This document shows positions 1-64,000 of a stretch of 64,000 nucleotides of DNA, one piece after another. The position numbers and the translations under genes are program-made. Each line of letters opens with the position of its first letter. Positions within the stretch are counted from its first letter, which is position 1. Source of the DNA: Streptomyces lomondensis (GTDB taxonomy: Bacteria > Actinomycetota > Actinomycetes > Streptomycetales > Streptomycetaceae); the NCBI RefSeq assembly GCF_014651035.1, contig NZ_BMWC01000008.1, positions 62,001 through 126,000 of the forward strand. Reading direction: 5' to 3'. The notes under the pieces are model-generated. The model worked only from the letters and a program-made list of their open reading frames with translations. It made no database searches and was not told the DNA's origin.

Positions 1-138
1 GACGGCTTCGTCACCGGGCCCGGCGTGCTGGGTGCAGGGACGCCCCTGTTCACCGGCGGAGCGCCGCGCACGCTGGTGCAGCGGAGCGTGACTTCGGCAT
101 CGCCGGCGACGCACCTGACCTACGACGTCCTCCGGTGA
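1..138 (+). CDS. C-terminal end of a dihydrofolate reductase-like (RibD C-terminal domain) protein, cut by the window start
   Basis: Frame 1 is open from the first base to a TGA at 136-138 and encodes about 45 residues. The tail reads GVLGAGTPLF...LTYDVL, which matches the last strands of the RibD C-terminal/dihydrofolate reductase fold: a Gly-rich turn, 'G-x-PLF', and a final 'xLTY' strand. Only this last part is visible, so substrate and start are unknown. The stop lies 4 bases before the ATG of the next gene, suggesting co-transcription and translational coupling. These proteins in actinobacteria are usually uncharacterised NADPH-dependent reductases. Confidence 0.6.
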   Translation, partial: DGFVTGPGVLGAGTPLFTGGAPRTLVQRSVTSASPATHLTYDVLR

Positions 139-142
139 TCCG

Positions 143-985
143 ATGACCACCGTCAACGCCAATGGGATCACCTTGGGCATCGAGTCGTTCAGTGCCGACG
201 ACGCGCCACTCGTCCTGCTCGCGGGCGGGACGACGATGCTCTCCTGGCCCGACGCGCTGTGCGAGCGCCTCGCTGCCGGCGGGCGCCGCGTGGTGCGCTA
301 CGACCTGCGCGACAGCGGGGAGTCGACGACGGCGGACCCGACGGCGCCCGCCTACACCCTGCGCGACCTCGCCGCCGATGCGGCGGCCCTTGCCGACGTG
401 CTCGGCGGCGGGCCCGCGCACCTCGCGGGGGTCGGCGTCGGCGGGATGGTCGCCCAAGTGGCCGTCCTCGACCATCCGGACGCGTTCTCGGCACTCACCC
501 TGGTCGGCACCCGCGCGGTTGCGCCCGGCCCGCCCGATGACGACCTCCCCGACCACGACCAGGCGACGATGAGCCGGCTGTTCGCGCGTCCGATGCCCGA
601 CTGGGCCGACCGCGAGGCGGTGGCGGAGTTCGCCGCCGCCAGCGCGGAGATCCTCGGCGACGACCCCGTCGCCGCGCGTGCGATCGCCACACGCATCTGG
701 GACCGCACGCCCGGCACCGCACCCCCGGTCCAGATGGCCAACCAGATGGGCATGGTGTTCTCCAGGCTCGACTGCAAACCCCGCTGGCGCGAGCGCCTGC
801 CCGAGATCGAGGTCCCCACGCTCGTCGTCCACGGCCGCCGCAACCGCTTCTTCCCCCTCGGCAACGGCGAGGCGATCGCCCGCGAGATCCCCGGGGCGCA
901 GCTGCTCGCCCTCGAGGAGACCGCCACCGCGATCCCCGATGCGGCGGTCGGCGAGGTCGCCGAGGCGATGCTCACCCTCGGGTAG
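143..985 (+). CDS. alpha/beta-hydrolase fold protein that lacks the catalytic triad
   Basis: The 280 residues give a full-length alpha/beta-hydrolase resembling aclacinomycin-methylesterase-type (RdmC-like) enzymes. The early strand, the oxyanion region LLAGGTT (about 25-31), the elbow region near residue 96 and the late strand VVHG (about 228-231) are all recognisable. The nucleophile elbow is G-V-G-V-G-G instead of G-x-S-x-G, so Ser is replaced by Gly98. The acid position is Asn234 (HGRRNRFFP instead of HGxxDxxFP). The His position near 262 is Thr. All three triad positions are therefore lost while the fold is kept, which points to a non-catalytic role or altered chemistry. It is probably coupled to the preceding gene, as only 4 bp separate them. 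The ATG at 143 has no room for a strong ribosome-binding site of its own. Confidence 0.75.
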   Translation: MTTVNANGITLGIESFSADDAPLVLLAGGTTMLSWPDALCERLAAGGRRVVRYDLRDSGESTTADPTAPAYTLRDLAADAAALADVLGGGPAHLAGVGVGGMVAQVAVLDHPDAFSALTLVGTRAVAPGPPDDDLPDHDQATMSRLFARPMPDWADREAVAEFAAASAEILGDDPVAARAIATRIWDRTPGTAPPVQMANQMGMVFSRLDCKPRWRERLPEIEVPTLVVHGRRNRFFPLGNGEAIAREIPGAQLLALEETATAIPDAAVGEVAEAMLTLG

Positions 986-1018
986 AAGGCCGGTTCGACC
1001 CCGGCCCCCAGCCCAGCA

Positions 1019-1048
1019 GAAGCCCCGTCGAGAATTCGACGGGGCTTC
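1019..1048 (+). terminator. stem-loop terminator after the hydrolase gene
   Basis: A perfect 13-bp stem (1019-1031 with 1036-1048) has a GAAT loop. It lies 34 bp after the hydrolase stop and before hrpA. There is no long T tract, as is common for Streptomyces terminators. Confidence 0.6.
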
Positions 1049-1175
1049 ACCCTTCGCCGAGGACCTCCACGGCGGGCAGCCGAAGGAGCCACAGGCCGCC
1101 GCAGGCACCCGGCCCCACCGCCGGAGGCAAAAGCGTTCGCCACGAAATTCCGTGGGATGAGATCCTGGACCCCGT

Positions 1176-4100
1176 ATGTCTACGCAATCCGCCCCCGCCC
1201 TCGGCGCCCTCGCCCCCCGCCTGACCGAGCTGTCCCTGCGCGACGCGCACCGGCTCGGGCGCAGGCTCGAAGGTGCGCGCAAGATCCGTAAGCCGGAGGC
1301 CCGGTCCGCCGTCCTCGCCGAGATCGAGGCCGAGATCGCCAAGGGCGAGGAGCGTATCGCCACCCGGCGCTCCCGCGTGCCCCGCGTCACGTACCCCGAG
1401 CAACTGCCGGTCAGCCAGAAGAAGGACGACATCGCGGCCGCGATCCGCGACCATCAGGTCGTGATCGTCGCCGGCGAGACCGGCTCCGGCAAGACGACGC
1501 AGATCCCCAAGATCTGCATGGAGCTCGGCCGTGGCGTGCGCGGCATGATCGGCCACACCCAGCCGAGGAGGATCGCCGCCCGGACCGTCGCCGAGCGCGT
1601 CGCGGAGGAGCTGGACACCCCTCTCGGCGAGGCCGTCGGCTGGAAGGTCCGCTTCACCGACCAGGTCGACCCGGACGCCACCTTCGTCAAGCTGATGACG
1701 GACGGCATCCTGCTCGCCGAGATCCAGACCGACCGCGAGCTGCGCGCCTACGACACGATCATCATCGACGAGGCCCACGAGCGGTCCCTCAACATCGACT
1801 TCCTGCTCGGCTACCTCGCCCAGCTGCTGCCCAAGCGCCCGGACCTCAAGGTCGTCATCACCTCGGCGACGATCGACCCCGAGCGCTTCTCCCGGCACTT
1901 CGGCGACGCCCCGATCATCGAGGTCAGCGGCCGTACGTACCCGGTGGAGGTCCGCTACCGCCCGCTCCTGGAGGAGGACGGCGACGACGCCGACCGCGAC
2001 CAGATCACGGCGATCATCGACGCGGTCGAGGAGCTTCAGAAGGAGGGCCAGGGCGACATCCTCGTCTTCCTCTCCGGCGAACGCGAGATCCGTGACACGG
2101 CAGACGCCCTGACCAAGAAGAACTACCGCTTCACGGAGATCCTGCCCCTCTACGCCCGGCTGTCGCACGCCGAACAGCACCGCGTCTTCCAGCCGCACAC
2201 CGGACGCAGGATCGTGCTGGCCACGAACGTCGCCGAGACCTCGCTGACCGTCCCGGGCATCAAGTACGTCATCGACCCGGGCTTCGCGCGGATCTCCCGC
2301 TACAGCCACCGCACCAAGGTCCAGCGCCTCCCCATCGAGCCGGTCTCCCAGGCCAGCGCCAACCAGCGCAAGGGCCGCTGCGGCCGTACGTCCGACGGCA
2401 TCTGCATCCGGCTGTACAGCGAGGAGGACTTCGACGCGCGCCCGGAGTTCACGGACGCCGAGATCCTCCGGACGAACCTCGCCTCCGTCATCCTGCAGAT
2501 GACCGCGGCCGGCCTCGGCGACATCGAGAAGTTCCCCTTCATCGACCCGCCGGACCACCGCAACATCCGCGACGGCGTGCAGCTGCTCCAGGAGCTGGGC
2601 GCCCTCGACCCGGCGCAGAAGGACCCCCGCAAGCGGCTCACGGACACCGGCCGCAAGCTCGCCCAGCTGCCCGTCGACCCGCGGCTGGCCCGCATGGTCC
2701 TGGAGGCGGACAGGAACGGCTGCGTCCGCGAGGTGATGGTCATAGCCGCCGCGCTGTCCATCCAGGACCCGCGCGAGCGCCCCGCCGACAAGCAGACCCA
2801 GGCCGACCAGCAGCACGCCCGCTTCAAGGACGAGACCAGCGACTTCCTGGCCTACCTCAACCTCTGGCGCTACATCCGCGAGCAGCAGAAGGAGCGCGGC
2901 TCGTCCTCCTTCCGCCGGATGTGCAAGCAGGAGTACCTCAACTTCCTTCGCATCCGCGAATGGCAGGACATCTACAGCCAGTTGCGCACGGTCGCGAAAC
3001 AGATGGGCATCCACCTCAACGAGGACGACGCCCCGGCCGACCGCATCCACGTCTCCCTCCTGGCCGGCCTGCTGTCGCACATCGGCATGAAGGACGTGAA
3101 GGACGGCGCGAAGAACGAGTACCTGGGCGCCCGCAACGCCAAGTTCGCGATCTTCCCGGGCTCGGCCCTCTTCAAGAAGCCCCCGCGCTTCGTGATGTCC
3201 GCCGAACTCGTCGAGACCTCCCGCCTCTGGGCCCGGGTCAACGCCAAGATCGAGCCCGAGTGGGTCGAACCCCTCGCCCAGCACCTCGTCAAGCGCACCT
3301 ACAGCGAACCGCACTGGGAGAAGGACCAGGCCGCGGTGATGGCGTACGAGAAGGTGACGCTGTACGGCGTGCCGATCGTGGCGCAGCGGAAGGTCAACTA
3401 CGGGCGGATCGACCCGGAGGCCAGCCGCGAGCTGTTCATCCGGAACGCGCTCGTCGAAGGCGACTGGCGCACGCACCACAAGTTCTTCTCGGACAACCGC
3501 CGGCTCCTCACCGAGGTCGAGGAGCTGGAGCACCGGGCCCGGCGCCGGGACATCCTCGTCGACGACGAGACGCTGTTCGACTTCTACGACCAGCGCATCC
3601 CCGAACACGTCGTCTCCGGCGCCCACTTCGACTCCTGGTGGAAGCACAAGCGGCACGAGCAGCCCGACTTCCTCGACTTCGAGCGCGAGATGCTCATCAA
3701 CGAGAAGGCGGGCGAGGTCACCAAGGCCGACTACCCCGACTCGTGGCGCCAGGGGAACCTCAAGTTCCGTGTGACGTACCAGTTTGAGCCGGGCGCGGAC
3801 GCCGACGGCGTGACCGTCCACATCCCGCTCCAGGTCCTCAACCAGGTCACGGACGAGGGCTTCGACTGGCAGATCCCGGGCCTGCGGGAGGAACTGGTCA
3901 CGGAGCTCATCCGGTCCCTGCCCAAGCCGATCCGCCGCAACTACGTCCCCGCGCCCAACTACGCGAAGGCCTTCCTGGACAAGGCGGTCCCCCTCCAGGA
4001 GCCGCTCACGACGACCATGGCGCGCGAGCTGAGGCTCATGGTCGGCGTGCCCTTCGACGCGGACGACTTCGACTGGTCGAAGGTCCCCGACCACCTCAAG

Positions 4101-5120
4101 ATCACGTTCCGGATCGTCGACGAACGCCGCCGCAAGCTGGCCGAGGACAAGGACCTGGAGACGCTGAAGCTCCGGCTGAAGCCGAAGGCGCGCAAGGCCC
4201 TCTCGCAGGCGGCAGCGGCGACGGCGGAACGCCAGGGCGGCGAGTCCCTGGAGCGCAAGGGCCTCACCGACTGGACGATCGGCACGCTCACCCGCGTCTT
4301 CGAGACCCGCCGGGCCGGCCAGCCGGTGAAGGCGTACCCGGCGCTGGTCGACGACGGCGACACGGTCTCCGTCCGCCTCTTCGACACCGAGGCCGAGCAG
4401 GCCGAGGCGATGTGGAAGGGCACGCGCCGGCTGATCCTGCGCAACATCCCGGTCAACCCGGCGAAGTTCGCCTCCGAGAAACTGACGAACGCCCAGAAGC
4501 TGGCCCTGTCCGCGAATCCGCACGGCTCCGTCCAGGGCCTGTTCGACGACTGCGCGATGGCCGCCGCCGACAAGCTGATCGCGGACTTCGGCGGGCCGGC
4601 GTGGGACGAGGAGTCGTACCGGAAGCTGTACGACAAGGTGCGCGCCGAGATCGTCGACACGACCGTCCGTACGGTGGGCCAGGTGCAGCAGGTCCTGGCG
4701 GCCTGGCAGGCCTGTGAGCGCCGTCTGAAGGCCGTCCGCAGCCCCGCGCTGCTGCCGAACCTCCAGGACGTGCGGCGGCAGCTGGACGCCCTGGTGAAGC
4801 CGGGCTTCGTGACGGAGGCGGGGGTGCGCCGGATGCCCGACCTGATGCGCTACCTGGTCGCGGCCGACCGGCGCCTCCAGCAGATGCCGACGAACGTCCA
4901 GCGCGACACCACGCGCATGGAGAAGGTCCAGGAGATGCAGGACGAGTACGCCTGGCTCCTGGAGCAGATGCCGCAGGGCCGGCCGGTGCCGCGGCAGGTC
5001 CTGGACGTCCGCTGGATGCTGGAGGAGCTACGCGTCAGCTATTTCGCCCATGCGCTCGGCACGGCGTACCCGGTCTCCGACAAGCGGATCGTGAAGGCGA
5101 TCGACGCGCTGGCGCCGTAA
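1176..5120 (+). CDS. hrpA: ATP-dependent RNA helicase HrpA (DEAH box)
   Basis: The protein has 1314 residues, the usual length for bacterial HrpA. Walker A is GETGSGKTT at about residues 100-108 and the DEAH box is at about 198-201. Motif III is TSAT, and motif VI reads QRKGRCGR. The helicase core is followed by the helicase-associated winged-helix and OB regions, and a long C-terminal DUF3418 region from about residue 650 onward. HrpA unwinds RNA; in Escherichia coli it acts on stalled or collided ribosomes. The gene stands alone between a stem-loop and tRNA-Asp. ATG at 1176 was chosen because the N-terminal residues resemble other actinobacterial HrpA starts. Long open frames on the opposite strand of this gene are codon-bias shadows. 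Confidence 0.95.
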   Translation: MSTQSAPALGALAPRLTELSLRDAHRLGRRLEGARKIRKPEARSAVLAEIEAEIAKGEERIATRRSRVPRVTYPEQLPVSQKKDDIAAAIRDHQVVIVAGETGSGKTTQIPKICMELGRGVRGMIGHTQPRRIAARTVAERVAEELDTPLGEAVGWKVRFTDQVDPDATFVKLMTDGILLAEIQTDRELRAYDTIIIDEAHERSLNIDFLLGYLAQLLPKRPDLKVVITSATIDPERFSRHFGDAPIIEVSGRTYPVEVRYRPLLEEDGDDADRDQITAIIDAVEELQKEGQGDILVFLSGEREIRDTADALTKKNYRFTEILPLYARLSHAEQHRVFQPHTGRRIVLATNVAETSLTVPGIKYVIDPGFARISRYSHRTKVQRLPIEPVSQASANQRKGRCGRTSDGICIRLYSEEDFDARPEFTDAEILRTNLASVILQMTAAGLGDIEKFPFIDPPDHRNIRDGVQLLQELGALDPAQKDPRKRLTDTGRKLAQLPVDPRLARMVLEADRNGCVREVMVIAAALSIQDPRERPADKQTQADQQHARFKDETSDFLAYLNLWRYIREQQKERGSSSFRRMCKQEYLNFLRIREWQDIYSQLRTVAKQMGIHLNEDDAPADRIHVSLLAGLLSHIGMKDVKDGAKNEYLGARNAKFAIFPGSALFKKPPRFVMSAELVETSRLWARVNAKIEPEWVEPLAQHLVKRTYSEPHWEKDQAAVMAYEKVTLYGVPIVAQRKVNYGRIDPEASRELFIRNALVEGDWRTHHKFFSDNRRLLTEVEELEHRARRRDILVDDETLFDFYDQRIPEHVVSGAHFDSWWKHKRHEQPDFLDFEREMLINEKAGEVTKADYPDSWRQGNLKFRVTYQFEPGADADGVTVHIPLQVLNQVTDEGFDWQIPGLREELVTELIRSLPKPIRRNYVPAPNYAKAFLDKAVPLQEPLTTTMARELRLMVGVPFDADDFDWSKVPDHLKITFRIVDERRRKLAEDKDLETLKLRLKPKARKALSQAAAATAERQGGESLERKGLTDWTIGTLTRVFETRRAGQPVKAYPALVDDGDTVSVRLFDTEAEQAEAMWKGTRRLILRNIPVNPAKFASEKLTNAQKLALSANPHGSVQGLFDDCAMAAADKLIADFGGPAWDEESYRKLYDKVRAEIVDTTVRTVGQVQQVLAAWQACERRLKAVRSPALLPNLQDVRRQLDALVKPGFVTEAGVRRMPDLMRYLVAADRRLQQMPTNVQRDTTRMEKVQEMQDEYAWLLEQMPQGRPVPRQVLDVRWMLEELRVSYFAHALGTAYPVSDKRIVKAIDALAP

Positions 5121-5214
5121 CGGCATGCGCACGCAGGGTGAGTTCGACCAGGGGGCTCACCCTCCTGTACAGTCTCTTCTCGCAGCGCAACGCAAGAAAA
5201 GTGCCGCGAAACCT

Positions 5215-5289
5215 GGTCCTGTGGAGCAGTTTGGAGTGCTCGCCACCCTGTCAAGGTGGAGGCCGCGGGTTCAAATCCCGTCAGGACCG
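5215..5289 (+). tRNA. tRNA-Asp (anticodon GTC)
   Basis: The full cloverleaf is visible. The acceptor stem pairs GGTCCTG with CAGGACC, the anticodon stem CCACC pairs with GGTGG around loop CTGTCAA (anticodon GTC at 5250-5252), and the T arm contains GGGTTCAAATCCC. The discriminator base is G and CCA is not encoded. It lies about 95 bp after hrpA. Confidence 0.95.
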
Positions 5290-5298
5290 CAGTGAGAA

Positions 5299-5329
5299 GG
5301 GCTCGGATCTTCGGATCCGGGCCCTTTTT
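5299..5329 (+). terminator. terminator after tRNA-Asp
   Basis: An 11-bp stem (5299-5309 with 5314-5324, one G-T pair) has a TTCG loop and is followed by TTTTT. It is a canonical factor-independent terminator placed 10 bp after the tRNA. Confidence 0.9.
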
Positions 5330-5448
5330 CGTGTGCCCTGACCTCCCGAGGAGCCCTCCCCACCCCCTCACGCCGTCTTGACGGCCCTTCGTTCGCTAGG
5401 TACCCCAGAACCAGGGCCGTTCCCCGTACGGCCCCCTGGAGGTGGCGT

Positions 5449-5652
5449 ATGGCGGCATCGGCTAGGCACGAGACGCGGGCCCTGCTCCGCGCGCACCTGG
5501 CGGCCGCGTCGTCGTACCGGCATCTCACACGACACTGCCCGATCTGCCACCACCTGCTGCGGCTGGCGATGGAGTCGGCCCCGCGCGCCGCCCGGGCCGC
5601 GACCCCGGTCACCGAGGAGGCCGTCGAGGACGAGAGCCCCGCGCCCGCGTGA
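5449..5652 (+). CDS. DUF6274 family small protein
   Basis: The 67-residue protein begins MAASARHETRALLRAHL and contains a single C-P-I-C-H motif (about residues 30-34) that could bind metal. An acidic, Ala/Pro-rich tail follows. I recognise it as the DUF6274 family that sits between hrpA and bldC in Streptomyces; no function is known. GGAGGT lies 6 bases upstream of the ATG. It has its own promoter region after the tRNA-Asp terminator and converges on bldC. Confidence 0.7.
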   Translation: MAASARHETRALLRAHLAAASSYRHLTRHCPICHHLLRLAMESAPRAARAATPVTEEAVEDESPAPA

Positions 5653-5746
5653 TCGCCGCCGGGTCTCAACACCCGCACCGGCAGGGGATGCTGGAGCCGC
5701 GGGCTCCTCTACCGCACCGGCGCCAGAGCTAACAAGCCGCTTGGTA

Positions 5747-5762
5747 TGTGACGGGTGTCACC
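5747..5762. promoter_or_regulatory. candidate CRP-type operator
   Basis: TGTGACGGGTGTCACC fits the CRP-family pattern GTGA-N6-TCAC with both half-sites intact. Streptomyces encodes a Crp regulator of germination and antibiotic production. The site lies at the 3' ends of both flanking genes, so any target would be an unannotated transcript. Confidence 0.35.
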
Positions 5763-5928
5763 GCATGAGTTCTGGAAAGTGCGGTATTTACCCGCCTCCT
5801 ACAACAGGTCAATTTAATATGTGCAATTGCACCCCACCCGGGGCACCGCGCACAGGGGATCCGACACCCCTCCCCAGACTCCGACAAGGCCACTCACAGC
5901 GAGCCCGGCAGCCCCCCAGTCCGCGCAC

Positions 5929-5966
5929 AAAAAAGATCGCGCTGGACCCGGCGGAGTCCAGCGCGA
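5929..5966 (-). terminator. terminator of bldC
   Basis: On the minus strand an 11-bp perfect stem (5956-5966 with 5937-5947, 8-base loop) is followed by TCTTTTTT. It lies about 150 bp downstream of the bldC stop and is one of the most canonical U-tract terminators in the window. Confidence 0.8.
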
Positions 5967-6113
5967 CCGACGACGCACCCTGTTACGTGCCTGCAAGGCT
6001 CTTACTTGCTTGGGCGTGGGGCCTGTTGGGGCAGGACCCGCGTCGCTTGGAGCTGTGGTTCCGGACGTCACGGCCAGTGGGGGACCGGCCGGTTTGCCCG
6101 GTTATTCAGTTGT

Positions 6114-6320
6114 TCAGGCCTCGCTGCGCTGCTGCGGGATGCCCGCGAGCAGGGCGCGGACCTCGGCCTCGCGGTAGCGCCGATGCCCGCCGAGCGTGCG
6201 GATCGACGTGAGCTTGCCGGCCTTCGCCCACCGCGTGACCGTCTTGGGGTCGACGCGGAACATCGTGGCGACCTCAGCCGGGGTCAGCAGCGGCTCGGCA
6301 TCAGGGGTGCGAGCGGTCAT
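6114..6320 (-). CDS. bldC: developmental regulator BldC (MerR-type DNA-binding domain)
   Basis: The 68-residue protein is essentially one winged helix-turn-helix of the MerR class. It contains LTPAEVATMFRVDPKTVTRWAKAGKL followed by the wing GGHRRYREAEVRALL, and it lacks the dimerisation and effector domains of classical MerR proteins. This matches Streptomyces BldC in length and sequence. BldC binds direct repeats cooperatively and holds back early sporulation genes. On the minus strand GAGGAGG lies 7 to 8 bases before the ATG. The gene is monocistronic with its own terminator, and its leader carries a hairpin (6337-6358). Confidence 0.96.
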   Translation of the reverse strand: MTARTPDAEPLLTPAEVATMFRVDPKTVTRWAKAGKLTSIRTLGGHRRYREAEVRALLAGIPQQRSEA

Positions 6321-6917
6321 GAGCGGCCTCCTCGGGAGAACCGAACCTTCTCGGTTCTTTCCTCTAAATTCTGCACCTTGACCCGCGTTGCCCGAAATGG
6401 CGGACGCGAGTCGAGTCGGTTATAGGACGAACGGCTTGTCCTCGGCACTACAACTACACCATCTGTCCAGCCGCGTCGGCCAAACCGATGGAATTGCCCC
6501 TCCAGGTGTTCATCAGCGACGGAAGCCGATGGACCATGCCATAGCGGACAGTCACGCCGCTGTGACGATCAGTCACAGGGCGATCAGGAGTCACGAGACC
6601 CCCCAAAGCGTGCAATGCTGAGATTCCGCCCATAGTGCAGCACTAGGGACGGAAGGAGCCCTCCCCGGACTCCTTGTCCTATTTTGGCATGAGGAGGGGC
6701 AAGGGGCGCAAGGGCCACGTACGTGTAGTCCGTCACGCTTGGCCTACTTGAGAGGTACGCCCGGATCGGGTCCTACGTCCCTTGTTGACGAAGCTTCAGG
6801 AAACGCACACTGCGCTTCAGGAACTCGGTGCGAGGACGAAACCCCAAATCGGGCGGTTCGTCAAACGTCAGTTCGTGACCGACCACGAGCGGTCCGTACC
6901 GAAACCAAGGTCAGAGG
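6321..6917. other. 597-bp upstream region of bldC
   Basis: Both flanking genes are on the minus strand, so this holds the bldC promoter region and the 3' end of the neighbouring gene. Apart from the leader hairpin I see moderately lower GC than in the coding DNA and no convincing gene. The plus-strand frame at 6388-6621 has atypical codon use and no ribosome-binding site. The long spacing is consistent with a complex developmental promoter. Confidence 0.45.
6337..6358 (-). promoter_or_regulatory. hairpin in the bldC leader
   Basis: AGAACCGA (6337-6344) and TCGGTTCT (6351-6358) are perfect inverted repeats with a 6-base loop, about 17 bases before the bldC start and just upstream of its ribosome-binding site. 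It could be an operator or an mRNA structure affecting translation. No factor is identified. Confidence 0.45.
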
Positions 6918-7763
6918 TCAGTTCGCGGACCGTAGATCCCGTACGGAACGCCACCGCTCCACCAGCCGCCCGTACGCCGCCCCCGCGGCCGTCCCGTCGC
7001 CCCGGCGCAGCGCGGCGATGCCCTCGGCCACGTCCGCCGCCGAATGGTCGTCCTCCAGGGCGCCGGCCGGCAGGGCGTGCACCAGGCCGCCGTAGTCCAG
7101 CTCCACGAGCGAGCGCGGGTGGAACTCCTCCAGCCAGCGCCCGACGTCCACCAGACCGTCGATCAGCGGCCCCTCGTCCATGGCCTCCTTCAGGGCCCTG
7201 AGGCCCCGGGCCACGCGCCGCCGGGCCTGAACCATGGGCGTGCGGTAGCGCAGCACGGGCGGGCTGCCGGCCGAGGCGCCCTTGTCGTACTCGCGCTCCT
7301 CGTCAGAGACGAGCACGAACCAGTTGATCGGCACCTGCCAGGTCGCCGTACGGATCCACGGCCGGGCGTCGGGGTTGATCGCCAGCCAGCGCTCGTAGTC
7401 CTGGGCGGCCTGGCGGCGCAGGACGGGCGGCAGGACCGCGTCCAGGACCGGCGGCGGGAGCTCCTCCGAGAGGTCCTCCAAGGCCAGCCAGCCGCGCAGC
7501 CGGGTGCGCCAGGGGCAGACGCAGACGACGCCGTCGACGTCGAGCACGAAGGCGTCCTCGCTCTCGTGCACCGGCACCGGGACCGGCGGCGTGGGCGCCA
7601 AGTCGGCCAGCGCGCGGCGGAGTTCGTCCTGGTACGACGGGCGGTCCGTACGGCGGGCGTAGCGGGCCCAGTGGCCGCGCTCCGGCTCGGGGAAGGCGGC
7701 CAGCGGTTCGTACACGCGCAGATAGGTCGCGTAGGGGACGATCACCGAGGACACCTTGGGCAC
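6918..7763 (-). CDS. conserved actinobacterial protein of unknown function
   Basis: The 281-residue protein starts [22 protein letters not shown] chose the GTG at 7763 because GGGAGG lies about 8 bases upstream on the minus strand and the longer in-frame extension is Arg-rich non-native sequence. The protein is soluble and Trp/Arg-rich with no motif I can name. It keeps this position between bldC and vdh in S. coelicolor as far as I recall. It is transcribed divergently from vdh with a shared 223-bp promoter region. Confidence 0.75.
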
Positions 7764-7986
7764 GCCTGCTCCCTCCCCCGCGCTCCGTCGTGAAAACCTG
7801 CGGAACCCACTCACAAAGGCGCGAGAAATCTATACAAATCGTCGCACGGGTGTACTCCGGTCGGAGGTGATCCTGAGCACTGTGCGGTCGGCGGGCCGAC
7901 CAGGCTCTAATCTCGTGCTCAACAGCCCCCGCCACCCGCACGGGAGCTGCTCTCCACCCGCCGCAACTTACTCAGGAGTCACCACA

Positions 7987-9090
7987 GTGACCGACGTAAC
8001 CGGCGCACCTGCTGATGTACTGCACAGCCTGTTCCACTCGGACCAGGGCGGTCATGAGCAAGTCGTGCTCTGCCAGGACCGCGCGAGCGGCCTCAAGGCC
8101 GTCATCGCCATCCACTCCACCGCCCTGGGCCCCGCGCTCGGCGGTACGCGCTTCTACCCGTACGCGACCGAGGCCGAGGCCGTCGCCGACGCGCTGAACC
8201 TCGCCCGCGGGATGTCGTACAAGAACGCCATGGCCGGTCTCGACCACGGCGGCGGCAAGGCCGTGATCATCGGCGACCCCGAGCGGATCAAGACCGAGGA
8301 GCTGCTCCTCGCCTACGGCCGCTTCGTCGCCTCCCTCGGCGGCCGGTACGTCACCGCCTGCGACGTCGGGACGTACGTCGCCGACATGGACGTCGTGGCC
8401 CGCGAGTGCCGCTGGACGACCGGCCGCTCCCCGGAGAACGGCGGCGCCGGGGACTCCTCCGTCCTCACCGCCTACGGCGTCTACCAGGGCATGCGGGCCT
8501 CCGCGCAGCACCTGTGGGGCGACCCCTCGCTGCGCGCGAAGCGGGTCGGCATCGCCGGCGTCGGCAAGGTCGGCCACCACCTGGTGGAGCACCTCGTGAA
8601 GGAGGGCGCCGAGATCTTCGTCACGGACGTCCGCGAGGAGGCCGTACGGCGGATCACCGAGCGGCACCGGAACGTGATCGCCGCCCGGGACACCGACGAG
8701 CTGATCCGGGTCGACGGGCTCGACATCTACGCCCCCTGCGCGCTGGGCGGGGCGCTGAGCGACGACACCGCGCCCGTGCTGACCGCCCGGGTGGTCTGCG
8801 GCGCCGCCAACAACCAGCTCGCCCACCCGGGTGTGGAGAAGGACCTCGCCGACCGCGGGATCCTCTACGCGCCGGACTACGTGGTGAACGCCGGCGGTGT
8901 CATCCAGGTCGCCGACGAGCTGCACGGCTTCGACTTCGAGCGGTGCAAGGCGAAGGCGGCGAAGATCTACGACACGACGCTGGCCATATTCGCACGTGCG
9001 AAGGGCGACGGCATTCCGCCGGCTGCCGCGGCCGACCGGATCGCCGAGCAGCGGATGCACGACGCGGCCATGGCGCGCCGGGCGCGCTGA
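7987..9090 (+). CDS. vdh: valine dehydrogenase (Glu/Leu/Phe/Val dehydrogenase family)
   Basis: The 367-residue protein carries the family catalytic segment [17 protein letters not shown], with substrate and catalytic lysines at about residues 79 and 91. An NAD-binding Rossmann loop GIAGVGKVG follows near residue 190. It deaminates valine, leucine and isoleucine to the 2-oxo acids with NAD+, feeding branched-chain acyl-CoA starters into fatty acid and polyketide synthesis. GTG at 7987 has AGGAG 8 bases upstream and gives the known Vdh N-terminus (VTDV...GAPADVLH). In S. coelicolor vdh is known to be induced by valine and repressed by glucose and ammonium. Confidence 0.95.
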
Positions 9091-9408
9091 CCGCGGTCCG
9101 GCCCGCAGCCGGTGCGGACGCCTCGCACGTTTGGCCGGTACCGTTCGGTGGGCAGTTAGAGAGAACTCTCACTTCTACCGGCGGGTCGATCGCCGATAAG
9201 TGGTTAAAATCGCGGTTGACCAGCGAGGACGGGGCACCTCGAAGGCTCTGAGCGCGGGCACGTCATGCGGGCGACGTACCGTATGGGCGCGGGCTCAGGT
9301 ACCGTGGAAGCCCTACGGACCGGTCTCTCTGCGGAGAGTCCGTGCCGGACCATGAACGCGTGTCAAGACTCTGGGGCCGTCGAGCCCCGTCGTTGAGGGG
9401 GTCGAGCC
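9091..9408. other. 318-bp upstream region of the DUF3073 gene
   Basis: This holds the promoter and leader of the next gene. Near 9315-9343 a bulged hairpin (ACGGA/TCCGT plus CTCTC/GAGAG, with a one-sided CCGGT bulge) lies in the probable leader. An AT-richer patch around 9196-9212 (GATAAGTGGTTAAAAT) may be the promoter. No gene was found. Confidence 0.4.
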
Positions 9409-9660
9409 ATGGGGCGCGGCCGGGCCAAGGCCAAGCAGACGAAGGTCGCCCGCCAGCTGAAGTACAACAGCGGTGGGACTGACCTCTCACGCCTGGCCGA
9501 GGAGCTGGGTGCATCGCCTTCGAATCCGCAGCCGCCTAACGGCGGGCCGTTCGAGGACGATGATCAGGACGACGACCTGTACGCACGGTACGCCGACCTC
9601 TACGAGGACGACGATGAGGACGAGGACGACCAGTCCCCGCAACATCGTCGCGGCGCTTGA
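9409..9660 (+). CDS. DUF3073 family protein
   Basis: The 83-residue protein starts MGRGRAKAKQTKVARQLKY, with a basic N-terminal half and a very acidic C-terminal half rich in Asp and Glu. This is the DUF3073 signature of actinobacteria; the function is unknown. The charge split suggests a nucleic-acid or ribosome-associated disordered protein, which is inference. GAGGGGG lies 7 bases upstream of the ATG. It converges on purM with a shared terminator. Confidence 0.88.
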   Translation: MGRGRAKAKQTKVARQLKYNSGGTDLSRLAEELGASPSNPQPPNGGPFEDDDQDDDLYARYADLYEDDDEDEDDQSPQHRRGA

Positions 9661-9678
9661 CCTTGCACTGAGCACTTG

Positions 9679-9708
9679 CCCGGTCGGTGACCTCGGTCAC
9701 CGACCGGG
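9679..9708. terminator. bidirectional terminator between DUF3073 gene and purM
   Basis: CCCGGTCGGTGACC (9679-9692) and its exact reverse complement (9695-9708) form a 14-base inverted repeat with almost no spacer, between two convergent genes. Confidence 0.75.
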
Positions 9709-9729
9709 TTCTGTGCTGCCTTCGGGTCC

Positions 9730-10797
9730 TCAGTCGGCGTAGTCACCGATCAGGGCGGCACCAGTGGTGTGCTCGCCCCGGTCCGTGATCTCGCCGGCCA
9801 CCCAGGCGTCCACGCCGCGGTCGGCGAGGGTCGCCAGGGCGACCTCCGTGGATTCCTGCGGCACGATCGCGATCATGCCGACACCCATGTTCAGGGTCTT
9901 CTCCAGCTCCAGCCGCTCGACGTTCCCCGTCCGGCCGACGAGGTCGAAGATCGGGCCCGGGGTCCAGGTGGAGCGGTCGACGATCGCGTGCAGCTCGTCG
10001 GGGATGACCCGGGCGAGGTTGGCCGCGAGTCCGCCGCCGGTGACGTGGCTGAAGGCATGCACCTCGGTGGTGCGCATCAGGGCCAGGCAGTCCAGCGAGT
10101 AGATCTTCGTCGGCTCCAGCAGCTCTTCGCCGAGGGTGCGGCCGAGCTCCTCGATGTGCGCGTCCAGCGCGAGGCCCGCCTGGTTCAGCAGGACGTGCCG
10201 GACGAGGGAGTACCCGTTCGAGTGAAGACCGGAGGACGCCATGGCGATCACCGCGTCACCCGTCCGGATACGATCCGCGCCGAGCAGCCGGTCGGCCTCC
10301 ACGACGCCCGTACCGGCGCCGGCGACGTCGAAGTCGTCCTCGCCCAGCAGGCCCGGGTGCTCGGCCGTCTCGCCGCCGACCAGGGCGCAGCCGGCCAGCA
10401 CACAGCCCTCGGCGATGCCCTTGACGATGGCGGCGACCCGCTCGGGGTGGACCTTGCCGACGCAGATGTAGTCAGTCATGAACAGCGGCTCGGCGCCGCA
10501 GACCACGATGTCGTCCATGACCATGGCGACCAGGTCGTGGCCGATCGTGTCGTAGACGCCCAGCTGGCGGGCGATGTCGACCTTGGTGCCGACGCCGTCG
10601 GTGGCGGAGGCGAGCAGGGGCCGCTCGTAGTTCTTCAGGGCGGAGGCGTCGAAGAGGCCGGCGAACCCGCCGAGGCCGCCGAGGACCTCGGGGCGCTGGG
10701 CCTTCTTCACCCACTCCTTCATCAGCTCGACGGCGCGGTCGCCCGCTTCGATGTCGACGCCCGCAGCTGCGTAGCTGGCACCAGTTGTCTCAGACAT
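9730..10797 (-). CDS. purM: phosphoribosylformylglycinamidine cyclo-ligase (AIR synthetase)
   Basis: The 355-residue protein carries the AIRS pattern: Gly-rich GGFAGLFD near the start, DGVGTK, GHDLVAMVMDDIVVCGAEPLF, and GGETAEHPG. It uses ATP to close formylglycinamidine ribotide into aminoimidazole ribotide, step 5 of purine synthesis. It follows purF on the same strand with a 45-bp gap, so the two are almost certainly co-transcribed. The length is normal and the start MSETTGASYAAAGVD is typical. Confidence 0.97.
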   Translation of the reverse strand: MSETTGASYAAAGVDIEAGDRAVELMKEWVKKAQRPEVLGGLGGFAGLFDASALKNYERPLLASATDGVGTKVDIARQLGVYDTIGHDLVAMVMDDIVVCGAEPLFMTDYICVGKVHPERVAAIVKGIAEGCVLAGCALVGGETAEHPGLLGEDDFDVAGAGTGVVEADRLLGADRIRTGDAVIAMASSGLHSNGYSLVRHVLLNQAGLALDAHIEELGRTLGEELLEPTKIYSLDCLALMRTTEVHAFSHVTGGGLAANLARVIPDELHAIVDRSTWTPGPIFDLVGRTGNVERLELEKTLNMGVGMIAIVPQESTEVALATLADRGVDAWVAGEITDRGEHTTGAALIGDYAD

Positions 10798-10842
10798 GGC
10801 TAATGAGAACCTTCGTGTCGTACAGCAGGTAGTGCGGGCTGC

Positions 10843-12372
10843 CTACGGGCGGCGGATCGCGTCGGTGGCGGCCGTGGCGGCCGGGCCGGCGGCCAGCTCC
10901 GTCTCCAGCAGCTGCTTGCCGAGCAGCTCGGGGTCGGGCAGCTCCATCGGGTACTCGCCGTCGAAGCAGGCGCGGCACAGGTTCGGCTTGGCGATGGTGG
11001 TCGCCTCGATCATGCCGTCGATGGAGATGTAGGCCAGGGAGTCGGCGCCGAGCGAGGTGCCGATCTCGTCGATCGTCATGCCGTTGGCGATGAGCTCGGC
11101 GCGGGTGGCGAAGTCGATGCCGAAGAAGCACGGCCACTTCACGGGCGGCGAGGAGATCCGGATGTGGACCTCGGCGGCGCCCGCCTCGCGGAGCATGCGG
11201 ACCAGGGCCCGCTGGGTGTTGCCGCGCACGATCGAGTCGTCGACGACGACCAGGCGCTTGCCCTTGATGACTTCCTTCAGCGGGTTCAGCTTCAGGCGGA
11301 TGCCCAGCTGGCGGATGGTCTGCGAGGGCTGGATGAACGTACGGCCGACGTAGGCGTTCTTCACCAGGCCGGCGCCGAAGGGGATGCCGGACGCCTCCGC
11401 GTAGCCGATCGCGGCCGGGGTGCCGGACTCCGGGGTCGCTATCACCAGGTCGGCCTCGACCGGAGACTCCTTCGCCAGCTTGCGGCCCATCTCCACACGG
11501 GAGAGGTAGACGTTCCGGCCGGCGATGTCGGTGTCCGGGCGGGCCAGGTACACGTACTCGAAGACGCAGCCCTTGGGCTTCGCTTCCGCGAATCGGGAGG
11601 TGCGCAGGCCGTTCTCGTCGATGGCGACGAACTCGCCCGGCTCGATCTCGCGGACGTAAGCGGCGCCGCAGATGTCGAGGGCGGCGGACTCGGAGGCGAC
11701 GACCCAGCCGCGCTCCAGGCGGCCGAGGACCAGGGGGCGGATACCCTGCGGGTCGCGGGCCGCGTACAGGGTGTGCTCGTCCATGAAGACGAGGGAGAAG
11801 GCGCCCCGGACCTGCGGGAGGACGCTGTGGGCGGCCTCCTCGATGGTCAGCGGCTTGCCGTCCTCGTCCGTCTGGGCCGCGAGGAGCGCGGTGAGCAGGT
11901 CGGTGTCGTTGGTCGCCGCGACGCGCGGGGTGCGGCCGCCCTCCTGCTTGGGGAGGTCGGCGACCATCTCGGCGAGCTGGGCGGTGTTGACGAGGTTGCC
12001 GTTGTGGCCGAGCGCGATGGAGCCGTGCCCGGTGGCGCGGAACGTCGGCTGGGCGTTCTCCCAGACCGATGCGCCGGTGGTCGAGTAGCGGGCGTGTCCG
12101 ACCGCGATGTGTCCCTGGAGCGAGCCGAGGGACGTCTCGTCGAAGACCTGGGAGACCAGGCCCATGTCCTTGAAGACGAGGATCTGCGAGCCGTTGCTGA
12201 CCGCGATTCCCGCGGATTCCTGGCCTCGATGCTGGAGGGCGTAGAGCCCGAAGTACGTGAGCTTGGCGACCTCTTCGCCCGGAGCCCAGACACCGAAGAC
12301 GCCGCAAGCGTCCTGGGGGCCCTTCTCACCGGGGAGCAGGTCGTGGTTGAGTCGTCCGTCACCACGTGGCAC
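10843..12372 (-). CDS. purF: amidophosphoribosyltransferase
   Basis: The 509-residue protein has a short propeptide ending before Cys23 (GPQDACGVFG), the N-terminal nucleophile of the glutaminase domain. The PRPP-binding loop reads VVVDDSIVRGNT. The C-terminal CRACFDGEYPMELP fits the Fe-S class of PurF (Bacillus type), which has cleaved propeptides. It makes phosphoribosylamine from PRPP and glutamine, the committed step of purine synthesis. It is upstream of purM in the same operon. Confidence 0.97.
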   Translation of the reverse strand: MPRGDGRLNHDLLPGEKGPQDACGVFGVWAPGEEVAKLTYFGLYALQHRGQESAGIAVSNGSQILVFKDMGLVSQVFDETSLGSLQGHIAVGHARYSTTGASVWENAQPTFRATGHGSIALGHNGNLVNTAQLAEMVADLPKQEGGRTPRVAATNDTDLLTALLAAQTDEDGKPLTIEEAAHSVLPQVRGAFSLVFMDEHTLYAARDPQGIRPLVLGRLERGWVVASESAALDICGAAYVREIEPGEFVAIDENGLRTSRFAEAKPKGCVFEYVYLARPDTDIAGRNVYLSRVEMGRKLAKESPVEADLVIATPESGTPAAIGYAEASGIPFGAGLVKNAYVGRTFIQPSQTIRQLGIRLKLNPLKEVIKGKRLVVVDDSIVRGNTQRALVRMLREAGAAEVHIRISSPPVKWPCFFGIDFATRAELIANGMTIDEIGTSLGADSLAYISIDGMIEATTIAKPNLCRACFDGEYPMELPDPELLGKQLLETELAAGPAATAATDAIRRP

Positions 12373-12435
12373 GCCACCGAGTGTAGGCGAGGTCGACCAC
12401 TGGTCCGAATTGGGGATACCGGACTTTCCGGTGGA

Positions 12436-13212
12436 TCACCGCTCGGCGACAGCTCGCACACTCGTGCCGTTTTCGCTGGTCAGGGTGAGGGTTTGGTGAT
12501 CGACTCGGTACTTCGCCGTCCCGTCGAAAAGTCGCAGCAGCTTCTTCTCGTCGGCCATGAGTGAGTCTTCGCACATCATCCGGGTCGTGGCCGGGGGGCC
12601 GAGGGTGATATGGCCGTCGCGGACGGTGGCCTTGGCGTTGACCTTGTTGCAGCCGAGGCTGCCGGCGACGGTGCCCTTCTTCTCGTCGAAGGTGAGGTGG
12701 GCGCGGTCGTCGGCCCTCGGGGTCGTGACGGTCCACTTGGTGCCGCTGAGCGGGGCGTCCTTGGCCTCGGTCAGGCGGACGGTGTCCCCGTCGCCGGTGG
12801 TGAGGGTGAGGCGGCCGTTCTCCGTGCGGGCCTGGAGCTCGCCGTCGGAGAGGGTGCGGGACAGGGTCTGTTCGAAGGTCGCGGGCACCTTGTCGCAGGC
12901 CATCTCGGTCGCCGCGGTGTCGGTGAGCCGGACGCGGTCGCCGTCGACGGTGGCCCGGGCGCTGAAGTTGTTGCAGCCGAAGCTGCCCTCGGCCCGGCCG
13001 CCCTCGCCGATCGTCACGTGCGCGCCGGCGGGGGCGCGGTGGGTGGTGCCGTCCACCGTGACGCTGTCGATGCTCCAGTGCACACCGGTCACGGGCTGGT
13101 CGGCACCGACGGAGCCGCTGCCGCTGTCCGCCTGCTCACTGCCGCAGGCCGCCGCGAGCGGGACGAGCACGGCGACGGCCGTCAGGGTCATGCGCTGCTT
13201 CTGCCTGTACAT
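12436..13212 (-). CDS. lipoprotein with two META (HslJ-like) domains
   Basis: The 258-residue protein has a short basic N-terminus, a hydrophobic stretch and a lipobox LAAAC, so it is a membrane-anchored lipoprotein. Two repeats follow, each with a 'G-x-x-x-C-N' core (GSFGCNNFSA and GSLGCNKVNA) and a later 'TxMxC' (ATEMAC, TTRMMC). This is the META/HslJ domain pattern with its paired cysteines. HslJ-type domains are linked to envelope stress and drug tolerance. The start could instead be the Met 7 codons downstream, since no strong ribosome-binding site precedes the first ATG. Confidence 0.85.
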   Translation of the reverse strand: MYRQKQRMTLTAVAVLVPLAAACGSEQADSGSGSVGADQPVTGVHWSIDSVTVDGTTHRAPAGAHVTIGEGGRAEGSFGCNNFSARATVDGDRVRLTDTAATEMACDKVPATFEQTLSRTLSDGELQARTENGRLTLTTGDGDTVRLTEAKDAPLSGTKWTVTTPRADDRAHLTFDEKKGTVAGSLGCNKVNAKATVRDGHITLGPPATTRMMCEDSLMADEKKLLRLFDGTAKYRVDHQTLTLTSENGTSVRAVAER

Positions 13213-13276
13213 GCCGATTCGACGGGGAGGGGGAGTGATCGGTTCCCCTCCGGCCGCCCCGTCCGTTTCCCTCCGC

Positions 13277-14074
13277 TCACCCCATCAGGGGCAGCAGTCC
13301 CCGGAGATCCGCCCGTTCCCCGCCGGCGCTGACCTTGGCGTCCCGGAGCGCCTGGTCCCAGGAGAGCCGCCCGGTCGCCAGCCGGATCCAGGTCAGCGGG
13401 TCCGTTTCGACCACGTTGGGCGGGGTGCCCCGGGTGTGCCTCGGACCCTCCACGCACTGCACCACCGCGTAGGGCGGGACCCGCACCTCCGTCGAGCCGC
13501 CGGGCGCCTTCGCGGCGAGCGCGTCGGCCAGCAGCCGGGTGCAGGCGGCGAGGGCCTGACGGTCGTAGGGGATGTCCAGGCCGGGGACGGCGGCGTTGAG
13601 GTCGTCGGTGTGGACGACGAGTTCGACGGTGCGGGTGACCAGGTAGTCCGCGAGGGTCATGGCACCCGTGCGAGCGGCCAGGACGCGGGTGCCGGGGGCG
13701 CCCGCGAGCTTCTCGGCGAAGCGCTCCGCGGTCCTGGCGTACAGGGCGTCGAGGTCGGGGTCGGCCTCGGCGAGCTGCCGGGTGCCGTCGTCGATGCCGA
13801 CGGCCCGGGCAGCGGTGGCGAAGGGCCAGTCGAGGAGACCGAGTTCCGGTTTGGCCGGCTCGTCGCGGTCGAGGTTGCGGCTGACGCTCTCCAGGGCCAT
13901 GGTCACGTGGGCCGCCAGCTCCCGGACCGTCCAGTCGCCGAGCCGGGTGGGCAGGGCGAGTTGCTCGGGGGTGAGGCCGGCGACAGCGGTCCGTACGTTC
14001 CCGAACTGGGCGAGCACGGCCGCCCGGATCTTGACGGGGTCGTAGCTGCGGGTGCGCTTCTTGGCCGGGGACAT
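13277..14074 (-). CDS. maleylpyruvate isomerase N-terminal / sterol-carrier-like family protein
   Basis: The 265-residue protein starts MSPAKKRTRSYDP and has a DinB-like four-helix N-terminal domain with LGDWTVRELAAHV and later TRTVELVVHTDDL, the His-containing helix pattern of mycothiol-dependent maleylpyruvate isomerase-type proteins. The C-terminal part (about residues 190-265) resembles an SCP2-like sterol-carrier fold. The substrate is unknown. Its start lies 5 bp after the M23 gene stop, making it the third gene of the ArsR-M23-SCP operon. The ATG at 14074 was chosen over a long upstream extension that reads through the M23 gene in another frame. Confidence 0.75.
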   Translation of the reverse strand: MSPAKKRTRSYDPVKIRAAVLAQFGNVRTAVAGLTPEQLALPTRLGDWTVRELAAHVTMALESVSRNLDRDEPAKPELGLLDWPFATAARAVGIDDGTRQLAEADPDLDALYARTAERFAEKLAGAPGTRVLAARTGAMTLADYLVTRTVELVVHTDDLNAAVPGLDIPYDRQALAACTRLLADALAAKAPGGSTEVRVPPYAVVQCVEGPRHTRGTPPNVVETDPLTWIRLATGRLSWDQALRDAKVSAGGERADLRGLLPLMG

Positions 14075-14079
14075 GGAGG

Positions 14080-14913
14080 TCAGCCTAGAGCGACGGTCGT
14101 CGGCGGCGCCTCGAAGATCTCTCCGTTGCGCGGCACGCCGATTCCGCGCCAGGTGAAGGGGACGCCCCGGGCCGCGTCCGGGTCCGGGCCGTCCATCAGC
14201 TGGAAGTGGAGGTGCGGCTCGGAGGAGTTGCCCGAGTTGCCGCAGCGGGCGAGCGGCTGCCCGGCGTGCACGCGGTCGCCCTCGCGGACGGTGAGCGAGC
14301 CGCGCTGCAGGTGGGCGTAGGCGGCGTAGGTGCCGTCGCCGAGGTCGAGGACGAGGTGGTTGCCGAGGAGGCGGCGGGTGCCGGACATCTCGCGCACCGA
14401 GGCCTCGATCAGCATCAGGTACAGCAGTCCCGGCAGGGACGTGCGGCTGAGGTGGTCGCGCTGACGGTCTTCCGCCCGGACGACCGTGGCGTCGGCGACC
14501 GCGAGGATCGGGGCGCCGAAGGCCGGGAAGTCCTGGGGGCGGCGGATGAGCGGCCACAGCCACCGGAAGGCGGGGCGGGCGCCCGGCTCGGGCTCGGCGA
14601 GGATGTCGATCGCGTACGTCTGACCGTGGGCGTGGACGCCGTGGCTCGGGGTGCGGTCGGCCGGGCTGTTCAGCGCGGACCAGCGGCCGGTGACCGGCGG
14701 GTCCACCTCGACGGGCTCGCGGGCCGCCCGTGGGCTGTCCGGGGCGCCGCCCCACCGGTTGGCGACGGTGACGACGGCGTACGCCAGGACCAGCGGCAGG
14801 CAGTTCCACAGGACGTGGTAGCCCCAGTCGAAGCAGATGTGTGCGACCACCAGGGCGATGAAGACCAGCTGTAATCCCCGGAAAGCCACCATGCCGAGCT
14901 TGCGTGCGGACAT
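14080..14913 (-). CDS. membrane-anchored M23 family peptidase
   Basis: The 277-residue protein has two hydrophobic segments near residues 8-50 and then an M23 lysostaphin-like domain. The catalytic motifs are SHGVHAHGQTYAID (HxxxD) and NSSEPHLHFQL (HxH). It probably cleaves peptide cross-bridges in the cell wall from the outer face of the membrane. GGGGGACAGG precedes the ATG at 14913. It lies 22 bp after the ArsR gene, which probably controls it. The first metal ligand region is spaced further from the HxH motif than in many M23 enzymes because of a long inserted segment. Confidence 0.85.
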   Translation of the reverse strand: MSARKLGMVAFRGLQLVFIALVVAHICFDWGYHVLWNCLPLVLAYAVVTVANRWGGAPDSPRAAREPVEVDPPVTGRWSALNSPADRTPSHGVHAHGQTYAIDILAEPEPGARPAFRWLWPLIRRPQDFPAFGAPILAVADATVVRAEDRQRDHLSRTSLPGLLYLMLIEASVREMSGTRRLLGNHLVLDLGDGTYAAYAHLQRGSLTVREGDRVHAGQPLARCGNSGNSSEPHLHFQLMDGPDPDAARGVPFTWRGIGVPRNGEIFEAPPTTVALG

Positions 14914-14935
14914 CCTGTCCCCCTTCGATGCGTTC

Positions 14936-15436
14936 TTATGGACGGGCCGTCGCCAGCGCCACCAGCAGCGGTACGACCCGCCCCGGCGGCACCTCGTGGC
15001 GGCCCCGGCCGGTCGTGTGCAGCCAGCCGGTGCCGGTGAGCTGGCGCAGGTGGTGGTAGATCTGGCCGGTCGTGCCGACCTCGTCCAGCTCGGCGAGTTC
15101 GGCCGCGGTGCGCCGGCCGCCGAGGATCTCGCGCAGCAGCCGGAGCCGGACCGGGTGGCCGAGGGCCGCGAACGACTCGGCGGCCGCCGTCCAGTCGCCC
15201 TCCAGCAGGTCTTCCGTGAGGGCGCCCAGCTGCCAGGCGTACTGCTCACCCGTCGGCAGCCGTACGGAGCCGGTGTAGAGGACGCCTCCGTCGGTGGCTC
15301 CCACCTCGGACAGCTGCTCCTTCAGCCCGTTCAGGGCCCAGAAGTCGCCGCCGTCCAGGCGGGGTCCGGTGCGCTGGGCGCCTTCCAGTGCCGCCAGTCG
15401 GCGCTCCAGGTCGGCGACGCGTTGTTCGAGATCCAC
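14936..15436 (-). CDS. ArsR-type winged-helix regulator
   Basis: The 166-residue protein has an N-terminal coiled coil (LEQRVADLERRLAALEG). A winged helix-turn-helix of the ArsR/GntR-like class occupies about residues 85-150 (FAALGHPVRLRLLREIL...TAAELAEL...GQIYHHLRQL). No metal-binding cysteine pair is present, so it is unlikely to be a metal sensor. It is the first gene of the operon with the M23 peptidase and the SCP-like protein. Family members commonly repress their own operons. Confidence 0.82.
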   Translation of the reverse strand: MDLEQRVADLERRLAALEGAQRTGPRLDGGDFWALNGLKEQLSEVGATDGGVLYTGSVRLPTGEQYAWQLGALTEDLLEGDWTAAAESFAALGHPVRLRLLREILGGRRTAAELAELDEVGTTGQIYHHLRQLTGTGWLHTTGRGRHEVPPGRVVPLLVALATARP

Positions 15437-15490
15437 GCCACGATATTACGGAACTACGTAATTACGTTCAAGAGCGGAATCCGGACACGG

Positions 15491-15526
15491 CGAAGCCCCC
15501 GCCCGGCGGACCGGACGGGGGCTTCG
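15491..15526 (-). terminator. terminator of the purS-purQ-purL operon
   Basis: CGAAGCCCCCG (15491-15501) pairs perfectly with 15516-15526, with additional pairing inside the loop. It lies 12 bp downstream of the purL stop. It has no U tract, as often seen in this genus. Confidence 0.7.
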
Positions 15527-15537
15527 GAGGGAGTTGC

Positions 15538-17796
15538 CTACGCCAGCAGCGCCGGAATCGTCCCCTCGTGCGCCTCGCGCAGCTCGGACAGGGTGAGCGC
15601 GAACTCGCCCTGGACGTCCACCGTGTCGCCGTCGACGACACCGATGCGGGTGGCCGGGAGGCCCCGGGCGCCGCACATGTCGTTGAAGCGGAGCTCCTCG
15701 GAGCGCGGCACGGCGACGATCGCGCGGCCGGCCGACTCGGAGAAGAGGAAGGTGAACGCGTCGAGCCCGTCCGGGACGATCAGGCGCGCGCCCTTGCCGC
15801 CGAGCAGCGCCGACTCGACCACGGCCTGGATCAGACCGCCGTCGGACAGGTCGTGCGCGGAGTCGATCATGCCGTCGCGGGAGGCGGCGATCAGGATCTC
15901 GGCGAGCAGCCGCTCGCGCTCCAGGTCGACCTTGGGCGGCAGACCGCCGAGGTGGTCGTGCACGACCTGGGACCAGGCCGAGCCGCCGAACTCCTCACGC
16001 GTGTCGCCGAGGAGGTAGAGCAGCTGGCCCTCCTCCTGGAAGGCGACCGGCGTGCGGCGGGCCACGTCGTCGATCACGCCGAGGACCGCGACCACCGGGG
16101 TCGGGTGGATGGCGGCCTCGCCCGTCTGGTTGTACAGCGACACGTTGCCGCCGGTCACCGGCGTGCCCAGCTGCTGGCAGGCGTCCGCCAGACCGCGCAC
16201 GGCCTCCGCGAACTGCCACATGACCGCCGGGTCCTCGGGCGAACCGAAGTTCAGGCAGTCGGAGACCGCGAGCGGCTTGGCGCCGGTCGTGGCGACATTG
16301 CGGTACGCCTCCGCCAGGGCCAGCTGCGCGCCCGCGTACGGGTCGAGCTTGGCGTACCGGCCGTTGCCGTCCGTGGCGAGGGCCACGCCGAGGCCGGTCT
16401 CCTCGTCGATCCGGATCATGCCGGAGTCCTCGGGCTGGGCGAGGACGGTGTTGCCCTGCACGAAGTGGTCGTACTGGCTGGTGATCCAGGACTTGGAGGC
16501 CTGGTTCGGGGAGGCGACCAGCTTCAGGACCTGGTCCTTCAGCTCCTCGGACGTCTGCGGACGCGGCAGCTTGTTCGCGTCGTCCGCCTGGAGGGCGTCC
16601 TGCCAGGACGGGCGGGCGTAGGGGCGCTCGTAGACCGGGCCCTCGTGCGCCACCGTGCGCGGGTCGACGTCGACGATCTTGCCGCCGTGCCAGTAGATCT
16701 CCAGGCGGTCGCCGTCGGTCACCTCACCGATGACGGTGGCGATGACGTCCCACTTCTCGCAGATCTCCAGGAAGCGGTCGACCTTCTCCGGCTCGACGAC
16801 CGCGCACATGCGCTCCTGCGACTCGCTCATGAGGATCTCCTCGGGCGAGAGCGTGGAGTCGCGCAGCGGGACGTCGTCCAGGGTGACGCGCATGCCGCCC
16901 GAGCCGTTCGAGGCGAGCTCGGACGTGGCGCAGGACAGGCCGGCCGCGCCGAGGTCCTGGATGCCGACGACCAGCTTCTCCTTGAAGGCCTCCAGGGTGC
17001 ACTCGATGAGCAGCTTCTCCTGGAAGGGGTCGCCGACCTGGACGGCCGGGCGCTTGGAGGGCTTGGCGTCGTCGAAGGTCTCGGAGGCGAGGATGGAGGC
17101 GCCGCCGATGCCGTCACCACCCGTCCGGGCCCCGTACAGGATGACCTTGTTGCCCGCGCCGGACGCCTTCGCGAGGTGGATGTCCTCGTGCCGCATCACA
17201 CCGATGCAGCCGGCGTTGACCAGCGGGTTGCCCTGGTAGCAGGAGTCGAAGACGACCTCACCGCCGATGTTGGGCAGGCCCAGGCAGTTGCCGTAGCCGC
17301 CGATGCCGGCGACGACACCCGGCAGCACGCGCTTGGTGTCGGGGTGGTCGGCCGCGCCGAACCGCAGCGGGTCGACGACCGCGACCGGCCGGGCGCCCAT
17401 GGCGATGATGTCGCGGACGATGCCACCGACACCCGTGGCCGCGCCCTGGTAGGGCTCGACGTACGACGGGTGGTTGTGCGACTCGACCTTGAAAGTGACC
17501 GCGTAGCCCTGGCCGACGTCCACGACACCGGCGTTCTCGCCGATGCCGACCAGCATGGCGTCGTTCTCGGGTGCCTTCTCGCCGAACTGGCGCAGGTGCA
17601 CCTTGCTGCTCTTGTACGAGCAGTGCTCCGACCACATCACCGAGTACATGGCGAGCTCGGCCCCGGTGGGCCGGCGGCCGAGGATCTCCACGACCCGCTC
17701 GTACTCGTCCTTCTTCAGGCCCAGTTCGGCCCAGGGCAGCTCGACGTCGGGGGTCGCGGCCGCGTGCTCGACCGTGTCCAGAGGCGTCCGGCTCAT
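15538..17796 (-). CDS. purL: phosphoribosylformylglycinamidine synthase subunit PurL
   Basis: The 752-residue protein is the small, Gram-positive type PurL that works with PurQ and PurS. Visible motifs include [12 protein letters not shown] near residue 55, [27 protein letters not shown], and later ISLYNQ-like and DLSDGGL segments. The complex turns FGAR into FGAM with ATP and glutamine-derived ammonia. Its ATG overlaps the purQ stop (ATGA at 17793-17796), so translation is coupled. Confidence 0.97.
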
Positions 17797-18473
17797 GCGT
17801 TGACCAGCTTCTTGAGGATCGAGGTGAAGAACGGGAGGCCGTCGGTGCGACCGGTGCCGATCAGCGGCTCGACGGCGTGCTCGGGGTGCGGCATCAGGCC
17901 TACGACGTTGCCGGCCTCGTTGGTGACACCCGCGATGTCGTTGTTCGAGCCGTTGGGGTTGACGTCCAGGTACCGGAAGGCGACCCGGCCCTCGGACTCC
18001 AGCGTGTCCAGCGTGCGCTGGTCGGCGACGTACTGCCCGTCGATGTTCTTCAGCGGGATGTGGATCTCCTGGCCGGCGGTGTAGTCGCTGGTCCAGGCCG
18101 TCTCGGCGTTCTCCACGCGCAGCTTCTGGTCACGGCAGATGAAGTGCAGGTGGTTGTTGCGCAGCATCGTGCCGGGCAGCAGGTGGGCCTCGGTGAGGAT
18201 CTGGAAGCCGTTGCAGATGCCGAGCACCGGCAGTCCGGCCCTCGCCTGCTCCAGCAGCGGCTCCATGACCGGCGAGAAACGGGCGATGGCCCCGGCGCGC
18301 AGATAGTCGCCGTAGGAGAAACCACCGCACAGCACCACGGCGTCGACCTGCTTGAGGTCCTTGTCCTTGTGCCACAGGGCGACCGGCTCGGCGCCCGCCA
18401 GACGGATCGCGCGCTGGGTGTCCCGGTCGTCCAGACTGCCGGGGAAAGTGACGACGCCAATACGAGCGGTCAC
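17793..18473 (-). CDS. purQ: phosphoribosylformylglycinamidine synthase glutaminase subunit PurQ
   Basis: The 226-residue class I glutamine amidotransferase has the nucleophile elbow GICNGFQ (catalytic Cys), [17 protein letters not shown], and the C-terminal PHPEHA with the catalytic His-x-Glu. It supplies ammonia to PurL. The start is GTG at 18473, and GTGA overlaps the purS stop. It is the middle gene of purS-purQ-purL. Confidence 0.97.
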
Positions 18474-18733
18474 TTCACGGCCTCCGCGACTTCCTCGACC
18501 CGGACGGTGAAGTCCTCGATCACGGTGTTCGCGAGGAACGACTCCGCAAGATCGTGAATGCGGGCGAGGGCGGCCTCGTCGACCGGCCCGTCAACTTCCA
18601 GTTCGAAACGCTTTCCCTGGCGGACGTCCGAGATCCCGTCGAAACCCAGCCGCGGCAGTGCGCGCTGCACCGCCTGGCCCTGGGGGTCGAGGATCTCCGG
18701 CTTGAGCATGACGTCGACTACGACGCGTGCCAC
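18470..18733 (-). CDS. purS: phosphoribosylformylglycinamidine synthase subunit PurS
   Basis: The 87-residue protein starts [20 protein letters not shown], the standard PurS sequence. It bridges PurQ and PurL in the FGAM synthase complex. I chose the GTG at 18733 because GGGAG lies about 6 bases upstream; a second GTG two codons earlier (18739) overlaps that ribosome-binding site. It is the first gene of the operon. Confidence 0.95.
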
Positions 18734-19000
18734 TGGCACTCCCGGTGTGTGGTGCTGAGCAGGTTCCTTCAGACTACCCGCACAAAATTTCTACGCGCGT
18801 CGACTTGTAGGAAGCTACGTGACCGTCATCACGATCCGGCATCGGCGAGCACACACACGAAAATTTCCGGGAAAGATTCCGGATCGACACCCGAAACCTA
18901 TTGCGTTCGGACACGCGGAAGGATTTAGTCGGGTTTCACAATGCATTGTCGGGCACTGTACAAATAAATTGGCAAGTGCCGCAGGAAGGGACCGATATTC
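18734..19000. promoter_or_regulatory. divergent purS / lsrL promoter region, AT-rich on the lsrL side
   Basis: This 267-bp region separates purS (minus) from lsrL (plus). From about 18780 it is much richer in A and T than its surroundings, with patches such as ACAAAATTTC, GAAAATTTCC and GTACAAATAAATTGG. Lsr2-family proteins bind AT-rich DNA, so autoregulation by the downstream protein is plausible. The purine promoter is not defined, and no purine riboswitch core was seen. Confidence 0.5.
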
Positions 19001-19318
19001 GTGGCGCAGAAGGTCGTGGTCACTCTCTTTGACGACATCGACGGCTCGGAAGCGGCGGAAACGATCGCCTTCGGACTGGACGGCAGGTCGTACGAGATCG
19101 ACCTGAGCGAGGTCAACGCCGGACAACTGCGGAAGGCGCTCGCGCCCTACGTGGAGGCCGGCCGCAAGCGGTCCCGCTCGGGCAAGGCGTACCGGCAGAC
19201 GGAGGTCGCCCCCGACCCGTCGGCCGTGCGGGCCTGGGCTCAGGCCAACAAGATGGAGGTGCCCGCGCGCGGGCGCATCCCCAAGAAGGTCTACGAGGCG
19301 TTCAGCGCCGCCCAGTGA
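19001..19318 (+). CDS. lsrL: Lsr2 paralogue (LsrL), nucleoid-associated protein
   Basis: The 105-residue protein starts VAQKVVVTLFDDIDGSEA, with the N-terminal beta-hairpin oligomerisation domain (YEIDLSEVNAGQLRKAL). The C-terminal DNA-binding domain (VRAWAQANKMEVPARGRIPKKVYEAF) contains the AT-hook-like R-G-R. Streptomyces carry Lsr2 and this second copy, LsrL. Lsr2 silences AT-rich foreign DNA and specialised-metabolism genes. The linker is basic (AGRKRSRSGKAY). The start is GTG with GGAAGGG about 10 bases upstream. Confidence 0.93.
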   Translation: MAQKVVVTLFDDIDGSEAAETIAFGLDGRSYEIDLSEVNAGQLRKALAPYVEAGRKRSRSGKAYRQTEVAPDPSAVRAWAQANKMEVPARGRIPKKVYEAFSAAQ

Positions 19319-19373
19319 CGGCTTTCCCGAGCACGGGCCGACGGCCGGTCACCCGCCCCTCGCGGCAACCGAC

Positions 19374-19404
19374 TTGCGCAGCACCCCGGCTGATCAGCTA
19401 GAGT
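19374..19404 (+). promoter_or_regulatory. candidate promoter for the tRNA-Gly pair
   Basis: TTGCGC (19374-19379) and TAGAGT (19399-19404) lie 19 bp apart, about 50 bp before the first tRNA-Gly. The spacing is long for HrdB, so this is a tentative call. Confidence 0.35.
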
Positions 19405-19453
19405 CTGGAGCACGCCGAGGGGCGAGGCCGAAAGGCCCAGCTCACGGAGATAT

Positions 19454-19525
19454 GCGGGTGTAGTTCAGTAGTAGAACATCCCCCTTCCAGGGGGAAGGCG
19501 CAGTGTGCGATTCCTGTCACCCGCT
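19454..19525 (+). tRNA. tRNA-Gly (anticodon TCC) with aberrant D-loop and T-arm
   Basis: The acceptor stem pairs GCGGGTG with CACCCGC. The D stem is GTTC/GAAC and the anticodon stem TCCCC/GGGGA has loop CTTCCAG, giving anticodon TCC. The D loop is AGTAGTA, so the invariant G18-G19 is A-G. The T loop reads TGCGATT instead of TTCRANT, so position 55 is G. The T stem pairs poorly in the normal register and works only if one T is bulged (GCAG/CTGT plus a closing G-C). Loss of G18 and of T55 together removes a standard tertiary contact. The gene is followed by a normal tRNA-Gly(GCC), and the discriminator is T. Confidence 0.85.
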
Positions 19526-19605
19526 CTGCACAGCCGTACCGACCACTCCTGTGGATCAGGTAAGCTGGTGCTCGCACCGATCGGTGAAAGCTGGTCGGGA
19601 GCAAT

Positions 19606-19678
19606 GCGGACGTAGCTCAGTTGGTAGAGCGCAACCTTGCCAAGGTTGAGGTCGCGAGTTCGAGCCTCGTCGTCCGCT
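19606..19678 (+). tRNA. tRNA-Gly (anticodon GCC)
   Basis: This is a standard cloverleaf. The acceptor pairs GCGGACG with CGTCCGC, the anticodon stem CAACC/GGTTG has loop TTGCCAA, and the T arm contains GAGTTCGAGCCTC. It lies 80 bp after the unusual tRNA-Gly(TCC) and is probably co-transcribed with it. Confidence 0.96.
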
Positions 19679-19687
19679 CGGGAAATG

Positions 19688-19719
19688 AGACCCCGGTCCT
19701 TCTGGACCGGGGTCTTTTT
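19688..19719 (+). terminator. terminator after the tRNA-Gly pair
   Basis: A perfect 12-bp stem (19688-19699 with 19704-19715) has a TTCT loop and ends in a run of T. Confidence 0.9.
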
Positions 19720-19839
19720 CGTGTGCGGCGTGTTGCGGCGTGTGCGGCGTTTGCGGCCAAGTCCCCTCCTGACATTTGTCATGGCGAGTGATGACAGCGC
19801 GCACTGCTCTCGGGGCTGTCCGGGCGGAACGCTGAAGAC

Positions 19840-20811
19840 ATGGAAAGCAACGGACACGAACACGTGATTGAGGTCACTGACCTGCGGCGTGTGTACGGGG
19901 GCGGGTTCGAGGCGGTAAGCGGAATCAGCTTTTCCGTGCGACGCGGGGAGATCTTCGCCCTGCTCGGCACCAATGGCGCGGGCAAGACGTCGACCGTCGA
20001 ACTCCTGGAGGGGCTCGCGGCGCCGGCCGGCGGCCGGGTGCGGGTCCTCGGGCACGACCCGTACAGCGAGCGGGCCGCCGTACGGCCCCGCACCGGCGTG
20101 ATGCTCCAGGAGGGCGGCTTCCCGTCCGAGCTGACCGTCGCGGAGACCGCGCGGATGTGGGCGGGGTGCGTGAGCGGCGCCCGGCCGGCGGCGGAGGTCC
20201 TGGCGCTGGTCGGTCTCGAGTCGAAGGCCGGCATCCGGGTCAAGCAGCTGTCCGGCGGCCAGCGGCGCCGGCTGGACCTGGCGCTCGCCCTGCTCGGCGA
20301 CCCCGAGGTGCTCTTCCTGGACGAGCCGAGCACCGGGCTGGACGCCGAAGGCCGCCGGGACACCTGGGAGTTGGTGAGCGCGCTGCGCGACGGCGGCACG
20401 ACGGTGCTGCTGACCACGCACTACCTGGAGGAGGCCGAGCACCTCGCCGACCGGCTGGCGATCATGCACGAGGGACGGATCGCCGTCACCGGGACGCCCG
20501 CCGAGGTGACCGCCACACAGCCGTCGCGGATCTCCTTCGAGCTGCCCGAGGGCTACTTCGTGGGCGACCTGCCACCGCTCGGCGAGCTGGGCGTGACCGG
20601 CCACGAGACCGACGGCCGGACCGTCCGGCTCCGCACCCGTGAACTCCAGCGGTCGGCCACCGGGCTGCTGACGTGGGCCGAGCGGGCCGGGGTGGAGCTG
20701 CGCGGCCTGGACGTGCGGTCGGCGTCCCTGGAGGAGGCATTCCTCGGGATCGCCAGGACCGTCTCGGCGGAGCAGGCCGGCGGGATGACGACGAAGGAGT
20801 ACGCGGCATGA
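19840..20811 (+). CDS. ABC transporter ATP-binding protein (ABC-2 exporter type)
   Basis: The 323-residue protein has Walker A GTNGAGKTS near residue 47, signature LSGGQRRRLDLALALLG near 140, Walker B VLFLDEPSTGLD, and switch His in TTHYLEEAEH. The C-terminal extension is typical of drug and lipid exporters of the DrrA/CcmA group. It powers the permease encoded immediately downstream (ATGA overlap). The substrate is unknown. The four-gene set with a DesK/DesR-like two-component system resembles bacterial stress-responsive export modules. Confidence 0.92.
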   Translation: MESNGHEHVIEVTDLRRVYGGGFEAVSGISFSVRRGEIFALLGTNGAGKTSTVELLEGLAAPAGGRVRVLGHDPYSERAAVRPRTGVMLQEGGFPSELTVAETARMWAGCVSGARPAAEVLALVGLESKAGIRVKQLSGGQRRRLDLALALLGDPEVLFLDEPSTGLDAEGRRDTWELVSALRDGGTTVLLTTHYLEEAEHLADRLAIMHEGRIAVTGTPAEVTATQPSRISFELPEGYFVGDLPPLGELGVTGHETDGRTVRLRTRELQRSATGLLTWAERAGVELRGLDVRSASLEEAFLGIARTVSAEQAGGMTTKEYAA

Positions 20812-21611
20812 GCACCACCCGCACGATGTCCCGCCCGGCACCGACGGCGACCACCGCACTGAGCCGGATGACGGCTCTCGCCCGCGCCGAACTGACCCTG
20901 CTCGGCCGGACCAGGGGCGCGCTCGTCGCCGCGCTGTTCCTGCCACTGGTGATGCCGGTCAGCGTGCGGTCGGCGGCCGAGGAGATGGACCTCGCCGAGG
21001 CAGGGCTGAACGCCGGCACCCTGGTGCTGCCCGCCGCGATCGGCTTCTCCCTGCTCTTCGCCGTCTACTCGGTGCTCGTCGGCGCCTTCGTCGTCCGGCG
21101 CGAGGAACTCGTCCTCAAGCGGCTGCGCACCGGCGAGCTGCGGGACGTCGAGATCCTGGCCGGCTCCGCGCTGCCGGCCGTCCTCACCGGGCTGGTGCAG
21201 TGCCTGCTGCTGGCGGCGGCCTGCTCGGTGCTGCTGGACCTGTCCGCGCCCTCGGCGCCCCAGCTGGCGGTCCTCGGCCTGCTGGTGGGGCTCGTGATGT
21301 GCACTGCCCTCGCCGCGGCCACCGCGAGCTTCACCCGGACCGGCGAGAGCGCCCAGGTCACGCCCATGCCGCTGATGCTCGTCTCGATGATGGGCTCCGG
21401 GCTGTTCGTGCCGCTGGAGCTGCTGCCGGACAAGGTGGCCGCCATCTGCGAACTGCTGCCCCTGACGCCCGTCGTCACCCTGGTGCGCGGCGGCTGGACC
21501 GGCGACCTGTCTGCCTCCGAGTCCCTGGGCGCCCTGGTGACGGCGGTGGCCTGGATCCTGCTCGGGGTGTTTGCTGTACGGCGGTGGTTCCGCTGGGAAC
21601 CGCGGCGCTGA
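20808..21611 (+). CDS. ABC-2 type transporter permease
   Basis: The 267-residue protein has about six hydrophobic segments, starting after a basic N-terminal stretch (LARAELTLLGRTRGALVAALF). The later PLMLVSMMGSGLFVPLELLPD segment is the ABC-2 membrane domain pattern. The ATG at 20808 overlaps the ATPase stop. It forms a homodimeric or half-transporter complex with the upstream ATPase. Confidence 0.9.
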   Translation: MSTTRTMSRPAPTATTALSRMTALARAELTLLGRTRGALVAALFLPLVMPVSVRSAAEEMDLAEAGLNAGTLVLPAAIGFSLLFAVYSVLVGAFVVRREELVLKRLRTGELRDVEILAGSALPAVLTGLVQCLLLAAACSVLLDLSAPSAPQLAVLGLLVGLVMCTALAAATASFTRTGESAQVTPMPLMLVSMMGSGLFVPLELLPDKVAAICELLPLTPVVTLVRGGWTGDLSASESLGALVTAVAWILLGVFAVRRWFRWEPRR

Positions 21612-21633
21612 CCGAAGGGGGAGTGACGGGCTG

Positions 21634-22899
21634 ATGCGGGGGCCGGGCAGGTGGTGGCGGCGGAAGACCACACCGGAGAAGGTCGAGACGTACACGCGGG
21701 CGTCGTTCCACTTCTTCGCGGTGGTCGAGTTCTTCTCCGTGGGGCTCACGGCCGTGGCACCGCTGGGAGAGCGACTGGGCGGCCTGGTGCTGCTGCTGGT
21801 GGGGGTGCACGCCGTCACCTGCTGCGCCATCGTCTCGCGGGCGGTGGACTGGACGCGTGGCCGGCGGCCGCAGCCCGTGCGGCTGCTGTGGACCCTGGCC
21901 GCCGTCACCGCCGCCGTGGCCGTCGCCGCGATCGGCATCGCCGAGCACGGACCGGACCGCGAGAGCGTCGACACCGCCGCGGGCGGGGTCTTCGGAGTCG
22001 TCCTGATCTTCGGTCCCGCCATCATCGCGCTCGGCGTCCGGAACCGGCGGCGGGTCTTCGGGATCGCGGGCGGCTTCGCCCTGGGCGCCTGGATCGTGTC
22101 GTTCGCGCTGGGAGCCTCCGCGCTCGCCGCGTTCTTCACAGCGGTGATCGTGCTGGCCGGCGGAGTGTTCCTGTCCTTCACGGCCGTCTTCTCCGTGTGG
22201 CTGCTCAACGCCGTCTACGAACTCGACGAGGCGCGCGAGACCAGGGCCCGGCTCGCCGTCGCCGAGGAGCGGCTGAGGTTCGGGCGGGATCTGCACGACG
22301 TCATGGGGCGGAACCTCGCCGTCATCGCGCTCAAGAGCGAACTGGCCGTGCAGCTCGCCCAGCGGGGTCGGCCGGAGGCCGTGGCGCAGATGGTCGAGGT
22401 GCAGCGGCTCGCGCACGAGTCGCAGCGGGAGGTGCGGGAGGTCGTGCGCGGCTACCGCGAGGCCGACCTCGTCTCGGAACTCGCCGGAGCGCAGGGCGTG
22501 CTGGCCGCCGCCGGCATCGACTGCACGGTCAGCGGGGCCACGGCGGCCGGGCTGCCGCCCGCGGTGCAGTCCGCCCTCGGGTGGGTCGTACGGGAGGCCG
22601 CGACGAACGTGCTGCGGCACGGGGACGCGCGGCGGTGTGTTGTGCGGCTTCGGATGCTGGAGGGGCGGGTGGTGTTGTCCGTGGAGAACGACGGGGTCAC
22701 CGAGGCCGGGGACGGTTCGTCCGGCTCGTCCGGCTCCGGGCTCACCGGGCTGCGGGAACGGCTGGCGCAGATCGACGGGACGCTGGAGGCCGGGCCCGCG
22801 GGGCAGGGCCTGTTCCGGCTGACGGCGGAGATCCCGCTGCCCTCGGTTCCCGTGCCGCCCGCCCCCGCCGTACAGGCCGTGAGCGAGGTCACGGCATGA
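21634..22899 (+). CDS. sensor histidine kinase (HisKA_3, NarL/DesK type)
   Basis: The 421-residue protein has five or six N-terminal membrane segments (about residues 25-190) and little extracellular sequence, as in DesK-like membrane sensors. The HisKA_3 phosphoacceptor is RFGRDLHDVMGRNLAVIALK. The ATPase domain has WVVREAATNVLRHG (N box) and GLTGLRERL (G box). It starts at ATG 21634 with GGGGGAG upstream. The stop overlaps the response regulator start. It probably senses membrane or envelope state and drives the adjacent exporter, which is inference from context. Confidence 0.9.
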   Translation: MRGPGRWWRRKTTPEKVETYTRASFHFFAVVEFFSVGLTAVAPLGERLGGLVLLLVGVHAVTCCAIVSRAVDWTRGRRPQPVRLLWTLAAVTAAVAVAAIGIAEHGPDRESVDTAAGGVFGVVLIFGPAIIALGVRNRRRVFGIAGGFALGAWIVSFALGASALAAFFTAVIVLAGGVFLSFTAVFSVWLLNAVYELDEARETRARLAVAEERLRFGRDLHDVMGRNLAVIALKSELAVQLAQRGRPEAVAQMVEVQRLAHESQREVREVVRGYREADLVSELAGAQGVLAAAGIDCTVSGATAAGLPPAVQSALGWVVREAATNVLRHGDARRCVVRLRMLEGRVVLSVENDGVTEAGDGSSGSSGSGLTGLRERLAQIDGTLEAGPAGQGLFRLTAEIPLPSVPVPPAPAVQAVSEVTA

Positions 22900-23516
22900 C
22901 GGCCGCGGAATCCGTGCGGCTGCTGCTCGCCGACGACGAGCACCTCATCCGGGGGGCGCTCGCCGCGCTGCTGTCGCTGGAGGGCGATCTCATCGTCGTA
23001 GCCGAGGCGGCCACCGGGCCGGAGGCGCTGGCGATGGCCCGGGCGCACAAGCCCGATGTCGCCGTGCTGGATCTCCAGATGCCCGGCGCCGACGGTGTGA
23101 AGGTCGCCACATCCCTGCGGGCCGAGCTGCCCGGCTGCAAGGTGCTCATCGTCACCAGCCACGGGCGGCCCGGGCATCTGAAGCGGGCGCTGGCGGCCGG
23201 GGTGCGGGGATTCGTGCCGAAGACGGTGAGCGCGCAGCGGCTCGCGGAGATCATCCGCACGGTGCACGCCGGGAACCGTTACGTCGACCCGGAGTTGGCC
23301 GCCGACGCGATCGCCGCCGGTGACTCGCCGCTGACCGCCCGGGAGGCCGAGGTGCTGGAACTCGCCGCCGACGGGGCGCCCGTCGCGGAGATCGCCGAGC
23401 GGGCCGCGCTGTCGCAGGGGACCGTACGGAACTACCTGTCGTCGGCGGTGTCGAAGCTCGGGGCGGAGAACCGGCACGCGGCGGTGCGGCTCGCGCGGGA
23501 GCGAGGTTGGGTATAG
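22896..23516 (+). CDS. NarL/LuxR-family response regulator
   Basis: The 206-residue protein has a receiver domain (LLLADDEHLIRGAL acidic pocket, phosphoacceptor Asp in VAVLDLQMPG, KT dyad region VPKTVSAQ). A C-terminal LuxR helix-turn-helix follows (LTAREAEVLELAADGAPVAEIAERAALSQGTVRNYL). The ATG overlaps the kinase stop, giving a four-gene ATPase-permease-kinase-regulator unit. The operon ends just before a tRNA-Gly. Confidence 0.93.
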   Translation: MTAAESVRLLLADDEHLIRGALAALLSLEGDLIVVAEAATGPEALAMARAHKPDVAVLDLQMPGADGVKVATSLRAELPGCKVLIVTSHGRPGHLKRALAAGVRGFVPKTVSAQRLAEIIRTVHAGNRYVDPELAADAIAAGDSPLTAREAEVLELAADGAPVAEIAERAALSQGTVRNYLSSAVSKLGAENRHAAVRLARERGWV

Positions 23517-23538
23517 TGGTTCCCGCGCCACGGCGCAT

Positions 23539-23611
23539 GCGAACGTAGCTCAGTTGGTAGAGCGCAACCTTGCCAAGGTTGAGGTCGCGAGTTCGAACCT
23601 CGTCGTTCGCT
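23539..23611 (+). tRNA. tRNA-Gly (anticodon GCC), second copy
   Basis: It is identical to the tRNA at 19606 except at three positions. G4 becomes A with a matching C-to-T change on the other acceptor strand (GCGAACG/CGTTCGC), and one G becomes A in the T loop (GTTCGAACC). The pairing is preserved by the compensatory change. It lies 22 bp after the response regulator gene. Confidence 0.96.
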
Positions 23612-23617
23612 CCAGCG

Positions 23618-23650
23618 AGAAGCCCCCCGGTTCCGGCCGGGGGGCTTCTT
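23618..23650. terminator. terminator between tRNA-Gly and purC
   Basis: A 13-bp stem (23618-23630 with 23637-23649) lies just after the tRNA and 7 bp from the stop of convergent purC, so it can serve both strands. Confidence 0.85.
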
Positions 23651-23656
23651 CGTGTT

Positions 23657-24556
23657 CTACGACCAGCTGGTGCCGGTGAGACGCTCGTACGCCTCCACGT
23701 ACTTGGCGCGGGTGGCGTCGACGACCTGCTGCGGCAGCGGGGGTGGCGGCTGCTCGCTCTTGCGGTCCCAGCCGGACTCCGGCGAGGTCAGCCAGTCCCG
23801 GACGAACTGCTTGTCGTACGACGGCTGCGCGCGGCCCGGCTGCCACTGGTCGGCCGGCCAGAAGCGGGAGGAGTCCGCGGTGAGGACCTCGTCGGCGAGG
23901 ACCAGGCTGTCGCCGTCGAAGCCGAACTCGAACTTGGTGTCCGCGAGGATGATGCCCCGCTCCCGGGCGATGTTCCGGCCCCGGGAGTAGACCGCGAGGG
24001 TCGCCTGGCGGAGCCGGGCCGCGGTGTCCGCGCCGACCTGGCGGGCGACCTCCTCGTAGGAGACGTTCTCGTCGTGCTCGCCGACGGCGGCCTTGGTGGC
24101 CGGGGTGAAGATCGGGGCGGGCAGTTCGCTGCCGTCGACCAGGCCCTCGGGCAGGGCGAGTCCGCAGACCGTGCGGGACTCGTTGTACTCGGCCAGGCCC
24201 GAGCCGGTGAGGTAGCCGCGGGCCACGCACTCCACGGGGACCATCTGGAGCGACTTGCAGACCAGGGTGCGGCCCTGCCAGTCGGCGGGGGCGCCCGCGG
24301 GCAGTTCCGTGCTCAGGACGTGGTTCGGGACCAGGTCGGCGAGCTGGTCGAACCACCACAGGGAGAGCTGCGTGAGGATCCGGCCCTTGTCGGGGATCTC
24401 GGTCGGCAGCACCCAGTCGAACGCGGAGATGCGGTCGCTGGCGACCATCACGAGGTCGCCCGCCTCGTTCTGGTACAGCTCGCGCACCTTGCCGGTGTGC
24501 AGATGCACCAGGCCCGGAACCTGGAGCGGCTCGGGCTTTTCGACGAATCCGGACAC
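23657..24556 (-). CDS. purC: SAICAR synthetase
   Basis: The 299-residue protein has HTGKVRELY and SDRISAFDWVLPTEIPDKGRILTQLS near the N-terminus, VARGYLTGSG, and the C-terminal D-x-x-x-x-D region LADTKFEFGFDGDSLVLADEVLTADSSRFW. This is the standard PurC pattern. It joins CAIR and aspartate with ATP to give SAICAR. The start MSGFVEKPEPLQVPGLVHLH is typical of actinobacteria. Confidence 0.97.
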   Translation of the reverse strand: MSGFVEKPEPLQVPGLVHLHTGKVRELYQNEAGDLVMVASDRISAFDWVLPTEIPDKGRILTQLSLWWFDQLADLVPNHVLSTELPAGAPADWQGRTLVCKSLQMVPVECVARGYLTGSGLAEYNESRTVCGLALPEGLVDGSELPAPIFTPATKAAVGEHDENVSYEEVARQVGADTAARLRQATLAVYSRGRNIARERGIILADTKFEFGFDGDSLVLADEVLTADSSRFWPADQWQPGRAQPSYDKQFVRDWLTSPESGWDRKSEQPPPPLPQQVVDATRAKYVEAYERLTGTSWS

Positions 24557-24625
24557 GGTTCCTCCCCGTGGTTCTGTACGAGTGGCTCGATTCTCCCGTA
24601 TGCGAGCTTGATCACCGACAGCGGG

Positions 24626-26101
24626 TCAGTCGCGTTTGCAGATGCGGTCGAGGAGGTTCGCGGTGGCGCGCTGGACACGGGGGTCGACGTGGCCCGGGCG
24701 GTCCAGGGCCGGGGACCAGGCGAACGTTCCGGATGCGAAGACCCAGGCCCCGGAGGGGGCGCGGTAGAGGGACGTCTCCTGGTGGCGGAGGACGCCCTCC
24801 TTGTCGGTGTACGGGGAGTGGGCGAGCAGCACGCGCTCCTCGTGCTCGGGCAGCGGGGTGCGCGGGAAGTAGCGGTCGGCCTCGCCCGCCACCAGGTTCT
24901 CGATCTCGTCGCCCTCGTGTGCCCCGGTCGCCTCCCACAGCCAGTGCCCGGCGTTCCGCACGATCAGCGGGTGCGGTTCGGGGACGTGCCCCGCGTACTG
25001 GATGCCGAGGAGCTGCTGCTCCGCCCGGTCGATCTCCCGCCACAGCACCGGCTTGCCCGGGCCCTTGCGCTTGCGGCAGGTCAGCAGCCGGTGCGGGACG
25101 CCGGACGGGGAGGGGCCCAGCTCCACCTGCCAGTACAGGGAGTTGGCGGAGAGGAAGACGAGCGAGGTGCCGGCGTCGCGGGCGACCTCCACGGTCCGGC
25201 GCATCTCGGCCGACCAGTACTCGTCGTGGCCCGGGAAGACCAGGCCGCGGTAGCGGGTGGGGTCGACGCGGCCGGCGTGCAGGTCGCCGGCGTCGGCGTA
25301 GGCGACGTCGTAGCCGTAGCGCTCGGCCCAGCGGATGAAGTCGTAGGCGTGGCCGACGTGGAGGGGGAGGCCGGCGCCCGCGTACGGCCGGTCGAAGGAG
25401 ACCGTCGTGGCGGCGTCGGCCTCGCCGAGCAGCCGGCCCTTCTCGTCCCAGGCGTGGTACAGGCTGGCGCCGGTGCGGCCGTCCTCCGGGTAGAGGTTGT
25501 ACGCCTGCCAGGTGATGTCGGGCAGGACCAGGAGCAGGTCGGCGGGCTGGTCGTGGCGGACGGTGAACGGCACGTGGGAGCGGTAGCCGTCGGCGGTGGT
25601 GAGGACGGCGACGTACGCCCCGATGTTCCAGTACGACGGGACCTGGAGGCGCCAGGACAGCCACCAGTGGTGGCAGGAGACCGTACGGTCCGCGGTGAGC
25701 GGCGGGGGCTGCACGATGCCGGACAGGCGCGGGCTGTTGGTGATCTTGGCGGCGCCGTCACCGCCGTAGTGGCCGATGCGGTAGATGTCGACGCCGAACT
25801 CCTGGGGCGGGTCGACGGTGATGTGGAAGTCGATGGCCTCGCCGGGCGCGACCGCGCCGGTGGAGGTGAAGCCCTTGATCTGGCGGCGGATGTCGTCGGC
25901 CGCGCGGGGGCCGCCGGAGCGGCTGCCCGCCTTCGGCGCGTGGGGCGCGTCCTGCTCCGCGTACCAGGGGACGACCTGTCCGGTGTCGTCGAAGTACGTC
26001 ACGCTGCCGCGCAGCCACGGAACCGGGCCCAGCCCGAAGGGATCCGTCACGGCGTGCGCCAGCGCTCCCGACTCCCAGCGGCGGATCTGCTCCGAACCCA
26101 T
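24626..26101 (-). CDS. N,N-dimethylformamidase large-subunit-like domain protein
   Basis: The 491-residue protein starts MGSEQIRRWESGALAHAV. It contains ITWQAYNLYPEDGRTGASLY, LVFPGHDEYWSAEMRR and LSANSLYWQVEL, a pattern I associate with the N,N-dimethylformamidase beta-subunit family. That domain combines an all-beta N-terminal part with a glutamine-amidotransferase-like fold. The substrate is unknown, since no small-subunit gene is adjacent. ATG 26101 has GGGAGGGG upstream. It precedes purC on the same strand with a 69-bp gap. Confidence 0.8.
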   Translation of the reverse strand: MGSEQIRRWESGALAHAVTDPFGLGPVPWLRGSVTYFDDTGQVVPWYAEQDAPHAPKAGSRSGGPRAADDIRRQIKGFTSTGAVAPGEAIDFHITVDPPQEFGVDIYRIGHYGGDGAAKITNSPRLSGIVQPPPLTADRTVSCHHWWLSWRLQVPSYWNIGAYVAVLTTADGYRSHVPFTVRHDQPADLLLVLPDITWQAYNLYPEDGRTGASLYHAWDEKGRLLGEADAATTVSFDRPYAGAGLPLHVGHAYDFIRWAERYGYDVAYADAGDLHAGRVDPTRYRGLVFPGHDEYWSAEMRRTVEVARDAGTSLVFLSANSLYWQVELGPSPSGVPHRLLTCRKRKGPGKPVLWREIDRAEQQLLGIQYAGHVPEPHPLIVRNAGHWLWEATGAHEGDEIENLVAGEADRYFPRTPLPEHEERVLLAHSPYTDKEGVLRHQETSLYRAPSGAWVFASGTFAWSPALDRPGHVDPRVQRATANLLDRICKRD

Positions 26102-26383
26102 GGTCGCTTCCCCTCCCCTTTGCCCCCGTGGTGTGCGTGCCGGTCTGCCGGTGTGGTGCGTGCGGTGCATGCGGTGCTTGAGGTGCTTGCGGTGCGGCGT
26201 GCAGTGGTGCGGTTCTGCGGTTGGTGCGATGTGGCGTGCCCTATGTGCTTGTCGTATGTCGCGCGCTCATGCCATGCGCGCGATCGGTCCAAGCACATCA
26301 CATAACGCACGCACTCCGTCACTGTTCGTCTTGAATTGACCAGAAGCGGAAGGCCGGAGTCCGCATGCTGTGGCGCGGGGCCG
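26102..26383. repeat. intergenic region with GTGC-rich low-complexity repeat and a 21-bp imperfect palindrome
   Basis: Positions 26138-26235 are dominated by degenerate repeats of GTGCGGTGCTTG-like units. An imperfect palindrome at 26262-26282 (CGCGCTCATG, central C, CATGCGCGCG) has only one mismatch per arm. It could be an operator for the DMF-amidase-like gene. The GTGC tract may be slippage-derived filler. No gene was found. Confidence 0.45.
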
Positions 26384-28315
26384 TCAGCCGAGCCGGACCG
26401 GCTTCTCCGGGCGTATGCCGAGCTGGGAGAGCCAGGACCGCAGCGGGGTGGGGTCGCCGTCCTCGATGAGGCTGAGGACCTTGGGCGCCAGGTCGGCGGT
26501 GCGGTCGCCGTTGACGAGGAGGGTGGGGCCGTCCAGCCAGTCCAGGCCCGGTGTCGCGCCGGCGGTGTCCATCGCGGCGCAGCAGACCATCGCCGTGAGG
26601 TGGTCGGCGAGCAGTTCACGGGCCGTGCGCGGGGGCTGGAGGGGGAAGAGGGGGAGGGTCCGGTCGTCCCAGAGGGCGGGGTCGGGGGTGGTGGTCTGGC
26701 CGGTGGGCGGTGCGGTGGCCGCGGCGGGGGTGGTAGCCGAGACGGCGGTGGTAGCCGAGGCGGCGCTGGTGGGCGAGGCGGTGGTGGTGGGCGAGGCGGT
26801 GGTGGCCGTCCGGGGCGTCGCGGTGGCCTCCTCTCGGGCCAGTTCGGCGCTGAGGCGGGCGGCCAGGGTGGCGCTGCGGGGGGTTGTGCCGGAGAGGTCT
26901 TCGTCGTCGGAGGGGGCTGGGTCGCCGGCTGTAGCCCCCTCGGTCCCGTCGGTCTCTCTGATCGCATCGGTGTCTGGTCTGGATCCGGGTGCGGGTCCGG
27001 GTCCGGGGCCGTCTGTCGGCCAGGCGGGGGGCGTCTCCGTCAGGTGGTCCAGGACGCGGGAGAGGGTCGGGGCGCCGGTGGCCGGGGCCGTGGGGCCGGT
27101 GGCGGGGCGGACGCCCATCTCGTCCAGGACGCGGTGGAGGCGGGCCGCGTCCAGGCGCCACTTGCGGTCCACGACCTCCTCCGGATACTCGCTCCAGTCC
27201 ACCGGGGACCAGTCGGGGCCGGGCCCCGCGGGGCCGCCGTGGAAGAGGCGGGCGGCGAGCAGGGAGGCGGCCTCGTCGATGGCGCCCGGTTCCTCCAGCA
27301 GATCGCAGGCCGGCCGCTCACCGAGCCGGGACGCGAAGCCCTCGGCCAGGCGGTCGCGCCGGGACAGCTCCGTGAGCGCCGCGACGACGCCCGCGTCCAG
27401 CCGGGACGGCCAGCGGCCCATCCGCCAGGCGGGCAGGGCCACCCTGGTCAGCAGCCGGTCCCAGCCCGCGTACGCCAGCCCCACCTGCTCCTGGGCGACG
27501 ATCCGCAGGCCGTAATCCACAGCCTGTGCACGCTCCGCGGCCGCGGCCGCCACGCCCCGCTCCATCTCGGCGGCGTGCCCGCGGCAGCTGCGCAGCAGAA
27601 GCCGGGCCACCCAGCCGACACCGGCGAGCACCACCCGCGACACCGGGTCGCGGCGGGGCGCCGAGGTCACGGCCACCGCGGCGTCCAGACCCCGGACGAA
27701 GCGCCGGGCGGCGGCTATGTCCGGGTGGGCCGAAGGGCCCGTACCGGCGACGACCGGCGCGAGGACCGCGCGCAGCTCGCCGACCCGCATCCACCACAGG
27801 AAGGGCGAGCCGATGACGAGGACCGGCGCGACGGGGTGACGGCGCTGCGCGTACTTCCCCGCACCCGCTATCTCGTCGTGCTCCTCGACCGGGGGCGGGC
27901 CGTGGGCCCGGTGGGTGCGGTCCTCCAGCCAGCTGTCGCAGTCCGGGGTGAGCGCTATCGCGGAGGGTGCGGGGACGTCGAGACGGTCGGCGAGGTCGCG
28001 CACCATCCGGTACAGGTCGGGGGCCGCCTCCTCGGCGATCGGAACGGTCGGGCTGATGGCGGGGCGGGCCCGGGCGACGACGAGGGCGACACCGGCGGCG
28101 GCGAGCAGCACGAGGACAGCGACCGGCGTCAGGACCCAGCGGGCGGCGTCCCACCCGGGACCCGTGAGACGGCCGGTGGCGGCGCCCGCGAGCAGGATCA
28201 CGGCGACGGCGGCGGGCAGCAGGGCGACGGCCAGCGCGCGGCTGCGGATGCGCAGCACGACGAGCGCCCGGGACCGCGCGGCCTGCGCGCCTGCCTCCAC
28301 ACCCATTCCGGTCAC
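26384..28315 (-). CDS. large membrane protein resembling a degenerate M48 peptidase
   Basis: The 643-residue protein has two N-terminal membrane helices (about residues 20-85). A cytoplasmic domain starts LYRMVRDLADRLDVPAPSAIAL...LVIGSPFLWWMRVGELRAVLAPVV. That layout matches M48 peptidases, where the last segment normally continues into the zinc motif H-E-x-x-H. Here it reads APVVAGTGPSAH, so the motif is absent. A long Thr/Ala/Pro-rich stretch (about 495-565) encoded by imperfect short repeats follows, then a C-terminal domain with two cysteines (MVCCAAMDTAG). GTG 28315 has a TGAGGT element upstream. The M48 relationship is my inference. Confidence 0.65.
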   Translation of the reverse strand: MTGMGVEAGAQAARSRALVVLRIRSRALAVALLPAAVAVILLAGAATGRLTGPGWDAARWVLTPVAVLVLLAAAGVALVVARARPAISPTVPIAEEAAPDLYRMVRDLADRLDVPAPSAIALTPDCDSWLEDRTHRAHGPPPVEEHDEIAGAGKYAQRRHPVAPVLVIGSPFLWWMRVGELRAVLAPVVAGTGPSAHPDIAAARRFVRGLDAAVAVTSAPRRDPVSRVVLAGVGWVARLLLRSCRGHAAEMERGVAAAAAERAQAVDYGLRIVAQEQVGLAYAGWDRLLTRVALPAWRMGRWPSRLDAGVVAALTELSRRDRLAEGFASRLGERPACDLLEEPGAIDEAASLLAARLFHGGPAGPGPDWSPVDWSEYPEEVVDRKWRLDAARLHRVLDEMGVRPATGPTAPATGAPTLSRVLDHLTETPPAWPTDGPGPGPAPGSRPDTDAIRETDGTEGATAGDPAPSDDEDLSGTTPRSATLAARLSAELAREEATATPRTATTASPTTTASPTSAASATTAVSATTPAAATAPPTGQTTTPDPALWDDRTLPLFPLQPPRTARELLADHLTAMVCCAAMDTAGATPGLDWLDGPTLLVNGDRTADLAPKVLSLIEDGDPTPLRSWLSQLGIRPEKPVRLG

Positions 28316-28550
28316 GACCGACCTCACCCCCTCCCCGTTGACCTGACGCTTTCCTTGCTCACTCCCCCACTGTGGCACCCGCCACCGACATCGCAATGCC
28401 GGTGGGCCAAGTGCCGGAACGCTTGCGCCGCACCCTAGTTGGGGCCTCGGCCCACGTCAGCCGGATAGGGCATCGGTCACTCGATGGAATGGCTTTGGGG
28501 AGAGGTGGATGACGGACGGCGAGGATCAGGCCCCCGCAACCCGACAACTT

Positions 28551-28584
28551 CAGGCCCCGGATCCTGAGACGGATCCGGGGCCTG
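28551..28584 (-). terminator. terminator of purD
   Basis: A perfect 14-bp stem (28551-28564 with 28571-28584) with a 6-base loop lies 65 bp downstream of the purD stop. Confidence 0.75.
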
Positions 28585-28649
28585 TGAGGTTCATCGGCGG
28601 CGGGGTGGTTTCCCTGTGGCCTGCGGGGTGGTTTCCCTGCGCGGTTCGG

Positions 28650-29909
28650 TTACGCGCCGGCCACTCCGGCCGCCTTCGCGGCGATGTCCGTGCGGTGCTG
28701 GGAGCCGTCCAGGTGGATGCGTCCGACCGCCTTGTAGGCGCGGTCGCGGGCCTCGGCGAGGTCCTTGCCGGTGGCCGTGACGGACAGGACGCGGCCGCCC
28801 GCGCTGACGATCGCGTCACCGTCCCGCTTGGTGCCGGCGTGCAGCACGTACGCGTGCGGGGCGTCCTGGGCGGCGACCTCGTCCAGGCCGGTGATCGGGT
28901 CGCCGGTGCGCGGGGTGCCGGGGTAGTTGTGCGAGGCGACGACCACGGTCACGGCCGCGTCGTCGCTCCAGCGCAGCGGCTCCAGGTGGGCGAGGTTGCC
29001 GGTGGCGGCGGCCATCAGGACACCGGCCAGCGGCGTCTTCAGCCGGGCCAGGACGACCTGGGTCTCGGGGTCGCCGAAGCGGGCGTTGAACTCGATCACG
29101 CGGACGCCACGGGAGGTGATCGCGAGTCCGGCGTAGAGCAGGCCGGAGAACGGCGTGCCGCGGCGCTGCATCTCGTCGACGGTCGGCTGCAGGACGGTCT
29201 GCATCACCTCGTCGACCAGCTTCGGGTCGGCCCACGGCAGCGGGGAGTACGCCCCCATGCCGCCGGTGTTCGGGCCCTCGTCGCCGTCCAGCGCGCGCTT
29301 GAAGTCCTGGGCGGGCTGGAGCGGCACGACCGTCTCGCCGTCGGTGACGGCGAACAGGGAGACCTCGGGGCCGTCGAGGTACTCCTCGATGACCACGCGC
29401 TCGCAGGCGGCGGCGTGGGCCCGGGCCGCGTCCAGGTCGTCGGTGACGACGACGCCCTTGCCGGCGGCGAGCCCGTCGTCCTTGACGACGTACGGGGCGC
29501 CGAAGGCGTCGAGGGCCGCGTCGACCTCTTCCAGTGTCGTGCAGACGTACGACCGTGCCGTGGGCACCTCGGCCACCGCCATGACGTCCTTTGCGAAGGC
29601 CTTGGAGCCCTCGAGCTGCGCGGCCTGGCCGGAGGGGCCGAAGACCGGGATGCCCGCCTCGCGTACGGCGTCGGCGACACCGGCGACCAGCGGTGCCTCC
29701 GGGCCGACCACCACGAGATCCGCGCCGAGCTGCGTGGCCAGCGCGGTGACGGCCGCGCCGTCCAGGGCGTCGACCTGGTGCAGCTCGGCCACCTCGGCGA
29801 TGCCGGCGTTGCCGGGGGCGCAGTGCAGCGCGGTGACGTCGGGGTCGTGGGACAGGGAGTGGCACAGGGCGTGTTCGCGGGCGCCGCTGCCGATGACGAG
29901 GACCTTCAC
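28650..29909 (-). CDS. purD: phosphoribosylamine-glycine ligase (GAR synthetase)
   Basis: The 419-residue ATP-grasp enzyme begins [19 protein letters not shown]. It has [18 protein letters not shown], the ATP-grasp lid [16 protein letters not shown], and the metal-binding [11 protein letters not shown]. It catalyses the second step of purine synthesis. The GTG at 29909 gives the usual N-terminus; upstream in-frame sequence is low-complexity and overlaps the intergenic repeats. It is downstream of dnaX on the same strand but separated by 138 bp. Confidence 0.97.
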
Positions 29910-29983
29910 GGGGGTCAGCCTAACCGGAGGGGCCGGGGTTCCTTTGTGCGGGCTTCCGAAGGGGGTGGGGATGTTGGGTTGGA

Positions 29984-30066
29984 GGTTCCTCCATGGCGGT
30001 TCCTCCATGGCGGGGATCGCTACTCGTTCGAGAACTCCGCTACTCGTTTACTCGTTCGAGAACTCC
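29984..30066. repeat. two tandem micro-duplications at the dnaX 3' end
   Basis: GGTTCCTCCATGGC occurs twice with a 14-bp period (29984 and 29998). TACTCGTTCGAGAACTCC occurs twice with a 28-bp period (30021-30038 and 30049-30066), the second copy covering the dnaX stop codon and last codons. These look like recent replication-slippage products. Confidence 0.8.
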
Positions 30067-32471
30067 TCGACCACCGTCGCGCCCAGTTCCCGGACGATCA
30101 GCTCCTGGCCGGAGAGGGCCGACTCGTCGAGGTCCGGGTCGTCGTCCTCGGGGATGTCCTCCTCGACGGAGACGTGGCGGGGCTCCGGGGCGGAGGGCTG
30201 GGGGCCGGGGGCGGTCGGTGCGGGGGCCTGGGTGGAGGCGGCAGCCGGTCTGCTCGACTGCTGGGGCGGGGTGGCCGAAGCGGTCGGCTGGGTCGCGGCG
30301 GGGCGTTGGGCGGTCGCCGTACCGCCGCCGGAGTTGTATCCGACGCCGGAGTTGGATCCGCCGCCGCCACTGCCGGCGCTGCCGGCGCTGTAGCCTCCAC
30401 CGCCGCCGAAACCGGAGGGGCCGCCGCCCGGCGTCGGGGGCGCGGAGCCGCCGGAGGGGTCGACGATCGCCTCGATCTTCCACTGGACGTTGAACTGCTC
30501 GCCCAGGGCCTGCCGCAGTACGTCCTCGCTGCCGCTGCTCAGGAAGTTGTCCCGGGCGCCCGCGTTGACGAAGCCGAGTTGGAGGGTCGTGCCGTCGAAG
30601 CCGGCCACCTGGGCGTTCTGGCTGAGCAGGATCCAGGTGAAGCGGCGGCGGTTCTTGACCGCTTCCAGGATGTTCGGCCAGAGCATGCGGGGGTCGAGAC
30701 CGCCGGCGGGGGGCGAGGCGGGTGCCGGGGCAGGGGCCGGGGCCGCCTGTGCGGGCGCCGGGGGTGAGGGCGGGGTGCTGGGGGCGCTCGGCACCGGGGT
30801 GTGCGCTGCCGGAGCGCTCGGGGCGGGTGCGCCCGGGGCGGACGTGGGCCAGCCGCCGGGGCGACGGCCGCCGCTGCCTGCGGAGGCGGCGGTGGGCCAG
30901 GCGCCGGGGGCCGGTGCCTGGGGTGGCTGGGCGGGTGCGCCGGGGCTGGGGGCGGGAGGGGCGTCGGCGGGAGCTGCTGGTGCGCCGGGGGCGTGTGCCG
31001 CGGGCGTATCCGGCCCCTGCGGCGGCGTGCCCTGACCCGCTGCCGCCGGGGCGGGCTGCGCCGGAGCCGTCGTAGGACCGCCGCCAGGACCTCCGGGGCC
31101 GCCGCTGCTTCCACCGGGACCACTGGGTGCACCGGGGCCACCGGGTGCGCCGGGGACGCCGGAAGCCCGGACCGCCGCCCGGGCCGCGGCCGGGCCGCCG
31201 CCGGACGGGACCGGAGCCGCGCCCGCTCCCCCGTGCGCCGCCTCGTGGTGGCTCTCCGGCCCGGGGACGTACCCCATGGCGGGCATGCCGGCCGCGGGCC
31301 CCGCGGAGAAGTTCACACCGCGCTCGATCCGGTCCAGGCGGGCCATGACGGACCGCTCGTCGCCGTAGGCGGCGGGGAGCAGGACGCGGGCGCAGATCAG
31401 CTCGAGCTGGAGACGGGGCGAGTTGGCGCCGCGCATCTCGGTCAGTCCCTCGTTGACGAGGTCGGCGGCCCGGCTCAGCTCGGCGGGGCCGAAGGTGCCG
31501 GCCTGGGCCTGCATGCGCTCGACGACGTCGGCAGGGGCGTCGATGAGCCCCTTCTCGGCCGCGTCCGGGACGGCAGAGAGGATCACCAGGTCACGCAGCC
31601 GCTCCAGCAGGTCGGCGACGAAACGACGGGGATCGTTCCCGCCCTCGATCACGCGGTCGACGACCTCGAAGGCGGCGGCCCCGTCCCCGGTGGCGAAGGC
31701 CTCGACGACGGCGTCGAGGAGCGAGCCTTCGGTGTAGCCGAGCAGGGCGGTGGCCATGGCGTATGTCACACCGTCCGCCGCGGCGCCGGCGAGCAGCTGG
31801 TCCATGACGGACATCGAGTCACGCACGGACCCACCGCCGGCCCGCACGACGAGGGGAAGCACCCCTTCCTCGACCGGGATGTTCTCCTTTTGGCACACCT
31901 CGGCGAGGTAGTCCCGCAGGGTCCCGGGCGGGACGAGCCGGAAGGGATAGTGATGGGTCCGCGACCGGATGGTCCCGATGACCTTCTCGGGCTCGGTGGT
32001 CGCGAAGATGAACTTGAGATGCTCCGGGGGCTCCTCGACGACCTTCAGCAGCGCGTTGAAACCGGCCGACGTGACCATGTGGGCCTCGTCGATGATGTAG
32101 ATCTTGTACCGGCTGCGCGCGGGGCCGAAGAAGGCCTTTTCCCGCAGGTCACGGGCGTCGTCCACACCGCCGTGGGAAGCGGCGTCGATCTCGATGACGT
32201 CGATGGAACCGGGCCCGTTGCGAGCGAGGTCCTGACACGACTGGCACTCGCCGCACGGCGTCGGCGTCGGGCCCTGCTCGCAGTTCAGGCACCGGGCCAG
32301 GATCCGCGCGCTGGTCGTCTTGCCACAGCCGCGCGGCCCGCTGAACAGGTACGCGTGGTTGACCCGGTTGTTCCGCAGCGCCTGCTGCAACGGGGCGGTG
32401 ACATGCTCCTGCCCGATGACCTCGGCGAAGGTCTCCGGGCGATAGCGGCGGTACAGAGCGAGAGACGACAC
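30048..32471 (-). CDS. dnaX: DNA polymerase III gamma/tau subunit
   Basis: The 807-residue protein starts VSSLALYRRYRPETFAEVIGQ. The clamp-loader AAA+ core has Walker A GPRGCGKTT near residue 45, a four-cysteine zinc module (C-x8-C-x2-C-x2-C), DEAH-type Walker B IIDEAH, and the SRC-like arginine region SVRDSMS. A very long Pro/Ala/Gly-rich hinge (about residues 370-560) precedes a tau-type C-terminal domain and a Gly/Ser-rich acidic tail. It loads the sliding clamp and couples polymerase to DnaB. TATAAC lies 9 bases before the GTG, so transcription may start at or next to the start codon; no ribosome-binding site is visible. Confidence 0.93.
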   Translation of the reverse strand: MSSLALYRRYRPETFAEVIGQEHVTAPLQQALRNNRVNHAYLFSGPRGCGKTTSARILARCLNCEQGPTPTPCGECQSCQDLARNGPGSIDVIEIDAASHGGVDDARDLREKAFFGPARSRYKIYIIDEAHMVTSAGFNALLKVVEEPPEHLKFIFATTEPEKVIGTIRSRTHHYPFRLVPPGTLRDYLAEVCQKENIPVEEGVLPLVVRAGGGSVRDSMSVMDQLLAGAAADGVTYAMATALLGYTEGSLLDAVVEAFATGDGAAAFEVVDRVIEGGNDPRRFVADLLERLRDLVILSAVPDAAEKGLIDAPADVVERMQAQAGTFGPAELSRAADLVNEGLTEMRGANSPRLQLELICARVLLPAAYGDERSVMARLDRIERGVNFSAGPAAGMPAMGYVPGPESHHEAAHGGAGAAPVPSGGGPAAARAAVRASGVPGAPGGPGAPSGPGGSSGGPGGPGGGPTTAPAQPAPAAAGQGTPPQGPDTPAAHAPGAPAAPADAPPAPSPGAPAQPPQAPAPGAWPTAASAGSGGRRPGGWPTSAPGAPAPSAPAAHTPVPSAPSTPPSPPAPAQAAPAPAPAPASPPAGGLDPRMLWPNILEAVKNRRRFTWILLSQNAQVAGFDGTTLQLGFVNAGARDNFLSSGSEDVLRQALGEQFNVQWKIEAIVDPSGGSAPPTPGGGPSGFGGGGGYSAGSAGSGGGGSNSGVGYNSGGGTATAQRPAATQPTASATPPQQSSRPAAASTQAPAPTAPGPQPSAPEPRHVSVEEDIPEDDDPDLDESALSGQELIVRELGATVVEEFSNE

Positions 32472-32561
32472 GCATACGAGGTTATAGGCGCCCACTGACA
32501 TCGGTCCCCGCCCCGGACGCGGCCCGGGGCCCCAGGGCCCACGCGGGTCCACCCGGGAACG

Positions 32562-32657
32562 CAGACGCCCCCCACGCACCCGCCAGAGCCAACCTACCCT
32601 TGCTGCCTTCCGGCCCTGGGGGAGTTCAGTCAGATAGCGCCGCGTGAGGGGCTGCGC
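32562..32657 (-). ncRNA. ffs: signal recognition particle RNA (small bacterial type)
   Basis: On the minus strand the invariant SRP domain IV sequence is present: CCAGGGCCGGAAGGCAGCAA followed by GGGTAGGTTGG. The ends pair as a long stem, with GCCCCTCACGC at the 5' side (about 32643-32653) and GCGTGGGGGGC at the 3' side (about 32566-32576). It binds Ffh to deliver nascent membrane proteins. Its position next to dnaX and tRNA-Ser is conserved in Streptomyces. The exact ends are approximate. Confidence 0.9.
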
Positions 32658-32728
32658 CAAGGCTACCTGATGTCCGGGGCGGGGAACGAGTTCGCGAGCA
32701 CTCCTCTCGGTCATGTAATGTTTCCGGC

Positions 32729-32816
32729 GGAGGATTCGCCTAGAGGCCTAGGGCGCACGCTTGGAAAGCGTGTTGGGGGCAACCCCTCACGAGTTCGAAT
32801 CTCGTATCCTCCGCCA
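32729..32816 (+). tRNA. tRNA-Ser (anticodon GGA), CCA encoded
   Basis: A class II tRNA with a long variable arm. The acceptor pairs GGAGGAT with ATCCTCC, the anticodon loop TTGGAAA gives GGA, and the T arm contains GAGTTCGAATCTC. G73 and CCA are encoded at the 3' end. It is divergent from the SRP RNA gene. Confidence 0.96.
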
Positions 32817-32835
32817 GTGCCTCACCGGGCACGAT

Positions 32836-32873
32836 GTCGAAGGGCCCCACCGCTCGCGGTGGGGCCCTTCGAC
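32836..32873 (+). terminator. terminator after tRNA-Ser(GGA)
   Basis: A perfect 17-bp stem (32836-32852 with 32857-32873) has a CTCG loop. It lies 20 bp after the tRNA. Confidence 0.85.
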
Positions 32874-33035
32874 GTGTCTCAGACCTCGTTGTCCTGGTTT
32901 TTGTCCACTGCGGGTGCTTCCGGGGCTCCCCAGATGGCATCGGCGATCTTCCGGCTCCCGCCCCATGATCTGGTCGATGACACGATCCGGGACGCCGAGC
33001 ATGCCGCGCGTTCTCAGGCCCGCAAGACCCCGACC

Positions 33036-33239
33036 ATGGGCGTCCCGGGCCTGACCGCCGACGAGCGCGCGGAGTTCGAGAGGCAGGGCGGCGAGACCAC
33101 GCCTCTCAAGCGCATGGGCACGGGGGAGGAGGTCGCCGCCGCCGCGCTGTTCCTGGCCGCCGACGCCACGTTCACCACCAACGTCGAGTTCCCCGTCGAC
33201 GGCGGCTTCGCCCAGGGCCTGACGGGCGCCGGCCACTGA
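33036..33239 (+). pseudogene. remnant of a short-chain dehydrogenase/reductase (C-terminal third only)
   Basis: The reading frame ends with PLKRMGTGEEVAAAALFLAADATFTTNVEFPVDGGFAQGL, the classic SDR C-terminus (P-L-x-R-x-G-x-x-E-E-x-A-x-A-x-x-F-L-A ... V-D-G-G). The Rossmann half and the Tyr-x-x-x-Lys active site are missing, and sequence upstream in the same frame (from about 32886) is unrelated. It sits between the tRNA-Ser terminator and the CHAT operon. It looks like a gene scar from an insertion or deletion next to the tRNA. Confidence 0.7.
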
Positions 33240-33240
33240 T

Positions 33241-33255
33241 CGCCCGTCACGGGCG
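33241..33255. terminator. possible short stem-loop at the end of the CHAT operon
   Basis: CGCCC (33241-33245) and GGGCG (33251-33255) pair around GTCAC, immediately after the SDR remnant and the convergent operon end. It is short, so this is a weak call. Confidence 0.35.
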
Positions 33256-33257
33256 TG

Positions 33258-33596
33258 TCACCGGCGCGTGAACGTAAACGTGACCCCCGCCCGCCCCGCC
33301 AGCTCTCCCCCGGACCCGAGCAGCGACACCGTGCCCTTCGCGCTCACCTCGGCGCTGAACGTCACCTCGTTCAGTTGGAACTCGCCCCCGTGCTGGGGCA
33401 GGGAGGCGATCACGTCCTGCATCGTCGTGATGAAGTCGGCGAGGCGGGCGCGGAGTTCGTCGGCGGGGATCTCCGTACGTGCGGCCCGCCATTCCTCCAG
33501 GCGGCGCAGGGTGAGGCGGTCGGTGCGGCCCTGGTCGGTGTCCTCCAGGCCGAGGACGCTGATCGTCCGGGTGGTGTCAGGGGTGGGCTGGGGCAC
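33258..33596 (-). CDS. small Pepco/Trypco-like accessory protein of the CHAT operon
   Basis: The 112-residue protein has an N-terminal helical region (LRRLEEWRAARTEIPADELRARLADFITTMQDVI) and a C-terminal beta-rich domain ending KGTVSLLGSGGELAGRAGVTFTFTRR. That ending resembles the small 'peptidase co-occurring' (Pepco/Trypco) domains found beside proteases in NTP-dependent conflict systems. They are thought to act as adaptors or protease targets. GTG 33596 has GGAG 7 to 9 bases upstream. It overlaps the end of the CHAT gene by 20 bp, so it is the last gene of the operon. The family name is from memory and uncertain. Confidence 0.6.
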   Translation of the reverse strand: MPQPTPDTTRTISVLGLEDTDQGRTDRLTLRRLEEWRAARTEIPADELRARLADFITTMQDVIASLPQHGGEFQLNEVTFSAEVSAKGTVSLLGSGGELAGRAGVTFTFTRR

Positions 33597-34839
33597 GGGG
33601 TGTCTCCTCGAGTGTCGGGCGGACGTGGAGGCCGGGGTCGGCGTACGCGGCGTACGTGAGGCCGAGCGGGTTTCGTAGCGTGTAGAGCAGGTGCAGGCGG
33701 GACTCCAGGAGTGCTCTGCCCAGGGGGATCCTGCGGATGAGGAAGCGTTCGTACAGCGCCTTGGAGAACGCGGCGGCGATGTCGTCGGGGATCTCGGTCT
33801 CGGTGCCGATGAAGCCGCGGTTGCCGTTCATGAGGAAGAGGTACGGGAACGACGGCGCTCCCGGAGCTCGCATCCGGCCCGAACCGCAGGCGTTCATCAT
33901 CACCAGCGGCAGGTCGAAGTCGCGCAGGTCCCGGCCGGCGGCGAGGGCGACGAGGTCCGCGCCGAGGGCGCCCAGCGTGGTGCGCGAGTGGTGTCCCGCT
34001 CCGCTGAGCTCGATCTCGGCCGCGAGGGTGTCGTCCGAGCGCGTGTAGCAGTGGCAGGCGAAGTGCTGGACCTGGTCGGGCAGCTCGCGGCGGGCGCCGT
34101 CGAGGAGGAGCCGGGGGTCGAAGATCTGCTCGGCCAGGCCCGGTGCGCGCTCGGCGCCGTCGGGGTACGGGCCTTCGAGGTCGATGTGCGTGCTTCCGGC
34201 GCCGCTGAACCAGGCCAGTTCCTCGACGGCCCCTTCCAGGTGCTCGTAGTACAGGTAGCGGGCGGGGACGCGGCCGTGCGGGCCGGTGTGCAGCGCGAGG
34301 CCGCCGTGGACCGGGGCGGGCAGCATGGCGCGGCGCACCACGCACGAGAAGCCGACGAGGGTCCGGCAGGCGGCGATGAAGTCGCCCGGGGTCTCGACGG
34401 GCGCGCCGGGGAACATCCGGAACAGCGGCAGGAACTCCAGGGGCAGGAAACCGTCCCGGCCGCCGACGCACTCGACGAGCGGGGGCGGCAGTTCGGGGTT
34501 CATGCCGTAGGGCAGGGCGTTGTTCCAGAAGGACTGGAGTTCCTTGAGGACGGTCTGCTGTCCGCCGAACAGGATGAAGAGCAGGGTGCGGCCGAGGCCG
34601 TGCAGGCTCTGGAAGACCCGGTTGAGGTCCTTGTCCTCGACGGCGAACGCGGTGAGTTCGTCCTTGAGGCGGGTCAGCCCCCTGTCCAGTTCTTCGCGGA
34701 CCCTGAGCAGCGCGTCGCTGCCGACCAGGGTGGCACGCACGGGCGCGATACCCGGGCGCCCGGCGGTGAACTCCAGACGGGTCGCCTCGTCGGTGGTCAG
34801 GACGCGTACGGAGACGTCCGGCGGCCGTGCCTCGCTCAT
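33577..34839 (-). CDS. CHAT domain (caspase-like) protease
   Basis: The 420-residue protein has an N-terminal alpha-helical part and a C-terminal CHAT peptidase. The catalytic His263 is in VQHFACHCYT and the catalytic Cys318 is in MMNACGSG, with the usual spacing of about 55 residues. The later SFPYLFLMNGNRGFIGTE and SKALYERFL segments match the conserved CHAT C-terminal helices. CHAT proteases are caspase relatives that execute immune or cell-death responses, for example Craspase or gasdermin-activating systems. The ATG overlaps the stop of the upstream membrane-protein gene (ATGA), so it is tightly coupled. No gasdermin-like partner was recognised. Confidence 0.88.
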   Translation of the reverse strand: MSEARPPDVSVRVLTTDEATRLEFTAGRPGIAPVRATLVGSDALLRVREELDRGLTRLKDELTAFAVEDKDLNRVFQSLHGLGRTLLFILFGGQQTVLKELQSFWNNALPYGMNPELPPPLVECVGGRDGFLPLEFLPLFRMFPGAPVETPGDFIAACRTLVGFSCVVRRAMLPAPVHGGLALHTGPHGRVPARYLYYEHLEGAVEELAWFSGAGSTHIDLEGPYPDGAERAPGLAEQIFDPRLLLDGARRELPDQVQHFACHCYTRSDDTLAAEIELSGAGHHSRTTLGALGADLVALAAGRDLRDFDLPLVMMNACGSGRMRAPGAPSFPYLFLMNGNRGFIGTETEIPDDIAAAFSKALYERFLIRRIPLGRALLESRLHLLYTLRNPLGLTYAAYADPGLHVRPTLEETPRAPAHP

Positions 34840-37310
34840 GCGTCGCCTGTCGCCCCCGCCGGGGCCCGCACCTCTACCTTGAGGGCGACGACCTGGACGA
34901 GGTGGCCCGCCTGGTAGAGCTGGAACCACACCTCGTGGCCGCCCTCCTCCTCGGGCAGCCGGAACTCGAAGGCCGTCTGCCGCTCGTTCTCGACGAGGAG
35001 GTTCCTGCGCTGGGGCAGGGGGGTGAGCGTGGAGCTGTCGGCCATGGCGTCGAAGGAGACCGTGCGGGTGTCCCTGCCGCCCTCGACGCGGACCGGCTCG
35101 AAGACGAAGAAGTCCCGGCCCGGGGGACTCTCGACGACCGACGGGAGGTCGCCCGCGCGCGGGTCGCGCACGACGGAGACGAAGAGCCTCACCCGCTGCC
35201 CCGCCGGGGCCGTGACCGTGCCGCCCTCGGCCCGTACGTCCTGCTGCCCGCGGTCCAGCTCGATGGCGAGGTAGCCGACGAAGTTCGACAGGGCGGGGCC
35301 GGTCACGGACTCCTTCACGGAGGAGTGGATCGCGGCTCGGACGTCCCGCTCGAACTGCCGGTGGAGGGCCGTCAGATGCTTCTTCAGGTCTTCCTTCAGG
35401 CCTTCGCCGACGGGGCCGGCCGTCCGGCGGGCGACCTCCCGCGCGAGCAGGTTCAGGTCGAGTTCCCCGCCTGCGGCGCCGGCCGGGAACCGCAGGCCGA
35501 GTGCCGCGTACTCCTCCCGGACCGCCTGGCGTACGTCGGCGCGTACGCCCTCCCGCACTCGTTGCGCCACGAGGGCGGCGAGTTCGTCGAGCCGGGCGCC
35601 CTGGGGAAGCTCCGGCTCCTCCGGCCGGTGCCAGCCGGACCGGTCCGGGGGCTCGCCGCCGCTCAGCACGGCGGCCAGCCGGATCATGTACTGGTCCGAG
35701 GGATCCGCCGGCAGGGTGATGTGCAGTCGCTTCGCCAGGTCGTACCGGTAGACCTCGACCGCCTCCGCCTTGGTCTCGTACACCTCGGCCAGCAGCCTGC
35801 GCGCCTGCACGAGCGCGACCGCCGCCACGAGCAGCGGCCCTCCGACGAGCGGGGCGGGCCGCCAGTCCATGAAGTGGAAACCGCCGAGCCCGGTGAGCGC
35901 GACGAGCAGCCAGGCGCCTGCCGTGCACAGGGCGGCGGCGATGGTGATCCGCCAGACGAGGACGCCGCGTTCCCCGCGCCGCACCTGTCGCAGGACCGCG
36001 TCGGGGGTGACCAGGGCGATCCGGGGCCAGATCTCGTCGATGACCAGGCCGGTCGCGCAGGCGGTACGCCGATGGAGTTCGGTCACGGTGGCGGACAGGA
36101 GGGGGTGCAGGAGACGCTGCGGCCAGGTGGGGTCACCGCCCTGCAGCGAGTCCGGATCGCGCCGGCGATGCTCGCGCTCCCACTCGTCCTCCGGGGACGC
36201 CGACCGCCCTGGCCCGTACCCGTCATACGCGCGGGGCGGCCGGCCGGAGTAATACGGACGCTCGGCCCGCTCGCGTGCCCGCCGGGCCAGTTCGGCCGCC
36301 CAGCTCCACGGCAGCGACGTGCCCGTCCAGACCAGGACGGCGTACTGCGCCACCAGCAGGACGGCGCCGGCCGCGGCCAGCCGGCCGGCCCGCAGCAGCA
36401 ACTCGTCGGAGTCCGCCCCGCTCCACGGCGACCCGTGCGACATCGCCCACGCCAGACTGCCCAGCGGGACCAGGATCCCGGCGAGCTGTGCCCCGGGCGG
36501 AGCCGCCTGGGCGCCGGCGGTCCGCCGCCGCCGGGAGGCGGAGGCGAGGGACAGCACACCGGCGACGAGCAGCGGTCCGCCCACCGCGACACCGCCCGTC
36601 CACCACGCGGCCACGGTCTCGCCCCGCAGCGCGAACCGCGCCACCACACCGCCCGCGCCCAGGACCGCCGTGGCCCCGAACACCTTCGGATACCGGTCCT
36701 CGGCCGCCCAGTCCTGCGAGTCGGACAGCCAGAAGCCCGCGGCCAGCGCCACCATCGCGCCGCCCACGGCCCAGGCCGCCCACAGGGGCCCCTCGGCCGC
36801 GCAGCGGGCGGTGAGCCAGGCGCCGCACGCCTCGGCCAGGGCGAAGGCGGCGATGGTGAGGATGTTCTCGGAGGGGGTGTAGCCACTGGCCGAGCCGTAG
36901 CGGCCGCCGGCCTCGGCGGTGCGCCAGGACGCCGCGCCGGCCAGCGCGAGGAGCAGGCCTCCGGCCGCCCAGGCCGTCGCGTACTCCTGGCCGCGGGTCA
37001 GTCTGGCGATGATCAGGGTCAGTTCGGCCACCAGGGCCGTCGCCAGGATCCCGGTCGTGTACAGGTGCAGCGTCCGGGTCTCCGCATGACGAGTGAACGG
37101 GCGACCGCTCCGGACGCGGGCGACGGCCGCCTCGGCGGACCACCCGGCGGCCGCCGCGAGCACCAGCCAGCCGCCGAGCAGCCACAGACCGCCTGCCGGA
37201 CCGCCGTCCACGGGAACGAGTACGGCGCCCGCGCCGCCCGCGGCGACCAGGAACGCGGCCGTCGCGAAGAGGGCGAGGCCCCGCGTCGTGCCCGTGCTCC
37301 CCGCCATCAC
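34836..37310 (-). CDS. polytopic membrane protein with C-terminal beta-sandwich, part of the CHAT operon
   Basis: The 824-residue protein has about ten hydrophobic helices in residues 1-340. An Arg-rich cytoplasmic linker with Tyr and Gly (about 340-385) and a further helical pair near 440-500 follow. The soluble C-terminal half contains a helical region rich in Arg and Glu (VREGVRADVRQAVREEY...) and a terminal beta-sandwich (TVTAPAGQRVRLFVSVV ... WFQLYQAGHLVQVVALKVEV). I do not recognise a named family for the whole. The C-terminal part resembles beta domains that accompany CHAT proteases. It probably links an envelope signal to the cytoplasmic protease. Confidence 0.7.
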   Translation of the reverse strand: MMAGSTGTTRGLALFATAAFLVAAGGAGAVLVPVDGGPAGGLWLLGGWLVLAAAAGWSAEAAVARVRSGRPFTRHAETRTLHLYTTGILATALVAELTLIIARLTRGQEYATAWAAGGLLLALAGAASWRTAEAGGRYGSASGYTPSENILTIAAFALAEACGAWLTARCAAEGPLWAAWAVGGAMVALAAGFWLSDSQDWAAEDRYPKVFGATAVLGAGGVVARFALRGETVAAWWTGGVAVGGPLLVAGVLSLASASRRRRTAGAQAAPPGAQLAGILVPLGSLAWAMSHGSPWSGADSDELLLRAGRLAAAGAVLLVAQYAVLVWTGTSLPWSWAAELARRARERAERPYYSGRPPRAYDGYGPGRSASPEDEWEREHRRRDPDSLQGGDPTWPQRLLHPLLSATVTELHRRTACATGLVIDEIWPRIALVTPDAVLRQVRRGERGVLVWRITIAAALCTAGAWLLVALTGLGGFHFMDWRPAPLVGGPLLVAAVALVQARRLLAEVYETKAEAVEVYRYDLAKRLHITLPADPSDQYMIRLAAVLSGGEPPDRSGWHRPEEPELPQGARLDELAALVAQRVREGVRADVRQAVREEYAALGLRFPAGAAGGELDLNLLAREVARRTAGPVGEGLKEDLKKHLTALHRQFERDVRAAIHSSVKESVTGPALSNFVGYLAIELDRGQQDVRAEGGTVTAPAGQRVRLFVSVVRDPRAGDLPSVVESPPGRDFFVFEPVRVEGGRDTRTVSFDAMADSSTLTPLPQRRNLLVENERQTAFEFRLPEEEGGHEVWFQLYQAGHLVQVVALKVEVRAPAGATGDA

Positions 37311-37396
37311 ACCCCCGTCGGCCGCTCCGAGTCCGGCAACTCATCGACCAGTATGGCCAGTTGCGGGACCGCCCGCGACGCCCCGGACGAAGGCGC

Positions 37397-39019
37397 TCAT
37401 GGCGTGGTACTGGGGATCACGCAGTTCTTCGGCTGGGGCCGGCCCGTGGGCCAGCCCAGGCCGACGAACTTGAGGGTGCCGTTGCCCTTCGTGCCCGGGT
37501 CCAGTTCGACGATCGCGACCGGTTTGTCGTAGGCGTTGCCGCCGGTGGTCAGGCAGATCAGGCCGCTGGTGCCCGCGACGCGGTGGCGGGACTGGAGGAG
37601 CGACCACTGGCGGCCGACGTCCTCGCGCGAGGGGACCGTCGTCTCGGGGGCGCCCTGCTGGGCCTGGTGGAGGGCCTTGCCGATGGTGAGGAGGCCGTCG
37701 TGGACGAGCATCGTGCGGGAGTCGTCCAGGTTCGGGGTGGCGCCGAGGTCGATGCCCTCGGCTTCCGTCGCGGTGATCTGGCGGCGCAGGGCGTCCAGGG
37801 CCGCCTTCGGTTCGGTGAGGTACTGGGGGAGGTCCCGCTCGGCCGGCTCCCGGTCGTGGGTCGCCCGCCACTTCTTCGACCAGGCGGCCAGCTCGGTGGT
37901 CCAGGCGGCGGGGTGTGCGGGGGCCGCGTACTGCACCGTGACCTTCGCAGTGCCGTCGTCGCCGCGGAGCTTCGCCCAGTCCTGCTCCTTCATGTCCTGG
38001 CGCAGCGAGGCCGCGTCGGAGCCGCTGACGATGGTGTAGTGCCGGCCCTCACAGCCCACCTGGGCGAGTTTGAGGGCGAAGATGCGCAGGTGGAGGGTGC
38101 GGCCCGCGAAGTAGACGGTGTCGGCCTCGGAGTCGCAGATGTTGTTGGCCGTCTGGGTGAACTGGTTGCCGGTCGAGCCCGCCTCGTCGATGGACGGGGA
38201 CTCGAAGGACATCGCGGCGGGGCCGGCCGGGCCCTTCTCCTTGATCCGGCTGAACGCCCTCGCCAGCGACTCGTTGTAGCCGTCGGGGCGTTTGTCGTAG
38301 ACCAGGACCGTCTTGAAATTCTGGCGGCCCCGTTCGCCGTTGAAGCCGGCCAGGGCCTGGGCCGCGTCGTTGTTGGTGGGGAGGATGCGGGCCAGGCCCG
38401 GGAAGCGCAGCTCGGCCATGCCGTCGGCCCGGTCCTTGTTGGCGATCCGGTCTCCGCTGATGCGGGCGGCCAGCACCGGGATCCTGTTCTCGGTGAGGCG
38501 GGCGACGGCCGCCTCCGTGGCGGCGAGGCTCAGGTTGAAGCCGGTGACCGCGCGCAGCCGGTCCTCGGGCGAGGCCGCCATCCGCAGCAGGGTGTCGACG
38601 ACCTTCTCCTGACGGCCGTAGTCCTGCCCGGGGTTGGCCAGCACCAGCCGGATCTTCGGTGGTTCTCCCTCGCCGGAGTTGGCCTGCCGCTGCCCCAGGT
38701 AGGCGCCCTGGAGGTCGCTGCGCATCTGCCGGCGCAGCGCCTCGCGGTCCGACTGGAGCGGCAGCATCATCGCCACCGTGACATGGGGCTGCTTCTCGAT
38801 CCTGCGGTTCTCGCGGGCGATGGCCCGGGCCACGTCGGCGATCTCCGGGGTGCCGAAGTCGTAGCCCTCGCCGTTGACGCCGACGCACTCGCCCTCGATC
38901 CGCTCGACACCGTCGGCGCAGGTGTCCGGCTTGCGGACGAGTGAGGTGGTGACCGCGATGCCCGCGATGACCAGCACCGCACCTAACACCGAGTAGAGGA
39001 TCTTCTTCCATCTGGGCAT
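37397..39019 (-). CDS. membrane-anchored periplasmic-binding-protein-like receptor
   Basis: The 540-residue protein has a single N-terminal membrane helix (residues 6-28) without a lipobox. The extracellular part matches the Leu/Ile/Val-binding, type I periplasmic-binding fold: TVAMMLPLQSD at the first strand, QQ-type GAYLGQRQANSGEG, LVLANPGQDYGRQEKV, IPVLAARISGDRI, and FKTVLVYDKRPDGYNESLARAF. Two pairs of cysteines (about 34/46 and later) may form disulfides. There is no ABC permease or ATPase nearby, so it is unlikely to serve transport and may be a ligand sensor. It lies 5 bp downstream of the NTPase gene stop. Confidence 0.78.
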   Translation of the reverse strand: MPRWKKILYSVLGAVLVIAGIAVTTSLVRKPDTCADGVERIEGECVGVNGEGYDFGTPEIADVARAIARENRRIEKQPHVTVAMMLPLQSDREALRRQMRSDLQGAYLGQRQANSGEGEPPKIRLVLANPGQDYGRQEKVVDTLLRMAASPEDRLRAVTGFNLSLAATEAAVARLTENRIPVLAARISGDRIANKDRADGMAELRFPGLARILPTNNDAAQALAGFNGERGRQNFKTVLVYDKRPDGYNESLARAFSRIKEKGPAGPAAMSFESPSIDEAGSTGNQFTQTANNICDSEADTVYFAGRTLHLRIFALKLAQVGCEGRHYTIVSGSDAASLRQDMKEQDWAKLRGDDGTAKVTVQYAAPAHPAAWTTELAAWSKKWRATHDREPAERDLPQYLTEPKAALDALRRQITATEAEGIDLGATPNLDDSRTMLVHDGLLTIGKALHQAQQGAPETTVPSREDVGRQWSLLQSRHRVAGTSGLICLTTGGNAYDKPVAIVELDPGTKGNGTLKFVGLGWPTGRPQPKNCVIPSTTP

Positions 39020-39024
39020 GCCCG

Positions 39025-41193
39025 CTATCTCCTTCGCCGGAGCTGTTCGGTGCAGGTGCAGCGCAGCAGGGGCTGCTCGTTCTCCGCCAGGCCGCTCCAG
39101 TCCGTCGCCGTCCTGCTGAGCAGGCCCGCGCCGTCGAAGTCCATGATCGAGAGCAGGTCCAGCAGCTTGGCCAGGGTGCGGGCCGTCTCCTTGCCGGTCG
39201 GCCGGGTCCGCTCCTCGCACAGCCACACGGCGTGCAGCAGCTGGTCGACCGTGCGGCGCAGCGGCGGGCCGTCCGCCGGTACCAGGCCCTGGGCGCGCTC
39301 CCGCCGGGCGTCCGCCCCGCCCGGGTAGGGCGCCTGGGCGATCTCCAGGAGCTCGGCGCACCACTGGCGAGGGCGGCCGGGGAGGGTGGCGGCGAGGTGG
39401 CTGACGACGTCGTCGGCGCCGCCGGACACCAGGTGGTGGTTCATCCGGTGCGCGGTGAGGGAGCGGAAGGCGCCGTCCGGCGACGGGGTGTCCTCCCCCT
39501 CCGCCGCGCGTGCCGCGTAGTGGTCGCGCAGCAGGTGGTGGTCGGCGTACCAGGCGGCGCCGCCGGGGAGCAGTCCGTACAGCCGGTGCACCAGCAGCTG
39601 GCGCAGGCCGAAGTCGCCGATGAAGTGGCGTTCGCAGGTGGGCCAGCCGGTGTCGGTGAGGAGCCGGGAGACGTGGTGGGCGGTCAGGTGGTGGACGTGG
39701 CCCGACTGGTGGTGGCGGAGCAGGACGTCCGCGCACTCCGTGTCGTGGGCCACCGACAGGTGGGTGAGGAGGTCGAGCCAGTGGGCGTGGTGCTCGGTGG
39801 GGAGCCGTACCGGTAACTGGTCCAGGACCAGCTCCCGCAACAGCACCTCCGCGACCGGGCGTTCCTCGTCGCCGGGGAGGCGCAGCGGGGCGTCCAGGAT
39901 GTCCCGGTCGTTGGCGTCCGGCGGCATGCGGAAGGCCGCCGCGGCGGCGGCCAGGCGGATCACCGTGTGCGGCCGGCCGCCGCTCAGCCGGGCCACGGCG
40001 GCGTCGATGCGGCGGCGGTTCGCACCGCCCTCCGGCTCGGCGCGCTGCTGTCTTCGTACGGTCTCGCGGCGGAGCTGGTCGCCGGTGAGCAGCGGCATCC
40101 GCAGCAGGAGCACGCCGTCGGCGAGCGGGGCCCGGTCCGCGCCCTCGTCGGTGCGCCGGGACCAGGCGGGCGGGGCGCCGTCGGCGGGCCGGTACTCCGC
40201 CGGGGGCGTCGCCTCGCGGGGCGGCAGGCCGCCGTGCAGGAAGGCGCCGCCGTCGGAGCGGCGGGCCGTGCCCACGATGACGACGCGGTCGCGCTGCCCG
40301 CCCCGGCGGTCGGTGAGCACGGCCCGCAGCAGCTGCTCGCCCAGGGACGATTCGGCGTGGTCCAGCAGCAGGCCCGGGCGGCCGACCCGGCGCAGCCAGC
40401 CGGCCGGGCCGGCGTACGCCGCCTCCAGGTCCTCGCGCAGGGCCCGGAACAGGAAGCTCTCCGCGACCTCCCGTGCCTCGCCCCCGGCCTGGAAGTCGGC
40501 GGCGAGGATGCGCAGCCCGATCCGGGGCTGGCCGGCCGCGCCGGGGTAGGCGCCGTAGATCCGCTCCAGTTCCGCCCTGCCCCGGGGAGCGAGCCGCTCG
40601 AAGACGGCGTCCAGCAGGGCGTTGCTGACGGCCGCCGAGTACGGGTCGAGGGCCTGCCCGCCCAGGGTCGTCAGCAGGTTGCGGATGGCGCCGCGCAGCA
40701 CGCCCCGCCAGAAGTCGCCGGCGCCCAGGCCCCGCAGGCGCTGCTTCTGGGGCAGGTTCTCGTAGCGCTCGGCCTCCGTGGCGACCGCCTCGGGCGTGCC
40801 CTCCGCGACGCCGGTGGCGATCACGGCGAGGCCGGTGAAGAGCCGGGGGAAGGCGAACGAGCCGCCCGTGCCCTGCCAGGTGCACAGCCGCCGGGCGACC
40901 TCGACCAGGGCCTCGGTGGCGGCCGAACGGGCGCCCGGCTCCGGGTCCGCGCGGTCCGCGTACACCGGGGAGGCGCAGTCCAGGTGGATCACCGGCACCT
41001 TGGCGGCGAAGCGGTCCCGCACGGCGCGCAGCAGCCGGCCCTTGCCCATGCCCGGGCCGCCGGTGAGCAGCACCACGGGCAGGTCGGGGCCGTACAGCGG
41101 GTCCGTGCCGGCACCCGACGGTGCCCGGCCGAACAGCCGGGCGAAGAAGTCCTCCTCGCCGAGGAGTTTCTCGAAACCCAGTTCTTCACACAC
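39025..41193 (-). CDS. P-loop NTPase (STAND/AAA-like), first gene of the CHAT operon
   Basis: The 722-residue protein has a Walker A-like loop GGPGMGKGRLL at about residues 45-55, with Gly where Ser or Thr normally follows the Lys. A Walker B-like GLLLDHAESSLGEQLL is near 280, and a sensor-like VVIVGTARRSD follows near 310. The remainder is a long helical region with many His and Arg residues and a final CTCTEQL tail. Such NTPases act as switches in conflict systems, oligomerising after a signal. GTG 41193 has a GGGGGG ribosome-binding site; the upstream extension is not native. The Gly after the P-loop Lys is unusual and could lower nucleotide turnover. Confidence 0.72.
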   Translation of the reverse strand: MCEELGFEKLLGEEDFFARLFGRAPSGAGTDPLYGPDLPVVLLTGGPGMGKGRLLRAVRDRFAAKVPVIHLDCASPVYADRADPEPGARSAATEALVEVARRLCTWQGTGGSFAFPRLFTGLAVIATGVAEGTPEAVATEAERYENLPQKQRLRGLGAGDFWRGVLRGAIRNLLTTLGGQALDPYSAAVSNALLDAVFERLAPRGRAELERIYGAYPGAAGQPRIGLRILAADFQAGGEAREVAESFLFRALREDLEAAYAGPAGWLRRVGRPGLLLDHAESSLGEQLLRAVLTDRRGGQRDRVVIVGTARRSDGGAFLHGGLPPREATPPAEYRPADGAPPAWSRRTDEGADRAPLADGVLLLRMPLLTGDQLRRETVRRQQRAEPEGGANRRRIDAAVARLSGGRPHTVIRLAAAAAAFRMPPDANDRDILDAPLRLPGDEERPVAEVLLRELVLDQLPVRLPTEHHAHWLDLLTHLSVAHDTECADVLLRHHQSGHVHHLTAHHVSRLLTDTGWPTCERHFIGDFGLRQLLVHRLYGLLPGGAAWYADHHLLRDHYAARAAEGEDTPSPDGAFRSLTAHRMNHHLVSGGADDVVSHLAATLPGRPRQWCAELLEIAQAPYPGGADARRERAQGLVPADGPPLRRTVDQLLHAVWLCEERTRPTGKETARTLAKLLDLLSIMDFDGAGLLSRTATDWSGLAENEQPLLRCTCTEQLRRRR

Positions 41194-41326
41194 GGACCCC
41201 CCATGGAGTGCCTGCCCGCCCGGGGGCGGGTGACCCGTGACCGATGTGCCAGAAAAGATCCAGTGGAACACGGAACCATCCGGTCGACAACGGTGGCCGC
41301 GTGGAAGGGAGTTGCGAAAACCGGGC

Positions 41327-41794
41327 CTATTGCTTGCGGTCCGACGCCGGCCAGACGTAGGGGAGGTCGTCGGGTACGCCGGGGAAGAGCTCCGCGTACG
41401 TGGCCGGGTCCTTGCGGACCAGGGCCGAGCGGTGGCTGCGGTGGAAGCCGGCGTCGCCCAGCCAGGGCGGCAGTTCGCCCTCGGCGGCCAGCCGGGACTG
41501 GTCGCGGACCGGCGCGTGCGGGCGGGCGGCGGCGAGGTCGGCGACCAGGGTGGCCGCGCAGCTGTCCTGGTGGCCCCGTTCCCGCCAGACCCGGCAGATC
41601 TCCAGGCCGTAGCGGACCAGGGCCTCCTCGTACCCCGCCCACATCCGCACGGCCGGATGGCGGCGCCAGCCGTAGCCCGGCACGATCAGGCCGCGCAGGA
41701 CCTGCAACGCCTCGACCCGCTGCTTGCCGAGCCGCCGGCGGTCCAGGGCCAGGGCCGAGTCCCGGAAGCCGGGGTGGGGGAGGAAGGTCTGCAT
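41327..41794 (-). CDS. MSMEG_6728 family protein (pyrimidine-dimer-glycosylase-like)
   Basis: The 155-residue protein starts MQTFLPHPGFRDSALALDRRRLGKQRVEALQVL. This is the MSMEG_6728 pattern, related to the T4 endonuclease V/pyrimidine dimer DNA glycosylase family: the N-terminal LP-x-P and LD-x-x-RLGKQR motifs, and the WAGYEEALVRYG helix. An intact N-terminal residue set suggests a possible DNA-repair role, which is unproven. It lies on the minus strand, 17 bp downstream of the DUF4383 gene. Confidence 0.75.
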   Translation of the reverse strand: MQTFLPHPGFRDSALALDRRRLGKQRVEALQVLRGLIVPGYGWRRHPAVRMWAGYEEALVRYGLEICRVWRERGHQDSCAATLVADLAAARPHAPVRDQSRLAAEGELPPWLGDAGFHRSHRSALVRKDPATYAELFPGVPDDLPYVWPASDRKQ

Positions 41795-41811
41795 GCCGTG
41801 GCCCCCGGACC

Positions 41812-42267
41812 TCAGCGGGTCTCGCGGGAGCGGGTGGTGCGGCGGCTCAGGGCGAGGGCCAGGCCGATCATGGCGACGCCCAGGGCGAAGTGGAGCCAGT
41901 CGTCCGCGGTGTTGAGGGGGACGAAGTTGGCGTCGCTGTCGTGGCCGACGGACAGGCCGTAGACCCACAGCACGAGGTAGACGGCACCGCCGACCATCAG
42001 GTACGCGTACGCTCCGGCGGCCGTGCGGGCCAGGGCGAGACCGGCGAGACCGTAGGCCAGGTGCACGAGGTTGTGCAGGATCGAGACCTGGAACACGCCC
42101 AGCAGCTCGGCGCCCGACTCGTGGCCGGCGAACTCGATCGAGTCGTAGTCGGTGGTGATGCCGGGGATGAAGCCCAGCACGCCGACCAGCAGGAAGACGA
42201 GGCCGACCAGCAGGGCGGCCTGCTGGACGGGGGCGCGGGCGGCCCGGTGGGAGGTGGGTGTGGTCAT
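41812..42267 (-). CDS. DUF4383 integral membrane protein
   Basis: The 151-residue protein has four membrane helices: QAALLVGLVFLLVGVLGFIPG, an HNLVHLAYGLAGLAL helix, a LMVGGAVYLVLWVYGL helix, and a final WLHFALGVAMIGLALAL helix. The pattern 'H-N-x-x-H-L-x-x-G' and the later 'D-x-x-L-H-x-x-L-G' is typical of DUF4383. The function is unknown. It follows the SpoIIE-type regulator by 13 bp on the same strand, so it is probably in that operon. Confidence 0.85.
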   Translation of the reverse strand: MTTPTSHRAARAPVQQAALLVGLVFLLVGVLGFIPGITTDYDSIEFAGHESGAELLGVFQVSILHNLVHLAYGLAGLALARTAAGAYAYLMVGGAVYLVLWVYGLSVGHDSDANFVPLNTADDWLHFALGVAMIGLALALSRRTTRSRETR

Positions 42268-42280
42268 GGCCGGTGGCTCC

Positions 42281-45200
42281 TCACTGGAAGGATGGGACAG
42301 ACAGGGACTGTTCCGCCCAGATGGTCTTGCCCGTGGCGCCCTGGCGGGTGCCCCAGCGCTCGGTCAGCTGGGCGACGAGGAGCAGGCCCCGGCCGCCCTC
42401 GTCGTAGCTGCGGGCGCGCCGCAGGTGGGGGGCGGTGTTGCCGCCGTCGGAGACCTCGCAGATGAGGGTGGTGTCGTGGATCAGGCGGAGCTGGATCGGC
42501 GGCTCGGCGTGGCGGATGGCGTTGGTGACGAGTTCGCTGACGACCAGTTCCGTGACGAAGACGGCGTCGGACAGCCCCCACCGCTCCAGTTGCGCCACCA
42601 CGTCCTTGCGGGTCTGGGCGACCGCGGACGGGTCGTCGGGGACCGCCCAGGTGGCGACCTGGTTCGCGTCGAGCGCGCGGGTACGGGCGATGAGCAGGGC
42701 CACGTCGTCGGACGGCCGCTGCGGCTGCGGCAGCAGGTCGGCGAGCACCCTGTCGCACAGCGCGTCCAGCGAGGGGGCCGGGCGGGCGAGGGCCTCCCGC
42801 AGCCGGTGGACGCCGTCGTCGAGGTCACGGTCGCGGGTCTCGATCAGACCGTTGGTGTAGAGCGCGAGCAGGCTGCCCTCGGGGAGTTCCACCTCGGTGG
42901 CCTCGTACGGCAGCCCGCCCACGCCGAGCGGGGGCGCGGCCGGGAGCCCGACGAGTCCGACAGTGCCGTCGGGACTCACCACGGCCGGCACGGGGTGCCC
43001 GGCACCGGCGAGGCAGCAGCGGCGTGACACGGGGTCGTAAACGACGTACAGGCAGGTCGCGCCTACGTCGCCGGAGGTCTCGGCGTAGCCGGCGGGCTCG
43101 GGGTAACGGTAGGTCTCGGCGTAGCCGGCGGGCTCCGGGTACCGGTAGGTCTCGGCGTAGACGGCCTGGTCCGGGGTCTCGTCGGTCTCGGCGTAGCCGG
43201 CCTGGTCCGGGGTCCCGGAGATCTCCGCGGGTCCGGAAGTGTCCGCGGGCCAGGAGGTCTCCGCGTGCCCGGAGGCGTCCGCGGGCGCCACAGGGGCAGC
43301 GTGCCCGGAGGCGTCCGCGGGCGCCGCGGGTCCAGCGCGGCCCGAAGCGTCCGCGGGCCCGGAAGTCTCCACATGCCCGAAGCCCTCCGCAGGCGCCGCA
43401 GGTCCAGCACGCCCAGAGCCATCCACAGGCGCCGCGGGTCCAGCGCGCCCAGAGGCATCCGCACCAGGCGCCGCGGGTCCAGCGCGCCCCGAAACGTCCG
43501 CGTGCCCGGAAGTCTCCGCGTGCCCGAAGGCCTCCGCAGGCGCCGCAGATGCAGCACGCCCAGAGCCATCCACAGGCGCCGCGGGTCCAGCGCGCCCAGA
43601 GGCATCCGCACCAGGCGCCGCGGGTCCAGCGCGCCCCGAAACGTCCGCGTGCCCGGAAGTCTCCGCGTGCCCGAAGGCCTCCGCAGGCGCCGCAGATGCA
43701 GCACGCCCAGAGCCATCCGCAGGCGCCACAGGTGCGGCTCGCCCAGAGGCATCCGCAGGCGCCGCAGGCGCAGCGGATCCGGCCGCCGCCCCGCCCCGGG
43801 CGTCCCCGTCCTCCTCCTCCGTGCTCAGGCGGGCCACGAGGTCGTCGAGGTGGGTGAGGAGTTCGTCGCAGGGCAGGTCGATGTCGGCGAGGGTGCGTAC
43901 GGCCGTGCGCAGTCGGCCCATGGTCGCCGAGGCGTGCAGCCCGTGGCCCACGACGTCGCCGACGACCAGCGCCACCCGCGCCCCGGACAGCGGGATGACG
44001 TCGAACCAGTCCCCGCCGACGCCGGCGTGCGCGCCGGCCGGCAGATAGCGGGAGGCGACCTCGACCGCGGCCTGCCGGGGCAGCCGCTGCGGCAGCAGGC
44101 TGCGCTGGAGGGTGACCGCCGTGGCGCGCTCACGGCTGTAGCGGCGGGCGTTGTCGATGCTGACCGCCGCCCGCGCCGCGAGTTCCCCGGCCAGGACCTG
44201 GTCGTCGTGCCGGAAGGGCTCGGGGGTGCGGTACCGGACGAAGAAGGCGACTCCCAGGGTAGTGCCGCGGGCAGCCAGCGGCACGGTCATCACCGAGTGG
44301 ATGCCGAGCGTCCGGACGCGGGCGGCACGGGCCGGGTCGTACGCCGGCCAGCCGGTGACCGCCGCGTCGGTCACCGCGTGCACGGCGGGCCGTCCGGTGC
44401 GCATGCTCTCGAAGGGCGCCGAGCCCTCCGGGTAGGACTCCACCCGCCCGATCGGCCCGACCGCCTCCGGGACACCGGGCGTCACCGACCGCAGGGCAAC
44501 CCGCCGCAGCAGCAGCGGCCCGTCGGCCGGAACCCGGTGCGCGGGCGGTTCGTGCAGGTCGTCCAGCTCGGCCAGGAGATCGACGCTGACGAAGTCGGCC
44601 AGCACCGGGACGGTCACGTCCGCGAGTTCCTGGGCCGTGCGCGTCACGTCGAGCGTGCTGCCGATGCGCCGGCCGGCCTCGGCGATCAGCTGGAGCCGCT
44701 TGCGGGCCCAGAACTGCTCCGTCATGTCGTGCGCGGAGAGGCAGACGCCCCGGATCGTGCCCTCCTCGTCGCGCAGCGCGGACGTGAAGACCGACCAGGC
44801 GTGCTCGTGGTCCTCACCCGGGGCGCGCAGGTAGTTCTCGTCGTACTGCGGCTCCCCGGTCCGCAGCACCCGGGCCATGCTGAGTTCCGCCCGGACACCG
44901 GCGTCGTTGTCGACGATCTCGCAGACGCGCAGCCCCCGCATCTCCTCCTCGGTGAGCGCGACGGAGCGCTCCATGTCCGCGTTGGCCCGGCGCAGCCGCA
45001 GCCGGGTGTCGTAGAGCGCCAGGGCGCAGCACGGGGACTGGGCGAAGCTCCAGCTCACCAGGGCGTCGTCGAGGTCGGGCCGCGGCTGCTCGCCGGTCAG
45101 GGCCGAGACGATGAGCCAGGCGGGGGCGCCGGTGCCGGGTTCCCGGTGGTGGGCGAGGAGCCTGACCGTCAGCTTCCGGCCGTCCCGGTGCCGGAGCGCG

Positions 45201-45481
45201 ACGTCGCCGTTCCAGCGGGGCAGCCCGGCGAGGGCGGGCATGCCGCCGCGCACCGGGATCGGCTCGGCCAGCAGATCCGCGGCGCGGCGGCCGGTCATCT
45301 GCCCGGCGGAGTACCCGAGGAGCCGCTCGGCGCCCGCGTTCCAGCCCGTCACCGTGCCGCGGTCGTCGAGGGTGACGCGGGCGGTGAGGGCTTCGCCGAC
45401 GAGGGCTTCGAGGGTCTCGGGCCCTTCTCCGGACGACCGGGTGGCCCGGCCGAGGGTGACGGGCTGCTCCATGTCGGTCAT
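42281..45481 (-). CDS. PAS-GAF-SpoIIE phosphatase-HATPase regulatory protein
   Basis: The 1066-residue protein has two PAS domains (about 20-130 and 150-265), a GAF domain (about 285-460), and a SpoIIE/PP2C phosphatase (starts near 470; RTAVRTLADIDLPCDELLTHLDDLVARL, later GATCLYVVYDPVSRRC). The C-terminal anti-sigma-type HATPase (about 930-1066) has ELVVSELVTNAIRHA. It probably controls a SigB-type sigma factor through anti-anti-sigma dephosphorylation and kinase activity. The phosphatase domain is interrupted at about 555-800 by a Gly/Ala/Ser/Pro repeat insert containing a perfect 147-bp tandem duplication, then a YAETYRYPEPAG repeat. ATG 45481 was preferred over one 14 codons upstream. Confidence 0.88.
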   Translation of the reverse strand: MTDMEQPVTLGRATRSSGEGPETLEALVGEALTARVTLDDRGTVTGWNAGAERLLGYSAGQMTGRRAADLLAEPIPVRGGMPALAGLPRWNGDVALRHRDGRKLTVRLLAHHREPGTGAPAWLIVSALTGEQPRPDLDDALVSWSFAQSPCCALALYDTRLRLRRANADMERSVALTEEEMRGLRVCEIVDNDAGVRAELSMARVLRTGEPQYDENYLRAPGEDHEHAWSVFTSALRDEEGTIRGVCLSAHDMTEQFWARKRLQLIAEAGRRIGSTLDVTRTAQELADVTVPVLADFVSVDLLAELDDLHEPPAHRVPADGPLLLRRVALRSVTPGVPEAVGPIGRVESYPEGSAPFESMRTGRPAVHAVTDAAVTGWPAYDPARAARVRTLGIHSVMTVPLAARGTTLGVAFFVRYRTPEPFRHDDQVLAGELAARAAVSIDNARRYSRERATAVTLQRSLLPQRLPRQAAVEVASRYLPAGAHAGVGGDWFDVIPLSGARVALVVGDVVGHGLHASATMGRLRTAVRTLADIDLPCDELLTHLDDLVARLSTEEEDGDARGGAAAGSAAPAAPADASGRAAPVAPADGSGRAASAAPAEAFGHAETSGHADVSGRAGPAAPGADASGRAGPAAPVDGSGRAASAAPAEAFGHAETSGHADVSGRAGPAAPGADASGRAGPAAPVDGSGRAGPAAPAEGFGHVETSGPADASGRAGPAAPADASGHAAPVAPADASGHAETSWPADTSGPAEISGTPDQAGYAETDETPDQAVYAETYRYPEPAGYAETYRYPEPAGYAETSGDVGATCLYVVYDPVSRRCCLAGAGHPVPAVVSPDGTVGLVGLPAAPPLGVGGLPYEATEVELPEGSLLALYTNGLIETRDRDLDDGVHRLREALARPAPSLDALCDRVLADLLPQPQRPSDDVALLIARTRALDANQVATWAVPDDPSAVAQTRKDVVAQLERWGLSDAVFVTELVVSELVTNAIRHAEPPIQLRLIHDTTLICEVSDGGNTAPHLRRARSYDEGGRGLLLVAQLTERWGTRQGATGKTIWAEQSLSVPSFQ
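43408..43701. repeat. perfect 147-bp tandem repeat (two copies) inside the SpoIIE-type gene
   Basis: Copies at 43408-43554 and 43555-43701 appear identical, and the period of 147 bases is exactly 49 codons, so the frame is kept. Weaker related units extend on both sides (about 43240-43790). Each unit encodes Gly-Arg-Ala, Ala-Ala-Pro and Ser-Gly-His-Ala motifs. The repetition lies in a region that should be a surface loop of the phosphatase domain. Confidence 0.9.
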
Positions 45482-45640
45482 CTCACTCTCACGGGGAATC
45501 AGGCAAACCCCAGATATATGCAATTATCTCCTGTTTACCCTGATTGCGGGGGCTTCACCGTCCTCGGCCGCCCGGCAGGAGGGCCTGCCGCCGCCCGGCT
45601 GGGGAGCCTGCCGACGACCGGCCCGGGTAACCGCTCCCCC

Positions 45641-46612
45641 ATGGGCGAGATCCTCGTGGGCACGTGTTCCTGGACCGACCGGGCGCTGGTCGGCAGCGGC
45701 TGGTATCCGCCGGGTCGGCGGGACGCCGAGGGGCGGTTACGGCACTACGCCGAGCAATTCCCGGTCGTCGAGGTCGACGCGTCGTACTACGCGCTGCCGA
45801 GCGAGCGGAACAGCCTGTTGTGGGCCGAGCGGACACCGGACGGGTTCGTGTTCGACGTGAAGGCGTTCTCGCTGCTGACGGGGCATCCCACCCGGGAGGC
45901 GGTGATGCCGGGCGGGCTGCCGCCCGACCCCCGGGACCCGGCGGTGCTGGACGAGGTGTGGGCCAGGTTCGTCGCGGCGATCGAGCCGCTGCGGCGGGCC
46001 GGGCGGCTCGGGAGCGTGCTGTTCCAGTTCCCGCCCTGGTTCCGGCCCGGACAGCGGGCGGAGGCGTTCCTCGGGGAGTGCGCCGAGCGGACGCGGGGGT
46101 GGCCCGTCGCCGTGGAGTTCCGGCATCCGGCGTGGTGGGAGCCGGGCCGGGCCGAGGCGACGTGCGCGCTGCTCGCCCGGTACGGCATGGCCGCGGTCGC
46201 CGTCGACATGACGCAGACGCTGCCCTCCTCCGTACCGCCCGCGACCCCGGTGACCTCGCCCCGGCTGGCCGTCGTACGGTTCCACGGCCGCAGCACCGCC
46301 TGGGGGACCGGCAGCAAGGAGGACCGGTTCCGGTACGCGTACGGCGAGGACGAACTCGCCGAGTGGCTGCCCCGGGTGCGACGGCTGGCGGAGCGGGCCG
46401 AGCAGGTCCATGTCCTGTTCAACAACTGCTGCGGCGACGCCGCCGTATGCGCCGCCGAGACCATGACCCGGCTGCTCGACGGCGACCTGCCGACGGCGGC
46501 TCCGACGCTGCCTAGGGCACGATCCGCACCTTCTTCTCCACCGTCACCTGGTCCACCTCCGACACCCGCACGGTCGTCTTCATCGTCCACGTCCCGGGAA
46601 GGGGCAGGTTGA
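45641..46612 (+). CDS. DUF72 domain protein
   Basis: The 323-residue protein starts MGEILVGTCSWTDRALVGSGWYPPG. DUF72 motifs are clear: VEVDASYYALPSERN, FVFDVKAFSLLTGHPTR, SVLFQFPPWFRP, VAVEFRHPAWW, and the C-terminal HVLFNNCCGDAAVCAA. These form a TIM-barrel-like fold of unknown activity. The last ~35 residues are Pro/Ser-rich (TAAPTLPRARSAPSSPPSP...) and overlap the 3' end of the convergent copper gene by 101 bp. The true stop may be genuine, or a stop upstream may have been lost. It is divergent from the SpoIIE-type gene. Confidence 0.85.
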   Translation: MGEILVGTCSWTDRALVGSGWYPPGRRDAEGRLRHYAEQFPVVEVDASYYALPSERNSLLWAERTPDGFVFDVKAFSLLTGHPTREAVMPGGLPPDPRDPAVLDEVWARFVAAIEPLRRAGRLGSVLFQFPPWFRPGQRAEAFLGECAERTRGWPVAVEFRHPAWWEPGRAEATCALLARYGMAAVAVDMTQTLPSSVPPATPVTSPRLAVVRFHGRSTAWGTGSKEDRFRYAYGEDELAEWLPRVRRLAERAEQVHVLFNNCCGDAAVCAAETMTRLLDGDLPTAAPTLPRARSAPSSPPSPGPPPTPARSSSSSTSREGAG

Positions 46613-48344
46613 CGGCGTTGGCACCCCAGTAGCCGCCCTGGTCGGTGACTTCGGCGTCGATCGGGCCGATCTTCCGGGAGGGGAGGCTGAAGGTGATGCG
46701 GATCTCGGGGACGACGACCAGCCCCGTGTCGGCGCCGTAGACCACGGCCTGCACGCCGTTCTCGCCGACCCGGGCCGGGTCCAGCGTGACCTGCACCTTG
46801 CCGCGGCCGGTCACGGAGCCCAGGCCCGTGTCGAAGGGCACGGTGGCCTGGGTCGTGGGCGGCAGCGCGCCCGCCGGGGCCTGCTGCGCCGCCTCGGCCT
46901 GGGCGCGGCCGGGCAGGGTCCCGGTGAGCACGGTCGTGATCAGCAACACCACGGCCGCGACGGCGACTTCGACGAGGACGGACCGGCGCAGGCCGCGGCG
47001 CAAAGTGTCCGGGGCATCCGGGTCGTCCGGGTCGTCCGGCGTCGGCTCAGGACTCTCCGGCTGCTCCGGTTCCGCCGGTGCCCCGACCGGCTGCGGGACC
47101 CGTGCCGGTACGGCGGCCCGGGCGGTGGCCGCCGGTGCGGCGATCCGCGCCGTCCAGCGCCGCGAGTACCCGGCCATCAGCAACAGCGCGGTCACCGCCA
47201 CGAGTTTGGCCAGCAGCAGCCTGCCGTACGACGTGCCGGTCAGCGCGGAGAGGGAGCCGAGGCCGCGCCAGGACTGGTAGAGGCCGGTGACGGCCAGGAC
47301 GGTCACCGAGGCGAACGCGATCCGGGAGAAGCGGGGCACGACCTCCGCCAGGTCCTCGCCGGACGAGCGGCGCAGGGTCAGCAGCAGCGCCACGAGGCCG
47401 CCGAGCCACACCCCGGTCGCCAGCAGGTGCAGCACCGATGACGTCATCGCCAGCGGCACCTGGATTCCGGCGGAGGCGTGCTCGGCCGCCGCCCAGGTCA
47501 GGGCCAGGCCGACGGCCAGGGCCGTGCCCACGGCGAGCGCGACGGGTTCCCGGCGGTCGCGGCGGTCACGGCGCCTCGACAGCCACACCAGGAAAGCGGC
47601 GGTCAGCAGGAGGACGACCAGCCGGGCGAGCAGGGCCAGGCCCGGGCGGCCGGTCAGGGTGCGGCCGAGGGCGTCGGCGTCGAAGGCGGTCGCCGGGCCG
47701 GCGCCTGCCTCGTAGGGGGCGCGGAGCAGGAGCAGGGCGGCCGTCGAGCCCAGCAGTGTCCACCAGGCCGCGACCACGGGGCGGCGCAGCGGGGACGTGT
47801 TCGCCGGTCGGCACAGCAGCGCGAACGCGACCGCGCCGACGAGCAGCGCGGCGGCGAGGTAGGCGAGGTAGCGGGCGGCGACGTGGAGGCCGGCGGTGAG
47901 CGGATCCTCGGGCGGGCCGGTGTCGACCTGGGCCGTCGTCGCGGAGCGTTTGCCCACGGAGAAGGTGAAGGCGCCGGAGACGGGGTGGCTGTCGGCGGAG
48001 ACCACCCGCCAGGCCACGGTGTAGGTGCCCTGGGCGAGCTTGCCAGGGAGGGCTACCCGGGCCGTGTCGGAGCGGTCGTCGGCGTGGACGGCCTCGCCGG
48101 TGGGGACGCGGCGCTGGTCCGGGCCGAAGACCCGGAAGGAGTCGTCGAGCAGGCCTACGGACTCGGTGAAGGTCAGGGTGACGTGGCGGGGGGCCTGCCG
48201 GGCGACGGATCCGTCGTCGGGGTCGGTGCTGCGGAGGGCGGCGTGGGCCGAGGCGGGGGTTGCTCCGCCGAGGAGCAGTACCAGCACGGTGCCGAGCAGC
48301 ACCAGGGCCTGGAATCGCCGGGGGTGTCCGACATTGCGCTCCAC
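46512..48344 (-). CDS. CopC-CopD fused copper protein
   Basis: The 610-residue protein has a signal peptide and an N-terminal CopC beta-barrel beginning at HAALRSTDPDDGSV after ASA, so the mature N-terminal His is a copper ligand. HPVSGAFTFSVG follows. The CopD-like membrane part has eight or more helices (about 155-410), followed by a Pro/Glu-rich linker, another membrane helix (VLVEVAVAAVVLLITTVLTG) and a C-terminal extracellular beta domain (YtkA/FixH-like, GTWTMKTTVRVSEVDQVTVEKKV). It probably takes up or handles copper at the membrane. GTG 48344 has GGAG upstream. The 3' end overlaps the convergent DUF72 gene. Confidence 0.88.
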   Translation of the reverse strand: MERNVGHPRRFQALVLLGTVLVLLLGGATPASAHAALRSTDPDDGSVARQAPRHVTLTFTESVGLLDDSFRVFGPDQRRVPTGEAVHADDRSDTARVALPGKLAQGTYTVAWRVVSADSHPVSGAFTFSVGKRSATTAQVDTGPPEDPLTAGLHVAARYLAYLAAALLVGAVAFALLCRPANTSPLRRPVVAAWWTLLGSTAALLLLRAPYEAGAGPATAFDADALGRTLTGRPGLALLARLVVLLLTAAFLVWLSRRRDRRDRREPVALAVGTALAVGLALTWAAAEHASAGIQVPLAMTSSVLHLLATGVWLGGLVALLLTLRRSSGEDLAEVVPRFSRIAFASVTVLAVTGLYQSWRGLGSLSALTGTSYGRLLLAKLVAVTALLLMAGYSRRWTARIAAPAATARAAVPARVPQPVGAPAEPEQPESPEPTPDDPDDPDAPDTLRRGLRRSVLVEVAVAAVVLLITTVLTGTLPGRAQAEAAQQAPAGALPPTTQATVPFDTGLGSVTGRGKVQVTLDPARVGENGVQAVVYGADTGLVVVPEIRITFSLPSRKIGPIDAEVTDQGGYWGANAVNLPLPGTWTMKTTVRVSEVDQVTVEKKVRIVP

Positions 48345-48440
48345 GTGGGTCTCCGGGGTCGGGCTGTACGGCTCCCGGTTATGTACGGATGGGAGTTGTG
48401 TAGCGCTCAGCGGGGAGGGTGGTGTCTGTTGTGCGGCGGC

Positions 48441-48484
48441 TGCGGGTTGTGGGGGGTTGTTCGCGCAGTTCCCCGCGCCCCTAA
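48441..48484. repeat. widespread Streptomyces intergenic repeat (CGCAGTTCCCCGCGCCCC core)
   Basis: The stretch contains GGTTGTTCGCGCAGTTCC followed by CCGCGCCCCT, a repeat I recognise from many Streptomyces intergenic regions. It overlaps the last codons or stop of the cupin gene on the minus strand. Copies of this element typically occur near gene ends. Confidence 0.6.
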
Positions 48485-48957
48485 GAAGGTCGGGAAAGTC
48501 CTGCGATCTTGTCAGCCACTGCCGGATAGCTCGCCGCCAACTCCTCCGCGTCTCCGTGTTCGTAGCCCTGGAACGTGAAGCCGGGCGCCATCGTGCAGCC
48601 GAACAGAGTCCACGCCCCGCCCTCGGTCACCCTGCCGCCCATCCACGTGCCCGCCGGGACCGTGAACTGGACGTGCTGGCCGTGCAGGACGTCCGGGCCC
48701 AGTACCACCGTCCGGGTGCTTCCGTCCGGGGCGAGCAGGAGGAGCTCCAGGGGATCGCCCTGGTAGAAGTGCCAGATCTCGTCCGTGGGCAGGCGGTGGA
48801 GGGCGGAGAAGTCGTCCGCGGTGAGGAGCGCGACGATCGCCGTGCCCTCCGGTCTGCCGTCGGGGCGTTCGGGGCCGGCCCAGGTCTGGCGGAACAGGCC
48901 GCCCTCGCGGGGGATCGGCTCCAGGCCGTAGTGGGCGATGAGGTCGTCGGGCGTCAC
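48481..48957 (-). CDS. DUF985-type cupin protein
   Basis: The 158-residue protein starts MTPDDLIAHYGLEPIPREGGLFRQTW. It carries the DUF985 cupin_5 pattern: LHRLPTDEIWHFYQGDPLELLLL, VLHGQHVQFTVPAGTWMGG and FGCTMAPGFTFQGYEHGD, with conserved His and Glu positions for a metal. The enzymatic role is not established. Its GTG overlaps the stop of the acetyltransferase gene, so the three minus-strand genes here are co-translated. Confidence 0.88.
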   Translation of the reverse strand: MTPDDLIAHYGLEPIPREGGLFRQTWAGPERPDGRPEGTAIVALLTADDFSALHRLPTDEIWHFYQGDPLELLLLAPDGSTRTVVLGPDVLHGQHVQFTVPAGTWMGGRVTEGGAWTLFGCTMAPGFTFQGYEHGDAEELAASYPAVADKIAGLSRPS

Positions 48958-49562
48958 GCGGGGAAGAGTATCTCCCGGTCGAGGAAGGCGAGCTGGGCCT
49001 TCTTCTCCGGCAGGTACACGTCCGGGAGGTCGATCTCCGGCAGGACGACCACCGGTCCCGCCCGGAAGCCCTGCTTGAGGAAACGGGCGATCGCCTTCTC
49101 GTTGCGCACGTCCGGGTCGACGACGATCCGCCGGCGGTCCAGGCCGAGCAGGACGTACTCGGCGACGGCGGTCACCAGCCCGGCGGTCCAGCCGGGCCGC
49201 ACGCCGTCCGGCCCGGCGGGTGCGAGCAGCAGGTGGACGCCGATGTCGCCGGGCCGGACGTCGTAGCAGTCGCCGACGCGGTCGGCCTCCGGCTCGTAGG
49301 TCTGGAGGAGCCCGACCGGGTCGCCGTCCCGGACGACGAGGAAGGCGTGGTGGGTGGTGAGTGTGTCCATGTGGGCGTAGATCTCGGCGACCTGCCGCTC
49401 GGTGAGGCCGGTCATGCCCCAGAAGACGGCCCGGTCCTCGCTCACCCAGCGGTGCACCGTCCCGGCGTCGGCCCGCGGGTCCAGCGGCAGGACGCGAACG
49501 GTGCCGAAGCCGTCGGCCACCTGCTGGTGGACGGCCGTGCGGGAGGCGTACGGGTCAGACAT
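48954..49562 (-). CDS. AlcB/IucB-type siderophore acetyltransferase (GNAT)
   Basis: The 202-residue GNAT protein has the siderophore-acyltransferase pattern: VHRWVSEDRAVFWGM, FLVVRDGDPVGLLQTYEP, GDIGVHLLLAPAG, RRIVVDPDVRNEKAIARFLKQGF, and LPDVYLPEKKAQLAFLDRE. This is the family of IucB and AlcB enzymes that acylate hydroxylamine groups during hydroxamate siderophore assembly. It is the middle gene of the iron-box-controlled operon, between the acylase and the cupin. From memory it corresponds to the desH-like enzyme in some desferrioxamine loci. Confidence 0.85.
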   Translation of the reverse strand: MSDPYASRTAVHQQVADGFGTVRVLPLDPRADAGTVHRWVSEDRAVFWGMTGLTERQVAEIYAHMDTLTTHHAFLVVRDGDPVGLLQTYEPEADRVGDCYDVRPGDIGVHLLLAPAGPDGVRPGWTAGLVTAVAEYVLLGLDRRRIVVDPDVRNEKAIARFLKQGFRAGPVVVLPEIDLPDVYLPEKKAQLAFLDREILFPA

Positions 49563-51648
49563 CGGTCTCCTTCTTCAGCAGGGTCCAGTCGGTGACGACC
49601 GGGACGAGGTCGCCGGCGAGCCACAGGGGGAGCTGGTCGCGGTGGTGGGGCGAGCCGGGGACGCCCGAGGCGCCGAGCGGGATCACCCAGCCGCTGTCCT
49701 CGCGCCGGGCCAGGTCCCAGACGTACCGGGCCGCCGGGCCCCGTGCGGCGCGGTCGGTGAGGCCCGGCACGCCCGAGGTGCACAGCACGCAGTCGTGGTC
49801 GCCGGACAGCCCCGGTTCGTCGTACGGCTGCTCCGGCTCCAGCGCCCGCCAGGGGGCGAGCCGGTGGGTGTCGCCCCAGACCCCGGCCGGTGGACGTGCG
49901 GCCACCTCCTCGACGGCCGCGCGGACCGCCGCCGGGCGGTCGATCCCGTACAGCTCCTCGGCGGCCAGCAGGTGTTCGAGGGCGAAGCCGACGCGCGGCA
50001 CGAGGGCGAGCCAGGGCAGGAACACCTCGGGGTACGCCGGTGGTGTCGCCAGCGCGGTGAACGCCGGGTGCGCCGCCAGGTGCCGTACGACCGCCGAGCG
50101 CACCGCCGCGTACAGGGCCGCGTCGGCGCTGCCGGCGTCCATGCGGCGGTTCCAGCCCAGGAGGCGGTCCCGGAGGGCGGCGGCCTCGGGGGTGAGGTCG
50201 TCGAGGGACTTGAGGTGGTTCAGGAGGGTGGTCGCGGAGGCGAGGTGGGTGTCCGTGTGGACGGCGGGCATGTCGGCGGCGGACCAGCGCTCCTTGCCGG
50301 CGAGCAGCGCGGCGATGCGGTCGTGGCGGTGGGGCGGGGCGAACTCGACGCCGAGGGGTTCGGCCGGGCCGCGCTGGTTGGCCATGACGGCGACGCCGTC
50401 GGTGAGCCCGGCGCGGGGCGTCTCGTGCCAGCCGCGCCACTCGTGGCCGGGCTCCCAGGCGGGCACCAGGCGCAGCCGGTTGGCCTCGGCGCGCAGCGGC
50501 ACCCGCCCGGCCACGCGGTGCAGCACACCGCCCTCGGTGTCGGCGGCCTGGACGACGTTGACGGGCTCGGCCCAGCGGTCGAAGGCCCGGTCCACATCGG
50601 CGACCCGGCGGGCCCGCAGCAGCGGCAGCAGGGCACCGAAGCCGAGGTCGCCGGTGACGCGGGGCGGGTAGCGCAGGCTGACGGCGACCGGGGGCAGGTC
50701 CGGCTCGGTGGTGCCGCCGTCCAGGCCCTCCGGTCCGCCGATGACCACCGGGCCCCGGCCGGTCTCGATCACCTCGACCTCGACCGGCTCCTCGCCCGCC
50801 ACCTCGACGGTCTCCGTGTGCCGGACGGCCCGCCGCCAGACGCCGTCCGGGTCCAGCGCCTCCACTCCGGCTCCGGTGCGCCGCAGCCGCTCCCGGTACA
50901 GGTCCTGGTAGTCGGCCATGGCGTTGGTGATGGCCCAGGCGACCGTGCCGGTGTGCCCGAAGTGGGCGATGCCGGGGACGCCCGGGACGGCGAGGCCCAC
51001 GACGTCGAACTCGGGGCAGGACAGCCGGATCTGCTGGTAGACGCCCGGGTCCTCGATCCAGCGGTGCGGGTCGCCGGCGATGAGCGCCTGCCCGGTGACC
51101 GTCCGCTCGCCGCCGACCAGCCAGCCGTTGCTGCCGGAGGTGCCGGGGCCGTCGGTGGCGAACAGGCCGACGGCGTCCGCGCCGAGGTGGGACACCACGT
51201 GCTCGCGCCAGAGCTTGGCCGGGAACCCGGCGAAGAGGATGTGCGTGGCGAGCCAGACGCCGAGGGGGGTCCAGGGCTCCCAGCGACCGGGAGCGAGCCG
51301 GGTGCGGGTGAACTCGGGGGCCGCGTCCGCTCCCTCGGCCAGCCCCGCGTTGACCCCGTCGACGTACGCCGTCACCCACGCGGCCGTCTCCGGGTCCTGT
51401 CTCTCCAGGTGCTCGAAGCAGCGTCTCGCCGTGTCGTCGAGTCCGGCCCGTCTGGCGAACCGGTCCCAGGCCAGGGCGCTCTCGCCGAGGAACGACGCCG
51501 AGGTGCCCCGCGCCCGGTGGCGCTCGACCTCCAGCTGCCAGGCCCGGTCCCGGGCGGTGACGAGGCCCTGCGCGTGGGCGAGTCCGGCCGCGCTGCCCGC
51601 GCGCAGATGCGGGATGCCCCAGGCATCACGGTAGATCTCGGTGGCCAC
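49555..51648 (-). CDS. penicillin-acylase family amidohydrolase, first gene of the iron-box operon
   Basis: The 697-residue protein starts MATEIYRDAWGIPHLRAGS, with the conserved AHAQGLVTARDRAWQLEVERHRA. The nucleophile region is GTSGSNGWLVGG (Ser after the propeptide), followed by the HWRWIEDP-like DPHRWIEDPGVYQQIRL and GHTGTVAWAITNAMADYQDLY. This is an N-terminal nucleophile hydrolase of the penicillin amidase family. In siderophore contexts such enzymes (desG-like, from memory) remove or add acyl caps. Signal sequence is not obvious. It is divergent from the SIP gene around an iron box at 51668-51686. Confidence 0.85.
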   Translation of the reverse strand: MATEIYRDAWGIPHLRAGSAAGLAHAQGLVTARDRAWQLEVERHRARGTSASFLGESALAWDRFARRAGLDDTARRCFEHLERQDPETAAWVTAYVDGVNAGLAEGADAAPEFTRTRLAPGRWEPWTPLGVWLATHILFAGFPAKLWREHVVSHLGADAVGLFATDGPGTSGSNGWLVGGERTVTGQALIAGDPHRWIEDPGVYQQIRLSCPEFDVVGLAVPGVPGIAHFGHTGTVAWAITNAMADYQDLYRERLRRTGAGVEALDPDGVWRRAVRHTETVEVAGEEPVEVEVIETGRGPVVIGGPEGLDGGTTEPDLPPVAVSLRYPPRVTGDLGFGALLPLLRARRVADVDRAFDRWAEPVNVVQAADTEGGVLHRVAGRVPLRAEANRLRLVPAWEPGHEWRGWHETPRAGLTDGVAVMANQRGPAEPLGVEFAPPHRHDRIAALLAGKERWSAADMPAVHTDTHLASATTLLNHLKSLDDLTPEAAALRDRLLGWNRRMDAGSADAALYAAVRSAVVRHLAAHPAFTALATPPAYPEVFLPWLALVPRVGFALEHLLAAEELYGIDRPAAVRAAVEEVAARPPAGVWGDTHRLAPWRALEPEQPYDEPGLSGDHDCVLCTSGVPGLTDRAARGPAARYVWDLARREDSGWVIPLGASGVPGSPHHRDQLPLWLAGDLVPVVTDWTLLKKETDV

Positions 51649-51667
51649 GCTGTGCCCCTACTTTCCT

Positions 51668-51686
51668 TTAGGTTAGCCTTGCCTAA
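51668..51686. promoter_or_regulatory. iron box (DmdR/DtxR-type operator)
   Basis: TTAGGTTAGCCTTGCCTAA matches the 19-bp actinobacterial iron box (consensus TTAGGTTAGGCTAACCTAA) at most positions. It lies 20 bp upstream of the acylase start and 43 bp upstream of the SIP start. It should repress both directions when iron is sufficient. Confidence 0.88.
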
Positions 51687-51728
51687 GTCAGAGCTGGGGC
51701 GAAATCGTACGCGAAGGGTGAACACGGG

Positions 51729-52451
51729 ATGGGGCAGGGGCGGGGTTGGGAGGGAGCGGTCCTACGACTGCTGCGCGCGAAGGACTTCGTGTTCACCGTG
51801 ACGGACGCCGAGGACGTCACCCCGGACTACCGGCGGCTGCGCTTCACCGACGGCGGTCTGCTGGCGGCGACCGGAGTCCACCCCACCATGTGGGTCCGGC
51901 TGTGGTTCGACAACGCGGGCAAGCCCCACCAGCGGGCCTACACCCTCGTCGACCCCGACCCGGCGGCCGGCACCTTCAGCCTGGAGTTCGCCCTGCACGA
52001 GGGGTGCGCCAGCGACTGGGCCCGGGCGGCGAAGCCCGGCGACACCATCGAGGCGACCGTCCAGGGCACCGGCTTCGAGCATCCCGACCCCGCTCCCTCC
52101 CACGTCTTCGCCGTCGGCGACCCGGCCTCCCTGCCGGCCATCAACTCCCTGCTGGACGCCCTCGGCTCCGCCCCGGCCACCGTCTGGTTCGAGGGCGGCG
52201 ACGACGACCTGCCGTTCCGCACCGACCCGGACCGGCACGAGCTGCGCAAGGTGCCCCGCCAGGACTCCGGCGCCCATCTGGTCGACCGCGTGAAGTCGGA
52301 CCTGCCCGGGCTGCTCCAGGACACCTCCGACCCGTACGTCTGGATCGCCTGCGACACGGCCACCACCCGGACGCTGGCGGCGTACGTCCGCAAGGAACTG
52401 GGCCTGCCCAAGCAGCGGGTGCACGCGCTGGGCTACTGGCGGGCCGGCTGA
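51729..52451 (+). CDS. siderophore-interacting protein (flavin-containing ferric-siderophore reductase)
   Basis: The 240-residue protein has the SIP layout: an N-terminal FAD-binding barrel with QRAYTLVDPDPAAGTFSLEFALH (the conserved R-x-Y-T) and a C-terminal NAD-binding-like domain (FAVGDPASLPAINSLLDAL, WIACDTATTRTLAAYVRKELG, HALGYWRAG). These proteins reduce ferric-siderophore complexes to release iron in the cytoplasm. It is divergent from the acylase operon and shares the iron box. The exact start among the first ATG codons is not certain. Confidence 0.9.
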   Translation: MGQGRGWEGAVLRLLRAKDFVFTVTDAEDVTPDYRRLRFTDGGLLAATGVHPTMWVRLWFDNAGKPHQRAYTLVDPDPAAGTFSLEFALHEGCASDWARAAKPGDTIEATVQGTGFEHPDPAPSHVFAVGDPASLPAINSLLDALGSAPATVWFEGGDDDLPFRTDPDRHELRKVPRQDSGAHLVDRVKSDLPGLLQDTSDPYVWIACDTATTRTLAAYVRKELGLPKQRVHALGYWRAG

Positions 52452-52488
52452 GGACGCGGCCGGACCCGCCCCGGGGGATGATCGGGGC

Positions 52489-53082
52489 ATGGACGTCACT
52501 CTTCACCTCGCCCAGGACCCCGAGGCGGACGCGCTGCTCGGCCGCAGTCCGCTCGCCGCGCTGGTCGGGATGCTGCTGGACCAGCAGATCCCGATGGAGT
52601 GGGCGTTCAAGGGTCCGGCGACGATCGCCCAGCGGCTGGGCACCGACGATCTGGACGCGCACGAGATCGCGGCGCACGCGCCCGAGGCCTTCGCCGCGCT
52701 GCTCTCCCAGAAGCCCGCGGTGCACCGCTACCCGGGCTCCATGGCCAAGCGGATCCAGCAGCTGTGCCAGTACCTCGTCGAGCACTACGACGGCGACGCC
52801 GAGGCCGTCTGGAAGGACGTCGGCACGGGCCAGGAGCTGCTGAAGCGGCTGGCGGAACTGCCGGGCTTCGGCAAGCAGAAGGCCCAGATCTTCCTCGCCC
52901 TGCTGGGCAAGCAGCTCGGGGTGCGGCCGACCGGGTGGCGGGAGGCGGCCGGCTCCTACGGCGAGCCCAAGTCCTTCCGCTCGGTCGCCGACATCACCGG
53001 CCCCGAGTCGCTGGCCAAGGTACGGGCGCACAAGCAGGAGATGAAGGCGGCGGCCAAGGCCGCGAAGGCCGCCGGCGGCTAG
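52489..53082 (+). CDS. HhH-GPD-type DNA glycosylase-like protein
   Basis: The 197-residue protein has a helix-hairpin-helix followed by Gly-Pro-Asp-like features: LAELPGFGKQKAQIFLALLGK at about 123-143 is the HhH-GPD signature region, with LVGMLLDQQIPMEWAFKGP and TIAQRLGTDDLDAHEIA earlier. The catalytic Asp is not obvious in this short version, and no Fe-S cysteine cluster follows. It is annotated in actinobacteria as a base-excision repair family protein, but catalytic activity is uncertain. Its stop codon (TAG at 53080-53082) is the left flank of a MITE. Confidence 0.75.
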   Translation: MDVTLHLAQDPEADALLGRSPLAALVGMLLDQQIPMEWAFKGPATIAQRLGTDDLDAHEIAAHAPEAFAALLSQKPAVHRYPGSMAKRIQQLCQYLVEHYDGDAEAVWKDVGTGQELLKRLAELPGFGKQKAQIFLALLGKQLGVRPTGWREAAGSYGEPKSFRSVADITGPESLAKVRAHKQEMKAAAKAAKAAGG

Positions 53083-53264
53083 GGCCTGTCGTTTGGATCA
53101 GGTCGCAGGGAAGTGACGGTGCTGTTCAGTGCCGGTGAGCGGGGTCTGGTGCGTGCAGCTGCAAGGCGGAGGAGGGCGTCGACGCGGAGCGTCGGCAACC
53201 GACGACAACGCGGCAGATGTGCGTGCCAGACCCCGCGTCTGCGGCGTGATCCAAACGACAGGCC
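53083..53264. mobile_element. MITE (182 bp) with perfect 18-bp terminal inverted repeats and CTAG flanks
   Basis: The left end GGCCTGTCGTTTGGATCA (53083-53100) is the exact reverse complement of the right end (53247-53264). Both ends abut CTAG (53079-53082 and 53265-53268), the flank pattern of some IS5-group elements. A nested inverted repeat (GGGGTCTGG ... CCAGACCCC) is inside. There is no transposase frame, so it is a non-autonomous element. Its insertion point is the stop codon of the upstream gene, and the target duplication may have restored a TAG. Confidence 0.9.
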
Positions 53265-53329
53265 CTAGCCGTCAGCCGCCTGGCCCGCCCCGGGTGGCGG
53301 GCCCCTCCGGCCCGGTCCAAGCATGGACC

Positions 53330-53758
53330 ATGACCGAGCCACCGAGCGGCTCCCCCTGGGAACCGGAGCGCGAACCCTCCCACGACCGCGCCCCCCGCCC
53401 GCCCCAGGGCCCGGAACCCTACGTCCCCGAGGGCCCGGGCCCGGACGGCCCGCACACCCACGAACGGCACGGTCACACACCGCCCGGCCCCCCTGACCGC
53501 TGGCCGCGGGACCCGCAGGCGCCCCAGGACCAGGGCCACCGCGAACGTCCCGGTCGCACGCCACCTGCCGGCCGGCCGGACACCTGGCCCCCCGACCCGC
53601 ACGGCCCGGCCCCCTCCGCACGCCGCAAGCCGCACACCACGAGCCGTCCCCCGGAGAGCGACCAGCGGTCGGCTCCCCTCGACCCCGGGCCCGCCGTACG
53701 CCGAGCGGGCGGTTCTCCGAGCGGGCGGGATGAACGGCCCGAACACGGCGGGGAATGA
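53330..53758 (+). CDS. proline-rich protein of unknown function
   Basis: The 142-residue protein starts MTEPPSGSPWEPEREPSH and is made of Pro, Gly, Arg, His and Asp with no predicted fold; residues 20-110 hold repeats of P-x-P-x-G-P. High GC3 supports coding. It has no membrane helix or clear signal. It stands 6 bp before the next small gene. The role is unknown, and it may be a disordered linker-type protein. Confidence 0.4.
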   Translation: MTEPPSGSPWEPEREPSHDRAPRPPQGPEPYVPEGPGPDGPHTHERHGHTPPGPPDRWPRDPQAPQDQGHRERPGRTPPAGRPDTWPPDPHGPAPSARRKPHTTSRPPESDQRSAPLDPGPAVRRAGGSPSGRDERPEHGGE

Positions 53759-53764
53759 CCTCCC

Positions 53765-54103
53765 ATGAACCCCGCACCCCAGCCGCTCCCCCGCGCCCCG
53801 CGCCGGAACGCCTGGCTGCGGGTGCTCGTCCTGCTGCTCGCCCTGCTCGTGCCCGGCGCGCACGCCGCGACGCACACGGGGCCGGCGGCCACCGTCCCGG
53901 GGGAGAGCACGACCGTCGAGTACGACGCCTTCGACACCGCCCTGCGCCTGCCGGCCCGCACCGCCCGCCGCACCCCCGTACCGCTGCGCCCGGCCCCTCT
54001 CCCCGCCCCCGGGCCCGCGTCCACCGCACGGCTCCCCGTGCCCGTGCCGCCGAGCCCGCCGCACGACCCCCGCCCCCTGCGTTCCGAGGTCCTGCGCTGC
54101 TGA
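53765..54103 (+). CDS. small secreted proline-rich protein
   Basis: The 112-residue protein has a convincing signal peptide (MNPAPQPLPRAPRRNAWLRVLVLLL...VPGAHAA) with predicted cleavage near residue 35. The mature part is Pro/Arg-rich with a final cysteine (LRC at the C-terminus). No family was recognised. It follows the Pro-rich gene closely. No strong ribosome-binding site is seen, so translation may be coupled. Confidence 0.5.
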   Translation: MNPAPQPLPRAPRRNAWLRVLVLLLALLVPGAHAATHTGPAATVPGESTTVEYDAFDTALRLPARTARRTPVPLRPAPLPAPGPASTARLPVPVPPSPPHDPRPLRSEVLRC

Positions 54104-54158
54104 ACGGACCCGCAACCGGTCCATCAGTGCCGCACGGAACGGAAGGAACGACACAGCC

Positions 54159-54290
54159 ATGCTTCAAGACCCGTACGCGGTCCTGCGCGCCCTGGTGCGC
54201 GCGGAGGCCGTCCGCAGCGCCCCCAAGCCGTCCCGGCCCAAGCCGGACACGCGCAAGCAGCAGCCCGTCAGGGAACAGGAGCGCGGCTGA
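54159..54290 (+). CDS. 43-residue basic protein of unknown function
   Basis: The frame encodes MLQDPYAVLRALVRAEAVRS followed by a Lys/Arg/Pro/Gln-rich tail ending QEQERG. GGAAGGA lies about 12 bases upstream. The N-terminal half could form one helix. It has typical Streptomyces codon use and is too short for family assignment. Confidence 0.4.
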   Translation: MLQDPYAVLRALVRAEAVRSAPKPSRPKPDTRKQQPVREQERG

Positions 54291-54474
54291 CCCACCGCGG
54301 CGGCGGAGGCGACCCGGTCGACGCCTCCGCCGTCCGGAACGCCGCGCCGTCCTGGTACTCGGGGGCCCGGGCGGGCCTGGGGCACGAAGAAGACGCCGAC
54401 CCCTTTCGAGCGAATCGGGCGCGCACGGGCAGGTCTCGCGGTCCGGCATATTCACGCCCTGTTCCCTTTTCGTA

Positions 54475-54494
54475 CCGCCTTGCGGGGTTTTTTT
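54475..54494 (+). terminator. weak terminator-like element with a T-rich tract
   Basis: CCGC-CTT-GCGG (54475-54485) is followed by GG and seven T residues (54488-54494). The stem is only 4 bp, but such a long T run is rare here. It lies before the next gene. Confidence 0.35.
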
Positions 54495-54554
54495 CGGCGT
54501 CGTACCTCGGCGCCATGGCTGCGCCCGGAAGGTCTTGACCGGTAGGCTTTCCGT

Positions 54555-54851
54555 GTGATCTTCAAGCGCATCGGAAACGGCCGGCCGTACCCCGACCACG
54601 GCCGGGAAAGCACCCGGCAGTGGGCGGACGTCGCGCCGCGCCCGGTCCGCCTCGATCAGCTCGTGACGACGAAACAGCAGCTCGACCTCGAGACCCTCCT
54701 CGCCGAGGACTCGACGTTCTACGGGGACCTCTTCGCGCACGTCGTGAAGTGGCAGGGCGATCTGTACCTGGAGGACGGCCTGCACCGCGCGGTGCGGGCG
54801 GCGCTCCAGCAGCGCCAGGTGCTGCACGCGCGCGTGCTCGAGCTCGACTGA
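54555..54851 (+). CDS. conserved 98-residue protein (named VapB-like in some annotations)
   Basis: The 98-residue protein starts VIFKRIGNGRPYPDHGR and contains LDQLVTTKQQLDLETLLAEDSTFYGDLFAHVVKW and a final RAALQQRQVLHARVLEL. Streptomyces genomes often label this sequence a type II toxin-antitoxin VapB family antitoxin. I see no ribbon-helix-helix or AbrB signature and no PIN-domain toxin next to it. The name is therefore not supported by context. GTG 54555 is the best start. Confidence 0.6.
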   Translation: MIFKRIGNGRPYPDHGRESTRQWADVAPRPVRLDQLVTTKQQLDLETLLAEDSTFYGDLFAHVVKWQGDLYLEDGLHRAVRAALQQRQVLHARVLELD

Positions 54852-54948
54852 CACCCGCCGGAAACGGGTTGGCCCTTTCGGGTTCCCCTGGGCGACGTCG
54901 AATGATCATCTAGTAGGCATCGTCGTCCGGGCGCACTACGCTGCGCTC

Positions 54949-55587
54949 ATGAGCATGCTGACTCCCCCCGGCATGGGCGGCAAGTACCGCATCACGGGCA
55001 ACAAGTACCCGCGGATGCGGCGGCCCCGGCGGCGCGGCAGGCTCGTCGTCCTGGTCGCCGCCTCCGCCGTCGTCCTCGGCGTGGGCGGCTGGGGCACGCT
55101 CCAGCTCGTCGACGTCTTCACCGGCGGCGGCAGAAAGGCTTCGGCGGCCGGCGGCGGCACGGAGTGCGGCCCCGCCACCAAGGCGAGCCCCTCGCCCAGC
55201 GCCAGGCCCCTGCCCGAGCCGCGCGCGATCACGGTCAACGTGCTCAACGCCACCACCCGCAGCGGCCTGGCGAAGAAGACCGCCGACGAGCTGAAGAAGC
55301 GCGGCTTCAAGATCGGCGACGTGGGCAACGCCAGCAAGGAGTACGACAAGAAGGTCAAGGGCCCCGGCGTGCTGCTCGGCCCCGCCGCCGCCCTCGACAC
55401 CTCGCTGCCCGTGCTCGGCACCCAGCTCCCGGGCGCCGAGCGGCGCACCGAGGCGGCCCGCAAGGGCACCGCCGTCGACCTCGTCATCGGCGACGGCTTC
55501 AAGGAACTGGCGAAGCGGACGGACGCCGACCAGGCCCTGACCAAGCTGGCCAGGCCCGAGCCGACGCCGACGAAGAAGGGCTGCTGA
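54949..55587 (+). CDS. LytR C-terminal domain membrane protein
   Basis: The 212-residue protein has a basic cytoplasmic N-terminus (MRRPRRRGR) and one membrane helix (about 36-55). The LytR_C domain at about 85-200 has ITVNVLNATTRSGLAKKTADELKKRGFKI and VDLVIGDGFKEL. This domain accompanies LytR-CpsA-Psr cell-wall ligases or stands alone, as here. The role is in cell-wall polymer attachment or envelope homeostasis (family knowledge). It is convergent with upp. Confidence 0.85.
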   Translation: MSMLTPPGMGGKYRITGNKYPRMRRPRRRGRLVVLVAASAVVLGVGGWGTLQLVDVFTGGGRKASAAGGGTECGPATKASPSPSARPLPEPRAITVNVLNATTRSGLAKKTADELKKRGFKIGDVGNASKEYDKKVKGPGVLLGPAAALDTSLPVLGTQLPGAERRTEAARKGTAVDLVIGDGFKELAKRTDADQALTKLARPEPTPTKKGC

Positions 55588-55615
55588 GCCCCGTAGGGCC
55601 CGGGGGCCGGCCGGG

Positions 55616-56251
55616 TTACTCGGCCGAGCCGTACATCCGGTCCCCCGCGTCTCCGAGGCCCGGCACGATGTAGCCGTGCTCGTTCAGGCGCTCGTCGACC
55701 GAGGCGGTCACGACCGTCACCGGCGTGCCCGCCAGCTCGCGCTCCATGACCTCCACGCCCTCCGGCGCGGCCAGCAGCACCACGGCGGTCACGTCGTCGG
55801 CGCCGCGCCGGATCAGCTCCTGGATCGCCGCGACCAGCGTCCCGCCGGTGGCGAGCATCGGGTCGAGCACGTACACCTGACGGCCCGACAGGTCCTCCGG
55901 CATGCGCGTGGCGTACGTGGAGGCCTGGAGCGTCTCCTCGTTGCGGATCATGCCGAGGAAGCCCACCTCGGCGGTCGGCAGCAGCCGCACCATGCCGTCC
56001 AGCATGCCGAGGCCGGCCCGCAGGATCGGCACCACCAGCGGACGCGGGTGGGACAGCTTGACGCCCGTGGTCGCGGCCACCGGCGTCCGGATGTCGACCT
56101 GTTCGGTGCGCACGTCGCGCGTGGCCTCGTAGGCGAGCAGGGTGACCAGCTCGTCGGCGAGACGGCGGAAGGTCGCGGAGTCGGTGCGCTGGTCGCGCAG
56201 CGTGGTGAGCTTGTGGGCGACCAGGGGGTGGTCGACGACATGGAGACGCAT
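55616..56251 (-). CDS. upp: uracil phosphoribosyltransferase
   Basis: The 211-residue protein starts [20 protein letters not shown]. It has the UPRT core [29 protein letters not shown] and the PRPP loop [18 protein letters not shown]. It salvages uracil to UMP. The length and motifs are canonical. It is transcribed alone on the minus strand. Confidence 0.97.
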
Positions 56252-56384
56252 GCCGACAACAGTAACCGGGCCGGATGAGCCCGTCCGCCCGGCAAGCCCC
56301 CCGCCCGGCCGTCACCCGTTCGCTGGCGTCAAACCGCCCGTCCGGGGGAAAGTGGGAGGGACGGACTTGGGGGTGGTGAACCTG

Positions 56385-56618
56385 ATGCCCGACCGGGATT
56401 CCCTGGAAGATCCGTCGCCGCGCGCGCAGCCCGGGGCGGATCTGTACACCGACCGGACGGACCGGACGGACGAGTCGGACGCCGAGCGCCGCAGGCGCCG
56501 CGCCCGGTTCCTGCGCGACCTGGCCGAGGCGCGGGAGCTGCGCGACCGCGTCCAGCCGCGCCGCGCCAAGACGGCCCGGCTGCGGCACGCGATGCGCATG
56601 CGCACGTTCCGCTGGTAG
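56385..56618 (+). CDS. small Arg-rich conserved protein
   Basis: The 77-residue protein starts MPDRDSLEDPSPRAQPG and ends with a strongly basic helix-like tail (ERRRRRARFLRDLAEARELRDRVQPRRAKTARLRHAMRMRTFRW). It could bind nucleic acids or membranes. GTG codons 3 and 4 codons upstream are alternative starts. It looks like a conserved actinobacterial small protein, with no family name known to me. Confidence 0.55.
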   Translation: MPDRDSLEDPSPRAQPGADLYTDRTDRTDESDAERRRRRARFLRDLAEARELRDRVQPRRAKTARLRHAMRMRTFRW

Positions 56619-56893
56619 GAAACGGGTGAGGAAACCGCCGGGGAAGATCACGAACCGCGCGGGCGTTGTCGAGGTGGCCGTGCGTGGAGCGGGGCAAAGC
56701 CGCGTACGATCCGCAGGTGGCGGCAACGAGCGTGCGAGCAGAAGTGCCGGACACAGGGAGCCGAAGACGTCCCCTGAACGCCTTGTTTCTGCCACGATTC
56801 CGAGTGGGTGGGGCTCGGAGGAGCACTCCCCGCCCGCAACCTCCGCCGGGGGGACCCCCAACCGGCACGCCTATGACCAGTGGGAGAGTCACG

Positions 56894-57430
56894 GTGTACT
56901 TCGCCGCACTGCTCGCGCGCACCGAAGACGGGTGGGAAGCGAGCGACACAGAGCTCGACGATGTGGAAACCCTGTCGGATCTGGCCGACCTGGCCCGTGA
57001 AGCCTCCCCCGACGAGGACACGGTGCTCGTGCTCATCGAGCAGGAGGACGCCTGGTTCGGCGTGGTCCGCGTGGACGGCGAGGAGGACCCTCGCATCTAC
57101 GTCTCGGACGCCGCCGCCGCTGCCCGCAGCAGCTACGGCGAGATCCTGCTCACCGACGAGTTGCTCGGCCGGGATCCGGACGACGGGGACGTCCTGGACG
57201 CCCTCGACCTCGACGGCACCGAGGACGGTGAACCCGACGACGACGAGGCCGATGACGCCGAGCCGGTCGTCGGCACCGCCGACTCCGTGCCGCACGGCCC
57301 GGTCGGCGACGCCCAGATCCTGGACGACCTCGGCGTGAGCGAGAAGGAGCTGCGCTCGCTGACGACGGACGCCGTCACCGAGATCGCCGAGTCGCTGGGC
57401 GCCTCGGAGACCCTGGAGACCGTCCGCTGA
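56894..57430 (+). CDS. tRNA adenosine deaminase-associated protein
   Basis: The 178-residue acidic protein starts VYFAALLARTEDGWEASDTELDD and contains AAAARSSYGEILLTDELLG and long Asp/Glu runs. It is the actinobacterial protein always encoded next to tadA. GTG 56894 has GGGAG 7 bases upstream. The earlier ATG at 56873 is in frame but lacks a ribosome-binding site. It overlaps the possible CTG start of tadA. Confidence 0.88.
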   Translation: MYFAALLARTEDGWEASDTELDDVETLSDLADLAREASPDEDTVLVLIEQEDAWFGVVRVDGEEDPRIYVSDAAAAARSSYGEILLTDELLGRDPDDGDVLDALDLDGTEDGEPDDDEADDAEPVVGTADSVPHGPVGDAQILDDLGVSEKELRSLTTDAVTEIAESLGASETLETVR

Positions 57431-57486
57431 CCGCTCGTCCCGCCCCCGGGCCGCCGGATCCGGTACGGGACCCCTGGCGGCCCGCG

Positions 57487-57915
57487 ATGCGACGCGCCCT
57501 GGACGAGGCCGCCGAGGCCGTCCGGGGCGGGGACGTCCCCGTCGGCGCCGTCGTCCTCGCCGAGGACGGCACCGTGCTGGCGACAGGGCACAACGAACGC
57601 GAGGCCGGCGGCGATCCCACGGCCCACGCCGAGGTCCTCGCCCTGCGGCGGGCCGCGGCCGGGCTCGGGCAGTGGCGACTGGCCGGCTGCACGCTCGTGG
57701 TCACGCTGGAGCCCTGCACGATGTGCGCGGGCGCGATCCAGCAGTCCCGCGTCGACCGGCTCGTCTACGGCGCCCGCGACGAGAAGGCCGGCGCGGCGGG
57801 CTCCCTCTGGGACCTCCTCCGCGACCGGCGGCTCAACCACCGGCCCGAGGTGATCGAGGGCGTGCTCGCCGAGGAGTGCGCCCGGCTCCTCACCGAGTTC
57901 TTCCGCACCCGCTGA
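57487..57915 (+). CDS. tadA: tRNA-specific adenosine deaminase TadA
   Basis: The 142-residue protein from ATG 57487 has TAHAEVLALRRAAAGLG (H-A-E zinc/proton shuttle) and EPCTMCAGAIQQSR (P-C-x-x-C zinc ligands), the full TadA signature. It converts A34 to inosine in tRNA-Arg(ACG). The frame is open 20 codons upstream to a CTG at 57427 that overlaps the stop of the preceding gene (CTGA), and that extension (PDPVRDPWRPAMRR) looks conserved in my memory of the family. A CTG start is therefore possible. Confidence 0.93.
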   Translation: MRRALDEAAEAVRGGDVPVGAVVLAEDGTVLATGHNEREAGGDPTAHAEVLALRRAAAGLGQWRLAGCTLVVTLEPCTMCAGAIQQSRVDRLVYGARDEKAGAAGSLWDLLRDRRLNHRPEVIEGVLAEECARLLTEFFRTR

Positions 57916-57967
57916 ACCCCGAATACCGATTTCGGAGCACGCCGCATCTTGCTGTAAGGTCTCCCTC

Positions 57968-58052
57968 GGTAGCGTGTCCGAGCGGCCGAAGGAGCTCGCC
58001 TCGAAAGCGAGTGTGGCGCAAGTCACCGAGGGTTCAAATCCCTCCGCTACCG
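57968..58052 (+). tRNA. tRNA-Ser (anticodon CGA)
   Basis: A class II cloverleaf. The acceptor pairs GGTAGCG with CGCTACC, the anticodon stem CTCGC/GCGAG has loop CTCGAAA (anticodon CGA), there is a long variable arm, and the T arm contains GGGTTCAAATCCC. The discriminator is G and CCA is not encoded. Confidence 0.95.
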
Positions 58053-58057
58053 CTTGA

Positions 58058-58087
58058 GAAGGGCCCCGTCGTCAGACGGGGCCCTTC
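58058..58087 (+). terminator. terminator after tRNA-Ser(CGA)
   Basis: A perfect 13-bp stem (58058-58070 with 58075-58087) has a GTCA loop, 6 bp after the tRNA. Confidence 0.85.
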
Positions 58088-58152
58088 ATGCGATCAGCCC
58101 CTTCGTGCGATCATGTGCGCTGCATGGGACACCAGGGACAGGGGAGGCCGCG

Positions 58153-58329
58153 ATGGCGGTGAACGCCAAGAAGGTTGCCGTCTACGTGCTCGTGGTCTTC
58201 ATCTTCTACGTGATCATCACTGACCCGGAGAAGGCCTCCGACTACGTCTTGATAGGGTTCCAGGGCATATCGGACGCCGCGGGTGCCCTCGGCGACTTCG
58301 CCACCTGGGTCGCCAACGGAGGTAAGTGA
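58153..58329 (+). CDS. small single-pass membrane protein
   Basis: The 58-residue protein starts MAVNAKKVAVYVLVVFIFYV, with one hydrophobic helix (residues 7-22) and a short soluble tail ending FATWVANGGK. GGGGAGG is 6 bases upstream. The stop overlaps the ATG of the Dabb gene (TGATG), so the pair is translationally coupled. The function is unknown. Confidence 0.75.
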   Translation: MAVNAKKVAVYVLVVFIFYVIITDPEKASDYVLIGFQGISDAAGALGDFATWVANGGK

Positions 58330-58622
58330 TGATCCGCCACCTGGTCCTCTTCAAGCTCCACGAAGGTGTCGAGCGCGACGACCCGCGGGTCCTGAAGGGC
58401 GTCGAGGCCTTCCGCGCGCTCGACGGCACGATCCCCGAGATCCGCTACTGGGAGCTCGGCTGGAACGTCAGCGACCGCCCCATCGCCCACGACTTCGCCA
58501 TCAACTCGGCCTTCGACGACGCGGACGCGCTGCGCCGGTACGTCGAGCATCCGGCCCACCAGGCGGGCGTCGCGCTGTGGCGCGAGTTCTCCACGTGGGT
58601 GATCGCGGACTACGAGTTCTGA
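58329..58622 (+). CDS. Dabb (stress-responsive A/B barrel) protein
   Basis: The 97-residue protein starts MIRHLVLFKLHEGVE and contains GWNVSDRPIAHDFAINSAFDDADALRRYVEHPAHQ, the Dabb dimeric alpha/beta-barrel pattern. GGAGGT lies 5 bases before the ATG at 58329. The catalytic role is not known, although some relatives are enzymes. It shares a TGATG overlap with the small membrane protein gene. Confidence 0.85.
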   Translation: MIRHLVLFKLHEGVERDDPRVLKGVEAFRALDGTIPEIRYWELGWNVSDRPIAHDFAINSAFDDADALRRYVEHPAHQAGVALWREFSTWVIADYEF

Positions 58623-58634
58623 GCCCCTCACTTC

Positions 58635-58663
58635 GAGCCCCCCGCCGTACCGGCGGGGGGCTC
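58635..58663 (+). terminator. terminator after the Dabb gene
   Basis: A 13-bp stem (58635-58647 with 58651-58663) has a 3-base loop and is followed by TTCTGTT. Confidence 0.8.
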
Positions 58664-58738
58664 TTCTGTTGCCCGCGTTGATCTGCTGCGGGCCGATTTA
58701 TGCGGCATTCATCCCTCAACACGTAGTTATGGGGTTCT

Positions 58739-58751
58739 TGCACACAGTGCA
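58739..58751. promoter_or_regulatory. candidate operator upstream of sigF
   Basis: TGCAC-ACA-GTGCA is a perfect 5+5 palindrome about 75 bp before the sigF start. sigF depends on late sporulation regulators in S. coelicolor, so it could bind one of them. This is a tentative call. Confidence 0.3.
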
Positions 58752-58823
58752 CATGTCTTGTGATGCTATGACCGCTTTTGATGGAGTAGACGATGAGTTG
58801 ACGATGACGAGGTGGAGTTGACC

Positions 58824-59651
58824 GTGCTGGCCAGTACCGCACCTCAGGCACCCACCTCCGAAGCCGCCCCAGCCGCTCCGCAGCGGAGCCGTGGCGCCGA
58901 CACCCGCGCCCTGACGCAGGTGCTCTTCGCCCAGCTCAAGGAGCTCCAGCCGGGCACACCCGAACACGACCGGGTGCGCGGGGCGCTCATCGAGGCCAAC
59001 CTCCCGCTCGTGCGCTACGCGGCCGCCCGGTTCCGCTCCCGCAACGAGCCGATGGAGGACGTCGTCCAGGTCGGCACCATCGGGCTCATCAACGCCATCG
59101 ACCGCTTCGACCCCGACCGGGGCGTGCAGTTCCCGACCTTCGCGATGCCGACGGTCGTGGGCGAGATCAAGCGCTACTTCCGCGACAACGTCCGCACGGT
59201 CCATGTGCCGCGCCGGCTGCACGAGCTGTGGGTGCAGGTCAACAGCGCGACCGAGGACCTGACGACCGCCTTCGGGCGGTCCCCGACGACCGCGGAGATC
59301 GCCGAGCGGCTGCGCATCGGCGAGGACGAGGTGCTGTCCTGCATCGAGGCCGGGCGGTCGTACCACGCCACCTCGCTGGAGGCCGCCCAGGAGGGCGACG
59401 GGCTGCCCGGGCTGCTGGACCGGCTCGGCTACGAGGACCCCGCGCTGGACGGTGTGGAGCACCGGGATCTCGTACGGCATCTGCTCGTCCAGCTGCCCGA
59501 AAGGGAGCAGCGCATTCTGCTGCTGCGGTACTACAGCAATCTCACGCAGTCTCAGATCAGCGCGGAACTCGGCGTCTCGCAGATGCACGTGTCGCGGCTA
59601 CTCGCGCGTAGCTTCCAGCGGTTGCGGTCTGCGAACCGGATCGACGCCTAA
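58824..59651 (+). CDS. sigF: sporulation sigma factor SigF
   Basis: The 275-residue SigB/SigF-type sigma factor has a Pro/Ala-rich N-terminus. Region 2 is [41 protein letters not shown], with the -10 recognition segment [19 protein letters not shown]. Region 3 is [19 protein letters not shown], and region 4 is [37 protein letters not shown]. It matches S. coelicolor SigF (late sporulation, spore wall and pigment). GTG 58824 ([10 protein letters not shown]) has GGAG upstream and aligns with the known N-terminus. It is followed on the same strand by its paralogue SigN. Confidence 0.93.
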
Positions 59652-59777
59652 CCGCAAACAGGAGCGAGAGGTCACCGGCGGGAGGGAATCCCTCATCAGG
59701 GCTGTTCTCGGCGGTTCCGGGCCGAAAAGGCGTCAGACCCCTTGTTTGCAGGGCTGATTCGCGTCTCAGATGTCGAC

Positions 59778-59810
59778 ATGTCACTACAGCGTGTTGCCGA
59801 CATGTGACAT
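59778..59810. promoter_or_regulatory. inverted and direct repeats upstream of sigN
   Basis: ATGTCAC (59778-59784) and GTGACAT (59804-59810) are exact inverted repeats. CGACATGT also occurs twice in direct orientation (59774-59781 and 59798-59805), 24 bp apart. This arrangement suggests a regulator binding site just upstream of the sigN promoter. Confidence 0.4.
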
Positions 59811-59824
59811 TCTGCGTGAAGCGC

Positions 59825-59850
59825 GTTTGCCGGGGCTTCGGCTCCGGTAT
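59825..59850 (+). promoter_or_regulatory. candidate SigB-type promoter of sigN
   Basis: GTTT (59825-59828) and CGGTAT (59845-59850) are separated by 16 bp, close to the SigB-family consensus GTTT-N(14-16)-GGGTAT. It lies 70 bp before the SigN start. SigN is known to drive its own promoter in S. coelicolor, so autoregulation is likely. Confidence 0.5.
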
Positions 59851-59919
59851 TCAGGTGAAGGCTGCGTTCCTCAGGCGGGGGCGTTCGCCGCGACCGTCCC
59901 GCGACCCAAAGGGGGTGGC

Positions 59920-60825
59920 ATGTCCGCAGAACAGGGCAGCTCGAAGGTGCTCACGCTCGCGGAGAGCGACACAGCTCCCCATGCTCTCGACTCACTCGGC
60001 CCCATCGACGACGTTCCGGCCGAGCTCGCGACCGAGCCCGCGCCGGCGCTTCCGGCCACGGGGGCCATCGACACCCGCACCCTGTCCCGCTCCCTGTTCC
60101 TGCGGCTGGCCGCGCTCGACGAGGACAGCCCCGAGCGTGCGTACGTCCGTGACACGCTGATCGAGCTCAACCTGCCGCTGGTGCGGTACGCGGCCGCGCG
60201 GTTCCGGTCGCGGAACGAGCCGATGGAGGACATCGTCCAGGTCGGCACGATCGGGCTGATCAAGGCGATCGACCGGTTCGACTGCGAACGGGGCGTCGAG
60301 TTCCCCACGTTCGCGATGCCAACCGTCGTGGGTGAGATCAAGCGGTTCTTCCGCGACACGTCCTGGTCGGTGCGGGTGCCGCGCCGGCTTCAGGAGCTGC
60401 GGCTCGCGCTGACCAAGGCCAGCGACGAGCTCTCGCAGAAGCTGGACCGGTCGCCGACGGTGACCGAACTCGCCTCCGTGCTCGGGGTGTCCGAGGAAGA
60501 TGTCGTCGACGGCCTGGCGGTGGGGAACGCGTACACGGCGTCCTCGCTGGACTCGCCGGCGCCGGAGGACGACGGTGGCGAGGGGTCGCTGGCGGACCGG
60601 CTGGGGTACGAGGACACGGCGCTGGAGGGCGTGGAGTACCGGGAGTCCCTGAAGCCGCTGCTGGCGAAGCTGCCGCCGCGCGAACGGCGGATCATCATGC
60701 TCCGCTTCTTCGCGAACATGACGCAGTCGCAGATCGGCGAGGAGGTCGGCATCTCGCAGATGCACGTCTCGCGGTTGCTGACGCGGACGTTGGCGCAGCT
60801 GCGGGAAGGTCTGATCTCGGACTGA
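59920..60825 (+). CDS. sigN: SigB/SigF-type sigma factor SigN
   Basis: The 301-residue protein has the same region 2 ([22 protein letters not shown] and [19 protein letters not shown]), region 3 and region 4 ([37 protein letters not shown]) as SigF. It differs in its N-terminus ([18 protein letters not shown]) and region 3/linker. It matches S. coelicolor SigN, which acts in the aerial hyphae subapical compartment and controls nepA. GGGGGTGG is 1 to 8 bases before the ATG, and the region upstream carries a SigB-type promoter. Confidence 0.92.
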
Positions 60826-61274
60826 CGCTGCGGGTAGCGGGTCGCCGCGGGGTGCCTGCGGCGGCCTGTGGCTGCTTCGGTGGGGGTGCGCGCCCTCGCC
60901 TGACGCCGGGTGTGGGTCGGGGCCGCGCCGGGGGGTATCCGTCCTCGGAACGGCGCGATGGGGTGTCTTACCGACTGACTGGCGTTGACGCGCCAACCGC
61001 TGCGGGCGGACACCCCCCGACACGGCCCCTTCTCGCCGTACGCGGGTGCGGGCGCGCCGGGGCGGGCCGCCAGTCCCGCTCAGCTGCGGACAGTCGTGCC
61101 GCTGGTCCGCTCAGCTGCGGGCAATCGTGCCGCTAAGGGCGGCACGGGTGGGCGCAGCGGCACCCCGCTCCGCCGGGCTGCGCGACGCCCCGGCCTCAGC
61201 ACCGACGCCGAGCACCTGAAACCGGCAGCACCAGGCAACGGCCTGCCCCACCCGCGGAAAACCCTCCGTACGGG
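60826..61274. repeat. 449-bp intergenic region with a 28-bp direct repeat
   Basis: CCGCTCAGCTGCGG-x-CA-x-TCGTGCCGCT occurs at 61076-61103 and 61107-61134 with two mismatches, followed by GGCGGCACGGGTGGGCGC. I recognise this as a repeat found in many Streptomyces intergenic regions. No gene was found, and the GC is high throughout. Confidence 0.55.
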
Positions 61275-61469
61275 TTACGCCAGCGCCAGCCAAGCCACCG
61301 CCGCGACAACCGCGACGGCGACGACAACGCCGAGGATGAGACCGATCCGCGGTCCGCCGCCGGTCGCCGCGGCCTGCCGCCCCTGCGGCGCCTCGTCGAC
61401 GAACGCGCGGAACATCTGGGTGCTGCCGGCAGGGTCGTGATTGCCCTGGGGGGCCTGGTTGTTAGCCAT
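61275..61469 (-). CDS. small C-terminally anchored membrane protein
   Basis: The 64-residue protein starts MANNQAPQGNHDPAGST and ends with a hydrophobic helix (IGLILGVVVAVAVVAAVAWLALA). The hydrophilic N-terminal half holds FRAFVDEAPQGRQ. No family was recognised. It is divergent from the MarR gene; the ATG was chosen by frame and length. Confidence 0.65.
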   Translation of the reverse strand: MANNQAPQGNHDPAGSTQMFRAFVDEAPQGRQAAATGGGPRIGLILGVVVAVAVVAAVAWLALA

Positions 61470-61584
61470 GGCCCGAGACCCTAGCGAAAACACCGGGACT
61501 CCCCAAGTGGGGGTTGGCCTTCCGTTTGCCCCGGCGCGACCCGTACCTCCGGGGTCGCCACCTGCACATTTACTGTCGCAATAC

Positions 61585-61668
61585 TTGCCTTTGCCAACTT
61601 TTTGTGCCGCACCCACCTCTTTTATTTGCCTTCAGCAACCAATAGCTGTCATGGTTGCCCTAAGCAAC
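61585..61668. promoter_or_regulatory. three TTGC-N5-GCAA operator-like repeats upstream of the MarR gene
   Basis: TTGC-N5-GCAA occurs at 61626-61638 and GTTGC-N5-GCAAC at 61654-61668. A third copy with one mismatch (TTGC-N5-CCAA) is at 61585-61597. The two perfect sites are 29 bp apart centre to centre, close to three helical turns. They are the likely binding sites of the adjacent MarR regulator. Confidence 0.65.
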
Positions 61669-61683
61669 GAACGCGGAGGTGTC

Positions 61684-62172
61684 ATGGCCGAGAGGGCGCA
61701 GTACGAAGAGCTGGTCCGCCAGTTCAGTGCCTTCGGCGCCGTGAAGCGGGAGCTCGGCCGGATCATGCCGGCCGAGTGCCCCGGCGGGTCGGCGGCCGTA
61801 CTGACGCTGCTGGGCCGCCACGGCGACATGCGCATGAGCAAGCTCGCCGAGCTGCTCGCGGTGGACATGTCGGTCACCAGCCGCCATGTCGCGCACGTCG
61901 TGGCCCGGGGCTGGATCGAACGCTCCCCCGACCCCGCCGACAAGCGCTCCCGCATCCTGCGCCTCACCCCCGCGGGCCACGCACAGCTCGACGAGCTGTC
62001 CCGGCGGACCACCGAGGTCCTCGCCGAGCGCCTGAGCGACTGGACCGACGAGGACGTCGGCCGGCTCACCCAGCTGATGGCGCGGCTGAGGGAGAGCTTC
62101 GACTGCCGGCCCGCGGCCCGCGCGGCCCCGCCCGCCTCCCACCGGACCACCCGTACACCCGCAAGCACATAA
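61684..62172 (+). CDS. MarR-family transcriptional regulator
   Basis: The 162-residue protein starts MAERAQYEELVRQFSAFGAVKREL. The winged helix is GDMRMSKLAELLAVDMSVTSRHVAHVVARGWIERSPDPADKRSRILRLTPAG, the MarR core with the DxRxx wing. A Pro/Ala-rich tail follows. GGAGGT is 6 to 8 bases upstream. It precedes the MFS exporter by 13 bp and is the probable repressor of that pair, acting on the repeats at 61585-61668. Confidence 0.9.
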   Translation: MAERAQYEELVRQFSAFGAVKRELGRIMPAECPGGSAAVLTLLGRHGDMRMSKLAELLAVDMSVTSRHVAHVVARGWIERSPDPADKRSRILRLTPAGHAQLDELSRRTTEVLAERLSDWTDEDVGRLTQLMARLRESFDCRPAARAAPPASHRTTRTPAST

Positions 62173-62185
62173 GAGAAGGAAGCCC

Positions 62186-64000
62186 ATGGCAACGACCACA
62201 CCAGCCGGTGTGCGGGCTCATGCCAAGCACGGGGGAGGCTCCCACGGCTCCCCCGGCGACGGCGCTCCGATGACGCACCGGCAGATCATGGAGGCCCTCA
62301 CCGGCCTGCTGCTCGGCATGTTCGTCGCGATCCTGTCGTCGACGATCGTCTCCAACGCCCTGCCCCGGATCATCAGCGACCTCGGCGGCGGCCAGAGCGC
62401 CTACACCTGGGTCGTGACCGCCGCCCTGCTGGCGATGACAGCGTCCACCCCGCTGTGGGGCAAGCTCGCCGACCTGTTCTCCAAGAAGCTGCTCGTGCAG
62501 CTGGCGCTCGTGATCTACGTGGCCGGCTCGGCCGCGGCTGGCATGTCGCAGAACCCGGAAACGCTCATCACGTTCCGCGCGGTCCAGGGCATCGGCATGG
62601 GCGGTCTGTCCGCGCTGGCCCAGATCATCATGGCGGCGATGATCTCGCCGCGTGAGCGCGGCCGGTACAACGGCTACCTGGGCGCCGTCTTCGCCACGGC
62701 GATGGTCGGCGGCCCCCTGGTCGGCGGTGTCATCACCGACACCGACTGGCTCGGCTGGCGCTGGTGCTTCTACGTCGGCGTGCCCTTCGCGGTGATCGCC
62801 CTGATCGTGCTGCAGAAGACCCTGCACCTGCCCGTGGTAAAGCGGAAGGTCAAGGTCGACTGGGGCGGTGCCTTCTTCATCACCGCGGCCGTCTGCCTGC
62901 TGCTCATCTGGGTCACCTTCGCCGGTGACAAGTACGACTGGGTGTCGTGGCAGACGTATGCGATGGTCGGCGGTTCCGTGGTGCTGCTGGCGCTGTTCGT
63001 CCTGGTCGAGGCCAAGGCGAGCGAGCCGATCATCCCGCTGCGGCTGTTCCGCAACCGCACCATCACGCTGGCCTCCCTGGCCTCGCTGTTCGTCGGTGTC
63101 GCGATGTTCGCGGGGACCGTCTTCTTCAGCCAGTACTTCCAGCTGGCCCGGGACAAGTCGCCCACGATGTCCGGTGTCATGACGATCCCGATGATCGCGG
63201 GTCTGTTCGTCTCCTCCACCGTCTCCGGGCAGATCATCACCCGGACCGGGCGCTGGAAGGGGTGGCTGCTCGGTGGTGGTGTGCTGGTGACGGCCGGGCT
63301 CGGGCTGCTGGGCACGATCCGGTACGACACCGAGTACTGGCACATAGCGATCTTCATGGCGCTGCTGGGTCTCGGCATCGGCATGATGATGCAGAACCTG
63401 GTTCTGTGCACGCAGAACCAGGTGGAGCCGGGTGATCTCGGTGCCGCGAGCTCGACGGTGACCTTCTTCCGGTCCCTCGGCGGTGCCGTGGGCGTCTCCG
63501 CCCTGGGCGCGGTCCTGGCCAACCGGATCACCGACTACGTCAAGGACGGCCTCGCCGACCTCGGTCCCAAGGGCGCGGCCCTCGGTCACGCCGGCACGGG
63601 CGAGGGCAACATCCCCGACCTCGGCGCGATGCCCGCGCCGATCCGCACCGTCGTGGAGAGCGCCTACGGCCACGGTGTCGCGGACGTGTTCCTCTACTCG
63701 GCCCCGCTGGCGCTGCTCGCGCTGCTGGTGTCGCTGTTCATCAAGGAGGTCCCGTTGAAGACGAGGGGTGGGCTGGCGCAGGCGGCGGACACCGGCGCCC
63801 GCGCGGAGGCTCCCGCCGAGGTGGCCGCCGAGGCTCCCGCCGCGGAGAAGGCCGTGCCGAGCTGGGCCGTGGCGGACACCGAGACCGCCGGCGGGACCGG
63901 GCCCGAGGGCACGCGGCGGCTCGCCGCCGTCGCCACGGTGGCCCGGGCCGAGGAGCCCGTGTCCGACGGGGGCGGTGTGCCGGTCCGCGGTTTCGTCCGC
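62186..64000 (+). CDS. MFS drug exporter, DHA2 (14-TM) family, cut by the window end
   Basis: The visible 605 residues have 14 membrane helices. Motif A is WGKLADLFSKK, motif C-like GPLVGGVITDTDWLGWRWCFYVGVPFAVIAL follows, and an acidic/Ala-rich cytoplasmic tail (AAEAPAAEKAVP...) runs beyond the window. ATG 62186 has AGAAGGA upstream. It is co-transcribed with the MarR regulator. The family exports hydrophobic drugs by proton exchange; the substrate here is unknown. The last helices end near residue 520 and the rest is a disordered tail. Confidence 0.92.
   Translation, partial: MATTTPAGVRAHAKHGGGSHGSPGDGAPMTHRQIMEALTGLLLGMFVAILSSTIVSNALPRIISDLGGGQSAYTWVVTAALLAMTASTPLWGKLADLFSKKLLVQLALVIYVAGSAAAGMSQNPETLITFRAVQGIGMGGLSALAQIIMAAMISPRERGRYNGYLGAVFATAMVGGPLVGGVITDTDWLGWRWCFYVGVPFAVIALIVLQKTLHLPVVKRKVKVDWGGAFFITAAVCLLLIWVTFAGDKYDWVSWQTYAMVGGSVVLLALFVLVEAKASEPIIPLRLFRNRTITLASLASLFVGVAMFAGTVFFSQYFQLARDKSPTMSGVMTIPMIAGLFVSSTVSGQIITRTGRWKGWLLGGGVLVTAGLGLLGTIRYDTEYWHIAIFMALLGLGIGMMMQNLVLCTQNQVEPGDLGAASSTVTFFRSLGGAVGVSALGAVLANRITDYVKDGLADLGPKGAALGHAGTGEGNIPDLGAMPAPIRTVVESAYGHGVADVFLYSAPLALLALLVSLFIKEVPLKTRGGLAQAADTGARAEAPAEVAAEAPAAEKAVPSWAVADTETAGGTGPEGTRRLAAVATVARAEEPVSDGGGVPVRGFVR

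Follow-up and report, generated by a model that had tools for sequence, protein, structure and literature searches.

The window analyzed in this study is a 64,000-nucleotide stretch of the Streptomyces lomondensis genome (contig NZ_BMWC01000008.1, positions 62,001 to 126,000), and five consecutive open reading frames on its minus strand form the locus described here. In the order of transcription, they encode a P-loop NTPase (39025–41193), a membrane-tethered receptor of the type-I periplasmic-binding (LIVBP/mGluR-like) class (37397–39019), a large membrane protein that we call MEMB (34836–37310, or 34836–37307 from its likelier start, the ATG at 37307), a predicted caspase-like CHAT protease (33577–34839), and a small partner protein, Pepco (33258–33596). 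The frames are spaced by 5, 86, −4, and −20 bp, in full agreement with the original prediction. The NTPase and its partner, the receptor, are treated below as one module, separate from the cassette of three genes that begins with MEMB. Beyond Pepco, on the plus strand, lie a remnant of a short-chain dehydrogenase (SDR) gene (32934–33239), which matches positions 186–235 of the 236-position profile PF13561 at 31.3 bits against a cut-off of 27, and the integration site tRNA-Ser(GGA) (32729–32816). Both flanking features had been predicted and are real, and the view of the locus as accessory was also right.

The domain identities proposed earlier were confirmed, for CHAT and Pepco by Pfam cut-offs, for the receptor by structure comparison, and for the NTPase by its modified P-loop. 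No Pfam match was found for the receptor, whose predicted ectodomain covers about residues 34–540. Its AlphaFold2 model (pLDDT 72.5) matched LIVBP/mGluR-type folds in a Foldseek comparison with the PDB (best E 1.9e-12; 648 matches at E ≤ 0.001), which backs the type-I periplasmic-binding fold. The receptor had also been described as lacking an ABC partner. Its same-strand neighbors here are the NTPase and MEMB, and the pair loci, checked by similarity to the window ABC ATPase w19840 alone and by reading of the loci, hold no conserved ABC partner; in 3 of 38 loci (L105, L117, L135), a relative of w19840 lies beside the pair in opposite orientation. A role for the receptor as a component of an ABC importer was therefore rejected.

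The P-loop of the NTPase reads GGPGMGKG, and its modified Walker A motif (GKG) is genuine. Among 20 aligned close NTPases, the window included, GK is followed by Gly in 14, by Ala, Arg, or Gln in four, and by Thr or Ser in two, and GKT or GKS is found in 17 of 19 more distant NTPases of such pairs. The window protein falls below all Pfam cut-offs; AAA_16 is matched in 13 of 20 members at E ≤ 0.01 (best E 3.2e-6). A candidate fusion of the same NTPase to a receptor in the paralogue P0007 was dropped, as the similarity was unconvincing (E 0.08).

The NTPase and the tethered LIVBP-like receptor constitute a widespread two-gene pair in Streptomyces, a putative sensor. Leaving out the window and S. 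olindensis, the two genes are neighbors at 39 of the 40 pair loci examined (37 of the 38 fetched and both of two more). A transporter-less LIVBP/mGluR-like receptor encoded directly behind a P-loop NTPase is a recurrent arrangement in this genus (37/38 loci). In 13 of the 19 nearest pair loci, the gene that follows the pair is transcribed in the opposite direction. This next gene usually varies from one locus to another; L107/L109, L118/L119, and L120/L121 are the exceptions, each two having it in common. The strand and variety of this next gene show no effector slot, and the idea of the pair as a sensor with swapped downstream effectors was rejected. An EACC1 gene upstream of the pair was considered and rejected as well, the small upstream gene examined in one distant relative proving to encode a PLDc_N protein. 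Two distant pairs (L137 and L139) have a large upstream gene, which encodes an NNH1-NACHT protein in L137.

MEMB, CHAT, and Pepco form a separable, co-conserved three-gene cassette. All three are present in this order at 15 of 15 cassette loci (13 CHAT loci from genome contigs, G067, and the window), which belong to 13 Streptomyces, one Paractinoplanes, and one Amycolatopsis. MEMB and CHAT overlap by 4 bp in 14 of the 15, and CHAT and Pepco overlap in all of them with the starts as chosen. The window CHAT protein (P0002) matches PF12770 at 35.8 bits (cut-off 24) over residues 257–387 of 420, and Pfam matched no second domain C-terminal to this region. The His263/Cys318 dyad had been called intact, and both residues are invariant in the alignment of 15 sequences, where their numbers are one lower; protease activity is predicted on this basis. 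The window Pepco protein (P0001) matches PF24393 at 71.7 bits against a cut-off of 27, in line with the earlier label of a Pepco/Trypco-like protein. Each of the two profiles is matched in 15 of 15 cassette members at E ≤ 0.01. At another locus (L170), the gene immediately downstream of Pepco encodes a protein with a C14 caspase domain.

The cassettes are sporadic. A search with the CHAT protein gave a strong match in 8 of 391 other same-genus genomes, and in a phylum sample of 396 genomes, two contained the cassette at E ≤ 1e-20, namely the window's own and G067. With three called genes per side compared, no two cassettes except those of the window and S. olindensis have a common flanking gene of more than 50% identity. 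The cassette of S. blattellae (G022/L147), which is without the pair, has in its vicinity the penicillin-acylase-side genes also found near that of the window, so the cassette sites are not all unrelated. Some cassettes adjoin integrase- or transposase-like genes as judged from translations, and the integrase of S. olindensis was confirmed with Pfam. Twenty PADLOC models were each matched by one of 72 flank genes, a count made without a control set, and no clear defence island was seen. This compact CHAT–Pepco–membrane cassette is not named as a system in any profile library that was searched.

MEMB is an 823-residue polytopic protein consisting of an N-terminal helix bundle, a variable charged linker (about residues 350–405), a two-helix hairpin, a helical stalk, and a C-terminal Ig-like beta-sandwich (about 671–818). 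Hydropathy segments number eight in the window copy and 7 to 11 over the 15 copies, and a low-confidence predicted structure (pLDDT 68.9, pTM 0.41) has 12 membrane-length helices and a C-terminal beta domain, in keeping with the predicted membrane protein with a soluble beta domain. The Ig-like match of the C-terminal domain is weak (best E 1.6e-3 in structure comparison, none at E ≤ 0.001). No Pfam family was found in the window copy, seven families appear at E ≤ 0.1 in one of the 15 members each, and assignment to a family by sequence was abandoned, there being no convincing match in Pfam or the PDB. The linker carries 16 basic and 15 acidic residues, and loop charges leave the topology undecided. 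At two distant CHAT loci in the fetched set (G196 and G054), the 5′ gene matches the C-terminal half of MEMB (E 3e-12 and 1e-9).

The membrane part of MEMB evolves fast, and the Ig part more slowly. Compared with S. olindensis, dN/dS (bootstrap 95% interval) is 0.85 (0.56–1.22) for residues 1–349, 0.71 (0.49–1.09) for residues 406–670, and 0.21 (0.08–0.45) for the Ig part; the values for CHAT and Pepco are 0.15 (0.08–0.24) and 0.16 (0.08–0.32). The control membrane gene w41812 gave 0.28 (0.11–0.66), an interval that overlaps that of MEMB. In ten pairs compared, divergence of the membrane part exceeds that of the CHAT protease by a factor of 1.4 to 4. The Ig part is under no special constraint in more distant pairs, its distance exceeding that of CHAT in 8 of 10. 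The divergence of MEMB is the pattern expected of an arms-race sensor; as its dN/dS lies below 1, relaxed constraint would also fit.

The DNA from the receptor stop codon to the tRNA-Ser integration site (32876–37393) is a tRNA-linked variable slot; it contains the SDR remnant and the cassette here, and different cargo in relatives. In three relatives, the pair occupies this dnaX/tRNA-Ser site, and the receptor and the tRNA are separated by other DNA. Homology with two genomes (G026 and G006) ends at 32875 or 32876 and restarts at 37394, that with strain NRRL S-455 ends at 32815 and restarts at 37380, and that with S. olindensis on the tRNA side ends at 32875. S. olindensis carries an integrase and pSAM2-type replication genes beside tRNA-Ser. 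In NRRL S-455, the pair is at the dnaX/tRNA-Ser site and the cassette is on another contig; a 125-bp match between the end of that cassette and the window takes in about 28 bp of the 3′ end of the window receptor gene. The modules may therefore have come together on more than one occasion; alternatively, the last receptor codons may derive from the cassette.

The junction between the receptor stop codon and MEMB (37311–37396, minus strand) holds a conserved upstream element with the motif CATACTG (ATACTG at 37349–37354). In 8 of the 15 cassettes, ATACTG lies 20–110 bp ahead of MEMB, a count reached in at most 2 of 1000 mononucleotide-shuffled sets. This putative element travels with the cassette, including cassettes that lack the receptor, and transcription of the cassette probably starts from a promoter region of its own. 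A scan of the junction for sigma-70 consensus sites, the one promoter type it covered, found nothing, and no terminator-like site was found in 37250–37450.

According to the original prediction, the five genes are one unit in which an outward-facing receptor activates the CHAT protease through the NTPase. Close same-strand spacing, the arrangement kept in S. olindensis, and low dN/dS in the NTPase, receptor, CHAT, and Pepco are consistent with such a device, as is the report in Kaur 2020 (PMC7159879) of caspase domains followed, in the same protein, by TM and extracellular PBP domains. However, the pair is next to the cassette in two of the 15 cassette loci, those of the window genome and its sister S. 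olindensis at the same locus, and the cassette was found in none of the 40 other pair loci within the fetched 9–20 kb of each. Furthermore, among the 14 other cassette genomes, an NTPase relative (E ≤ 0.001) is adjacent in one, elsewhere in five, and undetected in eight, and the upstream element is common to cassettes without a receptor. The five genes are not co-conserved, receptor-to-CHAT coupling is unsupported, and a single five-gene device is highly improbable. The locus is probably made of two independent modules side by side, the receptor–NTPase pair and a membrane-anchored CHAT-protease conflict cassette in a variable slot.

Coupling might instead have arisen solely in this strain and S. 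olindensis, if the cassette landed behind the receptor stop codon and became the output of the pair through read-through or signaling. The shared strand, the 86-bp gap without a terminator-like site, and maintenance in two species would suit such recruitment, and in the available text of PMC12799240 unrelated immune systems repeatedly recruit nuclease–protease pairs; but the cassette retains its own upstream element, and one ancestral event may account for both sister species. We regard this as quite unlikely; if true, a caspase-like protease would be triggered in bacteria by a receptor for extracellular small molecules. Somewhat less unlikely, and still a minority reading, is that the cassette serves stress response or development in mycelial actinomycetes through its protease, and is not an immune or conflict module. 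The cassette was found here only in three genera of such organisms, PADLOC 2.0 profiles matched none of the five window proteins at E ≤ 1, and flank genes are mixed, with many metabolic functions among the 25 of 88 families listed. Against this stand the sporadic spread, mostly at different sites, the mobile-element neighbors of some cassettes, and the fast-evolving membrane partner, an overall pattern more like that of conflict genes. Collectively, the striking claim of a receptor-coupled CHAT device falls away, and two cleaner objects, the cassette and the pair, remain.

For the cassette as an independent module, the most likely mechanism, to judge from gene order and evolutionary rates, would have MEMB both sense the trigger and dock the protease. 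MEMB in the membrane may use its fast-evolving helix bundle to sense an event at the membrane or envelope, and its Ig-like domain, if cytoplasmic, would dock the CHAT protease, which Pepco may hold or license. Activated CHAT would then cleave a cellular or cassette target, possibly leading to cell arrest or death. The earlier impression that CHAT, Pepco, and a membrane partner resemble a conflict or suicide module still appears sound.

Compared to known systems, the cassette shows several likenesses. The TPR-CHAT protein of Craspase (Csx29) is reportedly a CHAT protease acting as effector in an immune complex; here a membrane partner is found instead, with no CRISPR effector or TPR match. As in Trypco/Pepco-type proteins, a small protein is encoded beside a peptidase. 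The name Pepco stands for peptidase-co-occurring, and no paper devoted to this domain was among the matches listed in a literature search. Trypco, in the source text available, is described with trypsin-like peptidases, unlike the Pepco–CHAT combination here. System 4 of Kaur 2020 (PMC7159879, as far as its available text goes) is a two-gene membrane-associated conflict system of EACC1 and a caspase that is prevalent in actinobacteria. It shares with the cassette its actinobacterial hosts and a gene order in which a caspase-superfamily peptidase comes after a membrane-associated 5′ gene, and the TM-PBP domains of some members are a further likeness. However, EACC1 is a single-TM domain, whereas MEMB is large and polytopic, ends in an Ig-like domain, and has no EACC1 Pfam match; in addition, the CHAT protein here is without a variable C-terminal domain, and Pepco is added. 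CanABC, in the available text of PMC12799240, differs in that CanA itself bears the Ig-like fold, which is on the membrane protein here, and in that CanC is a pro-nuclease, no nuclease family being matched in the cassette. CanABC and the cassette nevertheless have in common three genes, a protease of the caspase family, a presumed modulator of the protease, Ig-like folds, and transposases nearby.

The five consecutive minus-strand genes of the original prediction were all found as open reading frames in place: an NTPase (39025-41193), a tethered LIVBP-type receptor (37397-39019), a membrane protein (34836-37310, with a likelier ATG start at 37307), a CHAT protease (33577-34839) and a Pepco protein (33258-33596). 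The identities claimed for CHAT and Pepco were borne out, both proteins exceeding the Pfam cut-offs. The window's membrane protein and receptor had no Pfam match, and its NTPase had AAA matches below the Pfam cut-off only; AAA_16 was found at E≤0.01 in 13 of the 20 members of the NTPase alignment. None of the five proteins matched PADLOC at E≤1. The LIVBP-type assignment of the receptor agreed with its predicted structure (pLDDT 72.5, pTM 0.74), which had 648 PDB matches at E≤0.001 (best 1.9e-12), with LIVBP and metabotropic-glutamate-type ectodomains; since TM-scores in the best 50 of these matches were 0.38-0.50 by query and at most 0.68 by target, the match is a fold-class assignment only.

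The five genes are two modules, a membrane protein-CHAT-Pepco cassette and an NTPase-receptor pair. A search with the membrane protein in 199 genomes of the genus (own included) matched four other genomes, each with CHAT and Pepco downstream, and no receptor or NTPase match was present in the 17-19 kb fetched around these four loci. When a CHAT alignment was scanned against a collection of 84,980 species genomes, 13 loci were obtained, all 13 with the three cassette genes in order; the pair lay upstream only in S. olindensis. Counting the same cassette once where a genus-sample genome (G) and a fetched locus (L) coincided (G022=L147, G033=L148, G181=L154, G211=L152, G239=L146, G260=L145, G323=L151), there were 15 distinct cassettes, namely the 13 scan loci, G067 (L014) and the window. 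Because the scan detects close CHAT relatives only, this 15/15 linkage holds for the close CHAT clade and not for CHAT proteins at large.

The NTPase and the receptor were matched in 78 and 145 of the 199 genomes, respectively (own included). Pair loci were fetched from 38 of the 77 other NTPase-matching genomes (the 20 best and 18 picked from the remainder; L104-L141), and the receptor lay directly behind the NTPase in 37, the exception being L141, with no cassette nearby in any of the 38. At two further loci from cassette-bearing genomes (L200 and L201), the pair was adjacent in both and the cassette was at that place in neither. Among the 14 other cassette genomes, the NTPase adjoined the cassette in one (S. 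olindensis), was elsewhere in five (close relatives in G181, G260 and G323, distant ones in G033 and G780) and had no match at E≤0.001 in eight. Across Streptomyces, an NTPase and, directly behind it, a tethered LIVBP/mGluR-like receptor with no transporter form a conserved two-gene unit (37/38 loci). The coupling of receptor to CHAT in one five-gene device, as originally predicted, is unsupported, as the pair adjoins the cassette in the window and S. olindensis only, yet both modules are testable.

Receptor relatives were also seen elsewhere in the window's own genome, one fused behind a Ser/Thr kinase (L015:7922-10264; P0006) and one within a 965-aa protein without a Pfam match (L016:6383-9280; P0007). 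Two distant genomes have a large gene immediately before the pair (L137:4449-7664 and L139:4179-7385); it is an NNH1-NACHT gene in L137, and its L139 counterpart begins alike.

The dnaX-side tRNA-Ser(GGA) gene (32729-32816) serves as an integration site. Two genomes, G026 and G006, carry the dnaX-side genes and this tRNA on one side and the pair on the other, as in the window; their alignment with it ends at 32875 or 32876 and restarts at 37394, three bases past the receptor stop. NRRL S-455 also has the site and the pair; here the breaks fall at 32815 and 37380, and the CHAT cassette (93% identity) is on a different contig from the pair site. Between the breaks, G026 and S-455 have in common a set of four genes, which we read as roadblock-like (one member matches DUF4388 below cut-off), with an additional AAA-type ATPase in S-455; in G006, three opposite-strand genes are found there. 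In S. olindensis, the tRNA-side homology likewise ends at 32875, and a tyrosine integrase and a RepSA (pSAM2-type) gene adjoin the tRNA (L202:14807-17778). The breakpoints, the differing genes and this integrase/RepSA region therefore indicate a tRNA-linked variable slot, with the cassette as one cargo. The cassette of S. blattellae (G022/L147) sits in this wider neighbourhood too, with relatives of window genes 49555, 48954 and 46512 upstream of it, and the pair is absent there. The gene adjoining the NTPase (41327-41794) is assigned to PF03013, the pyrimidine-dimer DNA glycosylase family (77.7 bits), and is kept in the flanks of G026, NRRL S-455 and S. olindensis.

The S-455 cassette end has a 125-bp block in common with the window (107/125 identical); of the window receptor, this block covers some 28 bp at the 3' end, an end unlike that of other receptors. 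Because of this block and the divergent end, the last receptor codons may be cassette-derived, or the modules may have been adjacent before.

The cassette itself is compact. In 14 of the 15 cassettes, the membrane protein and CHAT genes overlap by 4 bp, L148 being the exception with a gap of 8 bp; with the starts as we chose them, CHAT and Pepco overlap in all 15. The CHAT His and Cys are invariant in 15/15. A CATACTG-containing element recurs upstream of the membrane protein gene; ATACTG was present in 8 of 15, against at most 2 in 1000 mononucleotide-shuffled sets, a comparison that is not an independent-sample test because the cassette sequences are partly related. In G085, Pepco was seen with a second peptidase type: the gene immediately after a Pepco gene is a short frame that partly matches C14 caspase (L170:1150-1881; 23.3 bits against a cut-off of 21.4). 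Another Pepco gene is present in the window's genome (G000:C11:88528-88746), on a contig different from that of the sole CHAT relative found at E≤0.001.

Hydropathy gave 7-11 segments across copies of the membrane protein. In its AlphaFold2 model (pLDDT 68.9, pTM 0.41), a helix bundle at the N-terminus is followed by a disordered linker, then a long helical hairpin and a stalk; the C-terminal Ig-like beta domain is modelled with better scores. In Foldseek, this domain had weak matches to CARDB, NBR1 and transglutaminase beta domains, the best at E 1.6e-3 and none at E≤0.001. The C-terminus is probably cytoplasmic because the helix count is even; loop charges were indecisive (16 basic and 15 acidic residues in the linker). 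Against S. olindensis, dN/dS was 0.85 in the membrane part, 0.71 in the hairpin-stalk part and 0.21 in the Ig part, compared to 0.15 for CHAT, 0.16 for Pepco, 0.16 for the NTPase and 0.25 for the receptor; a control membrane gene gave 0.28, with an interval (0.11-0.66) overlapping that of the membrane protein. Protein distances of its N-terminal part exceeded those of CHAT in 10/10 partly dependent pairs (1.4- to 4.0-fold), and the Ig part was less diverged than the N-terminal part in nine pairs, equal in one, and more diverged than CHAT in eight of ten. By these sequence comparisons, the membrane protein diverges faster than its partners. At two distant CHAT loci (31% and 34% identity), the 5' gene matches the membrane protein's C-terminal half, Ig region included; Pepco is present at one of them, G054, and the third gene at the other, G196, matched no Pfam family. 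The part that stays with CHAT is therefore the Ig-like region.

Linkage, conservation and rates only are established for the cassette. We propose that the membrane protein would serve as anchor and probable sensor, that its Ig-like domain would dock CHAT in the cytoplasm, that Pepco would modulate CHAT and that activated CHAT would cut a target, leading to arrest or death. The defence context is suggestive. Flanking genes more than 50% identical between cassettes were found for the window and S. olindensis only (three genes called per side), and these two were left out of a flank set of 72 genes from 13 loci (three per side; below 70 aa dropped). These matched 20 PADLOC models at E≤1e-8, each in one gene, several probably in the same gene, a count taken without a control set, and 88 Pfam families, the best 25 of which include many metabolic ones, one SUKH-4 immunity protein and one deaminase-type domain.

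Among the papers listed by searches of an open-access library, which lacks most subscription journals, none has a title and abstract describing the cassette or the receptor-NTPase pair, and a term search of PMC8195603 gave no match. The nearest published relative found for the cassette is System 4 of Kaur et al. 2020, which pairs a membrane 5' gene with a caspase and has occasional TM-PBP fusions; as described there, it differs from the cassette in its single-TM EACC1 5' gene and a variable domain C-terminal to the caspase. In CanABC (PMC12799240), a caspase with an Ig-like fold is complexed with a partner protein and activates a nuclease, and this system is a functional analogue of the mechanism proposed here.
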